Assembly (NCBI GenBank): GCA_944393235.1
Contig: CALXZJ010000007.1
Span: 1 to 55,498 of the forward strand
DNA length: 55,498 nucleotides
From: an uncultured Alphaproteobacteria bacterium
GTDB taxonomy: Bacteria > Pseudomonadota > Alphaproteobacteria > RF32 > CAG-239
Reading direction: 5' to 3'
Of this stretch, positions 1 through 55,498 are shown in pieces. The position numbers and the translations under genes were made by a program. How positions within the stretch are numbered: position 1 is the stretch's first letter; every line of letters starts with the position of its first letter. The notes under the pieces were generated by a model that was given only the letters and a program-made list of their open reading frames with translations, searched no databases and was not told the DNA's origin.

Positions 1-41
1 GTTTTTTTTTTTTGCAATTTTAAAGAGTCTGGTGGGGATAA
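1..41 (-). repeat. prepilin leader repeat, copy 1 (left window edge)
   Basis: The block reads, on the minus strand, TTATCCCCACC, then AGACTCTTTAAAATTGC, then an A-tract of 12. It matches the leaders found before all five prepilin genes in the window. In every other minus-strand copy the prepilin gene starts 50-70 bases to the left, so a sixth prepilin gene is predicted just outside the window. Promoter function is inferred, not shown. Confidence 0.8.
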
Positions 42-282
42 CTTACAACCGGCACTTTATCGTCATGCCACTGCCGACAACCCCACACATCCCGTCACCC
101 CATGAGCCGACAACGTCGGCGAGTTTAGGGGTCTCTCAAAAGACGCCTTAACCGCTGCACTATCGCGCGTCGGTGGCGTGACAGCGTAAAACGTCATGCC
201 ACTGTCGAGCGTTGTCCTTTTCTATTGTTATTGCTTAAAAATATATTTTTATCTAAGGGTTAAGCAACCACAGCTCATTTAT
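42..282. repeat. palindromic repeat mosaic
   Basis: This stretch holds short modules that recur beside the other prepilin leaders: GTCATGCCACTG, GAGTTTAGGGGTCTCTCAAA, GACGCCTTAACCGC and CTATCGCGCGTCGGTGGCGT. Many are imperfect dyads. I see no credible gene. The long plus-strand reading frame from 196 runs through repeat and terminator and is not believed. Confidence 0.6.
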
Positions 283-324
283 AAAAAAACAACTCCGATT
301 ATAAAAATCGGAGTTGTTTTTTTA
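283..324. terminator. bidirectional hairpin terminator
   Basis: Arms AACAACTCCGAT (288-299) and ATCGGAGTTGTT (307-318) are perfectly complementary, with A-runs on the left and T-runs on the right. It lies just past the stop of the minus-strand gene ending at 334 and would stop transcription in both directions. Confidence 0.8.
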
Positions 325-333
325 TTCAACAAT

Positions 334-693
334 TCAATAACGAGGTTTGTAACGCGCAAATCCCGCTACTGTATCTGCCAGGGTGTATTTTATCCCGCCG
401 ATTTCAAATGTCTTCCCGACATTTGTTTCGGCAGCTATGGAATCCCCGGGAATAAGCGCCAGTTTGGTACGCTTAATATTGAATACGGCAACTTGTCCAC
501 CGACACAATTTTTTATCATAGCGACAAAAGGAATGTAAGTCGGGAAATGGTGTATTTTATGCCGCAAAACTATCTGTACCAGGCGGCATTTGTCTTCAAT
601 AGCTGTCGTATTTTGCGCTTTGATAAACTCGTTGAGTTTGTTATCGACAATCAACATATTCACATTCTCAAGCGCTGCTGTTTTTTTTCTCAT
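334..693 (-). CDS. hypothetical protein, 119 aa
   Basis: I do not recognise this protein. It is soluble, with no signal peptide or membrane segment. The first ~35 residues are probably helical and lysine-rich; the C-terminal part (GGIKYTLADTV near residue 100) looks like beta strands. The minus strand is preferred over an overlapping plus-strand frame because a good terminator follows its stop and the other frame crosses repeats. No clear ribosome binding site precedes the ATG at 693; a second ATG lies 12 codons in. It follows alaS in the same direction but is separated from it by a terminator, so it probably has its own promoter. Confidence 0.55.
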   Translation of the reverse strand: MRKKTAALENVNMLIVDNKLNEFIKAQNTTAIEDKCRLVQIVLRHKIHHFPTYIPFVAMIKNCVGGQVAVFNIKRTKLALIPGDSIAAETNVGKTFEIGGIKYTLADTVAGFARYKPRY

Positions 694-787
694 ATGAAAA
701 AATTATAAAAATTAAACATAATTGTTAACTGTAAAACACAGTAAAGCATTTTTTGTCCAAAAAGTCAAGTCAAAAAATAACAAATCA

Positions 788-825
788 TAAAAAAAGCGGT
801 ATCAACAAAAATACCGCTCTTAAAA
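788..825 (-). terminator. alaS terminator
   Basis: The hairpin AGCGGTAT (795-802)/ATACCGCT (811-818) lies directly after the alaS stop codon. On the minus strand it is followed by a U-run, as expected of an intrinsic terminator. Confidence 0.8.
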
Positions 826-829
826 AAAG

Positions 830-3463
830 CTAAATCAATTTGCGCACGACACCCAACGCTTCATCAAGTTTTGCCGCATCGGGTCCGCCGGCTTGTGCCA
901 TGTCCGGACGTCCGCCGCCGCCTTTGCCGCCAACCACTGCTGAGGCGGCTTTTACCAGTTCAATTGCCGAATATTTTTCCGTCAAATCCGGTGTAACGCC
1001 GACCACAATGGAGGCTTTGCCGTCTTTGTCCGAACCCAGAGCCACAATGCCCGAGCCGATGTTTTGGTTAATCTCGTCAATAAAAGCTTTAAGCTCTTTG
1101 GGGTGAATATCGGGAATCACTTTGGCCACAAATTTAATACCGTTGACGGTTTCGATTTTATCTTGGTTGTCGGCAGACTTGTGGCTGACAAAAGTTTTCT
1201 TTAAATTAAAGATGTCAGCTTCCAGCTTTTTCTTTTCTTCCAACAAAATATTTAAACGCTCTTCCAAATCATGAACGTTTGTTTTGACAATCATGCAGGC
1301 TCGATGCAACTTGTCTTCAATATCCTGCACAAATTTTTCGGCGCCGTATCCGGTCACGCATTCGATTCGGCGCACACCGGCCGCCACCGCCGATTCGGAA
1401 ACAATATTGAAATAGCCGATATCGCCGGTATTTGTCACATGCGTGCCGCCGCAAAGCTCTTGCGAATAAACTTCGCCGTCTTTTTCCATCCGCACCACCC
1501 GCACTTCATCGCCATATTTTTCGCCGAACAATGCCATGGCGCCGGAATTGACCGCCTCATCTTTATTCATAATCACGGTGTTGACGTGATAATTTTTACG
1601 AATGGAGGCATTGACCATATCCTCAATTTGCCGCAGCTCGTCAGCCGTGATTTGCTGCGGGTGCGAAACGTCAAACCGCATCCGGTCCGGACCGACCAAA
1701 GATCCTTTTTGCGCGATATGGTCGCCCAAAATCGTGCGCATGGCTTTGTGCACCAGGTGTGTAACCGAGTGGTTGGCGCGCGTACGGTTGCGGGTTTCTT
1801 CATCCACTTCAAAACTTGCATTTTCACCGGTTTTGACCGTGCCGGATATCATCTTGCAGACATGGACAATCATACCGTCCAATTTCTTTTTGGTATCCAC
1901 CACCTCGGCTTCAAAATTTTTACCCATGATTTTGCCGATGTCGCCGACCTGTCCGCCCGATTCGCCGTAAAAAGGCGTTTGGTTTGCAATCAGGTAAAAA
2001 TCGCCGTTTGTGACGCTTTGAACTTCTTTTCCGTCTTGCACCAAAGCCATGATTTGCCCGTCGGCTTTAGTGGTCGTATAACCCAAAAATTCGCTTGCCC
2101 CGAGCTTTTCTTGCAGCTCAAACCAAATTTTTTCCACGCCGGCATCTCCTGAACCCGCCCAGTTTTTGCGCGCTTCTTCTTTTTGTTTGGCCATGGCGGC
2201 GTCAAAACCTTTGGTATCGACTTTGATGTTTTTAAGTTTTAAGGCATCTTCGGTCAAATCCAGCGGAAAACCGTATGTGTCATAAAGTTTGAAAGCCGTT
2301 TCACCGCTTAATTCATCACCGGCTTTTAGACCGGCTGTTTCTTCATCCAGAAGTTTCATGCCTTTGGACAGCGTTCTTCCAAAACGCGTTTCTTCGGCTT
2401 TGATTGTTTCTTTAATCAACGCTTCAAAACGGTAAAGCTCCGGATAAGCTTCGCCCATTTCGCGTTGCAGCGAGGGCAAAAGCTTATACATCATCGGTTC
2501 ATGAATACCCAGCATATAAATATGCCGCATGGCGCGCCGCATAATCCGCCGCAAAACATAGCCGCGCCCTTCATTAGAGGGCAGAACGCCGTCGGCGATT
2601 AAAAACGAAGTGGCGCGCAAGTGGTCGGCAATCACGTTGTAAGAGGATGTAAACTGCGGATTTTTCGGATCCGTACCGGAAAGTTTGCAAATGTCGGCAA
2701 TCAGGTTTTGGAACAAATCAATATCATAGTTGGAATGCACGCCTTGCAAAATAGCCGAAATTCGTTCCAGCCCCATGCCGGTATCAATGCAGCGCTGCTT
2801 TAGGGGAACACGCGTGCCATCAGGCAAATCTTCAAACTCATCAAACACCAGATTCCAAATTTCAATCCAGCGATCGCCATCTTCTTCCGGTGTGCCGGGC
2901 AGACCGCCCCAAACTTCCGGCCCATGGTCATAAAAAATCTCCGAGCAATAACCGCAAGGTCCGGTATCGCCCATCTGCCAAAAATTGTCTTTGGTGGCGA
3001 TTCGGATAATCCTGTCTTCCGGCAGACCGGAAATCTTTTTCCACAAGTCATAAGCAACGTCGTCGGTATGAAAAACGGTTACCGCCAGTTTTTCTTTCGG
3101 AATGGCAAATTCCTTGGTCACCAGTTCCCAAGCATAATTGATGGCTTCTTCCTTAAAATAATCGCCGAAAGAAAAATTGCCGAGCATTTCAAAAAAAGTG
3201 TGGTGGCGCACATCGTAACCCACGCTGTCCAGGTCGTTGTGTTTGCCGCCGGCGCGCACGGATTTTTGGGAAGTGGCGGCGCGCTTATAGTCGCGGGTTT
3301 CGTTGCCGGTAAAAATATTTTTAAATTGCACCATGCCCGAATTTGTAAACATCAATGTCGGGTCGTTATCCGGCACCAAAGAAGATGACGGCATAATCTT
3401 ATGTCCGTTTTTGGCAAAATAATCCAAAAAAGTTTTGCGAATTTGTTTTACGCTGATTGTCAT
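830..3463 (-). CDS. alaS: alanyl-tRNA synthetase
   Basis: Charges tRNA-Ala with alanine in the cytoplasm. The 877 aa length is standard for bacterial AlaRS. The N-terminal class II catalytic core opens with the typical [19 protein letters not shown] stretch (residues ~26-44). The editing domain has HSVTH near residue 563 and CGGTH near 670, the zinc-binding pair that removes mischarged serine and glycine. The C-terminal part has a coiled coil (~730-765) and the terminal [13 protein letters not shown] motif near 849, which belongs to the C-Ala domain. The gene appears complete and ordinary. It stands alone, with a terminator at its end. A tRNA-Ala(GGC) lies in the same window at 11845-11920. 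Confidence 0.98.
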
Positions 3464-3540
3464 TTTATTCTTCCCAAAAATTACAATATTTTAACCGACA
3501 TAAAATAGAGCAATCTTTAGGCGATGTCCAGTAAAAATTT

Positions 3541-4026
3541 TTACAAAATAAGCGTATTGCCGTTTAAGTAAACCACGCCGGCATTTAAATATGCGGCAAA
3601 TAAAAGCCAGACAAAATACGGATACTGCATGTATCCGGCAGCCGGTTTTGTTTGCTTAAACCTTTGAATCATGCTCCAAACCGTCCATAACAACAGCAGC
3701 ATAACAATCAGGCTAAACAAAAAATATCCCGCGTAAAAAAACAAATAGCACCACAGTACTTGTAAAAACAGCTGGCCTAAAAACAAAAGCGTTGCCCGTT
3801 GCACCTGAAAAACATTATCGTTTCCGAGGACAATATAAAAAGAGATAACCATCAACGCATACAAAGCCGACCACACGGTCGGGAACACGGCGTTCGGCGG
3901 TGTAAACATTGGAAGCTCAAGCGAACCATAAAATGAGGCAATGCCGCTTTGCGTAAAATACGAACAAGCAACAGCCGTAATGCCGACAGCACAAAAACTG
4001 TATAAAAATCGCAAAGCTTTATTCAT
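3541..4026 (-). CDS. tspO: TspO/MBR family membrane protein
   Basis: A 161-aa protein with five hydrophobic segments, matching the TspO/peripheral benzodiazepine receptor family, which binds porphyrins and is linked to tetrapyrrole and stress responses. Diagnostic pieces are FTPPNAVFPTVWSALYALM (residues ~41-59), the tryptophan-rich LQVLWCYLFF in the third segment, and FVWLLFAAYLNAGVVYLN near the C-terminus. The ribosome binding site AAAGGAGA lies just before the ATG. The gene is monocistronic between alaS and the divergent RNase J gene. The family assignment is strong; the ligand in this organism is unknown. Confidence 0.93.
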   Translation of the reverse strand: MNKALRFLYSFCAVGITAVACSYFTQSGIASFYGSLELPMFTPPNAVFPTVWSALYALMVISFYIVLGNDNVFQVQRATLLFLGQLFLQVLWCYLFFYAGYFLFSLIVMLLLLWTVWSMIQRFKQTKPAAGYMQYPYFVWLLFAAYLNAGVVYLNGNTLIL

Positions 4027-4094
4027 ATATATTCTCCTTTGGTAAACAAAATATACCGATAAATAAAAATTTCAAGATTTGACACAATAAAGGG

Positions 4095-4122
4095 TTGCTT
4101 TTTGTCAAAAATAGTGTATGAT
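4095..4122 (+). promoter_or_regulatory. promoter of the RNase J gene
   Basis: TTGCTT (4095-4100), a 16-base spacer and TATGAT (4117-4122) form a plausible sigma-70 promoter. Since it overlaps an in-frame TTG at 4102, that upstream codon cannot be the start. This supports the ATG at 4153. Confidence 0.5.
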
Positions 4123-4152
4123 ATACAAAAATTATACGAAAAGGAATTTCTC

Positions 4153-5958
4153 ATGGCAAAGTCAAAAGCAAAACCTCAAACAGTATTAAAATTTATCGGA
4201 GGCATCAACAAAGACCGTATCGGCGGCAATTGTTCGGTATTAGAACACACGGATGAAACAGGCAAAACCGAGCGCATTATGTTTGATTTAGGCAGTATGT
4301 TTACGCCTTATGAATCCGGTTTTGTTTCAGCATATCCAAATGTTGATGAATATTTTGACCGCACGGATTTAACCACCGGAGAAACACACAAAGCTGCCAA
4401 ACCTGTAAATATGCTTTTTATTACCCATGCCCATGAAGACCATATCGGCGCCTTAATCAACTACACCAAAATGGGCTACAAGCTTCCGCCGATTAAAGCC
4501 AGTGGCTTTACCCGCAATTTTATCCGGCTTTCGTTTGCCGCCGAAGGCATGGAAGCGCCGGAAATGGAAAAAATCAAAGCCGGTGATGTGATTGAAGCTG
4601 GTGATAACATTAAAGTTGAAGCCGTTAATGTCAGCCACAGCATTATTGATTCGCTTGGTTTTAACACCGTTACTTATAACAAAGGTAAACCATATGCCTC
4701 AATAATAAATAATGGTGATTTTTTGACCGAAGAAGAAATGCCGGTCGGGAATTCGTTTAATAAGAAAGATTATTTAGAAACCTTAAAAAGAACCAAAGCC
4801 CCAACCACGGTGATTTGTATGGATTCAACTTCTACCACGCCGCACGGCAGCGAGCGTATCGGTTTTAACAAAGCGGTTGAAAACACGTATAATGTAATTA
4901 TGGAGCGCCCAAGCCGCAGTTTGATTATTTCTCCGGTTATTTCCCGCAGCGTTCAGAATATGGCAATAGACATAGCTGTTGCGCGCAAGCTCAACACCAA
5001 AGTTTGGCTTGACGGCAAATGGCTCGAAACCGTCAAATATGCCATGGCTTTAAGCGGATATTTAGATTTTGACGATGTCATTTATAAAGGGTCGATTCAA
5101 GGTTATTTAAGTGATAAAGGCATAAGCAGAAAATATATTATTTGCACCGGCGCTTTTGCCCAAGGGCTTGAAAATTATGAATACAATCTTGGAATTGATG
5201 CCACATCGCCGATTCCAATGGCTTCAGCTACCAAAATGGCGCTTGATTTGCATCCATATGTCAAAATAGATAAAAATGTTTTGGTCCTTGCCCGCCAACG
5301 GATTATTGAAGAAATCAACGGCCGTACCGGACCAAAAATGTTACAATTGTTGGCATCTCAAGGTGCTGAGATTGTTATGACGCCGGGCAGCCGCCATGTG
5401 AGCAATTTTAAAGAAGTGCAAATGCAAGATTCCGGTCATGCCAATGCAAAAGCTGTCAAATCATTAATGACGGATGTTAAAGAAGTTGTACCTGATATAA
5501 TTGTCATTCCAATACATGGCAATCCGGAACAATGCCGCAATACGGAAGAAATTATGTCTGAGATTGGAGTTAAAACTTACGTTGCCGGCAATCAGGAAGG
5601 TTTAGAAATCGGGCAGGGCAAAATAGTTAATATTGAGCCGAAGATCACGCCTTTAACATGGTATGCAGCCAAAATAATCATGCCGACACCTTCTTCAGAG
5701 CGGGATATCCCGGCAGAAGGCATCAGAGAATACTGGGAAGTCACGGAAGATTACCAGCCGATACAAAAAATATGCGAAGTACAAAATCCGAGCAGAACAT
5801 ATGTCCGTGATAAATATAACAATCATGAAAAGAAAATAGAAAAAGCTAAAGATTTACCTTATCGCGAGCAAATGCGCAGAACGTCAAAAAATGCTAAAAA
5901 CAAAAAGAACAAAATTGCATATGAGTTACGTAAAAAAATGGATAAACGCAGCCGTTAA
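4153..5958 (+). CDS. rnj: ribonuclease J family metallo-beta-lactamase RNase
   Basis: Encodes a 601-aa RNase J, a combined 5'-3' exonuclease and endonuclease for mRNA decay and rRNA maturation, common in alphaproteobacteria. The zinc motif HAHEDHIGA lies at residues ~92-100. The beta-CASP domain includes the region around DGKWLETVKYA, and HGNPEQCR sits near residue 457. The tail beyond ~530 is very basic (KNAKNKKNKIAYELRKK), probably for RNA contact. The start chosen is the ATG at 4153, with AAGGAA at a good distance; a reading frame opening upstream at a TTG lies inside the promoter. The gene is single, with its own terminator. Confidence 0.93.
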   Translation: MAKSKAKPQTVLKFIGGINKDRIGGNCSVLEHTDETGKTERIMFDLGSMFTPYESGFVSAYPNVDEYFDRTDLTTGETHKAAKPVNMLFITHAHEDHIGALINYTKMGYKLPPIKASGFTRNFIRLSFAAEGMEAPEMEKIKAGDVIEAGDNIKVEAVNVSHSIIDSLGFNTVTYNKGKPYASIINNGDFLTEEEMPVGNSFNKKDYLETLKRTKAPTTVICMDSTSTTPHGSERIGFNKAVENTYNVIMERPSRSLIISPVISRSVQNMAIDIAVARKLNTKVWLDGKWLETVKYAMALSGYLDFDDVIYKGSIQGYLSDKGISRKYIICTGAFAQGLENYEYNLGIDATSPIPMASATKMALDLHPYVKIDKNVLVLARQRIIEEINGRTGPKMLQLLASQGAEIVMTPGSRHVSNFKEVQMQDSGHANAKAVKSLMTDVKEVVPDIIVIPIHGNPEQCRNTEEIMSEIGVKTYVAGNQEGLEIGQGKIVNIEPKITPLTWYAAKIIMPTPSSERDIPAEGIREYWEVTEDYQPIQKICEVQNPSRTYVRDKYNNHEKKIEKAKDLPYREQMRRTSKNAKNKKNKIAYELRKKMDKRSR

Positions 5959-5973
5959 AAAGTTAAGGAAAAG

Positions 5974-6006
5974 GGAACCGGCATAAAACGTGCTGGTTCC
6001 TTTTTA
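5974..6006 (+). terminator. RNase J gene terminator
   Basis: Arms GGAACCGGCA and TGCTGGTTCC (one G-U pair) are followed by a run of five T after 6000. The hairpin lies 16 bases past the stop codon. Confidence 0.85.
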
Positions 6007-6051
6007 TCATATAGAACCATGATTCAAACTGATGCCGTGGTAAGACAATCC

Positions 6052-6726
6052 TTAAAACGAAATAGCAATAAGGCACAATTTATCTTCAATACACTGACTG
6101 CAAAAATCTTTGATTTGACCAATCCGTATATCTTTTAAGCATAAAGTACCGGGTTTGCAATTTGCATCGCCATATATAAATGATGAACCAAATGTTTGAT
6201 CTCCACGATATGTGCCAACGCTCAAAATAGTTTCATGTAAAGGTTTAAGAACGTTAGACACCATATATTCACAGATTTTTGAGTTAGAAAGATCGCGTCC
6301 CTGATCTGCGCCCAGATAATAATCGACAGTAAGTCTAGAGTTTCTGGTATAAACAGCAAAATGCCCATTTAAATTATCATAAAAATGCTCATGTGTGTAT
6401 TCAAAATCTGCTGCAAAATTAAGCTTGCTTAAAGTTTCGGTTAAAGATGTCTGATTAACCGTATCATGGCTGATTAAGCTGTCGCGGTAATTAATCATTT
6501 CATTAAAGAACAAATTGTAGTTATGAGCATATTGGTTTAATTTATATTTTTCCATCGCCTTGGAATAACCGGCAATCGCGCCGACGGAAAGCACCCCGAT
6601 AATGGCTAAAACGCCCAACATCTCCACCATAGACCGCCCGGAAGAAATTGCGTATAACGGCGCATCTGCTTGCCTTCTTTTATGGTGCGCATGAGAGAAA
6701 AAGTTAAAAAAATTGAATAAATTCAT
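6052..6726 (-). CDS. prepilin-like protein, cassette copy 1
   Basis: Type IV prepilin/pseudopilin. The processing block GRSMVEMLGVLAIIGV has the invariant Gly before the cut site and Glu at +5, followed by a ~20-residue hydrophobic helix. The leader of ~30 residues (MNLFNFFNFFSHAHHKRR...) is much longer than the five residues of copies 2-4. The ATG at 6726 has GGGAG eight bases upstream; the frame also opens at a TTG five codons earlier, which that GGGAG overlaps. The C-terminal part has the family cysteines: NCKPGTLCLKD, then CSQC, then a last cysteine. The middle is unlike the other copies. No pilus assembly genes are nearby, so the assembly machine must be encoded elsewhere. Pilin function is inferred from the N-terminal motif. 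Confidence 0.85.
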   Translation of the reverse strand: MNLFNFFNFFSHAHHKRRQADAPLYAISSGRSMVEMLGVLAIIGVLSVGAIAGYSKAMEKYKLNQYAHNYNLFFNEMINYRDSLISHDTVNQTSLTETLSKLNFAADFEYTHEHFYDNLNGHFAVYTRNSRLTVDYYLGADQGRDLSNSKICEYMVSNVLKPLHETILSVGTYRGDQTFGSSFIYGDANCKPGTLCLKDIRIGQIKDFCSQCIEDKLCLIAISF

Positions 6727-6769
6727 AAAAAGAACTCCCAAAACTGCAAAATAAATGTATTTACGCGGT

Positions 6770-6820
6770 ATTCTAAACCGTTTTTTTTTTTTGCAATTTT
6801 AAAGAGTCTGGTGGGGATAA
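6770..6820 (-). repeat. prepilin leader repeat, copy 2
   Basis: TTATCCCCACC through TTGCAA is followed by an A-tract of 12 (6781-6792) and CGGTTTAGAATACCGCG. A possible promoter is TTGCAA (6791-6796), a 15-base spacer and TAGAAT (6770-6775). The spacer length depends on the A-tract. The block lies 44 bases before the prepilin ATG at 6726. Confidence 0.75.
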
Positions 6821-7080
6821 GTTTCTACTGTCACTTTATCGTTATGCCCCAATCCTCGTCACCCCACGAGGATACGTTAGTATCCGAGTTTAGGGGTCTC
6901 TCAAAGGACGCCTTAACCGCCGCGCTATCGCGCGTCGATGGCGTGACAGCGCAAAATGTCATGCCACTGCCGAGCGGTGCTCAGCAGTTCAGGCATCTTT
7001 TCTTCGTACATGCGACGGATGCCTAACCTTGAGTGCTAACGCTCTTTCAGACGTAACGGAGAGGATAGAGCCGACAATAT
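6821..7080. repeat. palindromic repeat mosaic
   Basis: Contains the dyad ATCCTCGT/ACGAGGAT, overlapping GGATACGTTAGTATCC, then GAGTTTAGGGGTCTCTCAAA, CGCGCTATCGCGCGTCG, GCCACTGCCGAGCGGTGC and GCCTAACCTTGAGTGCTAAC. The same modules occur near 110, 28565, 44500 and 54100-54310. No gene is supported here; a 71-codon frame is only repeat. Confidence 0.65.
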
Positions 7081-7108
7081 CGGAAACGCTTATTTATAAA
7101 TATCTTGT

Positions 7109-8200
7109 TTATCTGACATACTTGCGAATAAAACGCTGGTTTTTACCCAACCGCGACATAATTTCATAAGAAATTGTGCCCGCATCGCGTCCCATATCGT
7201 CTAATGTATAAAAATCTGCTGCCATATAAGCCGTATCACCAACTTTTAAGTTATTAATTCCCGTCACGTCGCAAATAACGTTATCCATAGAAACACGACC
7301 GATAATCCGTCCCTCATGCAAATCTTTTCCATCTTTGAAAAACACTTTCCCGACATTGGAAAGAGAACGCGGCAATCCATCGCCGTAACCTATGGAAACA
7401 ATGGCGATTTTGCGATTAGTGTTGGCACGATAAGTCGCAGAATAGCCAACAAACTGTCCTTTGGCTAAATCTTCAATTTGTAAAACCGGTGCTCTTACCG
7501 TTACCACGTTTTTCATCTGATTTTCGCGATACGGCGCCGTGTTGATACCATACATGGCAGCCCCCAAACGTACCATGTTCCAATGAAAATCATGCCCCAA
7601 AAACACCCCGTCAGAAGCTGCTAATGAAGCCGGAAGTTTGGGAAAATATAAATCTTTCAGACGTTTGAAATTTTCAAACTGATAAGAGTTCATAAAATGG
7701 TCTTTTTCATCACCGCAAGCCAAATGCGACATCACAAGTGAAAATTCATCTATATCCGCTTTGCTTAGAGCCGCCAATTCGTTTTCACGGAACCCCAAAC
7801 GATTCAACCCGGTTTCAATATGGATAACCGGTTTTCGATCAGGCAATCGGTTTTGTTTGAAAAAAGCAAACATTTCCGGGCAACTGATAACCGGCACCAA
7901 CTGTGGAAATTGTTTAAAAATTTCCAGATTGTCTTCGCCGATTCCCTGTAATACATAAATCACTGCTTTATCGGCTAATGGTGCAATTTTCATTCCTTCA
8001 ACCGCATGTGCCACAAAAAAATGACGGCATCCGGCAGTGTCGTAAAGCAAGGGAACAATTTGTTCGGCTCCCAAACCATAAGCGTCATCTTTGACAACAG
8101 CCGCGGCAATTGCCGGTTTGGCAATCTTTTCAAGAGTTAAAAAATTCTCCAAAAGGTTGCTCAAGTTAATTTCCAATATGGGTTGTGTAAGTATACTCAT
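7109..8200 (-). CDS. alr: alanine racemase
   Basis: PLP enzyme that makes D-alanine for peptidoglycan. At 363 aa it has the usual length. Lys37 in AAVVKDDAYGLG is the PLP-binding lysine. The C-terminal beta domain has VGYSATYRA (with the catalytic tyrosine region), IGYGDGLPR and GRVSMDN, all typical. Most alanine racemases read KANAYG at the lysine; KDDAYG is a small variation. It is the last gene of a leftward cluster with the lipid transporter genes (42-base gap to the lipoprotein gene), so co-transcription is likely. Confidence 0.95.
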   Translation of the reverse strand: MSILTQPILEINLSNLLENFLTLEKIAKPAIAAAVVKDDAYGLGAEQIVPLLYDTAGCRHFFVAHAVEGMKIAPLADKAVIYVLQGIGEDNLEIFKQFPQLVPVISCPEMFAFFKQNRLPDRKPVIHIETGLNRLGFRENELAALSKADIDEFSLVMSHLACGDEKDHFMNSYQFENFKRLKDLYFPKLPASLAASDGVFLGHDFHWNMVRLGAAMYGINTAPYRENQMKNVVTVRAPVLQIEDLAKGQFVGYSATYRANTNRKIAIVSIGYGDGLPRSLSNVGKVFFKDGKDLHEGRIIGRVSMDNVICDVTGINNLKVGDTAYMAADFYTLDDMGRDAGTISYEIMSRLGKNQRFIRKYVR

Positions 8201-8242
8201 TTTTTTAGCTTTTGAATTTATTTGAATTTGATTACGCCCTTT

Positions 8243-8803
8243 TTACAAAGAAACAATCTTTTTTGCAATGGAATTTGTTATTTCGTTCAACATCAAACTT
8301 TGCGCTTTAATATATTCGGCATAAGTTTTCCCGCAAGGCTTTTCTGCACTGATGTTTTGTTCATACAAAATCTTTCCGCCGTTGTTTAGAATTTGCCAAC
8401 TCCCGCTAATATAGGCGCTTTGTTTGAGCCATCCGCTGAATTTTTCAATATTGATTTTAACCACATATTTCGGGCGTCCGCCATAAACCAACGGTTTGAC
8501 CACGGCATTTGGTAGAGCATTTTGCAAACCATTGATGACAAAAGTTTGCAACATGGTGTTTAAATCGCTTGCCCAACGGTCAAATTCGGCGATTTTAAGT
8601 TCCGGATTGTCCGGACTTTGTAAAACGATTTGCGGGCGGTCAAGATACGCCGGAATACTAATGTCTTGCACCGCGATATTAATTTTTTTGGCCGAAACGG
8701 TTTGTGTTGCCTGCGGATTTTCCAAAAGATAAAACCGGCTGTCAGGCGTTGAAAAAAAACAAGCGGATACAAACAAACACATCAAAAGAAAATATTTTTT
8801 CAT
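8243..8803 (-). CDS. ABC-type transport auxiliary lipoprotein (PqiC/DUF330-like)
   Basis: A 186-aa lipoprotein: MKKYFLLMCLFVSAC gives a short signal peptide with the lipobox VSAC and Cys15 as the lipidated residue. The mature part has the FYLLENP opening and the beta-rich layout of the PqiC/LptE-like auxiliary lipoproteins that accompany MCE transporters. It would stand in the outer membrane and connect the MlaD-type protein to it. It follows mlaD with a 4-base gap. The family call rests on pattern and context, not on a search. Confidence 0.8.
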   Translation of the reverse strand: MKKYFLLMCLFVSACFFSTPDSRFYLLENPQATQTVSAKKINIAVQDISIPAYLDRPQIVLQSPDNPELKIAEFDRWASDLNTMLQTFVINGLQNALPNAVVKPLVYGGRPKYVVKINIEKFSGWLKQSAYISGSWQILNNGGKILYEQNISAEKPCGKTYAEYIKAQSLMLNEITNSIAKKIVSL

Positions 8804-8807
8804 TTTT

Positions 8808-9596
8808 TTAATCCTCCTTTTTGCCTTTCAAGAGTGCGTCCGGATGCCGTTCCAGATAATCCGTCAGATTTTTAAGCGATTTTGCCGCTGCGCCGACATC
8901 TTTTAATGTACGGTTTAGTTGGTTTAAGGTTTGGTCCGTTTGCGGCACCGAATGATCCGCATAATCATTAAGTTTCTGCCCCAAATCGGCAAATTGCGGC
9001 AAAATTTTCGGTAAATAAGTTTCAAATTCGGATAAAATATTGTCCAGTCTGCCGATAATTTGTTTTAGCGGCAAATCCTGAAAATCTTTTGATAATCCGC
9101 CCAAAGTAGAAAGCGTTGTCGGAATTTCGAAAACTTTGGCATCATTAAGATGGTGCTTAAGTTCAATCGGTGTTCCCGGCAGCATTTGCAGCTCAATCAT
9201 CAACTGTCCGGTCAGCATGTTTTGATTGGTTAGTCTTGCACGCAGACCTTTTTCGATTAGTGCATGTAAAAGCTCACGCCGTGTCGCTTGTTTGAAATTC
9301 ATGCTGTTGATGTTGTTGTCTTCGGCAAATTTGGCATAAACCGGAATGCTGAATTCCATAGTTTGCGGATTGGTAATGATTTCTATCTTGACTACTCGAC
9401 CGACTTGTACGCCCTCGTACACCACCGGCGAGCCGACACTCAAGCCTTTAATGGATTCGGAAAAATACATCACGGCCAAATTGCGGTTATCGGGCAGCAA
9501 TTTATCAGCCACGGTTTTTAACAAGATGGCAGCCAACACGATAAACCCCAATATTATAAACATGGCAATACGTTTTTTATTTGGTTCTTTTTTCAT
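8808..9596 (-). CDS. mlaD: MCE-domain lipid transport substrate-binding protein
   Basis: Periplasmic lipid-binding subunit of an Mla-type transporter. One N-terminal membrane anchor (residues ~10-28) is followed by a single MCE domain containing YFSESIKGLSVGSPVVYEGV and VGRVVKIEI. The C-terminal part (~180-262) is helical, with repeated leucine/asparagine-rich segments as in MCE hexamers. At 262 aa it is longer than E. coli MlaD because of this helical tail. It overlaps mlaF by 20 bases, which implies translational coupling. Confidence 0.92.
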   Translation of the reverse strand: MKKEPNKKRIAMFIILGFIVLAAILLKTVADKLLPDNRNLAVMYFSESIKGLSVGSPVVYEGVQVGRVVKIEIITNPQTMEFSIPVYAKFAEDNNINSMNFKQATRRELLHALIEKGLRARLTNQNMLTGQLMIELQMLPGTPIELKHHLNDAKVFEIPTTLSTLGGLSKDFQDLPLKQIIGRLDNILSEFETYLPKILPQFADLGQKLNDYADHSVPQTDQTLNQLNRTLKDVGAAAKSLKNLTDYLERHPDALLKGKKED

Positions 9597-10344
9597 CTGC
9601 TTTTCCTCGGGTTAAAAAGTTATAAACAGTTTCATCAGGCGGGTTTTTCAACAGCTCTTTTGGGTTGCCTTGGGCGGTAATCGTTTTGCTTTCGGCGTCA
9701 AGAAAGACGGAGTTTGTGCCAATGGAAAAAATAGATTCCAATTCATGCGTGACCACCACCAGTGTTGTGCCCAAGTTTTGATTAATATCTTTCATCAAGC
9801 TGTCCAGCCGTGCCGAACTGACCGGATCCAGTCCGGCGGAAGGCTCATCAAAATAAACGATTTCCGGATCAAGCGCTAAAGCTCGGGCAAGTCCGGCGCG
9901 CTTTTTCATACCGCCACTGATTTCTGCTGGATAATAATCGCCAAAACCGCCCAAACCGACAAGCGATAACTTAAGATTGACCAATTCATCAATAACATCA
10001 GCTGGATAATCGCTGTATTTTTGCAAGGGCAGGGCAATGTTTTCCGCCAGCGTCATGGAAGAAAACAATCCGCCGCTTTGGTATAAAATGCCGACCTTTT
10101 TCATAATTTCTAATTTTTGGGCATTGTCGGCTTTAGGATAATCCACGCCGTTGATATAAAACGTTCCGCCGACCGGCGGCATCAATCCGGTCAAAACCCG
10201 CAACAAACTGCTTTTTCCCGAACCGGAACCGCCCATAATGATAAAAATGTCATTTTCTTTGACGCTAAAATCGGCGCTTTTGATAATCACTTTTTCGCCA
10301 TACGCCACTTTTAAGTTTTGACAGATGATTTTATCTTTGCTCAT
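9577..10344 (-). CDS. mlaF: Mla-type ABC transporter ATPase
   Basis: ATP-hydrolysing subunit driving phospholipid movement between the membranes. All ABC motifs are present in its 255 aa: Walker A GGSGSGKSSLLRVL, signature EISGGMKKRAGLARAL, Walker B IVYFDEPSAGLDPV and the switch histidine in VVVTHELES. It overlaps mlaE by four bases (ATGA) and mlaD by 20. Complete and typical. Confidence 0.96.
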   Translation of the reverse strand: MSKDKIICQNLKVAYGEKVIIKSADFSVKENDIFIIMGGSGSGKSSLLRVLTGLMPPVGGTFYINGVDYPKADNAQKLEIMKKVGILYQSGGLFSSMTLAENIALPLQKYSDYPADVIDELVNLKLSLVGLGGFGDYYPAEISGGMKKRAGLARALALDPEIVYFDEPSAGLDPVSSARLDSLMKDINQNLGTTLVVVTHELESIFSIGTNSVFLDAESKTITAQGNPKELLKNPPDETVYNFLTRGKADEKRTK

Positions 10345-11447
10345 AGCCCCAGCCTTTCAAAAATCACCGTAATGATGCCGGTAGCCACAATCATCCACAC
10401 AATGGATGAAACCACGGCTTTGGTGGTGGCAACACCGACGCCGTCGGCATTGCGCCCGCTGTTAACGCCGTAATAACAACCGCATAAAGCAATAATAAAT
10501 CCAAACACAAAACCATGAAAAACGCCGACCCAAAAATTGGTCATGCTCCAAGCGTCCCAAGCATATTTCCAATATTCACCGGCAGGAATATCCAAAAGCA
10601 CGATACCGACAAACCCACCGCCCAAAATGCCGGCAAAATCAGCCAATATGGTTAAAAACGGCATGGCTAACACCAAAGCCGAAAGGCGTGGTAAAATCAA
10701 AAAATCAGTTGTCGGAATACCCATGGTTTTAAGCGCGTCAATTTCTTCATTAACCTGCATGGTCCCGAGTGTTGCGGCAAATGAGGCGCCGGTGCGCCCG
10801 GCCATGATAACTCCGACCATAATAGCACCCATAATGCGGGTCATACCGATGGTAACAAGGCTTGCCACATATATCTGTGCGCCGAAAGTTTTGAGTTGTA
10901 TGGCGCCGACAAAAGCCAATATCAACCCGACCATAAAACTGATGAGAGAAACGATGCCGACAGCTTTAGGACCGCAATCTTCCAACGCAAACAAGAAATC
11001 AACCTTGCGCATGACGGCACCGCCCTTAAAAAAACGCGACAAAGACCCAAAACTTTCCGAAACGAAACTTAAGCCTTTAATAACTGTCTGATAAATTTCC
11101 CATCCATTGCCGCCGAGCCGTTCTAAAAAACCGCTTTTTTCGGGACGGATGACATCGGTATGCGGTTTGACAGCCAAGGCAAGATTGAGCATCCGGTTCA
11201 AGCCGTCGGGCAGGGATTTTGTTTTTAAGCTTATGCGGCGTTTTTGGGCAATTCTGCTCAACTCAAACAAAATCAGCAGTAAAGAAGAATCCCATTTTTT
11301 AATATTTTGTCCGTCAACAACAATGTTTTTAACACGTTTTTCATTGGCGGCTTCATATAAGCCCGGATTTGCGGAAAAATGCAAAAAATCGCCGTTTAAG
11401 GCAATTTCCAAAATATCTTGATTGATATTAAACATCAAATTCTGCAT
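10341..11447 (-). CDS. mlaE: Mla-type ABC permease with N-terminal STAS domain
   Basis: Inner-membrane permease of the lipid transporter, 368 aa. Residues 1-~95 form a STAS-like domain, a fusion common in alphaproteobacterial MlaE; E. coli encodes the STAS protein separately as MlaB. The remainder is the MlaE permease with segments such as GVIMAGRTGASFAATLGTM and VNEEIDALKTMGI. First gene of the leftward operon mlaE-mlaF-mlaD-lipoprotein-alr. Confidence 0.95.
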   Translation of the reverse strand: MQNLMFNINQDILEIALNGDFLHFSANPGLYEAANEKRVKNIVVDGQNIKKWDSSLLLILFELSRIAQKRRISLKTKSLPDGLNRMLNLALAVKPHTDVIRPEKSGFLERLGGNGWEIYQTVIKGLSFVSESFGSLSRFFKGGAVMRKVDFLFALEDCGPKAVGIVSLISFMVGLILAFVGAIQLKTFGAQIYVASLVTIGMTRIMGAIMVGVIMAGRTGASFAATLGTMQVNEEIDALKTMGIPTTDFLILPRLSALVLAMPFLTILADFAGILGGGFVGIVLLDIPAGEYWKYAWDAWSMTNFWVGVFHGFVFGFIIALCGCYYGVNSGRNADGVGVATTKAVVSSIVWMIVATGIITVIFERLGL

Positions 11448-11542
11448 TTATGGTTTCTCCGCATCACTTTAGCTTATCATAATAAAAATAATACCGTTGT
11501 CAAAGAAAAACAAGCAGGGCGGGAAAATCGGTATGTTAAAAT

Positions 11543-11599
11543 AAAAAACACCTCCGAGTTTTTGTCGGAAGTGTTTGTTAAACTGGTGGAGCTGAGGGG
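11543..11599 (-). repeat. duplicated tRNA-Ala 3' end plus terminator (truncated copy)
   Basis: This 57-bp block is identical, except for one base, to 11804-11860, which holds the terminator and last 16 bases of tRNA-Ala. Here the tRNA sequence stops after TGGTGGAGCTGAGGGG and unrelated sequence follows. It is a partial duplicate made when the 204-bp element at 11600-11803 arose or inserted. Confidence 0.9.
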
Positions 11600-11803
11600 T
11601 CATTCCGAGTCAAAAAATCTCCGGTGGAGATTTTTTGCCGGAAGGCATCAGATAGCGTTAAGGAGCCGCCCGCCGACAGGCGGTAGAGGCGAGTGTTACG
11701 CTAACTTGACCGAAGCGCAGTTGGCATTGCTCTTTATTAAAGAGCAAGCCTTACGGAGCAAGACCGAACCCCGTAGGGGTTTGATTCCCCTCTTTTAAGT
11801 CAA
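11600..11803. mobile_element. structured tRNA-3'-end element, copy 1
   Basis: A 204-bp sequence lies between the two 57-bp repeats. It contains the hairpin AAAAAATCTCC/GGAGATTTTTT (11612-11636), a long-range stem TAGCGTTAA/TTACGCTA (11653-11703), an inner CGCC/GGCG hairpin and GCTCTTTATTAAAGAGC (11729-11745). Near the right end, AGGGGTTTGATTCCCCTC resembles the tRNA T-arm on the opposite strand. There is no gene. The order of blocks matches the sequence starting at 55351. Calling it mobile is an inference from the flanking duplication. Confidence 0.5.
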
Positions 11804-11837
11804 AAAAAACACCTCCGAGTTTTTATCGGAAGTGTTT
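11802..11837 (-). terminator. tRNA-Ala terminator
   Basis: AACACCTCCGA (11808-11818) pairs with TCGGAAGTGTT (11826-11836), with a run of T on the minus strand after it. A second copy of this hairpin lies at 11547-11575. Confidence 0.75.
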
Positions 11838-11844
11838 GTTAAAC

Positions 11845-11920
<76 letters not shown>

Positions 11921-12022
11921 ATAATAATTTTACTTTATCATTCAATACGGCGCATATTACAATAAAAAATTCGAATGTCAAATAATTTTTTTAGTATTTA
12001 TGCGCTTAAACGATAAGATACA

Positions 12023-12056
12023 AGAACTGCCTGTTCTGAAAGAAACAGGCAGTTCT
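12023..12056. terminator. hairpin after the membrane protein gene
   Basis: AGAACTGCCTGTT and AACAGGCAGTTCT pair perfectly over 13 bases, 7 bases past the stop of the minus-strand gene at 12063. The U-run is weak, so it may act as a terminator or as an mRNA 3'-end stabiliser. Confidence 0.6.
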
Positions 12057-12062
12057 AAAATG

Positions 12063-12767
12063 TTATTGGTGTGGATAAAGATTACCGTTGTAAATAAAAA
12101 CAGTATCACCTTGAGGATAAAGTTTTTCATAATTAACATTTTCTACTTTCCGACAAACCGGAAATTCGGTGTCATCTGTCATTACCAACACAATCCATTC
12201 CACATTTTTTTTGCCATTAGGAATAGCGACTTCACTCCAGCTGCCTTCGACCCATTGATAATCTGTTTGCAGCAAGACATCTGTTTTAATGTGGTCAATA
12301 ACCTTCAAAATACCATGTTGGTAAACATGATGCTCAAAAGCTTGTTCAATTGCAGTCATGCCGATTCGTCCACCGGGAAAGCATAGAACCGCTAAAATAA
12401 ACAGCATATGAACATAAAAATTAAACCCGGCATCTTTTTTTGGATTTTTCCGTCGATCAATCACATAAGAAACAATCGTCGGAATAGCAACACACATCAG
12501 ACCGGCTGCTATAATAAGCCAACATTTGATGGTATCGGAAACCCAAACCAAAGCGCCGATGCAAATACATATTCCGATAATCAAGGCTATCGCTAAAGTG
12601 GCTTTTGAACCAAAGCTGATAATGCGGTCACGATAATACGCATTAACAAAATAAGCAATCCCTCCCACGCCGAGAATCATCAAAAAAAGGAATACAATTA
12701 TTCCGGCAATATAAACCCAATCCATAACGATAAAATTAAGAGTTAATAATATTAAAAATAAGAACAA
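12063..12767 (-). CDS. hypothetical membrane protein, 234 aa
   Basis: Not recognised. Three to four hydrophobic segments occupy the first ~115 residues. A soluble C-terminal domain of ~100 residues follows (around YQWVEGSWSEVAIPNG and WIVLVMTDDTEFPVCRK), probably outside the cytoplasm. A later ATG at 12725 (MDWVYIAGII) is an equally possible start; neither has a clear ribosome binding site. It lies alone between tRNA-Ala and a second small membrane protein in the same direction, from which a terminator separates it. Confidence 0.7.
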   Translation of the reverse strand: MFLFLILLTLNFIVMDWVYIAGIIVFLFLMILGVGGIAYFVNAYYRDRIISFGSKATLAIALIIGICICIGALVWVSDTIKCWLIIAAGLMCVAIPTIVSYVIDRRKNPKKDAGFNFYVHMLFILAVLCFPGGRIGMTAIEQAFEHHVYQHGILKVIDHIKTDVLLQTDYQWVEGSWSEVAIPNGKKNVEWIVLVMTDDTEFPVCRKVENVNYEKLYPQGDTVFIYNGNLYPHQ

Positions 12768-12804
12768 ATCACCATCACTATATTCTTTTTTTAATTTAAA
12801 GGCA

Positions 12805-12835
12805 ACAAAAAAGCCGGCGCAAAAACCGGCTTTTC
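12805..12835 (-). terminator. intrinsic terminator
   Basis: AAGCCGG (12811-12817) pairs with CCGGCTT (12826-12832); a T-run follows on the minus strand. It lies just past the stop at 12841. Confidence 0.8.
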
Positions 12836-12840
12836 AAATT

Positions 12841-13230
12841 TTAAAATTGATTAAATAACATTCGCCATACATAAACCAGGACAAATGCGCAAATCTGTAT
12901 TGCTAACATATGCCATTTTTGGAAACCGTACCAAAATGTCCAATGCATTTTTTGCCATACCTTTTTGCAAGTGCAAAACTGAGTGATAAGAACAACCATT
13001 GCCGTAAAAGTAAGCCAAAGCGCAAAGGATAGACCGGAAAACGCCCACCAGCAAATAACAAAACAAGCTAAAATGCAGCAAACGCATCCAATGACCATTA
13101 ACCATACCGGAGATTTTGTTTTTTCTTGCCATATCTTCCAAAAATTGATTTGAAAAACGACATACAGCAAAGCAAATAAAAACATTAATATCCCCAAAAA
13201 AAACAGACAAAAGATATTAAAGAAATGCAT
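12841..13230 (-). CDS. hypothetical small membrane protein, 129 aa
   Basis: Four predicted membrane segments in 129 residues, rich in Trp, Phe and Cys, for example LACFVICWWAFSGLSFALW. No known family recognised. The frame was chosen over an overlapping minus-strand frame (12851-13210) because its hydrophobic pattern is regular and a terminator follows directly. The ATG at 13230 has no obvious ribosome binding site. It may be related in role to the membrane protein next to it (12063-12767), but the sequences are not clearly similar. Confidence 0.55.
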   Translation of the reverse strand: MHFFNIFCLFFLGILMFLFALLYVVFQINFWKIWQEKTKSPVWLMVIGCVCCILACFVICWWAFSGLSFALWLTFTAMVVLITQFCTCKKVWQKMHWTFWYGFQKWHMLAIQICAFVLVYVWRMLFNQF

Positions 13231-13354
13231 AAATATAAAATTAAAATTAATAATAAACCAAAATAAAAAAGCTTACACCACTAGCATAGCTTTTTTTGAC
13301 AGAAAGTCAACAAAAACATTAAACCCAAGACGCTGATAAAACATATTTTATAAA

Positions 13355-13388
13355 AAACAAAAAGCCGATCCAAATAGACCGGCTTAAA
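13355..13388 (-). terminator. tsf terminator
   Basis: AAGCCG and CGGCTT pair around a 14-base loop, with a T-rich run downstream on the minus strand. The hairpin lies ~20 bases past the tsf stop. Confidence 0.7.
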
Positions 13389-13407
13389 TAAAGAAAAACA
13401 AAGTTCC

Positions 13408-14334
13408 TTATTTGTTGAGTTGTGCAGCAACTTCAGAAGCAAAGTCCTCATCTTTTTTCTGCAGGCCTTCGCCCAGCTTAAAGCAAACAAAGTCTGCCAG
13501 TTTAATGTCGGCGCCAAGCTCTTTGGCGGCATCGGCAATAACCTGTTTGACCTTCTTGTCCGGATCCATAATATAAGCCTGTTCTTCCAAAACGACTTCT
13601 TCATAATATTTCCGGATTCGACCTTCAACCATTTTTTCGATAATGTTTTCCGGTTTGCCGGAGGCTTTTGCTTGTTCGGCAAAAATACCTTTTTCATGTT
13701 CAACCGCAGCCGGATCAACATGAGCAATATCCAAAAACAGCGGGTTGGAAGCAGCAATGTGCATAGCAATATGTTTGCCCAGCTCTTTTAATTTTTCTTT
13801 ATCAGCATTGGATTCTAAGGCAACCAACACGCCGATGCGACCCAAATTGGGTTTTAAAGCGCTGTGAACATAAGAGGCGATAATTCCGTTGTTTACTTCC
13901 AAAACTTTGGCACGGCGCAAGTTCATGTTTTCGCCGATTTTAGCAATCATGTCAGTTAAACGTTCTTCAAACGTTTTTCCGCATTTCGGGCAGTTGAAGT
14001 TTTTCATATCGCAAACTTCGCCGTGGCACATCAAAGCCACTTTAGCGGCATCTTCAACATATTCCTGAAAAATCTCATTTTTAGCGACAAAGTCAGTTTC
14101 GGAGTTGACCTCGACAACTGCACCTTTGTTTCCTTCAACAGCAACGGAAACCAAACCTTCAGCGGCGATTCTGCTGGCTTTTTTGGCAGCGGTTGCCAAA
14201 CCTTTTTTACGAAGCCAGTCAACAGCTTGTTCCATATCTCCGTTTGTTTCCACCAACGCTTTTTTGCAATCAAGCATACCTGCGCTTGTGGTTTCTCTCA
14301 ATTCTTTAACCATAGCGGCTGTAATTTCTGCCAT
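13408..14334 (-). CDS. tsf: elongation factor Ts
   Basis: Nucleotide exchange factor for EF-Tu, 308 aa. The UBA-like N-terminus ([19 protein letters not shown]) and the core ([14 protein letters not shown]-type stretch [19 protein letters not shown], and [10 protein letters not shown]) are diagnostic. Odd: between residues ~108 and ~122 there are cysteines arranged C-x(6)-CPKC before GKTFEERL, where most EF-Ts have a short alanine-rich linker. This could be a small metal site, or chance. It lies downstream of rpsB as in most bacteria, with AAGGAT before the ATG. Confidence 0.96.
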
Positions 14335-14373
14335 TGTTTTATCCTTTATGTATTAATGAAAACTCTTTTAACC

Positions 14374-14399
14374 GGCGGCAGTCTGAAGCAACTGCCGCC
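14374..14399 (-). promoter_or_regulatory. rpsB-tsf intercistronic hairpin
   Basis: GGCGGCAGT and ACTGCCGCC pair perfectly around an 8-base loop between the rpsB stop and tsf start. No U-run follows, so it is probably a partial attenuator or processing/stability hairpin rather than a full terminator. Confidence 0.6.
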
Positions 14400-14435
14400 T
14401 TATTTCGGGATATACCTGAACTTGAATAATTCAAA

Positions 14436-15236
14436 TTATTCAGCAGCAGGTGTTTCTTCTTTGGCTTTCTTGGAAACCCGCTTTTTAGCCGGTTTTTCTT
14501 CCAATTCGGCAGCGGCTTCTTCCACTTTAACGCCCTGCGCGGCAATTTCTGCCTGCATACCGTCCAAAATGGCAGAAGAAACCAATTCGCAATAAAGCGA
14601 GATGGCGCGGATGGCATCATCATTGCCCGGAACCGGATAATCAACCTCGTTCGGGTTGGCGTTGGTATCCACAATGCCGATAACCGGAATGCCGAGTTTT
14701 TTCGCTTCTTTGATAGCCAAAGATTCTTTTGGTGTATCAATCACGAACAACATATCCGGCTGACCGCCCATGTTCATAATGCCGTTTAACGACAAAGCCA
14801 ACTTTTCCTGTTCTTTCTTCAGGTTCAAAAGTTCTTTTTTGGTGTAGCCTTCGGTTTCATTATTGGCAAACATTTCGTTCAACTTAACCAAACGGTTGAT
14901 GGATTTATGAACGGTTTTCCAGTTGGTGAGCATACCGCCGAGCCAACGATAATTAACATAATACTGGCCGCATCTTTCGGCGTTTTCTTTAACAATATCC
15001 TGCGCCTGCTTTTTGGTTGCGACAAACAAAATTTTGCCGCCGTTTGCCGCCACTTCACGCGCGGCGTTTAAGGCCGTGTAAAGCATCGGGTAGGTTTTTT
15101 GCAGATTAATGATGTGGACATTGTCTTTTTTGCCGTAAATATACGGAGCCATTTGCGGATTCCAACGACGGGCGTGGTGTCCGAAGTGTGCGCCGGCTTC
15201 AACCAGCTGACGCAAAGTAAATGTAGGAAGTGACAT
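14436..15236 (-). CDS. rpsB: 30S ribosomal protein S2
   Basis: Small-subunit protein S2, 266 aa. MSLPTFTLRQLVEAGAHFGH at the start, WNPQMAPYIYG, WLGGMLTNWKT and the PDMLFVIDTPKE/AIKEAKKLGIPVIGIVDTN core are diagnostic. The C-terminal ~35 residues are an alanine/glutamate/lysine tail (AAAELEEKPAKKRVSKKAK), often found in alphaproteobacteria. AAGGA lies before the ATG. First gene of the rpsB-tsf operon and divergent from parE. Confidence 0.98.
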   Translation of the reverse strand: MSLPTFTLRQLVEAGAHFGHHARRWNPQMAPYIYGKKDNVHIINLQKTYPMLYTALNAAREVAANGGKILFVATKKQAQDIVKENAERCGQYYVNYRWLGGMLTNWKTVHKSINRLVKLNEMFANNETEGYTKKELLNLKKEQEKLALSLNGIMNMGGQPDMLFVIDTPKESLAIKEAKKLGIPVIGIVDTNANPNEVDYPVPGNDDAIRAISLYCELVSSAILDGMQAEIAAQGVKVEEAAAELEEKPAKKRVSKKAKEETPAAE

Positions 15237-15264
15237 ATTATAAAATTCCTTCTTTTCCGGTTAA

Positions 15265-15345
15265 ACCTCCGCAGACTTCTGGCTTTATCAAAAAGCACCG
15301 GAGCGAAGAAGCTTGATAAAACAAACTTTCCGCCTGTCTGCGTGT
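15265..15345 (-). ncRNA. candidate rpsB leader RNA
   Basis: Upstream of rpsB, CGCAGAC (15270-15276) pairs with GTCTGCG (15336-15342). Nested inside, TTTATCA (15284-15290) pairs with TGATAAA (15314-15320), next to AAGC/GCTT. This closed two-stem structure ~30 bases before the start resembles ribosomal protein leaders where S2 represses its own mRNA. Function is inferred from position and pairing only. Confidence 0.45.
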
Positions 15346-15554
15346 GAAATGACATAAGCCGGTGTCATCACCGACTTATAAATCGGCACCATTACCGATT
15401 CAGCCAGTCTTTTATACGCATTTTCCATATTTTGCAAGCATTTTTTACTTTATTTTAAAATTTTTTAGAACTTTGTTCATTTTTAACATTTTATGCTTGA
15501 GAATCTGGGCAAAGCAGTCTATTTTAAGCTGATTAAAAAGCTTAAGGAAAAATA
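15346..15554. promoter_or_regulatory. divergent rpsB/parE upstream region
   Basis: The rest of the 318-base gap between the divergent genes. It holds CGGTG/CACCG (15362-15375) and the imperfect dyad CCGACTTATAAATCGG. The right half is very AT-rich and probably carries the parE promoter. No gene is seen. Confidence 0.4.
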
Positions 15555-17543
15555 ATGGTAGACTTATTTGAAACAACAACGCCGGCAAAAACGGAATATT
15601 CGGCGCAAGATATTGAAGTGTTGGAAGGCTTGGAGCCGGTTCGCCACCGCCCGGGAATGTACATCGGCGGCACTGATGAAACCGCATTGCACCATTTGGT
15701 AGCCGAAATTTTGGATAATTCCATGGATGAGGCGGTGGCCGGTTACGCCAGCCGCATAGATGTCTGCTTAAATGCCGACAATTCGATCACCATTGCCGAC
15801 AACGGCCGCGGCATACCGGTGGACGAGCACCCGAAATACCCCGGCAAGTCTGCCTTGGAAGTGATTATGACCACACTCCATTCCGGCGGCAAATTTTCAA
15901 GCAGTGTTTATAAAGTTTCCGGTGGTTTGCACGGTGTGGGTTTGTCGGTTGTCAACGCTTTGTCTGAAAGTCTGACGGTAGAAATCGCCCGTGATAAAAA
16001 ACTTTATCGGCAGGTTTACGCCAGAGGCATACCGCAAACCAAACTGGAACTTGTCGGCAATGTTTCCAACCGCCGCGGCACGACCATAACTTTCAAACCC
16101 GACGAAGAAATATTTAACGGCAATTCGCGCTTTGAACCCAATCGTATTTACCGCATGGCGCGCTCCAAGGCGTTTTTGTTCAAAGGCGTCAAAATTTTCT
16201 TCAAATGCGCGCCGGAGCTTATTCATGACGGCGATGCCACGCCGACGGAAGCCGAACTTAATTTTCCGAACGGTTTAAGAGATTTTTTAAATTATCAAAT
16301 CGGCGGCCGCGCCACGGTCAACCGCACGATGTTTTCCGGTGATTCCGAACTGGCGCACGATGAAGGCCGCGTGGAATGGGCGATTACCTGGCCGGAAGAC
16401 CAGAACGGCTTTTGTTATTCATACTGCAACACGGTTGTCACCCCGCAGGGCGGCACCCATGAACAGGGTTTTAAAAACGCGCTTTTGAAGAGCTTAAAAG
16501 AATATGCCGAAATGGCCAATTTCAAAAAAGCGGCAGGTGTCACGGCGGATGATTTTTTAAGCGATGCGGCGATTATGCTTTCGGTTTTTATCACCGATCC
16601 GCAATTTCAGGGGCAAACCAAAGACAAATTAACCTCAACCAAAGCCACCCGTCTGGTGGAAACCGCGGTTAAAGATTCGTTTGACCACTGGCTTTCTTCC
16701 GATCCGGAAAACGCCGCCGCGCTGTTGGAATATGTGATTGACCGCGCCGAGCTGCGCAAAAAGCGCAAAGAGGAAAAAGTCCAGTTGCGCAAAACCCCGA
16801 CCAAAAAGCTCCGCCTGCCGGGGAAATTGGCGGATTGTTCGCAAGCCGCGGCTGAAAACACCGAAATCTTTATTGTTGAGGGCGATTCCGCCGGCGGTTC
16901 CGCCAAACAAGGACGCGACCGCGCCACGCAGGCGATTTTGCCCTTGCGCGGCAAAATTTTGAATGTGGCGAGCGCATCTTTGGAAAAAATTACCCAAAAC
17001 CAGGAAATCAAAGACATGATTGAAGCTTTGGGTTGCGGGGTGAAAGAAAACTACAAAGAAGAAAATCTGCGTTACGAAAAAATCATCATCATGACTGATG
17101 CCGATGTTGACGGCGCACACATCACCTCATTGTTGATGACGTTTTTCTACCAGCATATGCCGCAGCTGATTGAAAACGGTCATTTGTTTATTGCCACGCC
17201 GCCGTTGTATAAAATCGTGGTCGGCGGCAAGAACTATTATGCCTTGGATGATGAGGAAAAGGACAAACTTTTGCAAAAAGTCGTTAAAGGCAATCAAAAG
17301 CCGGACATCAGCCGTTTTAAAGGTTTGGGCGAAATGAGCGCCCAGCAGCTCAAAGAAACCACGATGGACAAGAAAAACCGCGTGCTTTTAAGAGTGGACA
17401 TTCCGAGCACCAACACCGAGGAGGGCAGGGAAGAAGCGTTTGAAACCCGCCGCCGTGTGGAACAGCTGATGGGCAAAAACCCCGAGCTGCGCTTTAAGTT
17501 TATCATTGAACGCGCCAAGTTTGTGGATGATTTGGATATATAA
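15555..17543 (+). CDS. parE: DNA topoisomerase IV subunit B
   Basis: ATPase subunit of topoisomerase IV, which unlinks daughter chromosomes. At 662 aa it has the length of ParE rather than of the longer GyrB. The ATP site includes EILDNSMDEAVAG and DNGRGIPVDEHP; HSGGKFSSSVYKVSGGLHGV is the GHKL loop. The TOPRIM domain has IVEGDSAGGSAKQGRDR and MTDADVDGAHI. The N-terminal YSAQDIEVLEGLEPVRHRPG is characteristic of alphaproteobacterial ParE. AAGGAAA precedes the ATG. Base composition is a little more GC-rich than the neighbouring accessory genes. Confidence 0.95.
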   Translation: MVDLFETTTPAKTEYSAQDIEVLEGLEPVRHRPGMYIGGTDETALHHLVAEILDNSMDEAVAGYASRIDVCLNADNSITIADNGRGIPVDEHPKYPGKSALEVIMTTLHSGGKFSSSVYKVSGGLHGVGLSVVNALSESLTVEIARDKKLYRQVYARGIPQTKLELVGNVSNRRGTTITFKPDEEIFNGNSRFEPNRIYRMARSKAFLFKGVKIFFKCAPELIHDGDATPTEAELNFPNGLRDFLNYQIGGRATVNRTMFSGDSELAHDEGRVEWAITWPEDQNGFCYSYCNTVVTPQGGTHEQGFKNALLKSLKEYAEMANFKKAAGVTADDFLSDAAIMLSVFITDPQFQGQTKDKLTSTKATRLVETAVKDSFDHWLSSDPENAAALLEYVIDRAELRKKRKEEKVQLRKTPTKKLRLPGKLADCSQAAAENTEIFIVEGDSAGGSAKQGRDRATQAILPLRGKILNVASASLEKITQNQEIKDMIEALGCGVKENYKEENLRYEKIIIMTDADVDGAHITSLLMTFFYQHMPQLIENGHLFIATPPLYKIVVGGKNYYALDDEEKDKLLQKVVKGNQKPDISRFKGLGEMSAQQLKETTMDKKNRVLLRVDIPSTNTEEGREEAFETRRRVEQLMGKNPELRFKFIIERAKFVDDLDI

Positions 17544-17546
17544 ATC

Positions 17547-18170
17547 TTACCACAAACGGTATAAAAGATTAAAAGAGCAGCCATTCAGCCCATCTTTGCA
17601 AAAGCTGCAACGTTCTTCCATTTCGGATATGGTCATGTCTTTAAGGCAGAGGTTGTCTTTATTACAATATTTATCACCGTAAACCCGATAGCCGCCGCTT
17701 TGGCCGTTTTCTGTGCCTTTATAAAAAAGCGTTTGCCATATTTCAGCAGAATTTGCTTTAGCAAAGGTGTATAAATTAAGGCAGACATCCATACTTTGTT
17801 GTTCTAGCTCAATGGATAACCGGAAATATCTTCCGACATCCTGTCCTTTCCAGATATAAACCCGGTTGTTAAAAATATCAAATAAGGTATTTCGCATCAC
17901 TCCCGCCACCATTTCCTCAGGAACCAAGCCGAGTTTAATAAATGAAGGTGTCATATCGCCACCGAGGTTGTTGATTGCCGTATAGTCACGATCGAGTTTT
18001 TCATGCTCAATAATCATATTATTCAAAATATATGAGATTTGCCCGATTTGCTTGTTGAGTTTATACTTCATCATGGCTTTGGAGTAGCCGGCGATAGCGC
18101 CAATAGAGAGCACACCGATAATTGCGAGTACCCCAAGCATCTCAACCATACTTCTACCACATTCACGCAT
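17547..18170 (-). CDS. prepilin-like protein, cassette copy 2
   Basis: Prepilin of 207 aa with a five-residue leader, MRECG, cut before RSMVEMLGVLAIIGV (Glu at +5). The hydrophobic stalk ends at YSKAMMKYKLNKQ, shared with the other cassettes. The middle region is unique. The C-terminal block has YRVYGDKYC, NLCLKDM and CSFC, with a further cysteine eight residues on, the family cysteine pattern that could form disulfides in the pilin head. AGGAG lies at a good distance from the ATG. It stands convergent to parE with a 3-base gap and no terminator visible between the two stops. Confidence 0.88.
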   Translation of the reverse strand: MRECGRSMVEMLGVLAIIGVLSIGAIAGYSKAMMKYKLNKQIGQISYILNNMIIEHEKLDRDYTAINNLGGDMTPSFIKLGLVPEEMVAGVMRNTLFDIFNNRVYIWKGQDVGRYFRLSIELEQQSMDVCLNLYTFAKANSAEIWQTLFYKGTENGQSGGYRVYGDKYCNKDNLCLKDMTISEMEERCSFCKDGLNGCSFNLLYRLW

Positions 18171-18211
18171 AATTTTCTCCTAAAATTGCAAAAACTATCT
18201 TTTTACGCGGT

Positions 18212-18259
18212 ATTCTAAACCGTTTTTTTTTGCAATTTTAAAGAGTCTGGTGGGGATAA
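18212..18259 (-). repeat. prepilin leader repeat, copy 3
   Basis: Same leader as the others, but the A-tract is only nine (18223-18231), so TTGCAA and TAGAAT are 12 bases apart instead of 15. If these are the promoter boxes this copy should be weak. The mosaic to its right (18260-18320) is short and holds GCCGAGCATTGCTCGGC, a near-perfect dyad. Confidence 0.75.
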
Positions 18260-18367
18260 GTTACAATCTATTGTCTTGTCACTGCCGAGCATTGCTCGGC
18301 AGTTCAGGCATCATATTACTATTGAATAAAGTTTGGCAATTTAGTCATCTCAAAAAGGTTTAAGATG

Positions 18368-19111
18368 TCATTTGATAGTTCCTTCAAACAAAGTTCTTTT
18401 TTTGTTTGATGACAGTTTGTTTAACGCACTGTCCAGTTCAGGATCAAACGGCATTTGACCGGTTTGGTGAAAAATTTGCAAATTGTTGATATATTGACCG
18501 TAACGTTTGCGATAAGAAGGAAGTTCAGGGTCAATATCTGTCACTTGCGGTGGTTGCGGCAAATTGTCTTTATCGTCAGGAGACGTTGAGTCATGAGTTG
18601 CCTCTACATCAGGAATTTGATGCAACGTCTCATTCTCTAAATTTGTATCCAAAACAGTTTTAGCAGGATTATCTGCCGATTTGTTTGTTGTATATTCAGT
18701 GCTTTGTGTCGTTTCGTCAACAGATTCTGTGTTTTGAATCTGAGTGGCTTCAGGTGGTGTTTCCGGTGGCGTCGGCATTGAAGTTGCCGCAGGAATACTT
18801 TCTGTTTCATAAATGGGAATAAAACGTCCGTCGACAGCAATATATTCTTTGACTTTGCGCGATACCGGATGTTGTATGTTTGCCGTAGAATTGATGTTTG
18901 CCGCTTGATTTTGCTGATTTCTCCGCTGCTCATACGCAGCTCTTGCGGAAGGAAGTTTAGGTTGTGGCGTCGGAACGGGCGGCAATTTTTCATAACGAGG
19001 CTGTAATTCAGACTGTGGCATAAAAAAACCGACAGGAACATTTTGTGAAAGCCCGATACGAGCTGAAGCAAAAATCAAAATTGTTATTAAAAAAAATGCC
19101 GTTTTTTTCAT
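18368..19111 (-). CDS. hypothetical secreted proline-rich protein
   Basis: Not a recognised family. Residues 1-~22 form a signal peptide (FFLITILIFASARIGLSQ). The mature protein is low-complexity and disordered in the middle, rich in Pro, Thr, Glu and Asp (PTPPETPPEAT, TSPDDKDNLPQPP), with a short ordered patch EYIAVDGRFIPIYE near residue 90. The C-terminal ~50 residues (YRKRYGQYINNLQIFHQTG) look helical. It is divergent from, and only 43 bases away from, another secreted protein (19155-19841), so a shared promoter region and related roles are possible. It could be a periplasmic spacer or surface protein. Confidence 0.75.
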   Translation of the reverse strand: MKKTAFFLITILIFASARIGLSQNVPVGFFMPQSELQPRYEKLPPVPTPQPKLPSARAAYEQRRNQQNQAANINSTANIQHPVSRKVKEYIAVDGRFIPIYETESIPAATSMPTPPETPPEATQIQNTESVDETTQSTEYTTNKSADNPAKTVLDTNLENETLHQIPDVEATHDSTSPDDKDNLPQPPQVTDIDPELPSYRKRYGQYINNLQIFHQTGQMPFDPELDSALNKLSSNKKRTLFEGTIK

Positions 19112-19154
19112 AATATTAACTCTAAATTGATAAATTTATTATAATGTATCATAC

Positions 19155-19841
19155 ATGAAAAACCTTTTTTATATGTTAATTTTTGGAATTTTTGCATTTT
19201 TTTCCGTTCCGGCTTTCAGTGCGCCCGAAGCGCAGCAAATATGCCGGAAAGTTGTTCGTAATCCGGAAGTTATTATTACTTTTTCTCACGGACGTTTGAA
19301 ATATGATACCAGCAAAAACAACCGCAGTTTGACGCGCATGCATATCAACCATTATGGAGGCAGTGTTCCATCGGGTAAACAAGTACATGGTTTGGCAACC
19401 TATAATTTAAATACAGAAATTATATTTCGAGTTGTAAAAAGTACGATGGCAAACGGGACGGTTTGTGTTTATCCGGCAGACATTCAACTTAATATTGAAA
19501 TGCAAGATCCGGTTATTTATCTTTCAAACGAACTGGAAATAGGGAGCTGCGTTTATGAAATCGCAATGCGGCACGAGCAAACGCATCAGCAAATTAATGT
19601 GGAAGCAATGGAATATTATCTGCCGATAATTCAGCAGCGTTTTTTACAAGCGGTTAAAGAAAATCTGTTTATGAGCAGCACATCGGATATCAACCTTACT
19701 TTAGCCAAAGAAAGTCTGAATGAAAAATATCTGGCAGCCATCAATCCGGTTTTGGAAGAAATGCAAAATGAAATTAATATCGAACAAGCGCGATTAGACA
19801 GTATAGAAAATTATGATTATGAAACGGCTTTATGTCGCTAA
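19155..19841 (+). CDS. secreted protein with HExxH motif, putative metallopeptidase-like
   Basis: A 228-aa protein with a clear signal peptide (LFYMLIFGIFAFFSVPAFS, cut near residue 22). The motif MRHEQTHQQIN near residue 142 has the HExxH zinc-binding pattern of metallopeptidases, preceded by a long beta-rich region with two cysteines. No distant third zinc ligand is certain, although Glu and His residues follow. The protein ends in a coiled-coil-like helix. Peptidase activity is an inference from the motif. The end overlaps the convergent HAD gene by four bases. Confidence 0.75.
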   Translation: MKNLFYMLIFGIFAFFSVPAFSAPEAQQICRKVVRNPEVIITFSHGRLKYDTSKNNRSLTRMHINHYGGSVPSGKQVHGLATYNLNTEIIFRVVKSTMANGTVCVYPADIQLNIEMQDPVIYLSNELEIGSCVYEIAMRHEQTHQQINVEAMEYYLPIIQQRFLQAVKENLFMSSTSDINLTLAKESLNEKYLAAINPVLEEMQNEINIEQARLDSIENYDYETALCR

Positions 19842-20524
19842 GCCGATATCTTATCTTTATTGCGGCAGTTTATTAATGCTTTGACACATTCTTCAACGCC
19901 TTTGTAGGCAGCGTCAATATATGTTTTATCTTTAGCCGAATTGTTTTGATAAAAAATCCGAACGGTGGTCATGCCGGTCTCTTTGGCAAATTCAAGGTTG
20001 GAATAACTATCGTCTACAAAAATACACTCAATCGGAGAAAAGCCGATTTTTTGGCAGAATTTGTGATAAACCTCAGCGCTTTCATTTTTTTTATATACGC
20101 CAAAATCTTCCACCGAATAAAAACGGTTCTTAAAAACATCAAACAACCCGATGTGTTTTAGAATACGTTCCGAACATTCTCGCGTACTGGTTGTAAAAAT
20201 GTACTGTTCAAACGGAATTTTTTTTAACAATTCTGGCAATTCTTGATATGGTTCAATCATGCCGACAGGTTTGCGCAAATGATAAGCCGTAGATAAAGCC
20301 TCCGGCGAAATATTGTAGTTTTGATAAAAATATTCGCCGCCGTCGCGATAAATTTTATAAGATTCTTTAACAAGCTTTTTGCATTCTGCAACACTCATTT
20401 TAAGCCCTAAATCTTTAACCAGAGCTTCTGCCATAACTTCATCAAGTTTATCGGCAAATTCCGGCGTGATACGGTACAAAGTATTATCCAAATCCCAAAT
20501 GACGGCTTTTTTATCGCAAAACAC
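19838..20524 (-). CDS. HAD-superfamily hydrolase, pyrimidine 5'-nucleotidase-like
   Basis: A 228-aa HAD phosphatase. Motif I is WDLDNTLYRI (residues ~10-19; nucleophile Asp), motif II is the Thr in FTTSTRE, motif III is a Lys near YKKNES, and motif IV is IFVDDSYSNLEFA. The DNTLY signature and helical cap fit the SDT1/pyrimidine 5'-nucleotidase group. The start is a GTG at 20524, with GGAGG eight bases upstream. Substrate is not determined by the sequence. Confidence 0.88.
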   Translation of the reverse strand: MFCDKKAVIWDLDNTLYRITPEFADKLDEVMAEALVKDLGLKMSVAECKKLVKESYKIYRDGGEYFYQNYNISPEALSTAYHLRKPVGMIEPYQELPELLKKIPFEQYIFTTSTRECSERILKHIGLFDVFKNRFYSVEDFGVYKKNESAEVYHKFCQKIGFSPIECIFVDDSYSNLEFAKETGMTTVRIFYQNNSAKDKTYIDAAYKGVEECVKALINCRNKDKISA

Positions 20525-20681
20525 TACAAACCTCCAAATATTTACACAAACACTTTACGTTACCACAAACAAGCGATTCGTCAAGATATAATTTTATGTA
20601 GAAAGAATGAAAAAAAATCTGGCTATTACGTGAAATAAGACTAATATTCTAACTATCATAAGTGGATATAAGGATAAACCA

Positions 20682-21686
20682 ATGTTTCAAATGTATAAAG
20701 CCGGTCTGTTGTCTGTGGGAACGGTTCTGCTTTGGGCTTTGATGAATGTTAGCTTAAGATATTGTGTTTTGGACTATGGTTGCAACCAGTTTGCCATTGC
20801 CTGTTCCAATGCTGTCTTTTGCGGTTTGGCGCTGATTGCCATCGGAAATTATAAAATTGATGTCTGGAAAATTTTAAAAAATTATCAGACATGGCTTTTC
20901 GGACTAATACAGGTCTTAAGAAATGTTTGTATGATTTCGGCATTTGTGTATATTTCTTCAACACAGGCAAATCTGCTGACAAATGTTGAAATCGTTTTTT
21001 CGGTTTTGTTTGCTTGGTTTTTTTTGAAACGCCGCCCGAGCGGAGTTGATTTTGTTGCCATGCTTTTTATTATTTTAGGGTGCTTTATTTTAACGGCAGG
21101 CATTCCTTATGAAGTTATGGGTATTGCCGTCATGTGGGTCATGGCGGCTTCAGTGCTTTCGGCTTTGCACGCTTTATTGGCAGAAATTCATCCGGACAAC
21201 CGTGGTGATTTAAGTATGAAAGATCGTTTTAGTGTTACGGGTTGGATTATGTTTGTAAGTGGTCTGGCTTTTGTAATTTTCTTTACATTGCTTTCTTTTG
21301 TTGCTTCTTTCTTACCCGAAGACATGATTAAACATACTTATATTTTGCAGTATTTACCGTCGGCGGTAGAATATTTTTCATGGAACAATCTAATTGGCGG
21401 CTTTGTCACAGGTGTGTTTTTTTATGCTCTTTCCATGTATTTTTATTTGTATGCCGTAAGCATCTCAACCAGCGAATATTTCATGATGTATCGCTCAACC
21501 CAGGCTGTCTTTACTTATGCAGTTGAAATTGCTTTTAGTGCTTTTGCCGCGCTGCCGTTGTTAGCTCTTAATTTAAACGACTGTTTTGCCGCATTCACAA
21601 TTATTTTAAGTTCGCTTTGTATGATTTTAATGCGTACGCCGCGTGGCGAAAAATTAAAAAAAATCATAAAACGTCTTTTTAAATGA
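20682..21686 (+). CDS. EamA/DMT-superfamily transporter, tandem copy 1
   Basis: Inner-membrane protein of 334 aa with about ten hydrophobic segments in the two-fold repeat of the drug/metabolite transporter superfamily. Typical pieces are SSTQANLLTNVEIVFSVLFA in the first half and EYFMMYRSTQAVFTYAVE in the second. Exporter of an unknown metabolite. AAGGA lies before the ATG. It is followed at a four-base overlap by a close paralog, so the two are co-transcribed and may form a heterodimer or have split substrates. Confidence 0.88.
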   Translation: MFQMYKAGLLSVGTVLLWALMNVSLRYCVLDYGCNQFAIACSNAVFCGLALIAIGNYKIDVWKILKNYQTWLFGLIQVLRNVCMISAFVYISSTQANLLTNVEIVFSVLFAWFFLKRRPSGVDFVAMLFIILGCFILTAGIPYEVMGIAVMWVMAASVLSALHALLAEIHPDNRGDLSMKDRFSVTGWIMFVSGLAFVIFFTLLSFVASFLPEDMIKHTYILQYLPSAVEYFSWNNLIGGFVTGVFFYALSMYFYLYAVSISTSEYFMMYRSTQAVFTYAVEIAFSAFAALPLLALNLNDCFAAFTIILSSLCMILMRTPRGEKLKKIIKRLFK

Positions 21687-21700
21687 AAGAGAAGTGTAAA

Positions 21701-22720
21701 ATGCCGATGATAAATATGTATAAAGCCGGAATTTTGTCATTAACAACAATTTTGTTTTGGGCAATTTCAAATATTTTTCTGCGCTATTGTTTGTTAGAAC
21801 ACAATTGTAACCAATTTGCCATAGCTTGTTCAAACGCTTTGTTTTGCGGCTTAGCCATGATTGCCTTGGGCAATCATAAAATCAATGTTTGGAAGATTAT
21901 ATCAAATTATCAGACATGGGTTTTCGGCAGCTTGCAGATTTTTAGAAATTTGTTTATGATTATGGCTTTTCTTTATGTATCTTCAACGCAGGCAAACTTG
22001 CTTTCTAATATTGAGATTGTATTTTCGGTTTTGTTTGCATGGTTTTTATTTAAGCGCAAACCGGGCGAAATAGACGTCATGGCAATGATTTTTATTGTTT
22101 TAGGCTGCTTTATTCTGCTTGCAGGGTTACCGTTTAGTGTAATGGTCAAGGTCTCAATTTTTGTTGCAATCTCTTCTTTTTTGAATGTTTTGCGTACGGT
22201 TATTGCCGAAGTATATGATGACAATAAGGCAACCCTTAGTGTTAAAAATCGTTTAAGTATGACAGGCTGGATTATGTTTGTCAGCGGCATTACATTTATT
22301 ATTGTTGCGGCTTTTTTGGCGTTTGTTGTTTCTTATGTTCCTCCGGCCATCAAAGAAGCCCTGCCGTTTTTGAGTATGTTGCCGGCGCCTGCTGAATACG
22401 TTGCCTTAAATAATGTTTTATGTGGTTTGATTAACGGCGTATGTTTCTATTCTATTTCCATGTATTGTTATTTATATGCTGTCAGCTTATCAAACAGTGA
22501 ATATTTCATGATGTATCGCTCAACCCAGGCTGTCTTTACTTATATGGTAGAAGTTTTAGTAAGCTCGTTTACGGCATTGCCTTTCTTATCATTAACAGCA
22601 AACGATTGGTTGGCTGCCGTAACAATCATTTTGAGTTCGGCTTGCATGGTGTTGATGCGTACACCGCGCGGTCGACGGCTAAAAGCTATGGTAAGCAAAG
22701 CCTTTCGCTCTGAAAAATAA
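21701..22720 (+). CDS. EamA/DMT-superfamily transporter, tandem copy 2
   Basis: A clear paralog of the preceding gene: the segments MYKAGILSLTTILFWAISN, SSTQANLLSNIEIVFSVLFA and SNSEYFMMYRSTQAVFTY align along the whole length. The middle loop (residues ~150-200) differs most. The chosen start is the ATG at 21701, six bases after GAGAAG; an in-frame ATG at 21683 overlaps the stop of the first gene. The pair arose by tandem duplication. A terminator follows. Confidence 0.87.
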   Translation: MPMINMYKAGILSLTTILFWAISNIFLRYCLLEHNCNQFAIACSNALFCGLAMIALGNHKINVWKIISNYQTWVFGSLQIFRNLFMIMAFLYVSSTQANLLSNIEIVFSVLFAWFLFKRKPGEIDVMAMIFIVLGCFILLAGLPFSVMVKVSIFVAISSFLNVLRTVIAEVYDDNKATLSVKNRLSMTGWIMFVSGITFIIVAAFLAFVVSYVPPAIKEALPFLSMLPAPAEYVALNNVLCGLINGVCFYSISMYCYLYAVSLSNSEYFMMYRSTQAVFTYMVEVLVSSFTALPFLSLTANDWLAAVTIILSSACMVLMRTPRGRRLKAMVSKAFRSEK

Positions 22721-22729
22721 GTTAAAAAG

Positions 22730-22753
22730 AACGGCAGCAATGCCGTTTTTTTT
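22730..22753 (+). terminator. DMT pair terminator
   Basis: ACGGCA and TGCCGT around GCAA, followed by a run of nine T. Standard intrinsic terminator. Confidence 0.9.
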
Positions 22754-22828
22754 AACTTATGCATATATTGAAATGTTGCCTGCAATAAATATTTTTTGAA
22801 AGTAATTTTTTTATTGTGGAGCAAGATT

Positions 22829-23140
22829 ATGAAAAAAATTTATTATATAACAGGTGCTGTCGGTTTGGCTATGGTTGTGGCAGGGATTTATTCTTCGCAA
22901 GCGCAAAATATTAATGGAAGTGCGGATGAAGTCGTTGTTATAGAAGAACAAAATGTTTTATCAACCCCGGCAGTTGATCAGTCTGGAAATGCGCTAAAAG
23001 ATGTTTCGTCGGATACAAACTCAAATTCTGACGGTTCTTTTCAGCCGCTGCCTGGCGATCCGGGAGTCGAAGTGGAGCCGGCGCCGGAAAATCCGCCCTT
23101 ATCTGAAAATGGAAATACTAAAACTTTGGATTTGAACTAA
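22829..23140 (+). CDS. hypothetical small secreted acidic protein
   Basis: Not recognised. 103 aa with a signal peptide (ITGAVGLAMVVAGIYSSQAQ, residues ~6-25). The mature part is acidic, Asn/Asp/Pro-rich and probably disordered (PLPGDPGVEVEPAPENPP). The start is the ATG at 22829, with GGAGC upstream; an earlier in-frame codon lacks a site. It precedes aaxB by 65 bases in the same direction and could share its transcript, but nothing links its role to arginine metabolism. Confidence 0.65.
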   Translation: MKKIYYITGAVGLAMVVAGIYSSQAQNINGSADEVVVIEEQNVLSTPAVDQSGNALKDVSSDTNSNSDGSFQPLPGDPGVEVEPAPENPPLSENGNTKTLDLN

Positions 23141-23205
23141 TTGAAACTTCTTAAAACATAATTATCTCATGAGCGGTTTAATTTTATTTTTTAAGGAGAA
23201 AAGCA

Positions 23206-23790
23206 ATGACACAAGGTGTTCGTTATCCGACTTTGGCATTTCAAACCGGCGGTGTTGGGCAGGCAAACGACGGCATTCCGCCGCAGCCGTTTGAGACGTT
23301 TTGTTATGATTCGGCTTTGATGCAGGCAAAAATTGAAAATTTCAATGTGGTTCCCTACACCTCGGTTTTGCCCAAAGAGCTGTATGGCAACATTGTCCCG
23401 ATTGATAAGGTCGTCAATCAATTCAAACACGGCGCGGTGTTGGAAGTGATTATGGCAGGGCACGGCGCCAACCGCGACGAGCATAAAGCCATTGCCACCG
23501 GTGTCGGCATCTGTTGGGGTAAGGATAAAAACGGCGAACTCATTGGCGGTTGGGCAGCGGAATATGTTGAGTTTTTTGACACGCATATTGATGATGAAAT
23601 CGCCGAAGGTCATGCGCGGATGTGGTTAAACAAGTCCTTGAATCACGAGTTGGAAATCCGCGGCGTGGAAAAACACAGCGAGTTTCAGATGTTCCACAAT
23701 TATCTTAATATTACCCAGCAGTTTGGCTACAGTCTGACATGTTTGGGCTTTTTAAACTTTGAACATGCCGAGCCGGCAAAAGTTGGATAA
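23206..23790 (+). CDS. aaxB: pyruvoyl-dependent arginine decarboxylase, chlamydial AaxB type
   Basis: Converts arginine to agmatine and CO2, consuming a proton. The 194-aa proenzyme self-cleaves between Thr52 and Ser53 in [13 protein letters not shown], and Ser53 becomes the pyruvoyl cofactor. As I recall the family, this sequence matches Chlamydia AaxB much more closely than archaeal PvlArgDC: for example [61 protein letters not shown] and [20 protein letters not shown] precedes the ATG. The antiporter aaxC follows after 20 bases, forming a complete arginine uptake/decarboxylation/agmatine export unit. The porin AaxA of Chlamydia is absent here. The likeness to Chlamydia suggests horizontal transfer, direction unknown. 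Confidence 0.93.
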
Positions 23791-23810
23791 TTACAAAACG
23801 GAGCAAAAAA

Positions 23811-25298
23811 ATGGCGAAAAATAAAAATGTAAATTCGCCTGCACCGGCGGCGGCTGCAAAGCCGTCTGCCGGTTTGGGCGTGGCGGCGCTGGCAGCGATT
23901 GTTGTTAGTTCCATGGTGGGCGGCGGCATATACAGCCTGCCGCAGAATATGGCAGCCGGCGCATCGGCGGGTGCGGTTTTATTGGCATGGCTGATTACCG
24001 GTATAGGCGTTTATTTTATTGCCAACACTTTCCGGATTTTATCCGAAGTGCGGCCGGATTTGACCGCGGGCATTTATATGTACAGCCGTGAAGGTTTTGG
24101 CTCATATGCCGGATTTTGTATCGGTTGGTCGTATTGGCTGTGCCAGATTTGCGGCAATGTCGGTTATGCGGTGATAACGATGGATGCGCTCAATTATTTT
24201 TTCCCGCCGCATTTTGCCGGTGGCAACAATTTGCTTTCCGTCGTGCTTGGCTCGTTGCTGATTTGGGGCTTTAATTTTTTGGTCTTGCGCGGCATTAAAC
24301 AAGCCACGATTATCAACTTTATCGGCACGGTCGGCAAAATCGTCCCACTTTTGTTGTTTATCTTAATTTTGTTGTTTGTCTTTAAGAGTTCACAATTCAG
24401 TTTTGATTTTTGGGGTGAAAATTTAGCGACAAAAGCCAAACTCGGGAGTTTGTCGACGCAAATCAAAAGCACGATGTTGGTGACATTATGGGCTTTTATC
24501 GGTATTGAAGGTGCGGTGGTGATGTCTAAACACGCCAAATCACCGCAAGATGTCGGAAAAGCAACGTTGTTGGGCTTTTTGGGTTGCTTGGTCATTTATA
24601 TTCTGCTCTCGCTGCTGCCGTTTGGCTACATGAGCCAAAGCGAACTGGAAGCGGTGGCTAATCCGTCCACGGCGGGAATTTTGGAAAAAATCGTCGGGCG
24701 CTGGGGTGCTTGGCTGATGAACATCGGTTTGCTTATTTCGGTTTTAACCAGTTGGCTGGCGTGGACGATGGTAACGGCGCAGGTTCCGCAGGCGGCCGCC
24801 GAAAACGGAACTTTTCCCAAGGAATTTGCCAAAGAAAACGCGGAAAGCTCGCCTTCGTTTTCGTTATGGGCAACCAGTGCGTTGATGCAGGTGTTTATGC
24901 TGCTTGTTTATTTTTCCAATAATGCGTGGAATACTATGTTAAGCATCACCGGTGTGATGGTGTTGCCGGCTTATCTGATGAGTTGCGCGTATCTTTGGAA
25001 AATCTGTGAAGACCATGAATACCCGCAAAAAGCGTATATCCGTCGTTCATCAGCTTTGCTATCGGGCTTAATCGGTTCGGTGTATGCCTTATGGCTGATT
25101 TATGCCGCCGGATTGCAGTATCTGTTGATGGCGGTGGTGTTTGTGGCTTTGGGTATACCGGTTTATGTTTGGGCAAGACGGCAAAACGCGCCGGAAGAAA
25201 AAGCCTTTACGCATAAGGAACTGTGCTTGGCAGGTATTTTAGTCGCGATTGCACTGTTTGCGGTTTATGCTATGGCAAGCGGAATTGTCAAAATTTAA
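23811..25298 (+). CDS. aaxC: arginine/agmatine antiporter, AaxC type
   Basis: APC-superfamily antiporter of 495 aa with about twelve membrane segments. The substrate motif [18 protein letters not shown] in segment 1 and [17 protein letters not shown] in segment 6 are typical of basic amino acid/agmatine or polyamine exchangers. The first ~20 residues are an Ala/Pro-rich cytoplasmic tail. In Chlamydia the equivalent gene sits next to aaxB and exchanges external arginine for internal agmatine. Together they would help the cell resist acid and remove host arginine. It has a ribosome binding site (GGAGC) and follows aaxB directly. Confidence 0.9.
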
Positions 25299-25325
25299 AA
25301 TATTTACAAAATAGACAAATTAAAT

Positions 25326-25354
25326 TTGACAGATAGCAAAAGCCATGCTAAAAA
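25326..25354 (+). promoter_or_regulatory. candidate promoter
   Basis: TTGACA (25326-25331), 17-base spacer, TAAAAA. It lies ~50 bases before the start of the unknown gene at 25401 and after aaxC. Confidence 0.4.
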
Positions 25355-25400
25355 GTAGGTACAGATAAACTATTGTCAAATTAAAAAAATTATCATTATT

Positions 25401-25898
25401 ATGAAAAATTACTTATTGTCATTGTTTAGAAAAAATGATTGGAAAACATTTCAAGAATTTTTAAAAACAGAGGTTGGCACGCTCAGTGATGATGAAGAAG
25501 TTCAATTTTTTAAAAAAGCCTCAAATATGTGGAAGGAAGCCTATTTAAACGCGATATGGCCTTCGCCAAAAACCGAAAAATATTTGATGCGTTCAGGGTC
25601 AAAAGAACTTTTGAAGTTATTACATGACAATTGGGAGTTTTCTGACGAAAATCTGCAATGGGCTTTTAGAGAAGCTTCATTGGAAACAAGCAAAAAGGTG
25701 CTTTGCTGCCTTAGGGTTTACCCAAGCGAAGCCGTCGAACGGGCCATGCTGGAACGCAAAGATACAGAATTGCTGCTGGCATGGGTTAAAAAGTTCAAAG
25801 GGCTCAGAGAAGAAGGAGAAAGGCTCATCAATGATACGTTAGGATATCAAGAGCTTAGAAATGTTTATATCAACTATATGATACAAACGCAACCTTGA
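25401..25898 (+). CDS. hypothetical helical protein, 165 aa
   Basis: Not recognised. A soluble, mostly alpha-helical protein rich in Lys, Glu and Leu (KTFQEFLKTEVGTLSDDEE; LLKLLHDNWEFSDENLQWAF; RAMLERKDTELLLAW). The repeated helix pairs around residues 60-135 resemble HEAT- or ankyrin-like solenoids, but no exact repeat is visible. There is no ribosome binding site before the ATG, which follows a very AT-rich stretch; the unknown gene at 53132 has a similar upstream sequence. It ends in a terminator shared with the convergent gapR-like gene. Confidence 0.7.
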   Translation: MKNYLLSLFRKNDWKTFQEFLKTEVGTLSDDEEVQFFKKASNMWKEAYLNAIWPSPKTEKYLMRSGSKELLKLLHDNWEFSDENLQWAFREASLETSKKVLCCLRVYPSEAVERAMLERKDTELLLAWVKKFKGLREEGERLINDTLGYQELRNVYINYMIQTQP

Positions 25899-25903
25899 AA
25901 AAC

Positions 25904-25940
25904 AAAAAAAGGGGTTTCCCGGCATGGAGCCCCTTTTTTG
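25904..25940. terminator. bidirectional terminator
   Basis: AAAAAAAGGGG and CCCCTTTTTT pair around GTTTCCCGGCATGGAG, with runs suitable for both strands. It serves the convergent genes ending at 25898 and 25962. Confidence 0.85.
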
Positions 25941-25961
25941 TAAAAATATATCAATATCAAA

Positions 25962-26204
25962 TTACATATCCAATGCTTTGCGATATGTTTCCAGCAAAAA
26001 TTCTTGCTCATCGCGGTCAGCGGCATCCATTTTGCGCAGTTTTAAGATAGCACGCATAATTTTGACATCAAAGCCGGCACTTTTGGCTTCGGCAAAAACC
26101 TCGCGAATATCAGTTGAAATTTCTTTTTTATCTTCTTCAAGTTTTTCAATACGTTCAATCAAGGAACGCAGTCTATCAGTGGCAATTCCGCCTACTTCAG
26201 CCAT
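25962..26204 (-). CDS. gapR: DUF2312 family nucleoid protein (GapR-like)
   Basis: An 80-aa coiled-coil protein of the DUF2312 family. The best-known member, Caulobacter GapR, binds overtwisted DNA and helps topoisomerases ahead of replication forks. Matching pieces are LRSLIERIEKLEEDKKEI (coiled coil), DIREVFAEAKSAGFDVKIMR and LKLRKMDAADRDEQEFLLE. Family length is ~80-90, so it is complete. AAAGGAGG precedes the ATG. This family is nearly restricted to alphaproteobacteria and supports the taxonomic placement. Confidence 0.88.
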   Translation of the reverse strand: MAEVGGIATDRLRSLIERIEKLEEDKKEISTDIREVFAEAKSAGFDVKIMRAILKLRKMDAADRDEQEFLLETYRKALDM

Positions 26205-26286
26205 TTTTTCCTCCTTTAGTTAAATATTAAAAATTTTATTGTTTAAGAAGTTAACAAACTTGATTATATTTTACAAGTCATAATTT

Positions 26287-26307
26287 TTGTTATATATGAT
26301 ATAACAA
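26287..26307. promoter_or_regulatory. perfect dyad upstream of pyk
   Basis: TTGTTATAT (26287-26295) and ATATAACAA (26299-26307) are perfect inverted repeats separated by three bases. The dyad lies 25 bases before the pyk start and overlaps a likely -10 region, as expected for an operator. The regulator is unknown. Confidence 0.5.
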
Positions 26308-26331
26308 AGAAACAAATGAAAGAGGAAAAAC

Positions 26332-27753
26332 ATGCCAGAAAATACACATACCAAGATTTTGGCGACCGTCGGTCCGGCTACGGCAACCAAAGAAATGCTT
26401 GAAAAACTTGTCGATGCCGGGGTTGATGCTTTTCGTTTTAATTTTTCACACGGAACGCATGAAGAACATGCCGAGCGCTACCGTGCCGTCCGCGAAATTT
26501 CCGAGTCGCGCGGACGCCACATTGCGGTAATTGCCGATATGCAAGGACCGAAGTTAAGAGTCGGACGGTTTGCCGGCGGCAAAATCAAACTTCAGTCCGG
26601 ACAAACTTTTGTGCTTGATTTGGATGATAAACTCGGTGATGAAACACGGGTCAATCTGCCGCATAAAGAAATTTTCGCCGCAATCAAACCGGGAGATGTT
26701 CTTCTGTTAAATGACGGCAATATTGCTTTAGAAGTTGAAAGCTGTGATGAAAGCCATGCTGTCACAAAAGTTAAAGTCGGTGGCGAACTTTCTGACCACA
26801 AAGGCGTTAATCTGCCCAATATTAAGTTGCCAATTTCGGCTTTAACCGAAAAAGATAAAGATGATTTGGCTTTTGCTCTTGATTTGGGCGTAGATTGGAT
26901 AAGTCTTTCCTTTGTGCAAAAAGCCTCAGACGTTCAGGAAGCCAAAGATTTGGTTAAAGGTCGGGCATTGATTGTTTCAAAACTTGAGAAACCAAGCGCA
27001 ATTGACGAGTTGGAAGACGTCATTCGTCTTTCGGACGGCATTATGGTTGCCCGTGGCGATTTAGGCGTGGAATGCCCGATTCAGACTGTTCCGGTTTTGC
27101 AAAAACGGATTGTGTCAACGTGCCGTAAATATGCCAAACCGGTGATTGTGGCAACCCAAATGTTAGAATCAATGATTAGTGCGCCAACGCCGACCAGAGC
27201 AGAAGTTTCTGATGTGGCAACAGCGGTGTATGACGGCGCCGATACGGTTATGCTCTCAGCTGAAACGGCGGTCGGACAATATCCGGCAGAAACAGTTAAA
27301 ATGATGCATAACATCATTGAGCAAGTAGAACATGATCCCAATTTTTACAATTGCATTAAAAACACGCCGCGCAGCTGTTGTGAAAGCGAATCCCAAGGGA
27401 TTACTTATGCCGCAAGCGAACTGGCGCAAGTACTGCCGAATGTGGCGGCGATTGTAACCTTTACGGCTTCGGGTTTTACAACTTTTTCAATGGCAAAAGA
27501 GCGCCCAAATCTGCCGATTTTGGCAATTACGCCGAGCGAGGCTGTCGCCAGACAGATGGGTATTGTGTGGGGCGTGCGCAGCTACATTAATAAAGATGTG
27601 TTTTTGAGCTTTGATTTAATCGAAGAAATCGCCATTCGTTATGTTAAACAAAGCGGACTCGGAAAATCGGGCGATTATATCATATCAACCGCCGGTTTCC
27701 CGTTGGCACGCCGTGGCATGACCAATATGCTGCACACCATCCGCATACCATAA
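26332..27753 (+). CDS. pyk: pyruvate kinase
   Basis: Glycolytic enzyme making pyruvate and ATP from phosphoenolpyruvate and ADP. 473 aa, normal length. ILATVGPATATKEMLEKL opens the barrel; IADMQGPKLRVG is the start of the B domain; the active-site stretch has IVSKLEKPSAIDELE, DGIMVARGDLGVECP and ATQMLESMI; the C-terminal domain has SAETAVGQYP at its start. AGAGGAAA precedes the ATG. Single gene with an operator-like dyad upstream and a terminator behind. Confidence 0.97.
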   Translation: MPENTHTKILATVGPATATKEMLEKLVDAGVDAFRFNFSHGTHEEHAERYRAVREISESRGRHIAVIADMQGPKLRVGRFAGGKIKLQSGQTFVLDLDDKLGDETRVNLPHKEIFAAIKPGDVLLLNDGNIALEVESCDESHAVTKVKVGGELSDHKGVNLPNIKLPISALTEKDKDDLAFALDLGVDWISLSFVQKASDVQEAKDLVKGRALIVSKLEKPSAIDELEDVIRLSDGIMVARGDLGVECPIQTVPVLQKRIVSTCRKYAKPVIVATQMLESMISAPTPTRAEVSDVATAVYDGADTVMLSAETAVGQYPAETVKMMHNIIEQVEHDPNFYNCIKNTPRSCCESESQGITYAASELAQVLPNVAAIVTFTASGFTTFSMAKERPNLPILAITPSEAVARQMGIVWGVRSYINKDVFLSFDLIEEIAIRYVKQSGLGKSGDYIISTAGFPLARRGMTNMLHTIRIP

Positions 27754-27767
27754 ATTTTTATAATCTG

Positions 27768-27797
27768 AAACTCTACCGGCTTGTTCCGGTGGAGTTT
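27768..27797. terminator. pyk / prepilin 3 shared terminator
   Basis: AAACTCTACCGG and CCGGTGGAGTTT pair (one G-U) around CTTGTT, between the convergent pyk and prepilin genes. Its right end touches the prepilin stop codon at 27797. Confidence 0.75.
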
Positions 27798-28453
27798 CAT
27801 TTTGTATTTTTAAAACAAAATTGAAAATAAACTTGTTTTTTATCCGTTAAGGTTAATTGTTGTTCACAAATATTAGTCATTTCGGCTTGGCTCATATTGG
27901 CAAAGTCGTATTGCTTTTCAATTAAGTTAAAACCTTTACCGCCGCCGATCTGATTGCGCAGATATATGTAACAAAAACTGTTTGGATTATCTTTATAAAT
28001 CGACTGCAAAGCAGATAAAATATTCCGACAATAAGAAATCCCGATGTCAAGACTTGGGAAAGTGATGGGGGACTCATATTGTGGTTTTCCGTAAATCACA
28101 AGCATGGTTTGGTTATTATAAGGATCTCTGTTAACATAAACGGCGTTGTAAGTACCAAAAGAATCTTTTAAATAACCATCAGGGTTGCTTGCTTCAACAA
28201 TACGCATACCCTCCGGTATGACATTTAGTTTTTGATAAAGCGGGATAAGGGAGAGATTTTTATCTGTTTCAAAATGAAATTCATATTGATACATATGTAC
28301 AGTATTGATAAGTTCCGAAATCTGTGCCGCATGTTTATTAAGCTTATATTTCATCATCGCTCTGGAATAACCGGCGATAGCGCCGACCGAAAGAACACCA
28401 ATTATAGCCAGCACCCCCAACATCTCCACCATAGACCGCCCATTTTCGCGCAT
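27797..28453 (-). CDS. prepilin-like protein, cassette copy 3
   Basis: Prepilin of 218 aa from the ATG at 28453; GGAGAGA lies upstream. The leader MRENG is cut before RSMVEMLGVLAIIGV. The stalk ends YSRAMMKYKLNKH. Unlike copies 1, 2 and 5, the C-terminal half lacks the CLKD and C-x-x-C elements: it keeps a cysteine at GISYCRN, one in NICEQQ and one near the end (FQFCFK). It is thus the most diverged head domain of the five. Function inferred from the N-terminal prepilin motif. Confidence 0.85.
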   Translation of the reverse strand: MRENGRSMVEMLGVLAIIGVLSVGAIAGYSRAMMKYKLNKHAAQISELINTVHMYQYEFHFETDKNLSLIPLYQKLNVIPEGMRIVEASNPDGYLKDSFGTYNAVYVNRDPYNNQTMLVIYGKPQYESPITFPSLDIGISYCRNILSALQSIYKDNPNSFCYIYLRNQIGGGKGFNLIEKQYDFANMSQAEMTNICEQQLTLTDKKQVYFQFCFKNTK

Positions 28454-28494
28454 AATATTCTCTCCAATTTGCAAAAAATACCTGTTTACGCGTC

Positions 28495-28545
28495 ATTCTA
28501 AACCGTTTTTTTTTTTTGCAATTTTAAAGAGTCCGGTGGGGATAA
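28495..28545 (-). repeat. prepilin leader repeat, copy 4
   Basis: Leader with an A-tract of 12 (28506-28517) and TAGAAT 15 bases from TTGCAA. The segment GACTC here reads GGACTC instead of AGACTC, as in copy 5. It starts ~42 bases before the prepilin ATG. Confidence 0.75.
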
Positions 28546-28700
28546 CTTGCAATCTATCGTCATGCCCCAATCCTCGTCATCCCACGAGGATACGTTAGTA
28601 TCCGAGTTTAGGGATCTCTCAACAGACGCCTTAACCGCCGCACCTTCGCGCGTTGGCAGCGTGACGGGGAGGGGAGGTGCAACCACCGCCAAATCTCAAA
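28546..28700. repeat. palindromic repeat mosaic
   Basis: Contains CCTCGT...ACGAGG, GGATACGTTAGTATCC, GAGTTTAGGGATCTCTCAA and GACGCCTTAACCGCCGCAC, as at 6841-6950. Short reading frames on both strands are only repeat. The remaining 117 bases to 28817 are AT-rich and probably hold the map promoter. Confidence 0.65.
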
Positions 28701-28817
28701 AATCAAACAATAAAACCCGCTTTTCTCATTTATGAAAACACAAAAGTTTAACGTTTTACAATTGACAGGCATAAACAGGGGTGCTATCTGTATAAAAATA
28801 AAGGAAAGATTACAAAA

Positions 28818-29621
28818 ATGATAGTCAAAAAAAACGGAATAAAGATTTATGAAAAGGCTGACTTTGAAGGTATGCGCAAAGCCGGAAAGTTAGCCGCCGA
28901 ATGTCTGGATTATATCACGCCTTTTGTTAAAGTCGGCGTCACTACCGGCGAGTTGGACGATTTGTGCCGCGAATTTATCGTCAGCCATGGCGCCGTACCG
29001 GCTTGCTTAGGCTACCATGGCTACCCGAAAACCGTTTGCATTTCAATCAATCATGTGATTTGTCACGGTATCCCCGATTATGAACGAAAACTTGCCGACG
29101 GCGATATTTTAAATATAGACGTGACGGTGATTTTAGACGGTTGGTACGGCGACACCAGCCGCATGTATTATGCCGGCAAACCCAAACTCAAAGGCACTCG
29201 GCTTTGCGACGTCACTTATGAATGTTTGATGCGTGGCATAGATGCCGTTCGTCCCGGCGCGCATTTCGGCGACATCGGTGCCGTGATTGAGGAATATGCC
29301 CATAAATATGGCTATTCGGTGGTGGATATGTTTTGCGGCCACGGCTTGGGCAAAGTTTTTCATGACGAACCGAATGTGATGCATTGCGGCGTCAAAGGCA
29401 CGGGACCGGTGATGGAAGAAGGGATGTTTTTTACCATTGAACCGATGATAAACATCGGCAAAAAAGAAGGGACGATTTTGGCAAACGGCTGGACGGCGGT
29501 AACGCGCGACCGCAGTTTGTCGGCGCAGTTTGAACATTCTTTGGGTGTGACCAAAGACGGCTGCGAGGTTTTCACTTTTTCTCCGAAAGGTTTGGATAAA
29601 CCGCCTTATAAACTGGACTAG
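28818..29621 (+). CDS. map: methionine aminopeptidase, type I
   Basis: Removes the N-terminal methionine from new proteins. 267 aa, the usual type I length. Metal ligands are visible: Asp in LNIDVTVILDGWYGDTSRMY (two), His in GHGLGKVFHDEP, Glu in FTIEPMI and Glu in AQFEHSLGV. CLGYHGYPKTVCISINHVIC is the conserved substrate-pocket region. AAAGGAAA lies upstream. radC follows after two bases, so they share a transcript. Confidence 0.97.
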   Translation: MIVKKNGIKIYEKADFEGMRKAGKLAAECLDYITPFVKVGVTTGELDDLCREFIVSHGAVPACLGYHGYPKTVCISINHVICHGIPDYERKLADGDILNIDVTVILDGWYGDTSRMYYAGKPKLKGTRLCDVTYECLMRGIDAVRPGAHFGDIGAVIEEYAHKYGYSVVDMFCGHGLGKVFHDEPNVMHCGVKGTGPVMEEGMFFTIEPMINIGKKEGTILANGWTAVTRDRSLSAQFEHSLGVTKDGCEVFTFSPKGLDKPPYKLD

Positions 29622-29623
29622 AC

Positions 29624-30343
29624 ATGAGCAAAAACGAAAATTCCGACACGCAAAACAAAGAAGACAAGCCGCATTATCTCGGGCATCGGCAACGCTTAAA
29701 AGAGAGGTTTTTGACCGATAATGGCCGCGCCATGCCGGATTATGAGTTGTTGGAATTGTTATTAACAATTGCCATCCCGAGAAGAGATGTCAAACCGCTG
29801 GCTAAAGAGTTGATTAAAAAGTTTGGTTCTTTTGCCGATGTCATCAATGCCAATCAAAACGATTTATTAGAATTCGGGTTAACCTTAAACACCATAATCG
29901 TATTTAAAATTGTCGTAGCCGCCGCGGTCAAAATGTCATGGCAAAACTTAAGCAGCCGCGATGAGCCGGTGTTAAGCAATTTTGATTATATGCTGGATTA
30001 TTGCCGTACGGCGATGGCGCGGTTGGAAGTTGAAGAGTTTCGGGTTTTGTTTTTAAACGCCAAATTACAAATTATCAAAGAAGAAGTGATGCAGCGCGGC
30101 ACGGTCAATCATGTCGCCGTCCACCCCAGAGAAGTCGTTAAAGCGGCATTAGATTGCGGCGCTGTTTCAATCGTGCTGTTTCATAATCATCCCGGCGGCA
30201 AAGCAAATCCCTCAGGTGATGACCGTGAAGTAACCAAACAAATTGTTGAGGCTTTGCGCCCGTTAAATATCAAAGTGCAAGATCATATTATCATTACCAG
30301 AGACAATTATTTCAGCTTCCGCAGCAATGGCTTATTAGGGTAG
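29624..30343 (+). CDS. radC: RadC family JAB1/MPN-domain protein
   Basis: 239 aa with an N-terminal helix-hairpin-helix-like region (YELLELLLTIAIPRRDVKPL) and a C-terminal MPN/JAMM metal domain: HVAVHPREVVKAAL, then FHNHPGGKANPSGDD with the H-x-H...D zinc ligands. The family was once linked to DNA repair, but its biochemical role is unclear. It is coupled to map. Complete. Confidence 0.93.
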   Translation: MSKNENSDTQNKEDKPHYLGHRQRLKERFLTDNGRAMPDYELLELLLTIAIPRRDVKPLAKELIKKFGSFADVINANQNDLLEFGLTLNTIIVFKIVVAAAVKMSWQNLSSRDEPVLSNFDYMLDYCRTAMARLEVEEFRVLFLNAKLQIIKEEVMQRGTVNHVAVHPREVVKAALDCGAVSIVLFHNHPGGKANPSGDDREVTKQIVEALRPLNIKVQDHIIITRDNYFSFRSNGLLG

Positions 30344-30358
30344 AGTAAGACAAATCAA

Positions 30359-31303
30359 TCAGCCGGCAAATCTTTTGCAAAATTGTTTGATTTTCTTTAA
30401 TTTTGCCGCTCTTTTCCATCGCTTTTTATTTCGTTTTATCTGCTTGCCATCAAGAAATAGATACTCCTTGAAATAATCTTGGAAAAACGGCGTATAAGTC
30501 AAATATCTAAACCACAATTCGGCTTTATGAACAAAAGGATTTATCCAAGGCTTATGTTTTTGCACATAATGTATCTGAACAGGTTTTTTCAAAGCTTCTT
30601 CAAATTCTTTTTTTGTTGCGGTGTAGGAAAAATTAAAAAGAATATTATCCGCGATAAACCAAGGTGTCAGAACCATGTTTTTAGGATGGATAAGCTTAAT
30701 GTGCGGGTAACATACCTGCGATAATATTTCCTGTTCGGTTAGATGTAGATATGCATGGTATTCTTTTAAATAATCAAAGCATTTGTTTTCAATATTATCC
30801 TCGCGCATTTTCTTTAAGTTCATAATTAAATAACCGGCGCCGGTTAAAAAATGCATGTTATCATCGGTAATATCTTGTGAAAAAGGTTTGTGTTGAATTT
30901 CGTGTACCTGTTTAACACCGGCAAAATATTCATCAGTCGTAAAGTTGATATATTCTTTGGATATATCTCCTTCAAACACGACATCAACATCGGTTAAAAT
31001 AATTTTATCCATATTGGGAAATTGTGTTTCCAAACATAATTTATATAAAATTTCAACCGGGTATTTAGTTAAATGTGCGTACTCTGAAAATTTATTGTTC
31101 ATTTCCAAAAATTTAAGAGAGGCATTGGAAAACATTTCGACAATCTGTCGGATTTTATCCTGATTTTCTGATGAGATATCATTATGCATGATGAAAAGGT
31201 TATAAAAATGTTGTTTATCAGCATGCAAAAGCATGCTGTATATTGCCGGTCCGCTCGGAATGGCATAATTATTGTTAAACATCATGACAACAGGGATAAT
31301 CAT
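30359..31303 (-). CDS. glycosyltransferase, GT8-like
   Basis: 314-aa cytoplasmic glycosyltransferase of the GT8 type (LPS galactosyl/glucosyltransferase fold). It opens with VVMMFNNNYAIPSGPAIYSML and has the metal-binding DxD in ILTDVDVVFEGD near residue 105, and TGAGYLIMNLKKMRED further on. The last ~25 residues are very basic (KRNKKRWKRAAKLKKIKQF), typical of a membrane-associated tail. Last gene of the first leftward operon (GT32-wecB-GT8), overlapping wecB by four bases. Donor and acceptor are unknown. Confidence 0.88.
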   Translation of the reverse strand: MIIPVVMMFNNNYAIPSGPAIYSMLLHADKQHFYNLFIMHNDISSENQDKIRQIVEMFSNASLKFLEMNNKFSEYAHLTKYPVEILYKLCLETQFPNMDKIILTDVDVVFEGDISKEYINFTTDEYFAGVKQVHEIQHKPFSQDITDDNMHFLTGAGYLIMNLKKMREDNIENKCFDYLKEYHAYLHLTEQEILSQVCYPHIKLIHPKNMVLTPWFIADNILFNFSYTATKKEFEEALKKPVQIHYVQKHKPWINPFVHKAELWFRYLTYTPFFQDYFKEYLFLDGKQIKRNKKRWKRAAKLKKIKQFCKRFAG

Positions 31304-32415
31304 GGCAAAACCTTTTCAAAAATCTCTGCAATTTTTTTAGCGGCATGACCGTCGCCATATGGATTTACAATGTCAAGAATCCTTGTCTTGTTTTTATCTT
31401 GCGATAAAACAACAGTGGTTTGTTTTATAATTTTGTCTGTATCTGCACCGACTAATTTGGTAAATCCGGCATCAACGCCTTCTTGTCTTTCGGTTTCATA
31501 ACGCATAACCAAAACCGGCGTGCCGAAAGTCGGCGCTTCTTCTTGTATTCCGCCGCTGTCCGTCAAAATAAGTTTAGCATTTTTCATCAAGCACACTAAC
31601 TCCGGATAATCCAAGGGTTCGGTTAAAATAACGTTAGCAAATTTTTTAAGGCCATCAACCACCTTTCCCCGCACATTCGGATTTGGATGCACCGGAATAA
31701 CAAATGTATGCTCCGGAAATTTTTGCACCAAATTCGTTAATGCTGCCAAAATGTTATCTAAACGATTGCCATGGTTTTCACGCCGATGGACGGTTACTAA
31801 TACCAACTTGTCGTTGATATTAATTTTTTTAGCTGCTAAATTATGTAAAGCTTGTTTTTGAACGCTTTGGGGAATACAATTTAAAGCATCGATAACAGTA
31901 TTTCCTGTTACTAATATATCAGTTTCTTGAATATTTTCTTGCAACAGGTTTTGTTTTGCTTTTTGGGTCGGTGCAAAATGAAAACGACAAATTCGGCTGG
32001 TCATTTGTCGGAGAGCTTCTTCCGGAAATGGTTCAAATAAATCAAAAGAACGCAGTCCGGCTTCCACATGAAAAACCGGAACTTTATGATAAAAAGCTGC
32101 CAAAGCGCCGCAAAAAACCGACATTGTGTCACCTTGTACGATTACCGCATCATAAATCGATTCGTCAAAAATGCTGTTAAGTTTTGTAAGCATTCGGGCT
32201 TGTAAATCGCTCAAAGATTGGTTAGGAGCCATAACATCCAAACTTATATCAGCCTTAATACCGAAAAATTGCAATGTCTGGTTTGACAACTCTTTTTGTT
32301 GTTCTGTGTTCAAAACCGTTATGTTATAATTTGCACTCTTTCGCAACTCCAAAATGACCGGTGCAAGTTTTATAGCTTCCGGTCGAGTTCCCAAAATAAC
32401 GATAATGTTTTTCAT
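31300..32415 (-). CDS. wecB: UDP-N-acetylglucosamine 2-epimerase (non-hydrolysing)
   Basis: Interconverts UDP-GlcNAc and UDP-ManNAc for surface polysaccharide. 371 aa, standard length. IVILGTRPEAIKLAPVILEL at the start, VQGDTMSVFCGALAAFY, HVEAGLRSFD, VTVHRRENHG and LTDSGGIQEEAPTFG are family signatures. It shares one base (TAATG) with the upstream GT32 gene. Its presence predicts N-acetylmannosamine, or a derived sugar, in the glycan made by operon 1. Confidence 0.95.
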   Translation of the reverse strand: MKNIIVILGTRPEAIKLAPVILELRKSANYNITVLNTEQQKELSNQTLQFFGIKADISLDVMAPNQSLSDLQARMLTKLNSIFDESIYDAVIVQGDTMSVFCGALAAFYHKVPVFHVEAGLRSFDLFEPFPEEALRQMTSRICRFHFAPTQKAKQNLLQENIQETDILVTGNTVIDALNCIPQSVQKQALHNLAAKKININDKLVLVTVHRRENHGNRLDNILAALTNLVQKFPEHTFVIPVHPNPNVRGKVVDGLKKFANVILTEPLDYPELVCLMKNAKLILTDSGGIQEEAPTFGTPVLVMRYETERQEGVDAGFTKLVGADTDKIIKQTTVVLSQDKNKTRILDIVNPYGDGHAAKKIAEIFEKVLP

Positions 32416-33209
32416 TATAGCGAACTCCTAAGCAGGCATATTTTTTTATTTTTGGATAAGTTTAGGGTATACAACACAGATTCGCCTTTTAGCAAAGGTA
32501 GAGAATCTCCATTGATTTTTGAACGTTTTTTAAAACGTACGAGTTTATATCTACCAAAAGAAAATAAATTTTTTCTGGCATAAGCATCAAGCCATGAACC
32601 ACTGAAATGGTGAATGGCATAATTTTCTTTTTTATCTTCCGGCGTACAAAAAAACCACCATGGAAAAATGGTACATTTTTCAGTCAAAACGGTTTTTTGC
32701 GTACCGTCATAAGGCTTATTCAAATTAAAGTTTTTTTGAAAATAACGACTAATGCGGGAAGTGTTTGTCGTTTGATCCATTTTTCCGTTTTTAATAAACG
32801 GAATATGGTCGTATTCTGCCAACAAATCTTGAATGATTTTTTGCTTTGGTTCGGCACCCATTAAAGCCGTTATGGGAGAAAAGTTCCCCTCATAGTTTTC
32901 ATATCCGCTGACAAATTGCAAATGACGGAATTGTTCAAGGCTTTGAGTTACTTCCAAATCGGTGTCAAAATAAAATCCTCCCTCATTAAAAAGCGCATAT
33001 AAACGTAAGTAATCCGAAACAAAAGCCCATTTTTTATATTCAAAAGCTTGAGAAACATAAAGGTTATCAATCTTTTTTAAGGATTCGTTATTCCATTCTT
33101 TAATCTCATAATCTGGACAATACTTTTTCCAGCTTTCTATACATTTCAAAACAAGTTCCGGTTTCGGCTTATCGCCAACCCAAACATAATGAATTTTTTT
33201 AGGGATCAT
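32415..33209 (-). CDS. glycosyltransferase, GT32/Gly_transf_sug type
   Basis: 264 aa. IPKKIHYVWVGDKPKPE at the N-terminus and YLRLYALFNEGGFYFDTDLE, with its DxD near residue 95, place it with the Och1/capsular sugar transferases (glycosyltransferase sugar-binding DXD region). First gene of operon 1, with AGGTGG six bases before the ATG. The 120-bp invertible element at 33241-33360 lies directly upstream, so its expression probably depends on the orientation of that element. Confidence 0.88.
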   Translation of the reverse strand: MIPKKIHYVWVGDKPKPELVLKCIESWKKYCPDYEIKEWNNESLKKIDNLYVSQAFEYKKWAFVSDYLRLYALFNEGGFYFDTDLEVTQSLEQFRHLQFVSGYENYEGNFSPITALMGAEPKQKIIQDLLAEYDHIPFIKNGKMDQTTNTSRISRYFQKNFNLNKPYDGTQKTVLTEKCTIFPWWFFCTPEDKKENYAIHHFSGSWLDAYARKNLFSFGRYKLVRFKKRSKINGDSLPLLKGESVLYTLNLSKNKKICLLRSSL

Positions 33210-33240
33210 TTTTTACCACCTGTATCTTTATCATAAACAA

Positions 33241-33360
33241 TAAACCAACGTTTGATTTAGTATAAGAGTACTATAAAGCACAAAGTAACTATTTGTGTTT
33301 TTTCTTATGCTTATCCACAAATACTTTTTTTTAAAATAATAAAAATCAAACGTTCGTTTA
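33241..33360. promoter_or_regulatory. invertible promoter element 1
   Basis: A 120-bp element bounded by 18-bp inverted repeats (33241-33258 and 33343-33360) that differ at one base; the perfect inner part is AACGTTTGATTT. The core has TATAAA (33272-33277, plus strand), the dyad CACAAA/TTTGTG (33279-33297) and a consensus DnaA box TTATCCACA (33311-33319). It is the reverse complement of the element at 37215-37334. The right repeat overlaps the stop codon of the GT2 gene. Inversion by the nearby serine recombinase is inferred from this architecture. Confidence 0.8.
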
Positions 33361-34335
33361 ATCCTTATGTCCTTTGAATAAACGACGTTTTAAACACTTG
33401 ATTTTTGCTTTTATAAAAATTCTTATCCAGGCGTTGCTTTTTAAGAGTTCATATCTTTTCCGGTTTTGTACCTTTTTAAAATCTGCTTTGGAAACATTCC
33501 ACTCTTGAATTATGCGCGCAATTTCAGAACAACCGCGCCGGAAATAAGACCACGGCAATCTGCAGCAAGATTCATATAAAGCATGTATTTCATATTCTGG
33601 ATTAAAAATTTCCGGTTTGTTTTGACGTATAATATTTATGCATTTTTCAGCAACTTTTATGTAAGCAAAATCTCTTGGTTCGCCTTTATTAAAATTTGTT
33701 TTTGTAATAGAACTTTCATTGTTTCTGTTCCAGTGATACAAATTTTGGCTGCAAAGATAAATTTTATCAGCATGGCTTAAAAGGCTGATTTGAAAGATTC
33801 TGTCTTCCGCGACAAAACCTTCTCCGAACCGAATATTGTTTTGTCGGATAAAGTCGGTTTTTATGAGTTTGCCCCAAGGGCTGATAAAAAAAGCACAAGC
33901 TTCTTTATCAACCGTATATAATTTATCAACATACCAGTTTCGGGGAGATTGTTTACCGTCCTTATCCACAAACCAATTTGCAAAAACAGCGGGCGTTTGA
34001 TATTTTGTTATCAAATCATAAAGCGTTTGCATAGCTGCCGGCTCATAGTGGTCATCATTGTCAATAAAAGCAACATATTCGCCGGTTGCTGCATCAATTC
34101 CGGCATTGCGCGATGAACCGGGGCCGACATTGTTTTTGTTTTCAAGCAGTACAATCCGTTGGTCTTTTTTCTGCATATTCTTTATCAAATTGGTGGAATT
34201 GTCTGTTGAACAATCATCAACGCAAATCAGTTCAATGTTGGCATAAGTTTGCTTTAAACAAGAATCGATTGCTTTTTGAAGCCACGCCTCGGCATTATAA
34301 ACCGGAACAATAACAGAAATTTTCGGTTGCTTCAT
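33358..34335 (-). CDS. glycosyltransferase family 2
   Basis: 325 aa. The GT2 (GT-A) domain opens with ISVIVPVYNAEAWLQKAID, followed by CVDDCSTDNS and YVAFIDNDDHYEP (the DxD position, here DND). VAEDRIFQISLLSHADKIY is the acceptor-side ED motif. The C-terminal ~60 residues are basic. Last gene of operon 2 (GT2, GT8-GT4, GT2), overlapping its upstream neighbour by four bases. Its stop codon lies inside the inverted repeat of element 1. Confidence 0.92.
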   Translation of the reverse strand: MKQPKISVIVPVYNAEAWLQKAIDSCLKQTYANIELICVDDCSTDNSTNLIKNMQKKDQRIVLLENKNNVGPGSSRNAGIDAATGEYVAFIDNDDHYEPAAMQTLYDLITKYQTPAVFANWFVDKDGKQSPRNWYVDKLYTVDKEACAFFISPWGKLIKTDFIRQNNIRFGEGFVAEDRIFQISLLSHADKIYLCSQNLYHWNRNNESSITKTNFNKGEPRDFAYIKVAEKCINIIRQNKPEIFNPEYEIHALYESCCRLPWSYFRRGCSEIARIIQEWNVSKADFKKVQNRKRYELLKSNAWIRIFIKAKIKCLKRRLFKGHKD

Positions 34336-36257
34336 TTTGTGGCTTCCTCTTGAATCACGTTTCTTAAATCCGTCACAAAACGGGTAATGTTATGTGTTTG
34401 ACGAATATAATCAATCGCCGCTTTGGCTTTTTGTGCATATAAAGCGTCATCTTCCATAAGTTTTTTGACTGCCGGTATAAATTTTTCCACGCCGTCAAAA
34501 CCATCGCCGGAAATTTCGCCGACAAATTCGCCAAACTGTGCGGCCAGATTCTCACGTTCTAAATCGGCAACCAATACAGTGCCGTAAGACAACGCCTCCA
34601 GCCATGAAATCGGGATGCCTTCCCAAATGGCGGTACTTAATAAAATGCGCGATTCTTTAATCAGCTTTTTCTTTTGTTCGCCGTCCACGTGACCGACAAA
34701 ATGCAGGTTGGGAATATCGCCGTTCATATAAGGCGCCAACATTCTTTTATTGTCATTTTGGTATCTGAAAAACTGCCCTAAAACATAAAACTCATATTCC
34801 GGCATTCTTTTGGCAACCTCACAAAACAACCAACAGCGTTTTTGTGCTTCCAGCCGACCTAAAAAGATAATTTGCTTTTTCTTTTTGGTAATATCAAAAT
34901 TAAAGTCAAAATCTATATCGACCGGATTGGGTAAATATTGGATAGGCGTATTGCGGGGCAAATTATATAAATCAATAGCTAATGGGTTTAAGGAATACCC
35001 TTGTGAAATAAATTTTATCCTTCCTTGTTCTGCCAACGCATGCACGGTATCATAAATTTTTTGATTATAAAAACAAGGGTCTTTAATAGATTGCATGGTA
35101 TCAATGGTTTGCTCCCAGGCTGATTTCGGCCGCGGATCTTGTATCCATAATATCAGACGTTTGTTTGCATCCGGTTCATGTTTTAAAACAAAATCACTTG
35201 TCAGTTCAATGGAAAGATATAAGTCATAATTTCGTTTTTTAAGCCAGCGGCGTGCCAAAAAATTGTTGCGAGGAATGCGGTACAAATCTACATTGTCTTC
35301 ATGAAATTTTTGTGCCCAAAATTTGTGTTTTGATTTTCCGAGCAGAACGTCTATTTGAATATCTTCATCGGGAATATATTTAGCGATATATTTACGGGCC
35401 AAAAAGCCGTAGCCGCCGAAAGCGGTTTTAGCGCCACCGAAAAATTCATCAATCAGCAAACCGACTTTGATTTTTTTATTTTGAATTTCTTGGTTTAATT
35501 TATTATACTTTTGCCAAACATTTTTTAACTTATTGCGGCACTCTTTCATCCAGGGTTTCTTTTGGCCAGTATAATGGATAACAACTGCATCTTTGCGTTT
35601 AGGTCTTTCAGCCCGGACATTTTCAGAAGTAAAATTATAAATGCTGTCGATTTCTTTTATCTTGTTTTTAAATGTAATGTTAATAACATCTTGATCCTGA
35701 TATTTAATTTTTCCGGTCAAGTTTTCCGTGTTTTCAAAAAGTTTTTGCACCATATTGTCTTCGCGGATTTTCTTTAAATTCAGAAGTAAAACGCCGGCAT
35801 TTACATACAAATCATCTTCTTTAAAACCGATTTTTGCTTTATGGCCTTCTTTTTCAATACATAAATCACGCACGCCGGCAGCATAAAAGCCCTCAAGAGG
35901 AATATTCCAAAGGTTTTTCAATGAGCCGTTCACTGCCAAATCAGCGTCAAGATAAAGAACTTTATCCAGTTTCGGAGCAATATCGGCGATAACATAACGA
36001 AAATACGTTTCAATCGTGATGTACGGAATATTGAGCTTTAAATTTTTAAATAAATTTTCATCCGGACAAATATAAGAGATTTCCCAGTTTTTATATTTTT
36101 TCTTTAATTTTTCAACCTGTTGTTTGCTTTTTAGAGAAAAATCCCGGCTCAAAATAAAGAAATGAAATTGTTCGTCTTTATTATTTTCCAAAACAGAAAC
36201 AATGGAAACACATAATTGTTCGGCATAAGTATCATTAACGGCAAAAAATATGTTCAT
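34332..36257 (-). CDS. two-domain glycosyltransferase, GT8 fused to GT4
   Basis: 641 aa. Residues 1-~265 are a GT8 domain: MNIFFAVNDTYAEQLCVSIV, VLYLDADLAVNGSL with the DxD near residue 103, NAGVLLLNLKKIRED, and HYTGQKKPWM. Residues ~275-641 are a GT4 (GT-B) domain: QIIFLGRLEAQKRCW and STAIWEGIPISWLEALSYG carry the nucleotide-sugar binding E-x7-E pattern. One polypeptide could thus add two consecutive sugars. It overlaps both neighbours by four bases. Confidence 0.9.
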   Translation of the reverse strand: MNIFFAVNDTYAEQLCVSIVSVLENNKDEQFHFFILSRDFSLKSKQQVEKLKKKYKNWEISYICPDENLFKNLKLNIPYITIETYFRYVIADIAPKLDKVLYLDADLAVNGSLKNLWNIPLEGFYAAGVRDLCIEKEGHKAKIGFKEDDLYVNAGVLLLNLKKIREDNMVQKLFENTENLTGKIKYQDQDVINITFKNKIKEIDSIYNFTSENVRAERPKRKDAVVIHYTGQKKPWMKECRNKLKNVWQKYNKLNQEIQNKKIKVGLLIDEFFGGAKTAFGGYGFLARKYIAKYIPDEDIQIDVLLGKSKHKFWAQKFHEDNVDLYRIPRNNFLARRWLKKRNYDLYLSIELTSDFVLKHEPDANKRLILWIQDPRPKSAWEQTIDTMQSIKDPCFYNQKIYDTVHALAEQGRIKFISQGYSLNPLAIDLYNLPRNTPIQYLPNPVDIDFDFNFDITKKKKQIIFLGRLEAQKRCWLFCEVAKRMPEYEFYVLGQFFRYQNDNKRMLAPYMNGDIPNLHFVGHVDGEQKKKLIKESRILLSTAIWEGIPISWLEALSYGTVLVADLERENLAAQFGEFVGEISGDGFDGVEKFIPAVKKLMEDDALYAQKAKAAIDYIRQTHNITRFVTDLRNVIQEEATK

Positions 36258-37201
36258 CCCTTGTTCTCCTTCATGATTTTATGATATTTCCAATAACGCA
36301 GCGGGTTATGACCGCGCCAGTGCAATAAACCTTTTTGCTGTAAATCGCGCAATTCTTCGGCAAAAGCCTTATACATCAGCGGCTTAAGCGCACTGTCGGC
36401 GCATTCACAGCGTTTAAGCTGCTGCTTTAAGATATTGGGCACCAGCTTACGGCGGATAAGCTTAAATTCATTTTTAAGAGCTTCCGACGAATAAACCTCA
36501 TAAATAAAACCAAGCCCGGCATGGTAGTCTTTTATTTGTTGAGGATTGTTTTTTTGGTGTGAAATGGAAGCCTCGTTGATGCGGTAAAAATAAAGCGGCT
36601 CATCAATAATCACGGTTTTCGGTTTTCTCGCCATCACGGCAAATGTGTGCGGATAATCCTCAAAGTGGATTTTGGGAATAAACTCAAGCCCGTTTAACAA
36701 TTTCCGCCGGTAAAACTTCGTCCAGACATTAAAACGGATTTTATGCTTTTTACGAAAGCAACTCTTAAGCGGGAAAGATGTTGTTTTGCTTTTTAATTCT
36801 TTTGTATCAAAATGGATAACCTTTGGCATTTTTTCTTTTATTTTAGCATAAGAAAAACAAACCAGATCAGCATTGTTCGTTTCTGCTAAAAAATGTGCAA
36901 GCTCCAGGCATTGCGGATGTATGGCATCATCAGAATCTACAAAATAAACGTATCTGCCGCACGCTTCTTTTAACCCGTTGTTGCGAGCCATGGAAAGCCC
37001 TTGATTGCTTTGTGTGACAATTTTAACACGTTGGTCTTTATCTGCATATTGGCGCAAAATTTCAGGACTGTTGTCGGTTGAGCCGTCGTTAACACAAATA
37101 ACTTCAAAATCCTTAAATGTTTGTGCCAAAACACTATCCAAACATTCATTTAAATATTTTTCCACATTGTAGACCGGAATAATAACAGATATTTCAGGCA
37201 T
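36254..37201 (-). CDS. glycosyltransferase family 2
   Basis: 315 aa from the ATG at 37201, which has AGAGGGA upstream; the frame opens 27 codons earlier, but that part lies in the invertible element. The GT2 domain has ISVIIPVYNVEKYLNECLD, CVNDGSTDNSPEILRQYA and YVYFVDSDDAIHPQ (DSDD). IHFEDYPHTFAVMARKPKT is the acceptor motif. First gene of operon 2, placed directly after invertible element 2. Confidence 0.92.
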   Translation of the reverse strand: MPEISVIIPVYNVEKYLNECLDSVLAQTFKDFEVICVNDGSTDNSPEILRQYADKDQRVKIVTQSNQGLSMARNNGLKEACGRYVYFVDSDDAIHPQCLELAHFLAETNNADLVCFSYAKIKEKMPKVIHFDTKELKSKTTSFPLKSCFRKKHKIRFNVWTKFYRRKLLNGLEFIPKIHFEDYPHTFAVMARKPKTVIIDEPLYFYRINEASISHQKNNPQQIKDYHAGLGFIYEVYSSEALKNEFKLIRRKLVPNILKQQLKRCECADSALKPLMYKAFAEELRDLQQKGLLHWRGHNPLRYWKYHKIMKENKG

Positions 37202-37214
37202 TTTCCCTCTGCAA

Positions 37215-37334
37215 CAAACGGACGTTAAATCTTTATTGTTTTTAAAAAAAGTATTTGTGGATAAGCATAAGAAAAAACACAAATAGTTACTTTGTGCATT
37301 ATAGTACTCTTATATTAAATCTAACGTCCGTTTG
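37215..37334. promoter_or_regulatory. invertible promoter element 2
   Basis: A 120-bp element with inverted repeats CAAACGGACGTTA (37215-37227) and TAACGTCCGTTTG (37322-37334). The core carries TATAAT on the minus strand (37298-37303), pointing to the GT2 gene at 37201, the dyad CACAAA/TTTGTG (37278-37296) and a DnaA box (37256-37264, minus strand). It aligns without gaps to the reverse complement of element 1. The two elements therefore stand in opposite orientations relative to their own operons. Confidence 0.8.
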
Positions 37335-37343
37335 ATTGACAAT

Positions 37344-37359
37344 ATAGACTTTAGTCTAT
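37344..37359. terminator. hairpin over the recombinase stop codon
   Basis: ATAGACT and AGTCTAT pair around TT and include the TAG stop of the recombinase gene. There is no strong U-run. It could limit read-through from the recombinase into invertible element 2. Confidence 0.4.
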
Positions 37360-37943
37360 CTTTTCAAAAAAGCATAAAGTGTCGGCAAACTAATCCCGAT
37401 TTGTCTGGCAACCTCGGCTTTAGGTACATGTGCACTCAACAGGTCGAATATTTTCTTTTCTTTACCGTCAATAATATGCTTTTTATTTTTGCTTCCGTTT
37501 TGTCGTCCGAGTTTTTTACCGTTAGCTTTAAGCCGAGCCAACGCTTCTTTTGTACGTTGCGAAATCAGGTTGCGCTCAATTTCGGCAGAAAGCGAAAAAG
37601 CAAAAGCCAAAACCTTGCTCTGAATATCAATTCCCAATCTAAAATTATCTTTAATTGTCCAAACTTGCGATTTTTTTTGAATGCAAATGTTTAAGATAGC
37701 CATAATTTGTAAAAGACTGCGCCCCAAGCGCGAAATCTCCGAACAAATCAAAATATCACCGGATTTAAGTCTTTGCAGCAATCTTCCGAGTTTCCGTTTT
37801 TTTAAGTCCGCTGTGCCGCTGATGGTTTCGCATACCCAATGATCAATTTTGATTTTGGCTTTCTCACAAAATTTATTGATTTCGTATTTTTGATTTTCTG
37901 CCGTTTGTTTATCGGTTGAAACTCTGACATAACCGTATATCAT
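37356..37943 (-). CDS. serine site-specific recombinase (DNA invertase, Hin/Mpi type)
   Basis: 195 aa, the size of small serine invertases. The catalytic serine is Ser9 in YGYVRVSTDKQT. GDILICSEISRLGRSLLQI carries the active-site arginines. The E helix is near LAFAFSLSAEIERNLISQRT, and the C-terminal helix-turn-helix is PKAEVARQIGISLPTLYAFL. AAGGAG precedes the ATG. It lies 21 bases from invertible element 2 and is read toward it, which strongly suggests these repeats are its targets. Resolvase function instead cannot be excluded from sequence alone, but the flanking inverted repeats favour inversion. Confidence 0.93.
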   Translation of the reverse strand: MIYGYVRVSTDKQTAENQKYEINKFCEKAKIKIDHWVCETISGTADLKKRKLGRLLQRLKSGDILICSEISRLGRSLLQIMAILNICIQKKSQVWTIKDNFRLGIDIQSKVLAFAFSLSAEIERNLISQRTKEALARLKANGKKLGRQNGSKNKKHIIDGKEKKIFDLLSAHVPKAEVARQIGISLPTLYAFLKR

Positions 37944-37971
37944 AAATAACTCCTTTTTATAAAATGGTTAT

Positions 37972-38008
37972 AAAAAAAACACCCAGTGTTTTTCTGGATG
38001 TCGTTTTT
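37972..38008 (-). terminator. terminator of the HAD gene
   Basis: ACACCCAG and CTGGATGT pair (one G-U) around a T-rich loop, followed on the minus strand by a run of T. It lies ~40 bases past the stop at 38047 and before the recombinase gene. Confidence 0.75.
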
Positions 38009-38046
38009 ATAGCGTAAATTAACCTGTACGATGTATGAAAATACGT

Positions 38047-38715
38047 CTAATGATTTTCGGTATTTATATGTTCTAGCAGAGTTTCCAATTCAGCATAATT
38101 TTTGACTTCGGGAATCCATTTCAAATCTTCCGGTAAATCCGTTGTAAATTCGCAGCGGAAACGCACCGGCTGCGCCCCGACATTGATGGCGGCATACTGG
38201 TTGTAAATCCGGTCGTCGACCAAAACCGTTTCTTCCGCTTTAAGGCCGTATTTTTCAAAGCAACTTTTAAGCATGTCTTCTTTGGCAGTATCATGCATGA
38301 ACTTGCCGTGCTGGACGCATTCGATTTTAATAATGTCTGCAACCGGCGCCAACAGCTTGTTTAAGAGTTTCTTTTTGGTTTCAACGTCAAAGGTGGCAGA
38401 CATCGTAAACTGTTTGTAGCCGAGTTCGTCAAATTTTTTAATGGCCTCAACCGCATTTGGGTATAACGGTCGGTTGCAAAAAAAATCCGGCGAATGGCAA
38501 AAATCATAATCAAGTTCCGTTCCAAGCGTCGGATGTGTTTTGAGTTCCAAAGCGCCATATTTGGGGTCAATCGGCAGAACTTTCGGCAACTCTTCCCATT
38601 TGATATTGCCGAACATTTCTTTATACTTTGGGTGTTTGGTCAAAAAGTTGTAATAAGCATAATTAAGGTTAGCCAATACCCCGTCCACGTCCCAAAAAAT
38701 ATTTTTAATTTTCAT
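38047..38715 (-). CDS. HAD-like hydrolase, 5'(3')-deoxyribonucleotidase-like
   Basis: 222 aa from the ATG at 38715, with GAGGAG upstream; the frame opens nine codons earlier. Motif I is IFWDVDGVLANLNYAYYNFL with two aspartates, motif II the Ser/Thr in QFTMSATFD, motif IV TVLVDDRIYNQYAA. The DVDGVL motif and overall size fit the deoxyribonucleotidase-like HAD group. Substrate unknown. Single gene ending in a terminator. Confidence 0.8.
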   Translation of the reverse strand: MKIKNIFWDVDGVLANLNYAYYNFLTKHPKYKEMFGNIKWEELPKVLPIDPKYGALELKTHPTLGTELDYDFCHSPDFFCNRPLYPNAVEAIKKFDELGYKQFTMSATFDVETKKKLLNKLLAPVADIIKIECVQHGKFMHDTAKEDMLKSCFEKYGLKAEETVLVDDRIYNQYAAINVGAQPVRFRCEFTTDLPEDLKWIPEVKNYAELETLLEHINTENH

Positions 38716-38772
38716 ATTTTGCTCCTCAAAAACAAACACCACAAAGATACCTGAAAATAAGAAGAAATCAAC

Positions 38773-38802
38773 AAAAAAATGCCGGAAACACTTTCCGGCA
38801 AA
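38773..38802 (-). terminator. tRNA-Arg terminator
   Basis: TGCCGGAAA and TTTCCGGCA pair with a short loop; a run of T follows on the minus strand. Confidence 0.85.
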
Positions 38803-38811
38803 ACTAAAAAC

Positions 38812-38888
38812 TGGCGCGCTCTGGGCGATTCGAACGCCCGACCCACAGCTTAGAAGGCTGTTGCTCTATCCGGCTGAGCTAAGAGCGC
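38812..38888 (-). tRNA. tRNA-Arg (anticodon TCT)
   Basis: A 77-base cloverleaf on the minus strand starting GCGCTCTTAGCTCAG. The anticodon stem ACAGC/GCTGT holds the loop CTTCTAA (anticodon TCT). The T-arm has TTCGAAT, and CCA is encoded. There is no 3'-end duplication here, in contrast to tRNA-Ala. Confidence 0.95.
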
Positions 38889-38950
38889 AAATATTTTTAT
38901 AAATCAAACAGACTTTTGGCATATTTTAGATTGATTGTCAATAGATTTTC

Positions 38951-39571
38951 TTAACCGTTATGTTTTCTTTGCATACCACTTTGTAAACGCTGCCGACGCT
39001 TTTTGATTGTTTTGGCTTTTTCGACCGAAAAACCAAATTTCCCGAGTTGGCGTCCGAGTGTGTAGTAAAAGCCATGAGCATAAGCAAGCAATCCTGCTTT
39101 TTCCAAATGTAAAGCACCTGTTTTGTCAATGTATTGATCGTCGACGTTAACAGCCAAAACCTCAGCCAGAAACATATCATGTGTGCCAAACGGACGGATT
39201 TCTTTAACTTTGCATTCCAATGAAATTGGTGCTTCGGCGATTTGCGGCGCTTTGATTTTTGCACAAGGCGCTGCTGTTAAATGACAGGCTTTGAACTTAT
39301 CAATATCCCGTCCGGATTTCACCCCGCAAAAGTCCGTAGCTTTAGCCAAGGCAAGATTAGGCACATTAATCACAAATTCTTTATCTTGAGATATAATTTC
39401 ATGTGAAAGCCGTGATGGCCGGATAGACACATATGTCAAAACCGGATTAGTGCAGACAATACCGGTCCAGGCGGCTGTCATAACATTGGGTTTTTTGAGT
39501 GTACCGGAAGAGATTAACGCCGGTGGCAGCGGCGCCAATAAAGTACCTGCCGACCAAGTAATTTTTGCCAT
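38951..39571 (-). CDS. flavin reductase family protein
   Basis: 206-aa FMN-binding split-barrel protein of the flavin reductase/NAD(P)H:flavin oxidoreductase group. Typical parts are LISSGTLKKPNVMTAAWTG, YVSIRPSRLSHEII and EFVINVPNLALAKATDFCG. Cysteines at the DFCGVKSG turn and in AACHLTAAPC-like positions are common in the flavoredoxin branch. The C-terminus is basic. It lies 15 bases behind an ArsR regulator and is probably controlled by it. Confidence 0.87.
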   Translation of the reverse strand: MAKITWSAGTLLAPLPPALISSGTLKKPNVMTAAWTGIVCTNPVLTYVSIRPSRLSHEIISQDKEFVINVPNLALAKATDFCGVKSGRDIDKFKACHLTAAPCAKIKAPQIAEAPISLECKVKEIRPFGTHDMFLAEVLAVNVDDQYIDKTGALHLEKAGLLAYAHGFYYTLGRQLGKFGFSVEKAKTIKKRRQRLQSGMQRKHNG

Positions 39572-39586
39572 AGCTATATCCGTTAT

Positions 39587-39856
39587 TTACAGTTTCAAAA
39601 GTTTCAAAATATCTTTAACCAAGGCATCATCCAAACTGTAATAAATGGTTTGAGCGCTTCTTCTGGTTTTAACCACTTTTGCTTTCCTTAAAACCGCCAA
39701 ATGCTGCGACAATGCCGATTGGCTTAAACCAACCAAATCTTCCAATGCCCCGACGCTCAATTCGCCTTTTTTTAGGTGGCATAATATATCCAGTCTTTTA
39801 GCGTTTCCGATAGCTTTTAAAATAATTGATTTTGATAAAATATCTGAAGTATTCAT
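39587..39856 (-). CDS. ArsR-family transcriptional regulator
   Basis: 89-aa winged-helix protein. The recognition region GLSQSALSQHLAVLRKAKVV and the wing TRRSAQTIYYSLDD are typical of ArsR/SmtB repressors. There is no obvious metal-binding CxC, so the signal may be something else, such as redox state or a small molecule. First gene of a two-gene operon with the flavin reductase. Confidence 0.92.
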   Translation of the reverse strand: MNTSDILSKSIILKAIGNAKRLDILCHLKKGELSVGALEDLVGLSQSALSQHLAVLRKAKVVKTRRSAQTIYYSLDDALVKDILKLLKL

Positions 39857-39887
39857 TTTGTTTCTCCCCGGAAAATCAATATTATAA

Positions 39888-39962
39888 AACTAATATATAA
39901 TTCGGATAAAAAAAATTTATATAAAGCTAATGGGTATATATTAGAGGGTATAACTCTTACAC
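39888..39962. promoter_or_regulatory. candidate ArsR operator region
   Basis: ACTAATATATA and TATATATTAGA form an 11-base inverted repeat separated by ~50 bases, in the divergent region between the ArsR gene and xseB. AT-rich spaced dyads like this could bind the repressor; this is inference. Confidence 0.3.
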
Positions 39963-40080
39963 ACAAAATTATGATACAACAGATTATATTAGTCAATATT
40001 ATAATTTAAATTAACATGCCGCGATTTTGCATTGCCAATATATAAATGATGTAATAACATCATCAAAGGGAGTACCAAAA

Positions 40081-40326
40081 ATGAAACATGAAGAATTTGA
40101 AAATTTGAGTTTTGAAGAAGCTTTGCAAAAACTTGAAAACATTGTTAAAGATTTGGAAGGCGGCCGCATAAAGCTTGATGATGCGGTTGAAGCTTATGAA
40201 AGAGCCGTCGCCTTAAAAAGAATTTGTGAAGACAAATTGCAAAAAGCACAGTTAAAAATTGAAAAGATTGAAACTTCTCCGACCGGAGAACTTTTGTTGC
40301 AACCTCTAGATAAACCGGAAGAATAA
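40081..40326 (+). CDS. xseB: exodeoxyribonuclease VII small subunit
   Basis: 81 aa, the normal length. LSFEEALQKLENIVKDLEGG and LDDAVEAYERAVALKRICE are family signatures. The start at 40081 has AAGGGAG upstream; the frame is open 18 codons further, but without a site. It overlaps ispA by one base (TAATG), the usual alphaproteobacterial order xseB-ispA. Confidence 0.95.
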   Translation: MKHEEFENLSFEEALQKLENIVKDLEGGRIKLDDAVEAYERAVALKRICEDKLQKAQLKIEKIETSPTGELLLQPLDKPEE

Positions 40327-41219
40327 TGACAGATATTAAAGAAATTTTAAAAGAATATTCCACACGTTTTAATGCCGAAATTGCCCCCTTGTTTGATGGT
40401 GCAAATGGTCCTGAAGCCCGTGTGGTTGAAGCAATGAAATATTCGGTTATGAACGGCGGAAAACGCCTGCGACCCTATTTGGTTTATGAAACGGCGGGGC
40501 TTTTTGGTAAAACGTTTGCGCAATCTTTCCACGCGGCAGTTTCTTTAGAGATGTTGCATTCTTATTCATTAATACATGATGATTTGCCGGCAATGGATAA
40601 TGATGACCTGCGCCGTGGCAAACCGACCTGCCACAAGCAATTTGATGAGGCAACGGCAATTTTGGCGGGCGATGGTTTGCTCACTTATGCTTTTGAAATT
40701 TTGGCCAAAGCGGATTATTCGGCCGATGTCAAAATTGAATTAATTCGTTTGTTGTCGCAAGGTGCCGGTGCGTTCAAAGGCATGGTTGCCGGCCAAATGT
40801 TGGATTTGTATGCTGAAAAAATCTCGCAGCCGGAAAATCCTTTAACGCTTATCAGCCATATAGAAGAAATGAAAACCGGCTGCCTTTTAAGCTATGCCTG
40901 CCAAGCCGGTGCGGTTCTCGGCGGCGCAAATGCTGATGAACGCAAAAGTCTGGTAGATTATTCCCGTAAGATCGGCATAGCATTTCAAATTGCCGATGAC
41001 ATTTTAGATGCCGAAGGCGATCCCCAATTGGTTGGTAAAACATTAAAAAAAGACAAAGACCAAAACAAGCTGACATTTGTTAGCTGTTACGGGGTGGAAA
41101 AGGCTCGCCGGATTTCAGCGGATTTGATCACTCAAGCCATTGAAATTGTGTCTGTTTTTGGCAATAAGGGTGAAAATTTGCAAGCCTTGGCACGGTTTAT
41201 TATTGAGCGTAAATTTTAG
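40326..41219 (+). CDS. ispA: polyprenyl (farnesyl/geranyl) diphosphate synthase
   Basis: 297-aa trans-prenyltransferase making farnesyl diphosphate. The first aspartate-rich motif is HDDLPAMDNDDLRRGKPT, and the second is FQIADDILDAEGD. GGKRLRPYLVYE binds isopentenyl diphosphate. It opens with a one-base overlap with xseB. dxs, which often follows in this cluster, is not next here. Confidence 0.95.
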   Translation: MTDIKEILKEYSTRFNAEIAPLFDGANGPEARVVEAMKYSVMNGGKRLRPYLVYETAGLFGKTFAQSFHAAVSLEMLHSYSLIHDDLPAMDNDDLRRGKPTCHKQFDEATAILAGDGLLTYAFEILAKADYSADVKIELIRLLSQGAGAFKGMVAGQMLDLYAEKISQPENPLTLISHIEEMKTGCLLSYACQAGAVLGGANADERKSLVDYSRKIGIAFQIADDILDAEGDPQLVGKTLKKDKDQNKLTFVSCYGVEKARRISADLITQAIEIVSVFGNKGENLQALARFIIERKF

Positions 41220-41320
41220 ATACCAATTGTTACATTTTTGTTACAATTTCGTGTTGCATTCATACATAAATTATGCTATATTTAAAACATAATATAATTA
41301 TGAATGAAAGGAGGGATCCG

Positions 41321-41710
41321 ATGATGAGTATGCAGAACAAAACTTTCGGGCAGCAATTTTTGGAAGTTTTGAATGTCGCCAAAAATGATAAGTCAAAAAT
41401 GTTTATGCTCTTACGCTCAACTTTGGAAAAAATAAATCCTTTTCCGTCGGAAAAAGTCAATTTTTCGGCTGTGATAAATCAAGTAACAAGCTTGGAAAGC
41501 ATCGCAGCAATGAAAGCAGCAAAAGCCGGCTTTAATGCTCGTCATGGTGCCTATATGTTTGCCGAAGATTACATTTATTTATCAGCAAAAGTGTACAAAG
41601 ATTTAGGTTTGGGGGATATTAAAGCTTTTAAACGTGATTTTTCTGCTTTTGTACAGAGTGAAAAAACACCGGCACGGATGAATGTAAAAGAATCAATCCA
41701 AGTTGGTTAA
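41321..41710 (+). CDS. hypothetical protein, 129 aa
   Basis: Not recognised. A soluble helical protein; FNARHGAYMFAEDYIYLSAK near residue 75 is its most distinctive part. Size and helical pattern are loosely like phasins or small storage-granule proteins, but no motif confirms this. The ATG at 41321 is preceded by a very strong ribosome binding site (AAGGAGG), which suggests high expression; the frame opening at 41273 is not the start. A promoter-like TTGCAT...TATGCT lies ~60 bases upstream. Confidence 0.75.
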   Translation: MMSMQNKTFGQQFLEVLNVAKNDKSKMFMLLRSTLEKINPFPSEKVNFSAVINQVTSLESIAAMKAAKAGFNARHGAYMFAEDYIYLSAKVYKDLGLGDIKAFKRDFSAFVQSEKTPARMNVKESIQVG

Positions 41711-41734
41711 GCAAATCTTAAAGTTCATTTTATA

Positions 41735-41766
41735 AAATCTCCGGTAACAAAATCGGAGATTTTTTT
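41735..41766 (+). terminator. terminator whose 3' arm carries the anmK ribosome site
   Basis: AAATCTCCG (41735-41743) and CGGAGATTT (41754-41762) pair and are followed by T-runs. The GGAG in the right arm is placed eight bases before the anmK ATG at 41767. The hairpin would end the upstream transcript and also hide the anmK ribosome binding site. Confidence 0.75.
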
Positions 41767-43050
41767 ATGCAGTATATTGGTATAATGACAGGCAATTCTT
41801 TAGATGCCGTTGATGTCGTTTTAAGCGATTTTAGCGGCGATTCCATTCAAGACAAGGCTGCCGGCACAATACCATATCCGCAAAAGTTACGCGAGCAGAT
41901 TCTTCATTTGCGCAGCATGGTTAAAACCGCCAAATCAGATATGAAAGAGCTGGCATCCGACCCCGATTTTATCAACATTATCAATCAGTATTCCGCTTTT
42001 GTTGCCGAAGCGGTTAAACATTTTTTGAGTGAAAATAAAATTCAGCCGTCGACCGTACGGGCAATCGGCTTTCACGGTCAGACGCTGGATCATTTTCCGC
42101 CATCGGTAGCAGGTGATAAAAAAGCTTATACATTACAAGTCGGCAATGCACAATTATTGGCTGATGCGGTCGACATACCGGTGGTGTATGATTTTCGTTC
42201 TGATGATATATTTTTAGGCGGCGAGGGGGCGCCGTTAGCGCCGGTGCATAATTTGCATTTGGTAGATTCGCTAACAAATATCAATAAGCATACGATAGCT
42301 TTTTGCAACGCCGGCAATACCGGAAATATTGCCTTGATAAATAAATTAAAACAACAAATCATCGGCTGGGATTCCGGTCCGTTTAATCATTTTCCGGATA
42401 TGCTGGCGCAGCGTTTTTGGAACAAAAACTGTGATGAAAACGGCACAATCGGCACGCGGGGAAAAATCATCAAAGAAATTGTCCAACAATTTTATTCTTC
42501 TTCGACAATAGATAAAAGCAGCCGAAATTTTTATGAACAGTACCCGCCGAAATCTTCCGATCCGCAATGGTATAAACTGCCTGACTTGTCCAACGCATAT
42601 AAGCCGGAAGATATTTTGCGCAGTGCGGAATATTTCAGCGCTTATACCTTGGCATTAAGTTTGCGTTTTGTGCCGCGGGATATGCCTATGCCCGAGCATA
42701 TTTTATTATTCGGCGGCGGTTGGCAAAATCCGTTGCCGCGGGAAGATTTTAGGCATATTTTGCAAGATAGATTTTTGCCGGTTGCTTTGGATTCGCATAC
42801 AAAAATTTTCAGCGAAATTTTTTCGCGTTTTAAAACCCCGCCGCAAATAAAATCAAGTGATGAATACGGCATCAGCGGTCATTATATGGAAGCGCGTATT
42901 TTTGCCGATGCCGCGCGTTGTTATGTGGAAAAAATTCCGTTTTGTTATCCCCAAATTACCGGATGCTCCAAACCATGCGTTTGCGGTGTTTGCTGCCATC
43001 CTAGGGATGATGATAAACGTTTGTGGTCGCGGGCAGCCAAAGGGTGGTAA
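41767..43050 (+). CDS. anmK: anhydro-N-acetylmuramic acid kinase
   Basis: Phosphorylates and opens 1,6-anhydro-MurNAc from peptidoglycan turnover to MurNAc-6-phosphate. 427 aa, slightly longer than E. coli AnmK (~370). MQYIGIMTGNSLDAVDVVL is the N-terminal signature (family: GxMSGTSxDGxD), here with TGNSLDAVD, a variant. IGFHGQTLDHFP, GWDSGPFNHFPDMLAQR and ILLFGGGWQNP are conserved ATPase-fold parts. The C-terminus is cysteine-rich (CSKPCVCGVCCHP), which is unusual. No MurQ etherase gene is adjacent. Confidence 0.88.
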   Translation: MQYIGIMTGNSLDAVDVVLSDFSGDSIQDKAAGTIPYPQKLREQILHLRSMVKTAKSDMKELASDPDFINIINQYSAFVAEAVKHFLSENKIQPSTVRAIGFHGQTLDHFPPSVAGDKKAYTLQVGNAQLLADAVDIPVVYDFRSDDIFLGGEGAPLAPVHNLHLVDSLTNINKHTIAFCNAGNTGNIALINKLKQQIIGWDSGPFNHFPDMLAQRFWNKNCDENGTIGTRGKIIKEIVQQFYSSSTIDKSSRNFYEQYPPKSSDPQWYKLPDLSNAYKPEDILRSAEYFSAYTLALSLRFVPRDMPMPEHILLFGGGWQNPLPREDFRHILQDRFLPVALDSHTKIFSEIFSRFKTPPQIKSSDEYGISGHYMEARIFADAARCYVEKIPFCYPQITGCSKPCVCGVCCHPRDDDKRLWSRAAKGW

Positions 43051-43169
43051 GAAAATACTTGACATTTTCAATACATATTATTATTGTCATATTTATAAAA
43101 ATTAAACAGTTGATTTTTTCTGTTTATGAATAAATAATATAACGAAATTTAATTTAAGGGATTAAGAAA

Positions 43170-43706
43170 ATGTTTTTGACTTTATGTTTGCTGGTAAGTT
43201 TGTTTTTTGTAAAATCAGCCATGGCGAATCCGGCGTGTGCGGTGTGCACGGTTGCGGTTGGCGCTTCATTGGAAATTGCCCGCAGCCTTGGCGTGGATGA
43301 CAGCGTTGTCGGCGTTTGGGCCGGCGCGTTCTTGGTTTTGTTGGGCTATTGGACGATAAAATGGTTTGATAAAAAAGGATGGTGTGTTTCCAAATGGCGC
43401 AATCCGACAATTTTGATTGTGTCTGTGGCGATGATTGGCTTTATGTATATCAGCGAGCTGGAATATCATGCCGAGGTGATAGGCATTTTATATCTTGATC
43501 CGTTTTTGTTCAGCACCCTGGCCGGTGCGGCGCTGATGATTCTTTCTTCGGATTTTTACCAGTGGATGAAAGCCAAAAACGGCGGGCATGCTCATTTTCC
43601 GTTTGAAAAGGTTGTGGTGCCGGTGTTGGCGCTGACTTTATTGAGTGTATATTTTAATTATTTTCCGCTTTGCGAACATGCCGGCGGGGATTTGTATACT
43701 TTCTAA
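43170..43706 (+). CDS. hypothetical membrane protein with CxxC
   Basis: 178-aa protein with a signal-like N-terminus (LTLCLLVSLFFVKSAMANPA) followed by CAVC near residue 23 and four further membrane segments. The ANPACAVCTVAVGASLEIAR and LGVDDSVVGVWAGAFLVLLG stretch looks like a conserved family that I have seen only as uncharacterised membrane proteins. The CxxC outside the membrane could be redox-active or bind metal or haem. Stand-alone gene with its own terminator. Confidence 0.75.
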   Translation: MFLTLCLLVSLFFVKSAMANPACAVCTVAVGASLEIARSLGVDDSVVGVWAGAFLVLLGYWTIKWFDKKGWCVSKWRNPTILIVSVAMIGFMYISELEYHAEVIGILYLDPFLFSTLAGAALMILSSDFYQWMKAKNGGHAHFPFEKVVVPVLALTLLSVYFNYFPLCEHAGGDLYTF

Positions 43707-43713
43707 AAAACTA

Positions 43714-43745
43714 AAAAAGACCGGGCTGAAAACCGGTCTTTTTTA
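43714..43745. terminator. bidirectional terminator
   Basis: AAAAAAGACCGG and CCGGTCTTTTTT pair perfectly between the convergent membrane protein gene and prepilin 4. Confidence 0.9.
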
Positions 43746-44378
43746 TTTAAACCACAATCTGAAAGTAAAGGTGTCTGCCTCTTTGGTAAAACCGCGGCAC
43801 ATATCATCAATTTTTGTAAAACTCAGATTGCGGATGCAATTATTCCCGCTGCAATAGTTTGGACCGCGGTATATTGTCTGCTTCTGATCAACGTGCGGGG
43901 TTCCGCCAAAAGTTTCCAGATACCATAAAATATCGCCGTTTTCTTTAGCTGCATTAATTGTATTGCGGCAGATTTCCACATTATTGCCGCTATCATTATT
44001 GTTTAATTGCATTTCAACAAAAATGGCATTTTGATAATTTGCGGTAACATAATTATTTCCTATAACAGCAATATGCATCCGGTTCTTAAAGATATCGTAA
44101 ATATAGTTGGAAGTTTGACTGTCAGTCATTTCTGTCGGGATCAGGTTTAATTTAATAAAAGTTCCGGTTACGAAGTTAGTGTAATATGAATTGGGAAAAT
44201 TAAACTGTCCGGCATATTGTGCCGCTGCGTTAAAAATCGTTGTCAGCTGTTCGGCTTGTTTATTGAGTTTATACTTAAACATCGCCTTGGAATAACCGGC
44301 AATCGCGCCAACCGACAGCACACCGATAATTGCTAATACCCCGAGCATTTCAACCATACTTCTACCATTTTCACGCAT
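43743..44378 (-). CDS. prepilin-like protein, cassette copy 4
   Basis: Prepilin of 211 aa from the ATG at 44378, with GGAGAGA upstream. Leader MRENG, then RSMVEMLGVLAIIGV. The stalk continues to YSKAMFKYKLNKQAEQL. The C-terminal part keeps IYRGPNYC, NNCIRNLS and a cysteine in DDMCRG, but lacks the last C-x-x-C pair. The middle is unique. The same 5' leader and mosaic lie upstream. Confidence 0.88.
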   Translation of the reverse strand: MRENGRSMVEMLGVLAIIGVLSVGAIAGYSKAMFKYKLNKQAEQLTTIFNAAAQYAGQFNFPNSYYTNFVTGTFIKLNLIPTEMTDSQTSNYIYDIFKNRMHIAVIGNNYVTANYQNAIFVEMQLNNNDSGNNVEICRNTINAAKENGDILWYLETFGGTPHVDQKQTIYRGPNYCSGNNCIRNLSFTKIDDMCRGFTKEADTFTFRLWFK

Positions 44379-44419
44379 AATTTTCTCTCCAAATTGCAAA
44401 AAATACCTGTTTACGCGGT

Positions 44420-44470
44420 ATTCTAAACCGTTTTTTTTTTTTGCAATTTTAAAGAGTCCGGTGGGGATAA
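44420..44470 (-). repeat. prepilin leader repeat, copy 5
   Basis: Leader with an A-tract of 12 (44431-44442), TAGAAT (44420-44425) and TTGCAA (44441-44446) 15 bases apart; GGACTC variant as in copy 4. Confidence 0.75.
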
Positions 44471-44650
44471 GTTTCTACTTATTACTTACTGTCATGCCAC
44501 GAGCTGACAGCGTCGGCGAGTTTAGGCATCTCTTCTCCATACGTGCAACAGACGCCTAACCTTGAGTGCTAACGCACTCTCAAGGCGTGACAATGTTGTA
44601 TCATCACCCCACGAGGATGCGTTAGTATCCGAGTTTAGTAGTATCCCCAA
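44471..44650. repeat. palindromic repeat mosaic
   Basis: Contains GAGCTGACAGCGTCGGCGAG, GACGCCTAACCTTGAGTGC, TAACGCACTCTCAAGGCGTG (a dyad: CTTGAGTGC/GCACTCTCAAG) and ACGAGGATGCGTTAGTATCC. The order of modules differs from that beside copies 2 and 4. No gene is seen. Confidence 0.65.
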
Positions 44651-44673
44651 GCATTTAATTAACTTTGTAGATT

Positions 44674-46704
44674 TTATAAATTCCCGGTTTTAAATAGCTT
44701 ATAATATTTATAAACCGAACCATTAGGAACCGTCCAGCTAAAATCTTTTTGCATGGCATTGATAGTCATCAGATGCAGCACATTTGGTGTTGTGTAAAAA
44801 CATTTCAAAGCTTTATACAAAGTATCGGCATACGCATTAATATTATTCTTAAATTTTTGCGCTTTGGCATTTGAGCCATAAACTCGTGCTTTTTGTGTGA
44901 AAAACACTTCTGTCCGAAAACCGTTTTCATGATCGTTGATTGTATCAACCAACCCACCCGTAGACATGGCAATGGGAAGACTGCCTTTAGCCATAGCCTC
45001 CATTTGCGTCAAACCGCAGGGTTCAAAATGCGACGGCATCAAATAAAAATCAGCCGCCAACTGCAAAGCATAGGCAAACTCATCGCGATAGCCGCGAAAA
45101 ACGAAAATCCGCTCAGCAGCTTTAGGCGAAATTTTCTGAACCTCGTTTTTTAATTTTTGTAGCAATTGATATTGCTCAACATCTCCGGCGCCGCCCAAAA
45201 CAAAAATCGGCGGTTCTTGAGCCTTATTGGTCTTATTTTTAATTATTTTTATAATAGCCTGAGCGGCAATATCATAACCTTTTTGCTCAACCAAACGGCT
45301 GGTGGCACAAACAAAAGGAATTTTATCGGCTTTTGCTGCTAATTTTGAAATATCCTTAAACTGATACACATCAATCAGCGGAATAGTTTTCTTTTTATAT
45401 TCATCAGAGGTTGCCAATTTTGACAACAGGCGAATACACTCTCTTTTGTTACTTAACTTTTTATCCAAACTGTTTTCATCATAAACCTTAAATTTAAAAC
45501 CTTGAAAATATTCATTAATATGTTCAATTTTTTTAAGATTTGGAGAAATAAGTTTTTTATCATAACCATTAACAATGCCAAAAAATGTCTGATGATTTTT
45601 ACGAATTTTCAACACATCGCGAAAATCCAACCCAAAGCCAAGCTCTTTAGAAACTTCTTCCATATAATTTCGAGATACGGTAACAACTCTGTCCGCCAAA
45701 TGAAAACTGCTGGAAGCCTGATTATAACAATCATAAACAATTAAAGTGTTGGTTGCCCGCGGGTTTGCATTTTTAACAGCTTTGGCATTTTTAAAAACCA
45801 AAGCTGTATTATGTTCATATAACGAATTTAAAAGGCGCGCCGTATTGGCAAAATCCCATCCTTGATAGCCGAGATGATGCGCGATATGAATAATAGGTAT
45901 ATTTTGCAAAATTTCAGATGTTTGCATCGCAATGGCGCCAAAACAAGAACGAACAATAGCGTCATATTTACATAACCCGGCTAAAGCGCCGCTGTGCCAA
46001 TCATTGGTAATAATGATATTTGGGCAGTCAATACCGCTGACTTTTTTCTCAACGCATTCTTTTAACAACAAATACACCGCCTTTGAAAAAAAAGCAAAGC
46101 GTTCAACTTCATTAATGTGATATTCGTTTAAAATATAACAACCGTCTTGAGTTGACGGGTTGCTCGGATGCGGATTTATAGAAAAAAAACGGCTATTGGC
46201 AACAAAAATATAATCGACGCCGTTAAGATGTGCTTGATAAAACTCAACATTATAATTTGTCAAAGATTTACGCTGATTTAAAAATGGCACTTTTAATGTT
46301 TTTATCTTCTTGATTTCAATGGCATTGCTTTCAGCACCTTGATAAATCATACCGTCAACGGAGGCTTTTTTCTTGCCGGTGTTTCCGATATACATTGGCG
46401 TAACAATAGAAATCTGATGATTTTGCTTGCCAAACGTCGCGTTAAAATTTTCCGGCAATTCTGATGCAACCATACCCAAACCGCCCCACTTCATAAACGT
46501 GGCTGTTTCGGCAGAAAGCATCCATGCATTTATTTCATTAATCTGGGGCCATGGTTTTTTACCCAAACATTGATTTTTTCCGGCTTTTTGAATGGCCGCT
46601 AAATAAGGGTTGCTGGCAGCTTGAAAAACATTAAAAACTTTTCTTTTATTAAAACCTTCCTGTAAAAAACCTGCCGCCGGGGTTGTTGTTTTATCAATAT
46701 TCAT
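44674..46704 (-). CDS. glycogen/starch synthase-like glycosyltransferase (GT5)
   Basis: 676 aa, against ~480 for ordinary GlgA. The GT5 signature K-x-G-G-L is present in FMKWGGLGMVASELPENF. IIITNDWHSGALAGLCKYD is the conserved N-domain histidine region. The C-domain has VCATSRLVEQKGYDIAAQAI and MPSHFEPCGLTQMEAMAKGS with the E-x7-E catalytic pattern. Extra length lies in the N-domain and at ~350-450. It stands alone, with no glgB/C/P neighbours, so it may make glycogen or another alpha-glucan. Divergent from grpE. Confidence 0.87.
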   Translation of the reverse strand: MNIDKTTTPAAGFLQEGFNKRKVFNVFQAASNPYLAAIQKAGKNQCLGKKPWPQINEINAWMLSAETATFMKWGGLGMVASELPENFNATFGKQNHQISIVTPMYIGNTGKKKASVDGMIYQGAESNAIEIKKIKTLKVPFLNQRKSLTNYNVEFYQAHLNGVDYIFVANSRFFSINPHPSNPSTQDGCYILNEYHINEVERFAFFSKAVYLLLKECVEKKVSGIDCPNIIITNDWHSGALAGLCKYDAIVRSCFGAIAMQTSEILQNIPIIHIAHHLGYQGWDFANTARLLNSLYEHNTALVFKNAKAVKNANPRATNTLIVYDCYNQASSSFHLADRVVTVSRNYMEEVSKELGFGLDFRDVLKIRKNHQTFFGIVNGYDKKLISPNLKKIEHINEYFQGFKFKVYDENSLDKKLSNKRECIRLLSKLATSDEYKKKTIPLIDVYQFKDISKLAAKADKIPFVCATSRLVEQKGYDIAAQAIIKIIKNKTNKAQEPPIFVLGGAGDVEQYQLLQKLKNEVQKISPKAAERIFVFRGYRDEFAYALQLAADFYLMPSHFEPCGLTQMEAMAKGSLPIAMSTGGLVDTINDHENGFRTEVFFTQKARVYGSNAKAQKFKNNINAYADTLYKALKCFYTTPNVLHLMTINAMQKDFSWTVPNGSVYKYYKLFKTGNL

Positions 46705-46871
46705 TATAGCCTCTTATACATAACATGTCAAATAGTATAACAGCATTATTTGAAAGGACAATATAAAAAACACTTAATCTCTTGACTTGTGAATGATTAA
46801 TCACTAAGTTACTTCTTAAGAAGATTTTTATATTTATATATCAATACAATGGCAAATTAAAAGAGGGATAA
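46705..46871. promoter_or_regulatory. divergent GT5/grpE promoter region
   Basis: AT-rich gap. CTTGACTT at ~46781 could be a -35 box for grpE. TGATTAATCA inside GTGAATGATTAATCACTAAG is a perfect 10-base dyad that could be an operator. No CIRCE-type element is visible. Confidence 0.35.
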
Positions 46872-47507
46872 ATGCAAAAGGGACACAAATTTTTTAACAA
46901 AAAACAAGAAATGCATGAAACGTCAAAAGAAGAAGAAATCATGCAAAATTCTGAAGAAGAATCTGTTCTAGAAACAGAAACTGAAAATAAAGAAACTTCC
47001 GAAGATGCATTAAACGAAGAAACTGCGTCAAAAGAAGACAATGCAAAAGTTATAAAAGCGTTGGAAGAAGAAAATCAAAAGTTAAAAGATGAGTTTTTAC
47101 GAGCATTGGCAGAAACGGAAAATGTTAAAAAAAGATGCGCATCAGAAATTGAAAAAAACAATAAATATGCCATATCGTCGTTTGCTAAAGAGCTGTTAAT
47201 CATAGCAGATAATCTGGAACGGGCGTTGTCGGCAGGAAAAGAGGAAAATCAGCCTGGGTGCGAATCAATCCTTAAAGGGGTTGAGCTCACTCAAAATGAA
47301 CTTTCTCACGTTTTTGCCAAATTTGGAATTGTGCCAATGTCGGATATTGGCAAAGTTTTTGACCCCAATTATCATCGAGTCGTTCAAGAAATAGAAGATA
47401 AAGACAAGCCCAATGGTACTATTGTTGCACAGTTGCAAACCGGTTATTTAATCAACGGCAGAATCTTGCGTGAAGCGATGGTTGTTGTTACAAAGGGCGG
47501 AAAATAA
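46872..47507 (+). CDS. grpE: nucleotide exchange factor GrpE
   Basis: Exchange factor for the chaperone DnaK. 211 aa. Residues 1-~65 are acidic and disordered (ETENKETSEDALNEET), then a long coiled coil (VIKALEEENQKLKDEFLRAL), and the beta domain with FGIVPMSDIGKVFDPNYHR and GYLINGRILREAMVVV. AGAGGGA lies before the ATG at 46872. dnaK is not adjacent. Confidence 0.95.
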   Translation: MQKGHKFFNKKQEMHETSKEEEIMQNSEEESVLETETENKETSEDALNEETASKEDNAKVIKALEEENQKLKDEFLRALAETENVKKRCASEIEKNNKYAISSFAKELLIIADNLERALSAGKEENQPGCESILKGVELTQNELSHVFAKFGIVPMSDIGKVFDPNYHRVVQEIEDKDKPNGTIVAQLQTGYLINGRILREAMVVVTKGGK

Positions 47508-47538
47508 GCCGGCAGTATTAACCCTGAAAATAAAAAAG

Positions 47539-47588
47539 CTGCAATTTTGCAACAATCTTGTGAAGTAACGCAAAATTGTAGTTTTTTT
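47539..47588 (+). terminator. grpE terminator
   Basis: CTGCAATTTTGC and GCAAAATTGTAG pair (one G-U) around a 20-base loop and are followed by seven T. Confidence 0.8.
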
Positions 47589-47617
47589 ATTAAATTTATT
47601 TGTATATACTCCTGCCC

Positions 47618-48745
47618 ATGAGGAAATTAAATCTATACATATTAAAGCAAACGGCGGCAGGCTTTTTGCTGGTTTCATTTTCTTTGTTGGCTATGTTATG
47701 GCTGACACAGTCTTTGCGTTTTGTGGAAATGGTGACCAACAAAGGCTTGCCATTGCATTTGTTTGTTGAGCTTACATCGCTTTTAATGCCTCGCTTGTTT
47801 TCAATCTTATCGCCGATTGCGTTGTTTGCCGCCGTGATGTTTGTATACAACCGCATGCTGACCGACCGAGAACTGGTGATTATGCAAGCCGCAGGCATCA
47901 GTCCTTGGCACAATGCCAGAGCTGTCATATATGCAGGTCTTATATTAACGCTTTTTAGTGTTTATGTGCAAAACGTGGCAATTCCGGAAGCCGAGAACAA
48001 ATTCCGAAACCTGGAATGGGAAATCAAAAACAATGTATCGCATTTAATGTTTCGTGAAGGCGAATTTACATCTGTACAACCAAACCTAACGGTTTTTATT
48101 TCAAAACATGAAAAAGATGGCGCGGTAGCCGGCATTTTACTTAATGATGAGCGTAATCCGGAAAATAAAATAACCCTTTCGGCTGAAAAAGGGCGGATCG
48201 TGTACACGGACAATGGCCCGCGTGTGATTTTGGTTAAAGGCGTCCGACAGGAAGTCAGCCGCGACGGTTCAAATTTTTCATCATTAAAATTTGATCGTTA
48301 TTCGGTTGATTTAGGACAGATGGGTTCCAAAAAAATTAAAGAGGCTTCTGTCCGTGAAAAAACATTATGGGAGCTTTTGAATGCAGATAAAGATGCAAGT
48401 CTAACGCCGGAAGATATGCGAAAGTATATTGTAGAAGGGCATCGGCGTTTAGTCACGCCGTGGTATAATTTGGTGTTTGCGCTGCTGGCTTGTACAGGTT
48501 TGCTCATCGGTAACTTTAATCGTCGCGGACAAACAAAAATTATCAGTATGTCAATTTTGATTATGGTTTTAGTACAAGGGGCTGATTTAATCATTACCAA
48601 CCTTGCCGGTCGATCTTTATATTTTCTGCCGATGTTGTATCTAAATTGTTTTGGCCCGATGCTGATTTGTATTTACCTGCTTTTGTTTTATAACCCGTTT
48701 TTCTTTCGAAAACGTCGTCTGGAAGAAAAGAGTGCCTTAGTATGA
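47618..48745 (+). CDS. lptF: LPS export permease LptF
   Basis: Inner-membrane permease of the LptB2FG lipopolysaccharide exporter, 375 aa from the ATG at 47618. It has six membrane segments with a periplasmic beta-jellyroll between the third and fourth. LRFVEMVTNKGLPLHLFVEL and RMLTDRELVIMQAAGISPWH are LptF-like. There is no ribosome binding site; TATACT lies 10-15 bases before the ATG, so the message could be nearly leaderless. The partner lptG usually follows directly but is missing here; lptD comes next with a four-base overlap. Confidence 0.9.
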   Translation: MRKLNLYILKQTAAGFLLVSFSLLAMLWLTQSLRFVEMVTNKGLPLHLFVELTSLLMPRLFSILSPIALFAAVMFVYNRMLTDRELVIMQAAGISPWHNARAVIYAGLILTLFSVYVQNVAIPEAENKFRNLEWEIKNNVSHLMFREGEFTSVQPNLTVFISKHEKDGAVAGILLNDERNPENKITLSAEKGRIVYTDNGPRVILVKGVRQEVSRDGSNFSSLKFDRYSVDLGQMGSKKIKEASVREKTLWELLNADKDASLTPEDMRKYIVEGHRRLVTPWYNLVFALLACTGLLIGNFNRRGQTKIISMSILIMVLVQGADLIITNLAGRSLYFLPMLYLNCFGPMLICIYLLLFYNPFFFRKRRLEEKSALV

Positions 48746-51045
48746 ATAAAAAGAACAAAACAAGCGCCGCATTTTTTTTGGGATTGATTTTATTAAGTCA
48801 AAACAGTTATGCATGGTGGCCGTTTGAAACCGAACATGAACCGATTGCCGGCGAAGTTTTGCATGAAGATAAAACCCCGCCGTTTGTAAAGGTTGAACCG
48901 GCACGTAATATTACCGATGTTTTTCCGGGCAGTAAAAAAACAAACAATGAAGATGCTGAACCAAATATTTATTTTAATGCCGACGAACTGATAAATCACG
49001 ATAAAGAAAAAATTATTGAAGCTGTGGGTGATGTCGTTGTTAAACGTGAGGCAATGACGGTTTATGCCGACCGGTTAATATATTATCAACTGGAAGATAA
49101 GATTGTAGCCATCGGCAATGTCCGCATGGAAGAAGAAAACGGCAATGTCGTTTATGCCGACGAAGTTGAAATGCAAGATAAAATGAGCCGGGCCGAGATG
49201 AACAAAATCAAAGCGATCTTGCAAGATGAAAGTTTGATTTGGGCAGAAGAATTTCGCAAAAAAGAAAATGATAATAAGGTTATGCGCAAAGCAATTTACA
49301 CGCCTTGTGATATTTGCGAAGGCGAAGAATCTCCGTTATGGCAGCTGCGTGCCCGTAAGGTAACGCACGATGCCGAGAACAAAAACATTAACTATAATGA
49401 TGCGTTTTTAGATATAAAAGGCATTCCGGTTTTATACACGCCGTTTATGTCGCATCCTGATCCGACAGTAAAAAGGCGCTCCGGTTTTTTAACGCCGAGT
49501 ATCGGCAGCAGCAATTATTTAGGCGGCACATTGCAGGTTAATTATTTTTGGGCTGTTAACGACCAAACAGATGTTTTATTTACGCCGATTTTTAATACCG
49601 ATAAAAATCCGGTATGGGGAGGTTTGTATCGTCAATACTTTAATAAAGGATATGTCGAAATGGAAGGCACATATCTTAAAGATGATGATAAAAACAGACC
49701 GGACAATCGGGGGAATGTGTTTGCTTTTGGTCGTTATGAATTAAATGATTTTTGGGTTTTTGACACCAATATTAATTATGCTTCCGATGGTTTATACCTC
49801 AAGGAATTAGATTTAGAACACGACGACGATGCCTGGCTGACATCAAATGTCCGTTTACAACGCTTTGAAGATCGTGATTATGCTTCAATTGAGGCTTATT
49901 ATTACAAACTCATCAGTTATGATTTAAGACGCAGCAACCGTGCCGAGTATGAAAGGCGAAAATATAATAAACCATTAGTGGCGCCGTTGATGAATTATGA
50001 AACAATCAGCGATGTAAGTAAGATAGGCTCTTATTGGAAAAACGATTTCAGCCTTGCCTCCGTATATCACGAGGGTGATACGCAATCGCAACGTTTATCC
50101 ATGATAAATGCCTGGGTGCTGCCCTGGACAAGTCCGTTTGGTGAGCGCTATAAAGTTGTGGCTTCGTTAAAATCCGATGTTTATTATATTGACAAATACA
50201 AACTTGCTGATGCCTCAAACGATTATACCGGCTCAGTGGCGCGTGTTTTCCCGCAAATCGGCATTGAATGGCGGCTTCCTTTTGTCCGTGCGACCGAAAC
50301 CAGCCGTCAGATTATTGAACCGGTTGTTGTCGGCGTTTTAGCGCCCAATGGCGGAAATTTATCGGATAAAATTCCCAATGAAGACAGTGAAGACATAGAA
50401 TTAGACGATTCAAACATCTTAAATTTGGATCGCTATGCCGGATATGACCGCAACGATACCGGCAGCCGCATCAGTTATGGCCTAAACTGGAACTCATATG
50501 GTAATATCATGGGCAGGACATCGGCGTTTATTGCACAGAGCTACCAGTTAAATAAAAAAACAAGCTTTACAAGAAACATTGGCGATGACGGACACTTTAC
50601 CGACTATGTTGGTCGTGTTTATGCTGCGCCGGCCAGTTACTTGGATTTAAACTACCGTTTTCGTTTGGATCAGGATGATCTAAAGTTGAAATACAGCGAA
50701 TTGGGCGCCAGGATTGGCACGAATTTATTGAATTTATACGTTTCGTATATATATTTGCAGGAAAATGAAAACTCTTCGGAAAACTTTGGCGACCGAAAAG
50801 AATTGTACACGTCGCTGAAAGCGGCTTTAACCCGTGATTGGTCGATAAGCATATACAACCGTCAGGATTTAGCCGATGAAAACCGCGGTTCTTTGGAACA
50901 TGGCGGCAACTTGATTTATGAAGACGAGTGCTTTATGTTTGTAACCACAGTCAAACGCTCTAATTCAAACGATCCGGAGTTAGATGACGGCTATGAGTTT
51001 AAGTTTACTTTCTATCTGAAAACTCTCGGCGGATTAGGTAATTAA
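48742..51045 (+). CDS. lptD: LPS-assembly outer membrane protein LptD
   Basis: 767 aa. A signal peptide (AAFFLGLILLSQNSYA) is followed by the periplasmic OstA-like domain (residues ~75-200: FNADELINHDKEKIIEAVGD, VYADRLIYYQLEDKIVAIGN) and then the C-terminal beta-barrel, rich in aromatic strands. Two cysteines at CDICEGEES (~residue 193) could form disulfides; a further C-terminal cysteine is in EDECFMFV. It inserts LPS into the outer leaflet. It overlaps lptF by four bases and is followed by surA. Confidence 0.95.
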   Translation: MNKKNKTSAAFFLGLILLSQNSYAWWPFETEHEPIAGEVLHEDKTPPFVKVEPARNITDVFPGSKKTNNEDAEPNIYFNADELINHDKEKIIEAVGDVVVKREAMTVYADRLIYYQLEDKIVAIGNVRMEEENGNVVYADEVEMQDKMSRAEMNKIKAILQDESLIWAEEFRKKENDNKVMRKAIYTPCDICEGEESPLWQLRARKVTHDAENKNINYNDAFLDIKGIPVLYTPFMSHPDPTVKRRSGFLTPSIGSSNYLGGTLQVNYFWAVNDQTDVLFTPIFNTDKNPVWGGLYRQYFNKGYVEMEGTYLKDDDKNRPDNRGNVFAFGRYELNDFWVFDTNINYASDGLYLKELDLEHDDDAWLTSNVRLQRFEDRDYASIEAYYYKLISYDLRRSNRAEYERRKYNKPLVAPLMNYETISDVSKIGSYWKNDFSLASVYHEGDTQSQRLSMINAWVLPWTSPFGERYKVVASLKSDVYYIDKYKLADASNDYTGSVARVFPQIGIEWRLPFVRATETSRQIIEPVVVGVLAPNGGNLSDKIPNEDSEDIELDDSNILNLDRYAGYDRNDTGSRISYGLNWNSYGNIMGRTSAFIAQSYQLNKKTSFTRNIGDDGHFTDYVGRVYAAPASYLDLNYRFRLDQDDLKLKYSELGARIGTNLLNLYVSYIYLQENENSSENFGDRKELYTSLKAALTRDWSISIYNRQDLADENRGSLEHGGNLIYEDECFMFVTTVKRSNSNDPELDDGYEFKFTFYLKTLGGLGN

Positions 51046-51065
51046 TATAAAGGAGAAATATAAAG

Positions 51066-52193
51066 ATGTTGCGTTCTCTGGTTTGTGTGCTTACCATCTG
51101 TATGGCGTTTCCGGTGCTGGCGCAAGAAGTTGATGTCTCGGCACTTGAAGCGGCAGCGCGCAGTGCTAAGGGGACATCTGTGTTGTTTGGCAACCGCAAT
51201 CCCGAAGCCGTTATGCGCCAAAGGGAAGAACAACGCCGCCGTGAAGCCTATGAAGAACAAATGCGCCGTGAAGAAGAAGCCCGTCGCCAAGCCGAAGAAG
51301 AACGCCGTCGGGCGCTAAGACCGGTTAATTTATTCGGTAACGGCATCAAGATTTTTGCCGAGGTCAACGGTGAGATTATCACCAGCCGCGATATGCAAGA
51401 CCGGGTTAACGCTTTTGTTGCAACGACGCAGATACCGGTTAATGCCGAAACAAAAGAGATGGTGATTGAAAAAGTTTTACAGGCGGCGGTTGATGAAAAA
51501 ATCAAATTGCAGGAAGCGGCGGCAAACGGTGTTGAAATCTCTGATGCGGACATAGAAAACGGCATGAAAAATTTTGCCAAAGCCAACGGTGTTTCCGTGT
51601 CGCAGCTTAAAAAAATGCTCAAACAGGCGCAAGTCAATGAAGATGTCTTTCGTTCGCAAATGAAGGCCGAATTGGCTTGGGCAAGGTTGGTGCAGCGCAA
51701 AGCGGCGCAATCTTCGGGCGTATCGCAAAGCGAAGTGGACGATGCTTTGGCAAACATCACCCAAGACATAAAAACGCCGAAATTTATGGTTTCAGAGATT
51801 GTTATTCCCAAAAAGCAGGCGGCGCATATCAATGATTTGGTCGGAAATTTGCGCCAAGATCCGCGTTTTGAGCTTTATGCCATGCAGTTTTCGCAAAGTC
51901 CGAGTGCCAAAGGCGGCGGACATTTAGGCTGGGTTAACAAGGGGCAACTGGCGGCTCCGTTAGAAAAAGCTCTGGAAAACATGAAAGAAGGCGGCATATC
52001 CAATCCGATTCCATTGGGTTCGGATTATTATATTTTGCGGTTAGAAAAAAAATATCGCCCCGGGGTGGATAAAGCGCCGGTTCCGGATGCCGCAACGGTA
52101 AAACAAATGCTTGAAAGCAAAAAGCTGGAAGAAACCGCCGCCAAATATCTCCGCGACTTGCGCAACAAAGCGGTGATAGAACGCAGGTCATAA
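51066..52193 (+). CDS. surA: periplasmic chaperone/peptidyl-prolyl isomerase SurA
   Basis: 375 aa with a signal peptide (VCVLTICMAFPVLAQ). The SurA N-domain lies at ~100-225 (FAEVNGEIITSRDMQDRVNA), followed by a parvulin PPIase domain at ~235-330 (FMVSEIVIPKK, GGHLGWVNKGQLAAPLEKAL). Odd: a highly charged Arg/Glu coiled-coil insert at ~48-85 (EEQMRREEEARRQAEEERRR) before the N-domain. It helps fold LptD and other outer-membrane proteins, in keeping with its place behind lptD. AAGGAGA precedes the ATG. Confidence 0.9.
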   Translation: MLRSLVCVLTICMAFPVLAQEVDVSALEAAARSAKGTSVLFGNRNPEAVMRQREEQRRREAYEEQMRREEEARRQAEEERRRALRPVNLFGNGIKIFAEVNGEIITSRDMQDRVNAFVATTQIPVNAETKEMVIEKVLQAAVDEKIKLQEAAANGVEISDADIENGMKNFAKANGVSVSQLKKMLKQAQVNEDVFRSQMKAELAWARLVQRKAAQSSGVSQSEVDDALANITQDIKTPKFMVSEIVIPKKQAAHINDLVGNLRQDPRFELYAMQFSQSPSAKGGGHLGWVNKGQLAAPLEKALENMKEGGISNPIPLGSDYYILRLEKKYRPGVDKAPVPDAATVKQMLESKKLEETAAKYLRDLRNKAVIERRS

Positions 52194-52194
52194 A

Positions 52195-53025
52195 ATGGAT
52201 TTTAAATTAACGCTCAAAGAAACGGTTGAACAATATGGCTTAATGGCAAAAAAGTCATTGGGGCAGAATTTTCTGTTGGATCAGAATATTACCGATAAGA
52301 TCATTCGTTTATCATTGGAAAGACAAGGTCTGAAAGATTTTTCGAGCGTAAATGTTGTTGAAGTCGGTTCCGGCCCCGGCGGTTTAACGCGGGCGATTTT
52401 GGAAAAGCAGCCGGCAACGTTAACGGTTGTGGAGATGGATGAACGTGCAGTCAAAATCATGGAAGACTTGCGCTCTTACGCGCCGTGTCCGTTAAATATT
52501 ATCAACGCCGATGCTTTAGAGATTGATTTGGAGGAGCAAACAGCATCACCGCGGCAGATTGTCAGCAATTTGCCGTACAATGTTTCGGTGCCGTTAACGG
52601 TCGGTTGGCTCAAACAAATGCCGGCTTTTGCGGCAATGACGTTGATGTTTCAAAAAGAAGTCGCCGAGCGGATAACGGCAGCGATAAAAACCAAAGATTA
52701 TGGCAGAGTGTCGGTTTTGGTGCAGCTGGTGTGCCGAGTCGATAAATTGTTTGATTTGCCGCCGACATGTTTTGTTCCGGCGCCGAAAATATGGTCAAGC
52801 GTGTTGCTTTTCCGCCCAAAAGAGAAGATACCGCCGGCGGCGTTGCTGGATAAAGTTGAGAAAATAACCGCAGCAGCGTTCGGGCAGCGTCGCAAAATGA
52901 TACGCCAAAGCTTAAAATCTTTTGCCGGCATTGAGCAGGCATGCGCGGCAGCCGGCGTGGATATGACAATGCGCGCCGAAGAAATCACTCCCGAAAAATA
53001 TCTCCTTTTGGCACAGAATTTATAA
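52195..53025 (+). CDS. rsmA: 16S rRNA dimethyladenosine transferase
   Basis: Methylates A1518 and A1519 of 16S rRNA (KsgA). 276 aa. SLGQNFLLDQNITDKIIRL, the SAM motif VEVGSGPGGLTRAILE, VEMDERAVKIMED and the catalytic IVSNLPYNVSVPLTVGWL are all present. It follows surA by one base. In many alphaproteobacteria pdxA sits between surA and rsmA; it is absent here. Confidence 0.97.
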   Translation: MDFKLTLKETVEQYGLMAKKSLGQNFLLDQNITDKIIRLSLERQGLKDFSSVNVVEVGSGPGGLTRAILEKQPATLTVVEMDERAVKIMEDLRSYAPCPLNIINADALEIDLEEQTASPRQIVSNLPYNVSVPLTVGWLKQMPAFAAMTLMFQKEVAERITAAIKTKDYGRVSVLVQLVCRVDKLFDLPPTCFVPAPKIWSSVLLFRPKEKIPPAALLDKVEKITAAAFGQRRKMIRQSLKSFAGIEQACAAAGVDMTMRAEEITPEKYLLLAQNL

Positions 53026-53131
53026 TTTTTTCCATTTTGTCAAAAATAAGACTTGATTGTTTAAATCTGATGTGCTACCTTTCAAAGTATGTTAAAAATT
53101 ATTTATTTTCTAATAATTAAAATTAATCATT

Positions 53132-53971
53132 ATGAACACAGTAATTGCGCAACGCTATGTTGCAAGAAAATTGGCTCAAAAAGATCCGATTTTTGCCGAA
53201 GCTAAGAAAAAGATGAAGGAGGACGATTATTTGCAGCTGGTGCTTGCACAAAAAGTTGCAGAAGTGTCCGGTATAGTAAAAGAGTGTGAAAAGGTTATTT
53301 TAAGAAGGTGTAAGTCAGAAAGAAAGCGCTTTCACCTTTTTTCGAAACCGACCATTCGTCAATATATAGCTGACATGGCAGGGGTATACACACTTGAGGA
53401 TTTGCTGGACTTTTTTGCACAGGCAACGGGATATCCGGCAAGCAGAATTCGCAAAGAAACGATTGGTAGCACGATAATCAACCGCCCGTACTTGATTACT
53501 CTGATTGAAGAGTTAGAAGAAGTAACCGGAAAATCATTGTTGTGGCCAAACTGTGGCGCACCGCTTGTCTATCTTGGCGAAGATGTCACCTACGAAGAAA
53601 TTGCCCGCTATTTTGTTGATAAGTCAGACAAAATAACAGCCAAACGCCGTAGGTATATTAACCTCCGCGATTCGCAGGCAATATTGGACAACATTCACGG
53701 GGAAGCCATCAAGATTTATCGGATAATGGCAAACATTCCGGAGAACATCTCAGATGACTTGTTCTTAAAAATGCCCGTCAAAAAAGTTGTACCGCGGGAA
53801 TTTGCTCCGGGGAACTGGGATCTTCCGATATACTGGACTGAGGAACGGTTGGGCATAACCTTGCTTGATGTTCCGGCAAGTGTGACGGAAAGCACCAAAG
53901 TATCGGAGATTATTGATAAGATTGTTACCGAAAGGTACAAAAAGCTTATCAAAAACTATTCAGCTAATTAA
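53132..53971 (+). CDS. hypothetical protein, 279 aa
   Basis: Not recognised. Soluble, charged protein. The segment at ~85-165 (TLEDLLDFFAQATGYPASRI, then TLIEELEEVTGKSLLW) has the size, helical layout and acidic character of an acyl-carrier-like domain, similar to DUF1493, but I see no DSL phosphopantetheine motif. LGITLLDVPASVTESTKVSE near the C-terminus might be a second unit. The ATG has no ribosome binding site and follows AT-rich sequence like that before the unknown gene at 25401. A terminator follows. Confidence 0.7.
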   Translation: MNTVIAQRYVARKLAQKDPIFAEAKKKMKEDDYLQLVLAQKVAEVSGIVKECEKVILRRCKSERKRFHLFSKPTIRQYIADMAGVYTLEDLLDFFAQATGYPASRIRKETIGSTIINRPYLITLIEELEEVTGKSLLWPNCGAPLVYLGEDVTYEEIARYFVDKSDKITAKRRRYINLRDSQAILDNIHGEAIKIYRIMANIPENISDDLFLKMPVKKVVPREFAPGNWDLPIYWTEERLGITLLDVPASVTESTKVSEIIDKIVTERYKKLIKNYSAN

Positions 53972-53982
53972 AGAAAAAGAAA

Positions 53983-54014
53983 ACAAAAAGAGGAGGTATA
54001 TACTTCCTCTTTTT
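53983..54014 (+). terminator. terminator of the unknown gene
   Basis: AAAAAGAGGA and TCCTCTTTTT pair around GGTATATACT, followed by T-runs. Confidence 0.85.
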
Positions 54015-54079
54015 GTTTTTTTGCAAATTATGACATGCTTATTTTATTACGCCGCGCAATTTCTTCTTTTCTTATTGTA

Positions 54080-54343
54080 CAAGGCGCCCCCTCTCCGTCA
54101 CACCCTGAAGGAGCGTGAGCGACTGAGGTAAGGCGTCTGTCGCACTTTCCTTTCCCGTCACGCCACCGCCGCGCGTTAGTGCGGCGGTTAAGACGTCTAT
54201 CACACTTCGCTTCCCTGTCACGCCTTGAGAGTGCGTAAGCACTCGAGGTTAGGCGTCTGTTGGAAGACCCCTAAACTCGGATACTAAAGTATCCTCGTGG
54301 GGTGACGGGGATTGGGGCATGGCGATAAAGTGCCGGTTGTAAG
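54080..54343. repeat. palindromic repeat mosaic, longest copy
   Basis: Reading left to right it has three variants of the unit GTCACGCC...GGCGTCT(G/A)T (54095-54140, 54156-54200, 54217-54260), then CCCCTAAACTCGGATACTAA, AGTATCCTCGTGGGGTGACG and GGATTGGGGCATGGCGATAA. It is the reverse complement of the modules beside the other leaders, in keeping with the prepilin gene lying on the plus strand. Three tandem units suggest growth by duplication. Confidence 0.7.
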
Positions 54344-54386
54344 TTATCCCCACCAGACTCTTTAAAATTGCAAAAAAAAAAAAAAA
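54344..54386 (+). repeat. prepilin leader repeat, copy 6
   Basis: TTATCCCCACCAGACTC through TTGC with an A-tract of 15 (54372-54386), the longest in the window. The region after the tract (GCAAGAAAGACGCGTAAAC) lacks the TAGAAT box seen in the other copies but keeps CGCGTAAA. Confidence 0.75.
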
Positions 54387-54437
54387 GCAAGAAAGACGCG
54401 TAAACACATTTATTTTGCAGTTTTGGGAGTTCTTTTT

Positions 54438-55244
54438 ATGAATTTATTTAATTTTTTCTCTCATGCACACCATAAAAGAAGGCAAGCAGATGCGGCTCTA
54501 TGCACAAGAATTGCGGAGAATGGTGCAGATAAAGTGCTTTCCAGCGGGGAGGAAAATTCCAGCGTACAAAAGACGTACGTGAATTTTCCGACTTCGCGTA
54601 AAAGCGCTTTAGATGTGCCGTTATACGCAATTTCTTCCGGGCGTTCCATGGTGGAAATGTTGGGTGTATTAGCAATTATCGGCGTGCTTTCCGTCGGCGC
54701 AATTGCCGGTTACTCCAAGGCGATGATGAAGTATAAACTCAATAAACAAGCCGAACAGCTAAACACTCTTTTAAATGTTATGTATCGTTATAAATCTGCG
54801 TGGAAAGGTATCAAAGAATATATTTTCTTAACGCCATATTTTATTAAAATGGGTGAAATTTCCGAAGATATGATACACCCTGATGATACTAATTATATTT
54901 ATGATGTGTTTGGTAATCAAATCGCTTTGCGAAATAATGATGACCCGGCGTGGAACAAGATAAAATTAAATTATTATATCAGCAACAAAGAAAGTTTTGA
55001 ACTATGTCAGAATATTATGCAAATAGCACTGGCTTACCGATATGAACTTTATGCCGCCGGTGTTTATACCTATGCCGGGGAAACTTCAAGCGGAGGATCT
55101 GAATATTTTTACGGCAGCAATTATTGCAGAAGTGCCGTAAAATGTCTGAAAGATCTATCATTAAATGATATTTACCGTTTATGCCATGTGTGTAAAGAAG
55201 ATGAACAAACTTGTCTGTTTCAATTTTTATGGAAGATGGAATAA
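54438..55244 (+). CDS. prepilin-like protein, cassette copy 5 (with in-frame palindromic insertion)
   Basis: 268 aa from the ATG at 54438, with GGGAG eight bases upstream. The N-terminus (MNLFNFFSHAHHKRRQADA) matches copy 1, but a 41-codon insertion follows before PLYAISSG, giving a 68-residue leader. The processing block is GRSMVEMLGVLAIIGV with Glu at +5. The C-terminal part has the full cysteine pattern: YFYGSNYC, KCLKDLSL, CHVC and a last cysteine. The inserted DNA is a palindromic element. Whether such a long leader is still cut and inserted correctly is uncertain. Confidence 0.85.
   Translation: MNLFNFFSHAHHKRRQADAALCTRIAENGADKVLSSGEENSSVQKTYVNFPTSRKSALDVPLYAISSGRSMVEMLGVLAIIGVLSVGAIAGYSKAMMKYKLNKQAEQLNTLLNVMYRYKSAWKGIKEYIFLTPYFIKMGEISEDMIHPDDTNYIYDVFGNQIALRNNDDPAWNKIKLNYYISNKESFELCQNIMQIALAYRYELYAAGVYTYAGETSSGGSEYFYGSNYCRSAVKCLKDLSLNDIYRLCHVCKEDEQTCLFQFLWKME
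54495..54617. repeat. in-frame palindromic insertion in prepilin leader
   Basis: 123 bases are absent from the paralog at 6052-6726. The arms AAAGTGCTTT...GGAAAATTC...GTAC (54531-54567) and GTAC...GAATTTTCC...AAAGCGCTTT (54575-54610) form an 80-bp imperfect palindrome. GATGCG (54489-54494) and GATGTG (54612-54617) flank the insertion like a target duplication. The reading frame stays open, as in Rickettsia palindromic elements. Confidence 0.8.
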
Positions 55245-55301
55245 ATTTTCTATACCAAAAAATTTTTCCTTATTTTAATGATGCCTAATTCTTTTTAAGA
55301 T

Positions 55302-55350
55302 ATAAAAAAGCCCTGAAAGGAGCTTTTAGTTTAATGGCGCGCCTGGCGGG
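55302..55350 (-). repeat. truncated tRNA 3' end with terminator
   Basis: TGGCGCGCCTGGCGGG (55335-55350) is, on the minus strand, a tRNA 3' end with CCA. Behind it, AAAAGCCCTG...GAGCTTTT is a terminator-like hairpin. After exactly 16 bases the tRNA sequence breaks off, just as at 11584-11599. A complete tRNA is predicted beyond the right edge of the window. Confidence 0.65.
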
Positions 55351-55498
55351 CTGGAGTAGAAAAACAACCGTTGCTCCGGTTGTTTTTCGCCGACAGGCGC
55401 AGATTTGTTAATTTGCAAGGAAAGTGAAACGACCGCGGCAAATGTTACAAATCAAGTGACCGCAGCGAGTTAGCGAAATGTATGCAATACATTGAGTT
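55351..55498. mobile_element. structured tRNA-3'-end element, copy 2 (cut by window end)
   Basis: Matches the layout of the element at 11600-11803: hairpin AAAAACAACCG/CGGTTGTTTTT (55360-55387), small hairpin CGCCGACAGGCG, stem GATTTGTTAA/TTACAAATC (55402-55453), conserved TGACCGCAGCG, and hairpin AATGTAT/ATACATT (55477-55493). Stem sequences differ from copy 1 but still pair. Confidence 0.5.

Follow-up and report, generated by a model that had tools for sequence, protein, structure and literature searches.

Two putatively invertible promoter elements and an Mpi-type serine invertase in a probable phase-variable glycan locus of a gut alphaproteobacterium

Two glycosyltransferase operons running in the same direction are each preceded by a copy of one short element, and a gene for a serine DNA invertase adjoins one of the copies. 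Are these elements (E1 and E2) promoters flipped by the invertase, and are the two operons switched in this way? The window, which is the whole stretch of 55,498 nucleotides analysed here, corresponds to contig C7 of a 1.43-Mb genome (98% complete). It very likely (probability about 0.87) contains a phase-variable glycan locus, in which E1 and E2 are inverted independently by the Mpi-type invertase. The features are listed in Table 1.

Table 1. Positions of the elements, genes and sites considered here. Positions are those of the window unless another locus (L015, L202) is named.
Feature	Position	Strand	Remarks
Element E1	33241..33360	-	invertible promoter element 5' of GT32-wecB-GT8 operon; ON orientation inferred
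E1 operon-side inverted-repeat arm	33242..33258		AAACC-AA-CGTTTGATTT; central dinucleotide 33247-33248
E1 distal inverted-repeat arm	33343..33359		rc AAACG-AA-CGTTTGATTT; central dinucleotide 33353-33354
Candidate -10 of E1, TATACT	33259..33264	-	abuts inner arm edge, reads toward operon; -35 weak
Element E2	37215..37334	-	invertible promoter element 5' of GT2-GT8/GT4-GT2 operon; core opposed to E1; OFF inferred
E2 operon-side inverted-repeat arm	37216..37232		AAACG-GA-CGTTAAATCT; central dinucleotide 37221-37222
E2 invertase-side inverted-repeat arm	37317..37333		rc AAACG-GA-CGTTAGATTT; central dinucleotide 37327-37328
Candidate -10 of E2, TATATT	37311..37316	+	homologous to that of E1, points away from operon
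Serine DNA invertase, Mpi family	37356..37943	-	NF009949 298.7 bits vs cut-off 272; R7, S9, R72, R75 present
GT32-like glycosyltransferase	32415..33209	-	PF04488; E1 operon gene 1
wecB, non-hydrolysing UDP-GlcNAc 2-epimerase	31300..32415	-	TIGR00236, 441 bits
GT8 glycosyltransferase	30359..31303	-	last of E1 operon
GT2 glycosyltransferase	36254..37201	-	E2 operon gene 1
GT8-GT4 fusion glycosyltransferase	34332..36257	-	E2 operon
GT2 glycosyltransferase	33358..34335	-	last of E2 operon; stop codon within E1 arm
C21 element	L015 4464-4651		IR 12/13, 162-bp core; 5' of dead invertase paralogue and rfbA/rfbC-like genes
C21 dead Mpi-type invertase paralogue	L015:3876-4442	-	first gene of rfbA/rfbC-like operon
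C10 element	L202:1498-1683		IR 17/17, 156-bp core; directly 5' of MBOAT O-acyltransferase gene

E1 and E2 are aligned in opposite orientation without gaps, with 91% identity over 118 bp, and their homology ends at the outer borders of the inverted-repeat arms. The 17-bp arms match at 16/17 positions in E1 and at 15/17 in E2, with a spacer of 84 bp in each. Besides these two, no inverted-repeat pairs of such quality are seen within 32.0–39.5 kb. Shuffled windows contain approximately two inverted repeats of ≥15/17 per 55 kb, and a 16/17 repeat in just one of 12 shuffles. Repeat quality taken alone is modest and not decisive evidence. The duplication of an element with both repeat pairs in register, together with its recurrence beside related invertases, is far beyond chance. 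E1 is situated 31 bp upstream of the GT32-like gene and E2 13 bp upstream of the GT2 gene. This anatomy is shown directly, and here the original prediction held on every point: two near-identical, gap-free, opposed 120-bp elements closed by their own inverted repeats, each immediately ahead of a glycosyltransferase operon that runs leftward and has the gene contents described, and a Hin/Mpi-type invertase gene whose 3' end lies 21 bp from E2. It also proposed a search for the 120-bp element in related genomes. When the E1 DNA was compared with 54 genomes, the matches outside the host genome were short and AT-rich, and were judged to be chance. A DnaA-box-like sequence, TTATCCACA, is present in the core common to E1 and E2 (33311-33319 on the plus strand; 37256-37264 on the minus strand).

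The family of the enzyme is also shown. The invertase clears the cut-off of the NCBIfam model "Mpi family master DNA invertase" (NF009949) and keeps the four catalytic residues listed in Table 1, as do 105/105 live sequences compared. Its relatives at E ≤ 1e-30 are found in 110 of the 152 genomes of the host family. The action of the intact invertase on E1 and E2 is inferred; the support for its inversion activity is only indirect and comes from relatives, where an equivalent element has been flipped in nature. Another Mpi-type invertase of the genome, 66% identical, is encoded on contig C8. No inverted repeat comparable to those of E1 and E2 was found next to this gene, and its targets might be the elements on contigs C21 and C10.

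The arms fit two inverted half-sites about 2 bases: AAAC(C/G)-AA-CGTTTGATTT for E1 and AAACG-GA-CGTTARATYT for E2. They are Mpi-like, of the form AAACG-NN-CGTTT. The E1 arm includes AAACGTTCGT, which fits ARACGTTCGT, the motif given for the Mpi promoters of B. fragilis (PMC8375218). Invertase sites of the E1/E2 type resemble hix. In all 15 elements typed, the central dinucleotide is equal in both arms and never palindromic, although this match is inflated since the arms had been chosen for similarity. The dinucleotides are AA, GA/TC or GT/AC, and the four elements of the host genome carry AA (E1), GA (E2), GT and AC. In Hin, a one-base mismatch of the core nucleotides blocks ligation in the inverted orientation (PMC4817059). 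It can be inferred from this behaviour that the difference between AA and GA should prevent exchange between E1 and E2.

The architecture recurs in the host family, and this is likewise a plain observation. Inverted repeats of ≥14/15 within 420 bp downstream are found for 12/33 invertases of ≥62% identity and in 10/1500 control windows. In the family loci, the elements have spacers of ~73–160 bp and lie 21–155 bp downstream of the invertase gene; their arms differ from locus to locus while matching within each locus. Most operons downstream of the relatives' elements are of the polysaccharide type (glycosyltransferases, sugar-nucleotide enzymes and epimerases). At a loose threshold, a downstream inverted repeat is seen in only 25/100 invertases, which indicates that adjacency to an element is a property of a subclade. 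Locus L069 encodes, within a polysaccharide operon, proteins composed of many tandem resolvase-type HTH modules (L069:5509-6519, 9618-10685).

Natural inversion of an equivalent element is shown between sister species. When the cores and flanks of all elements were compared with one another, three orthologous loci emerged in one genus (g4): L116 (genome G068), L120 (G062) and L117 (G069). Between L116 and L120, the flanks are collinear and the 161-bp element is inverted; L117 agrees with L120 in orientation. If one core is inverted in silico, the cores of L116 and L120 align with few mismatches. A base distinguishing the two outer half-sites keeps to its flank in both genomes, which places the exchange in the arm itself, in the stretch CACCATTT; the predicted crossover dinucleotide is part of this stretch. 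Being a comparison of species, this evidence bears on the type of element and not on E1 and E2 themselves, for which no inverted state was observed (a single genome per species, no reads). The predicted switching of both operons by promoter inversion is supported by the enzyme family, the site structure, the conserved architecture and the inverted orthologous element in relatives, but is not shown at E1 or E2.

The direction of the promoters is inferred. In relatives, the best promoter-like pair, TTGAC/TTGNNA-N17/18-TATAAG, has its TATAAG or similar box directly against an arm, and several of these promoters are better than those of E1 and E2; the pair is directed toward the operon in four elements (G020a, G081, G126 and G066) and away from it in three (G060, G020b and G087). 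By analogy with this TATAAG, the promoter of E1 and E2 would exit at the end with TATACT (E1) or TATATT (E2), and the captured state is likely E1 ON and E2 OFF. This is the least secure step of our reading. The call rests on analogy only, because the -35 is weak in E1 and E2 and the promoter scores in both directions are within the range of shuffles.

The original prediction that one operon is on and the other off is conditional on the absence of E2-driven read-through into the E1 operon. The E2 operon ends with a GT2 gene whose stop codon (33358-33360) falls within the E1 arm, so there is no obvious terminator between the two operons, and transcription driven by E2, if any, could continue through E1. 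A hairpin of the OFF orientation was considered as a terminator; read rightwards, the E1 sequence gives a strong hairpin (z -3.5) but that of E2 is weak (z -1.0), so this role is not claimed.

The proposed mechanism is as follows. The invertase would bind the hix-like sites, two inverted half-sites around the central dinucleotide, cut at this dinucleotide and flip the ~100-bp cores of E1 and E2 separately. The -10 box of the core promoter would lie against one arm, giving transcription when it faces the operon and none when it faces away. In the captured state, the GT32-wecB-GT8 operon would probably be ON via E1, and the GT2-GT8/GT4-GT2 operon OFF via E2. Each element would recombine its own two sites, religation between E1 and E2 would be prevented, and the intervening operon would be spared from inversion or deletion. 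This insulation, like the effect on the glycan, is inferred.

The alternative that survives best is that E1 and E2 are decayed invertible elements, frozen in opposed orientations and serving now as ordinary regulatory regions. The 1–2 mismatches between arms, the weak -35 and the absence of the other orientation from any second genome (the species is represented by a single genome) could be taken in its favour. However, the invertase adjoining E2 is intact and lacks none of its catalytic residues, the two arms of each element still share their central dinucleotide, and an element of relatives with similarly imperfect arms was inverted recently. We consider this explanation improbable. Recombination between E1 and E2 could instead invert the whole GT2-GT8/GT4-GT2 operon (~3.9 kb) and switch its direction. 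E1 and E2 are indeed mutually inverted, and their long identical stretches are sufficient for homologous recombination. This possibility has little to support it otherwise: the dinucleotides are AA and GA, a core mismatch stops religation in the recombinant orientation in the case of Hin (PMC4817059), single elements suffice in relatives, and it is the inversion of a single core that is observed there. The remaining alternative is a dispersed repeat, MITE-like or regulatory, that has nothing to do with the recombinase and whose copies E1 and E2 are opposed by accident. It would agree with two short near-identical copies (only two by similarity) with terminal inverted repeats, but can practically be ruled out, as the repeat type recurs beside Mpi-type invertases although the cores are unrelated there and the arms not identical, the genome has no multi-copy family (the MITE idea was dropped for too few copies), the arms are Mpi-like and the equivalent element inverts in relatives.

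Besides live invertases, 36 homologues were found without the catalytic set kept by all 105 live sequences. In the tree, 32 of 35 such dead paralogues form one clade (support 0.62). They retain the C-terminal HTH, and several of them stand first in polysaccharide operons. A strict inverted-repeat element is directly upstream of 13/32 dead paralogues, compared with 10/1500 controls. At some loci (L108 and L128), the element separates a live invertase gene from a dead paralogue transcribed divergently, so that either gene could be served in turn by a single promoter. The dead paralogues might be transcriptional or recombination regulators. No experiments on them were found in the open-access literature searched, and to our knowledge none has been done on dead invertase paralogues. 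A bolder reading can be speculated, in which the family has a two-layer switch: Mpi-type invertases would flip glycan promoters, dead paralogues, encoded first in many of the switched operons (at C21 in the host genome), would act as feedback or cross-locus regulators by binding to invertase sites or to related sequence and would be a functional counterpart of UpxY/UpxZ, and element-specific dinucleotides would insulate the switches. Taken as a joint claim, this could prove wrong as easily as right.

The reading of E1 and E2 as independently inverted promoters can be compared with known systems. Invertible capsule promoters are a hallmark of gut Bacteroidales. In B. fragilis, the Mpi (FinA) system also has an Mpi-family serine invertase, invertible promoters between inverted repeats ahead of its polysaccharide operons, several such elements in one genome, and the motif fitted by the E1 arm (PMC8375218). 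The present system differs in several respects. Its host belongs to gut Alphaproteobacteria and not to Bacteroidales. The invertase gene is beside an element and further elements are in trans, whereas B. fragilis has one remote master gene. The central dinucleotide varies between elements. UpxY/UpxZ are lacking at the head of the inspected operons, as glycosyltransferase genes head both the E1 and the E2 operon; in relatives and at C21, this place is taken by a dead invertase paralogue, and some operons of relatives start with biosynthesis genes. The promoters of relatives are TTGAC/TATAAG-like. The Salmonella Hin/hix flagellar switch shares the serine invertase, dimeric sites and a 2-bp staggered crossover (PMC4817059). 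The core of E1 and E2 is much shorter, contains no invertase gene, and glycan operons are switched. Gut-bacterial invertons of PhaseFinder-type surveys (Jiang et al. 2019; PMC11892184) are likewise short promoter inversions, intergenic and bounded by inverted repeats, near surface genes. E1 and E2 meet this layout, being short intergenic segments bounded by inverted repeats upstream of a gene.

One survey found inversions in 0/4 Alphaproteobacteria (PMC5903667). The open-access inverton literature that was searched describes motifs of, among others, Bacteroidota and Akkermansia, but contained no system from Alphaproteobacteria, in agreement with the original statement that none was known to be described for this group. 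We regard the locus as a known mechanism in a new lineage; a further layer of regulation, possibly new, may be present in the dead paralogues, which, when heading switched operons, are a candidate new class of regulators. That small-genome gut Alphaproteobacteria share this enzyme family, site type and set of target genes with Bacteroidales suggests that surface switching is convergent or horizontally shared in this uncultured lineage. Crossover dinucleotides specific to each element point to a way in which several switches could be served by one kind of enzyme without the chromosome being scrambled.

The history of the locus can be approached with the congeneric genome G001. There, radC is directly joined to the invertase gene, and the entire 30.4–37.35 kb cassette (30396-37343) is missing, including both elements. 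The orthologues of E1 and E2 could therefore not be compared with this genome. The GC content of the cassette in the window is 0.32–0.40 against a mean of 0.41. The cassette was either gained in the host or lost in G001. Two more elements of the host genome lie in trans, on C21 and C10, so that switching may extend to several functions of the surface glycan, as it does in B. fragilis. The C21 element is the sole orthologous element common to the host and G001, and its orientation is equal in both. In the comparison of the C21 element between L107 (the host genome, G000) and L109 (G001), G000 is longer by 31 bases, which are flanked by two GGTCGT sites in direct repeat. The G001 element resembles the product of a site-to-site deletion, which is one possibility, or of slippage.
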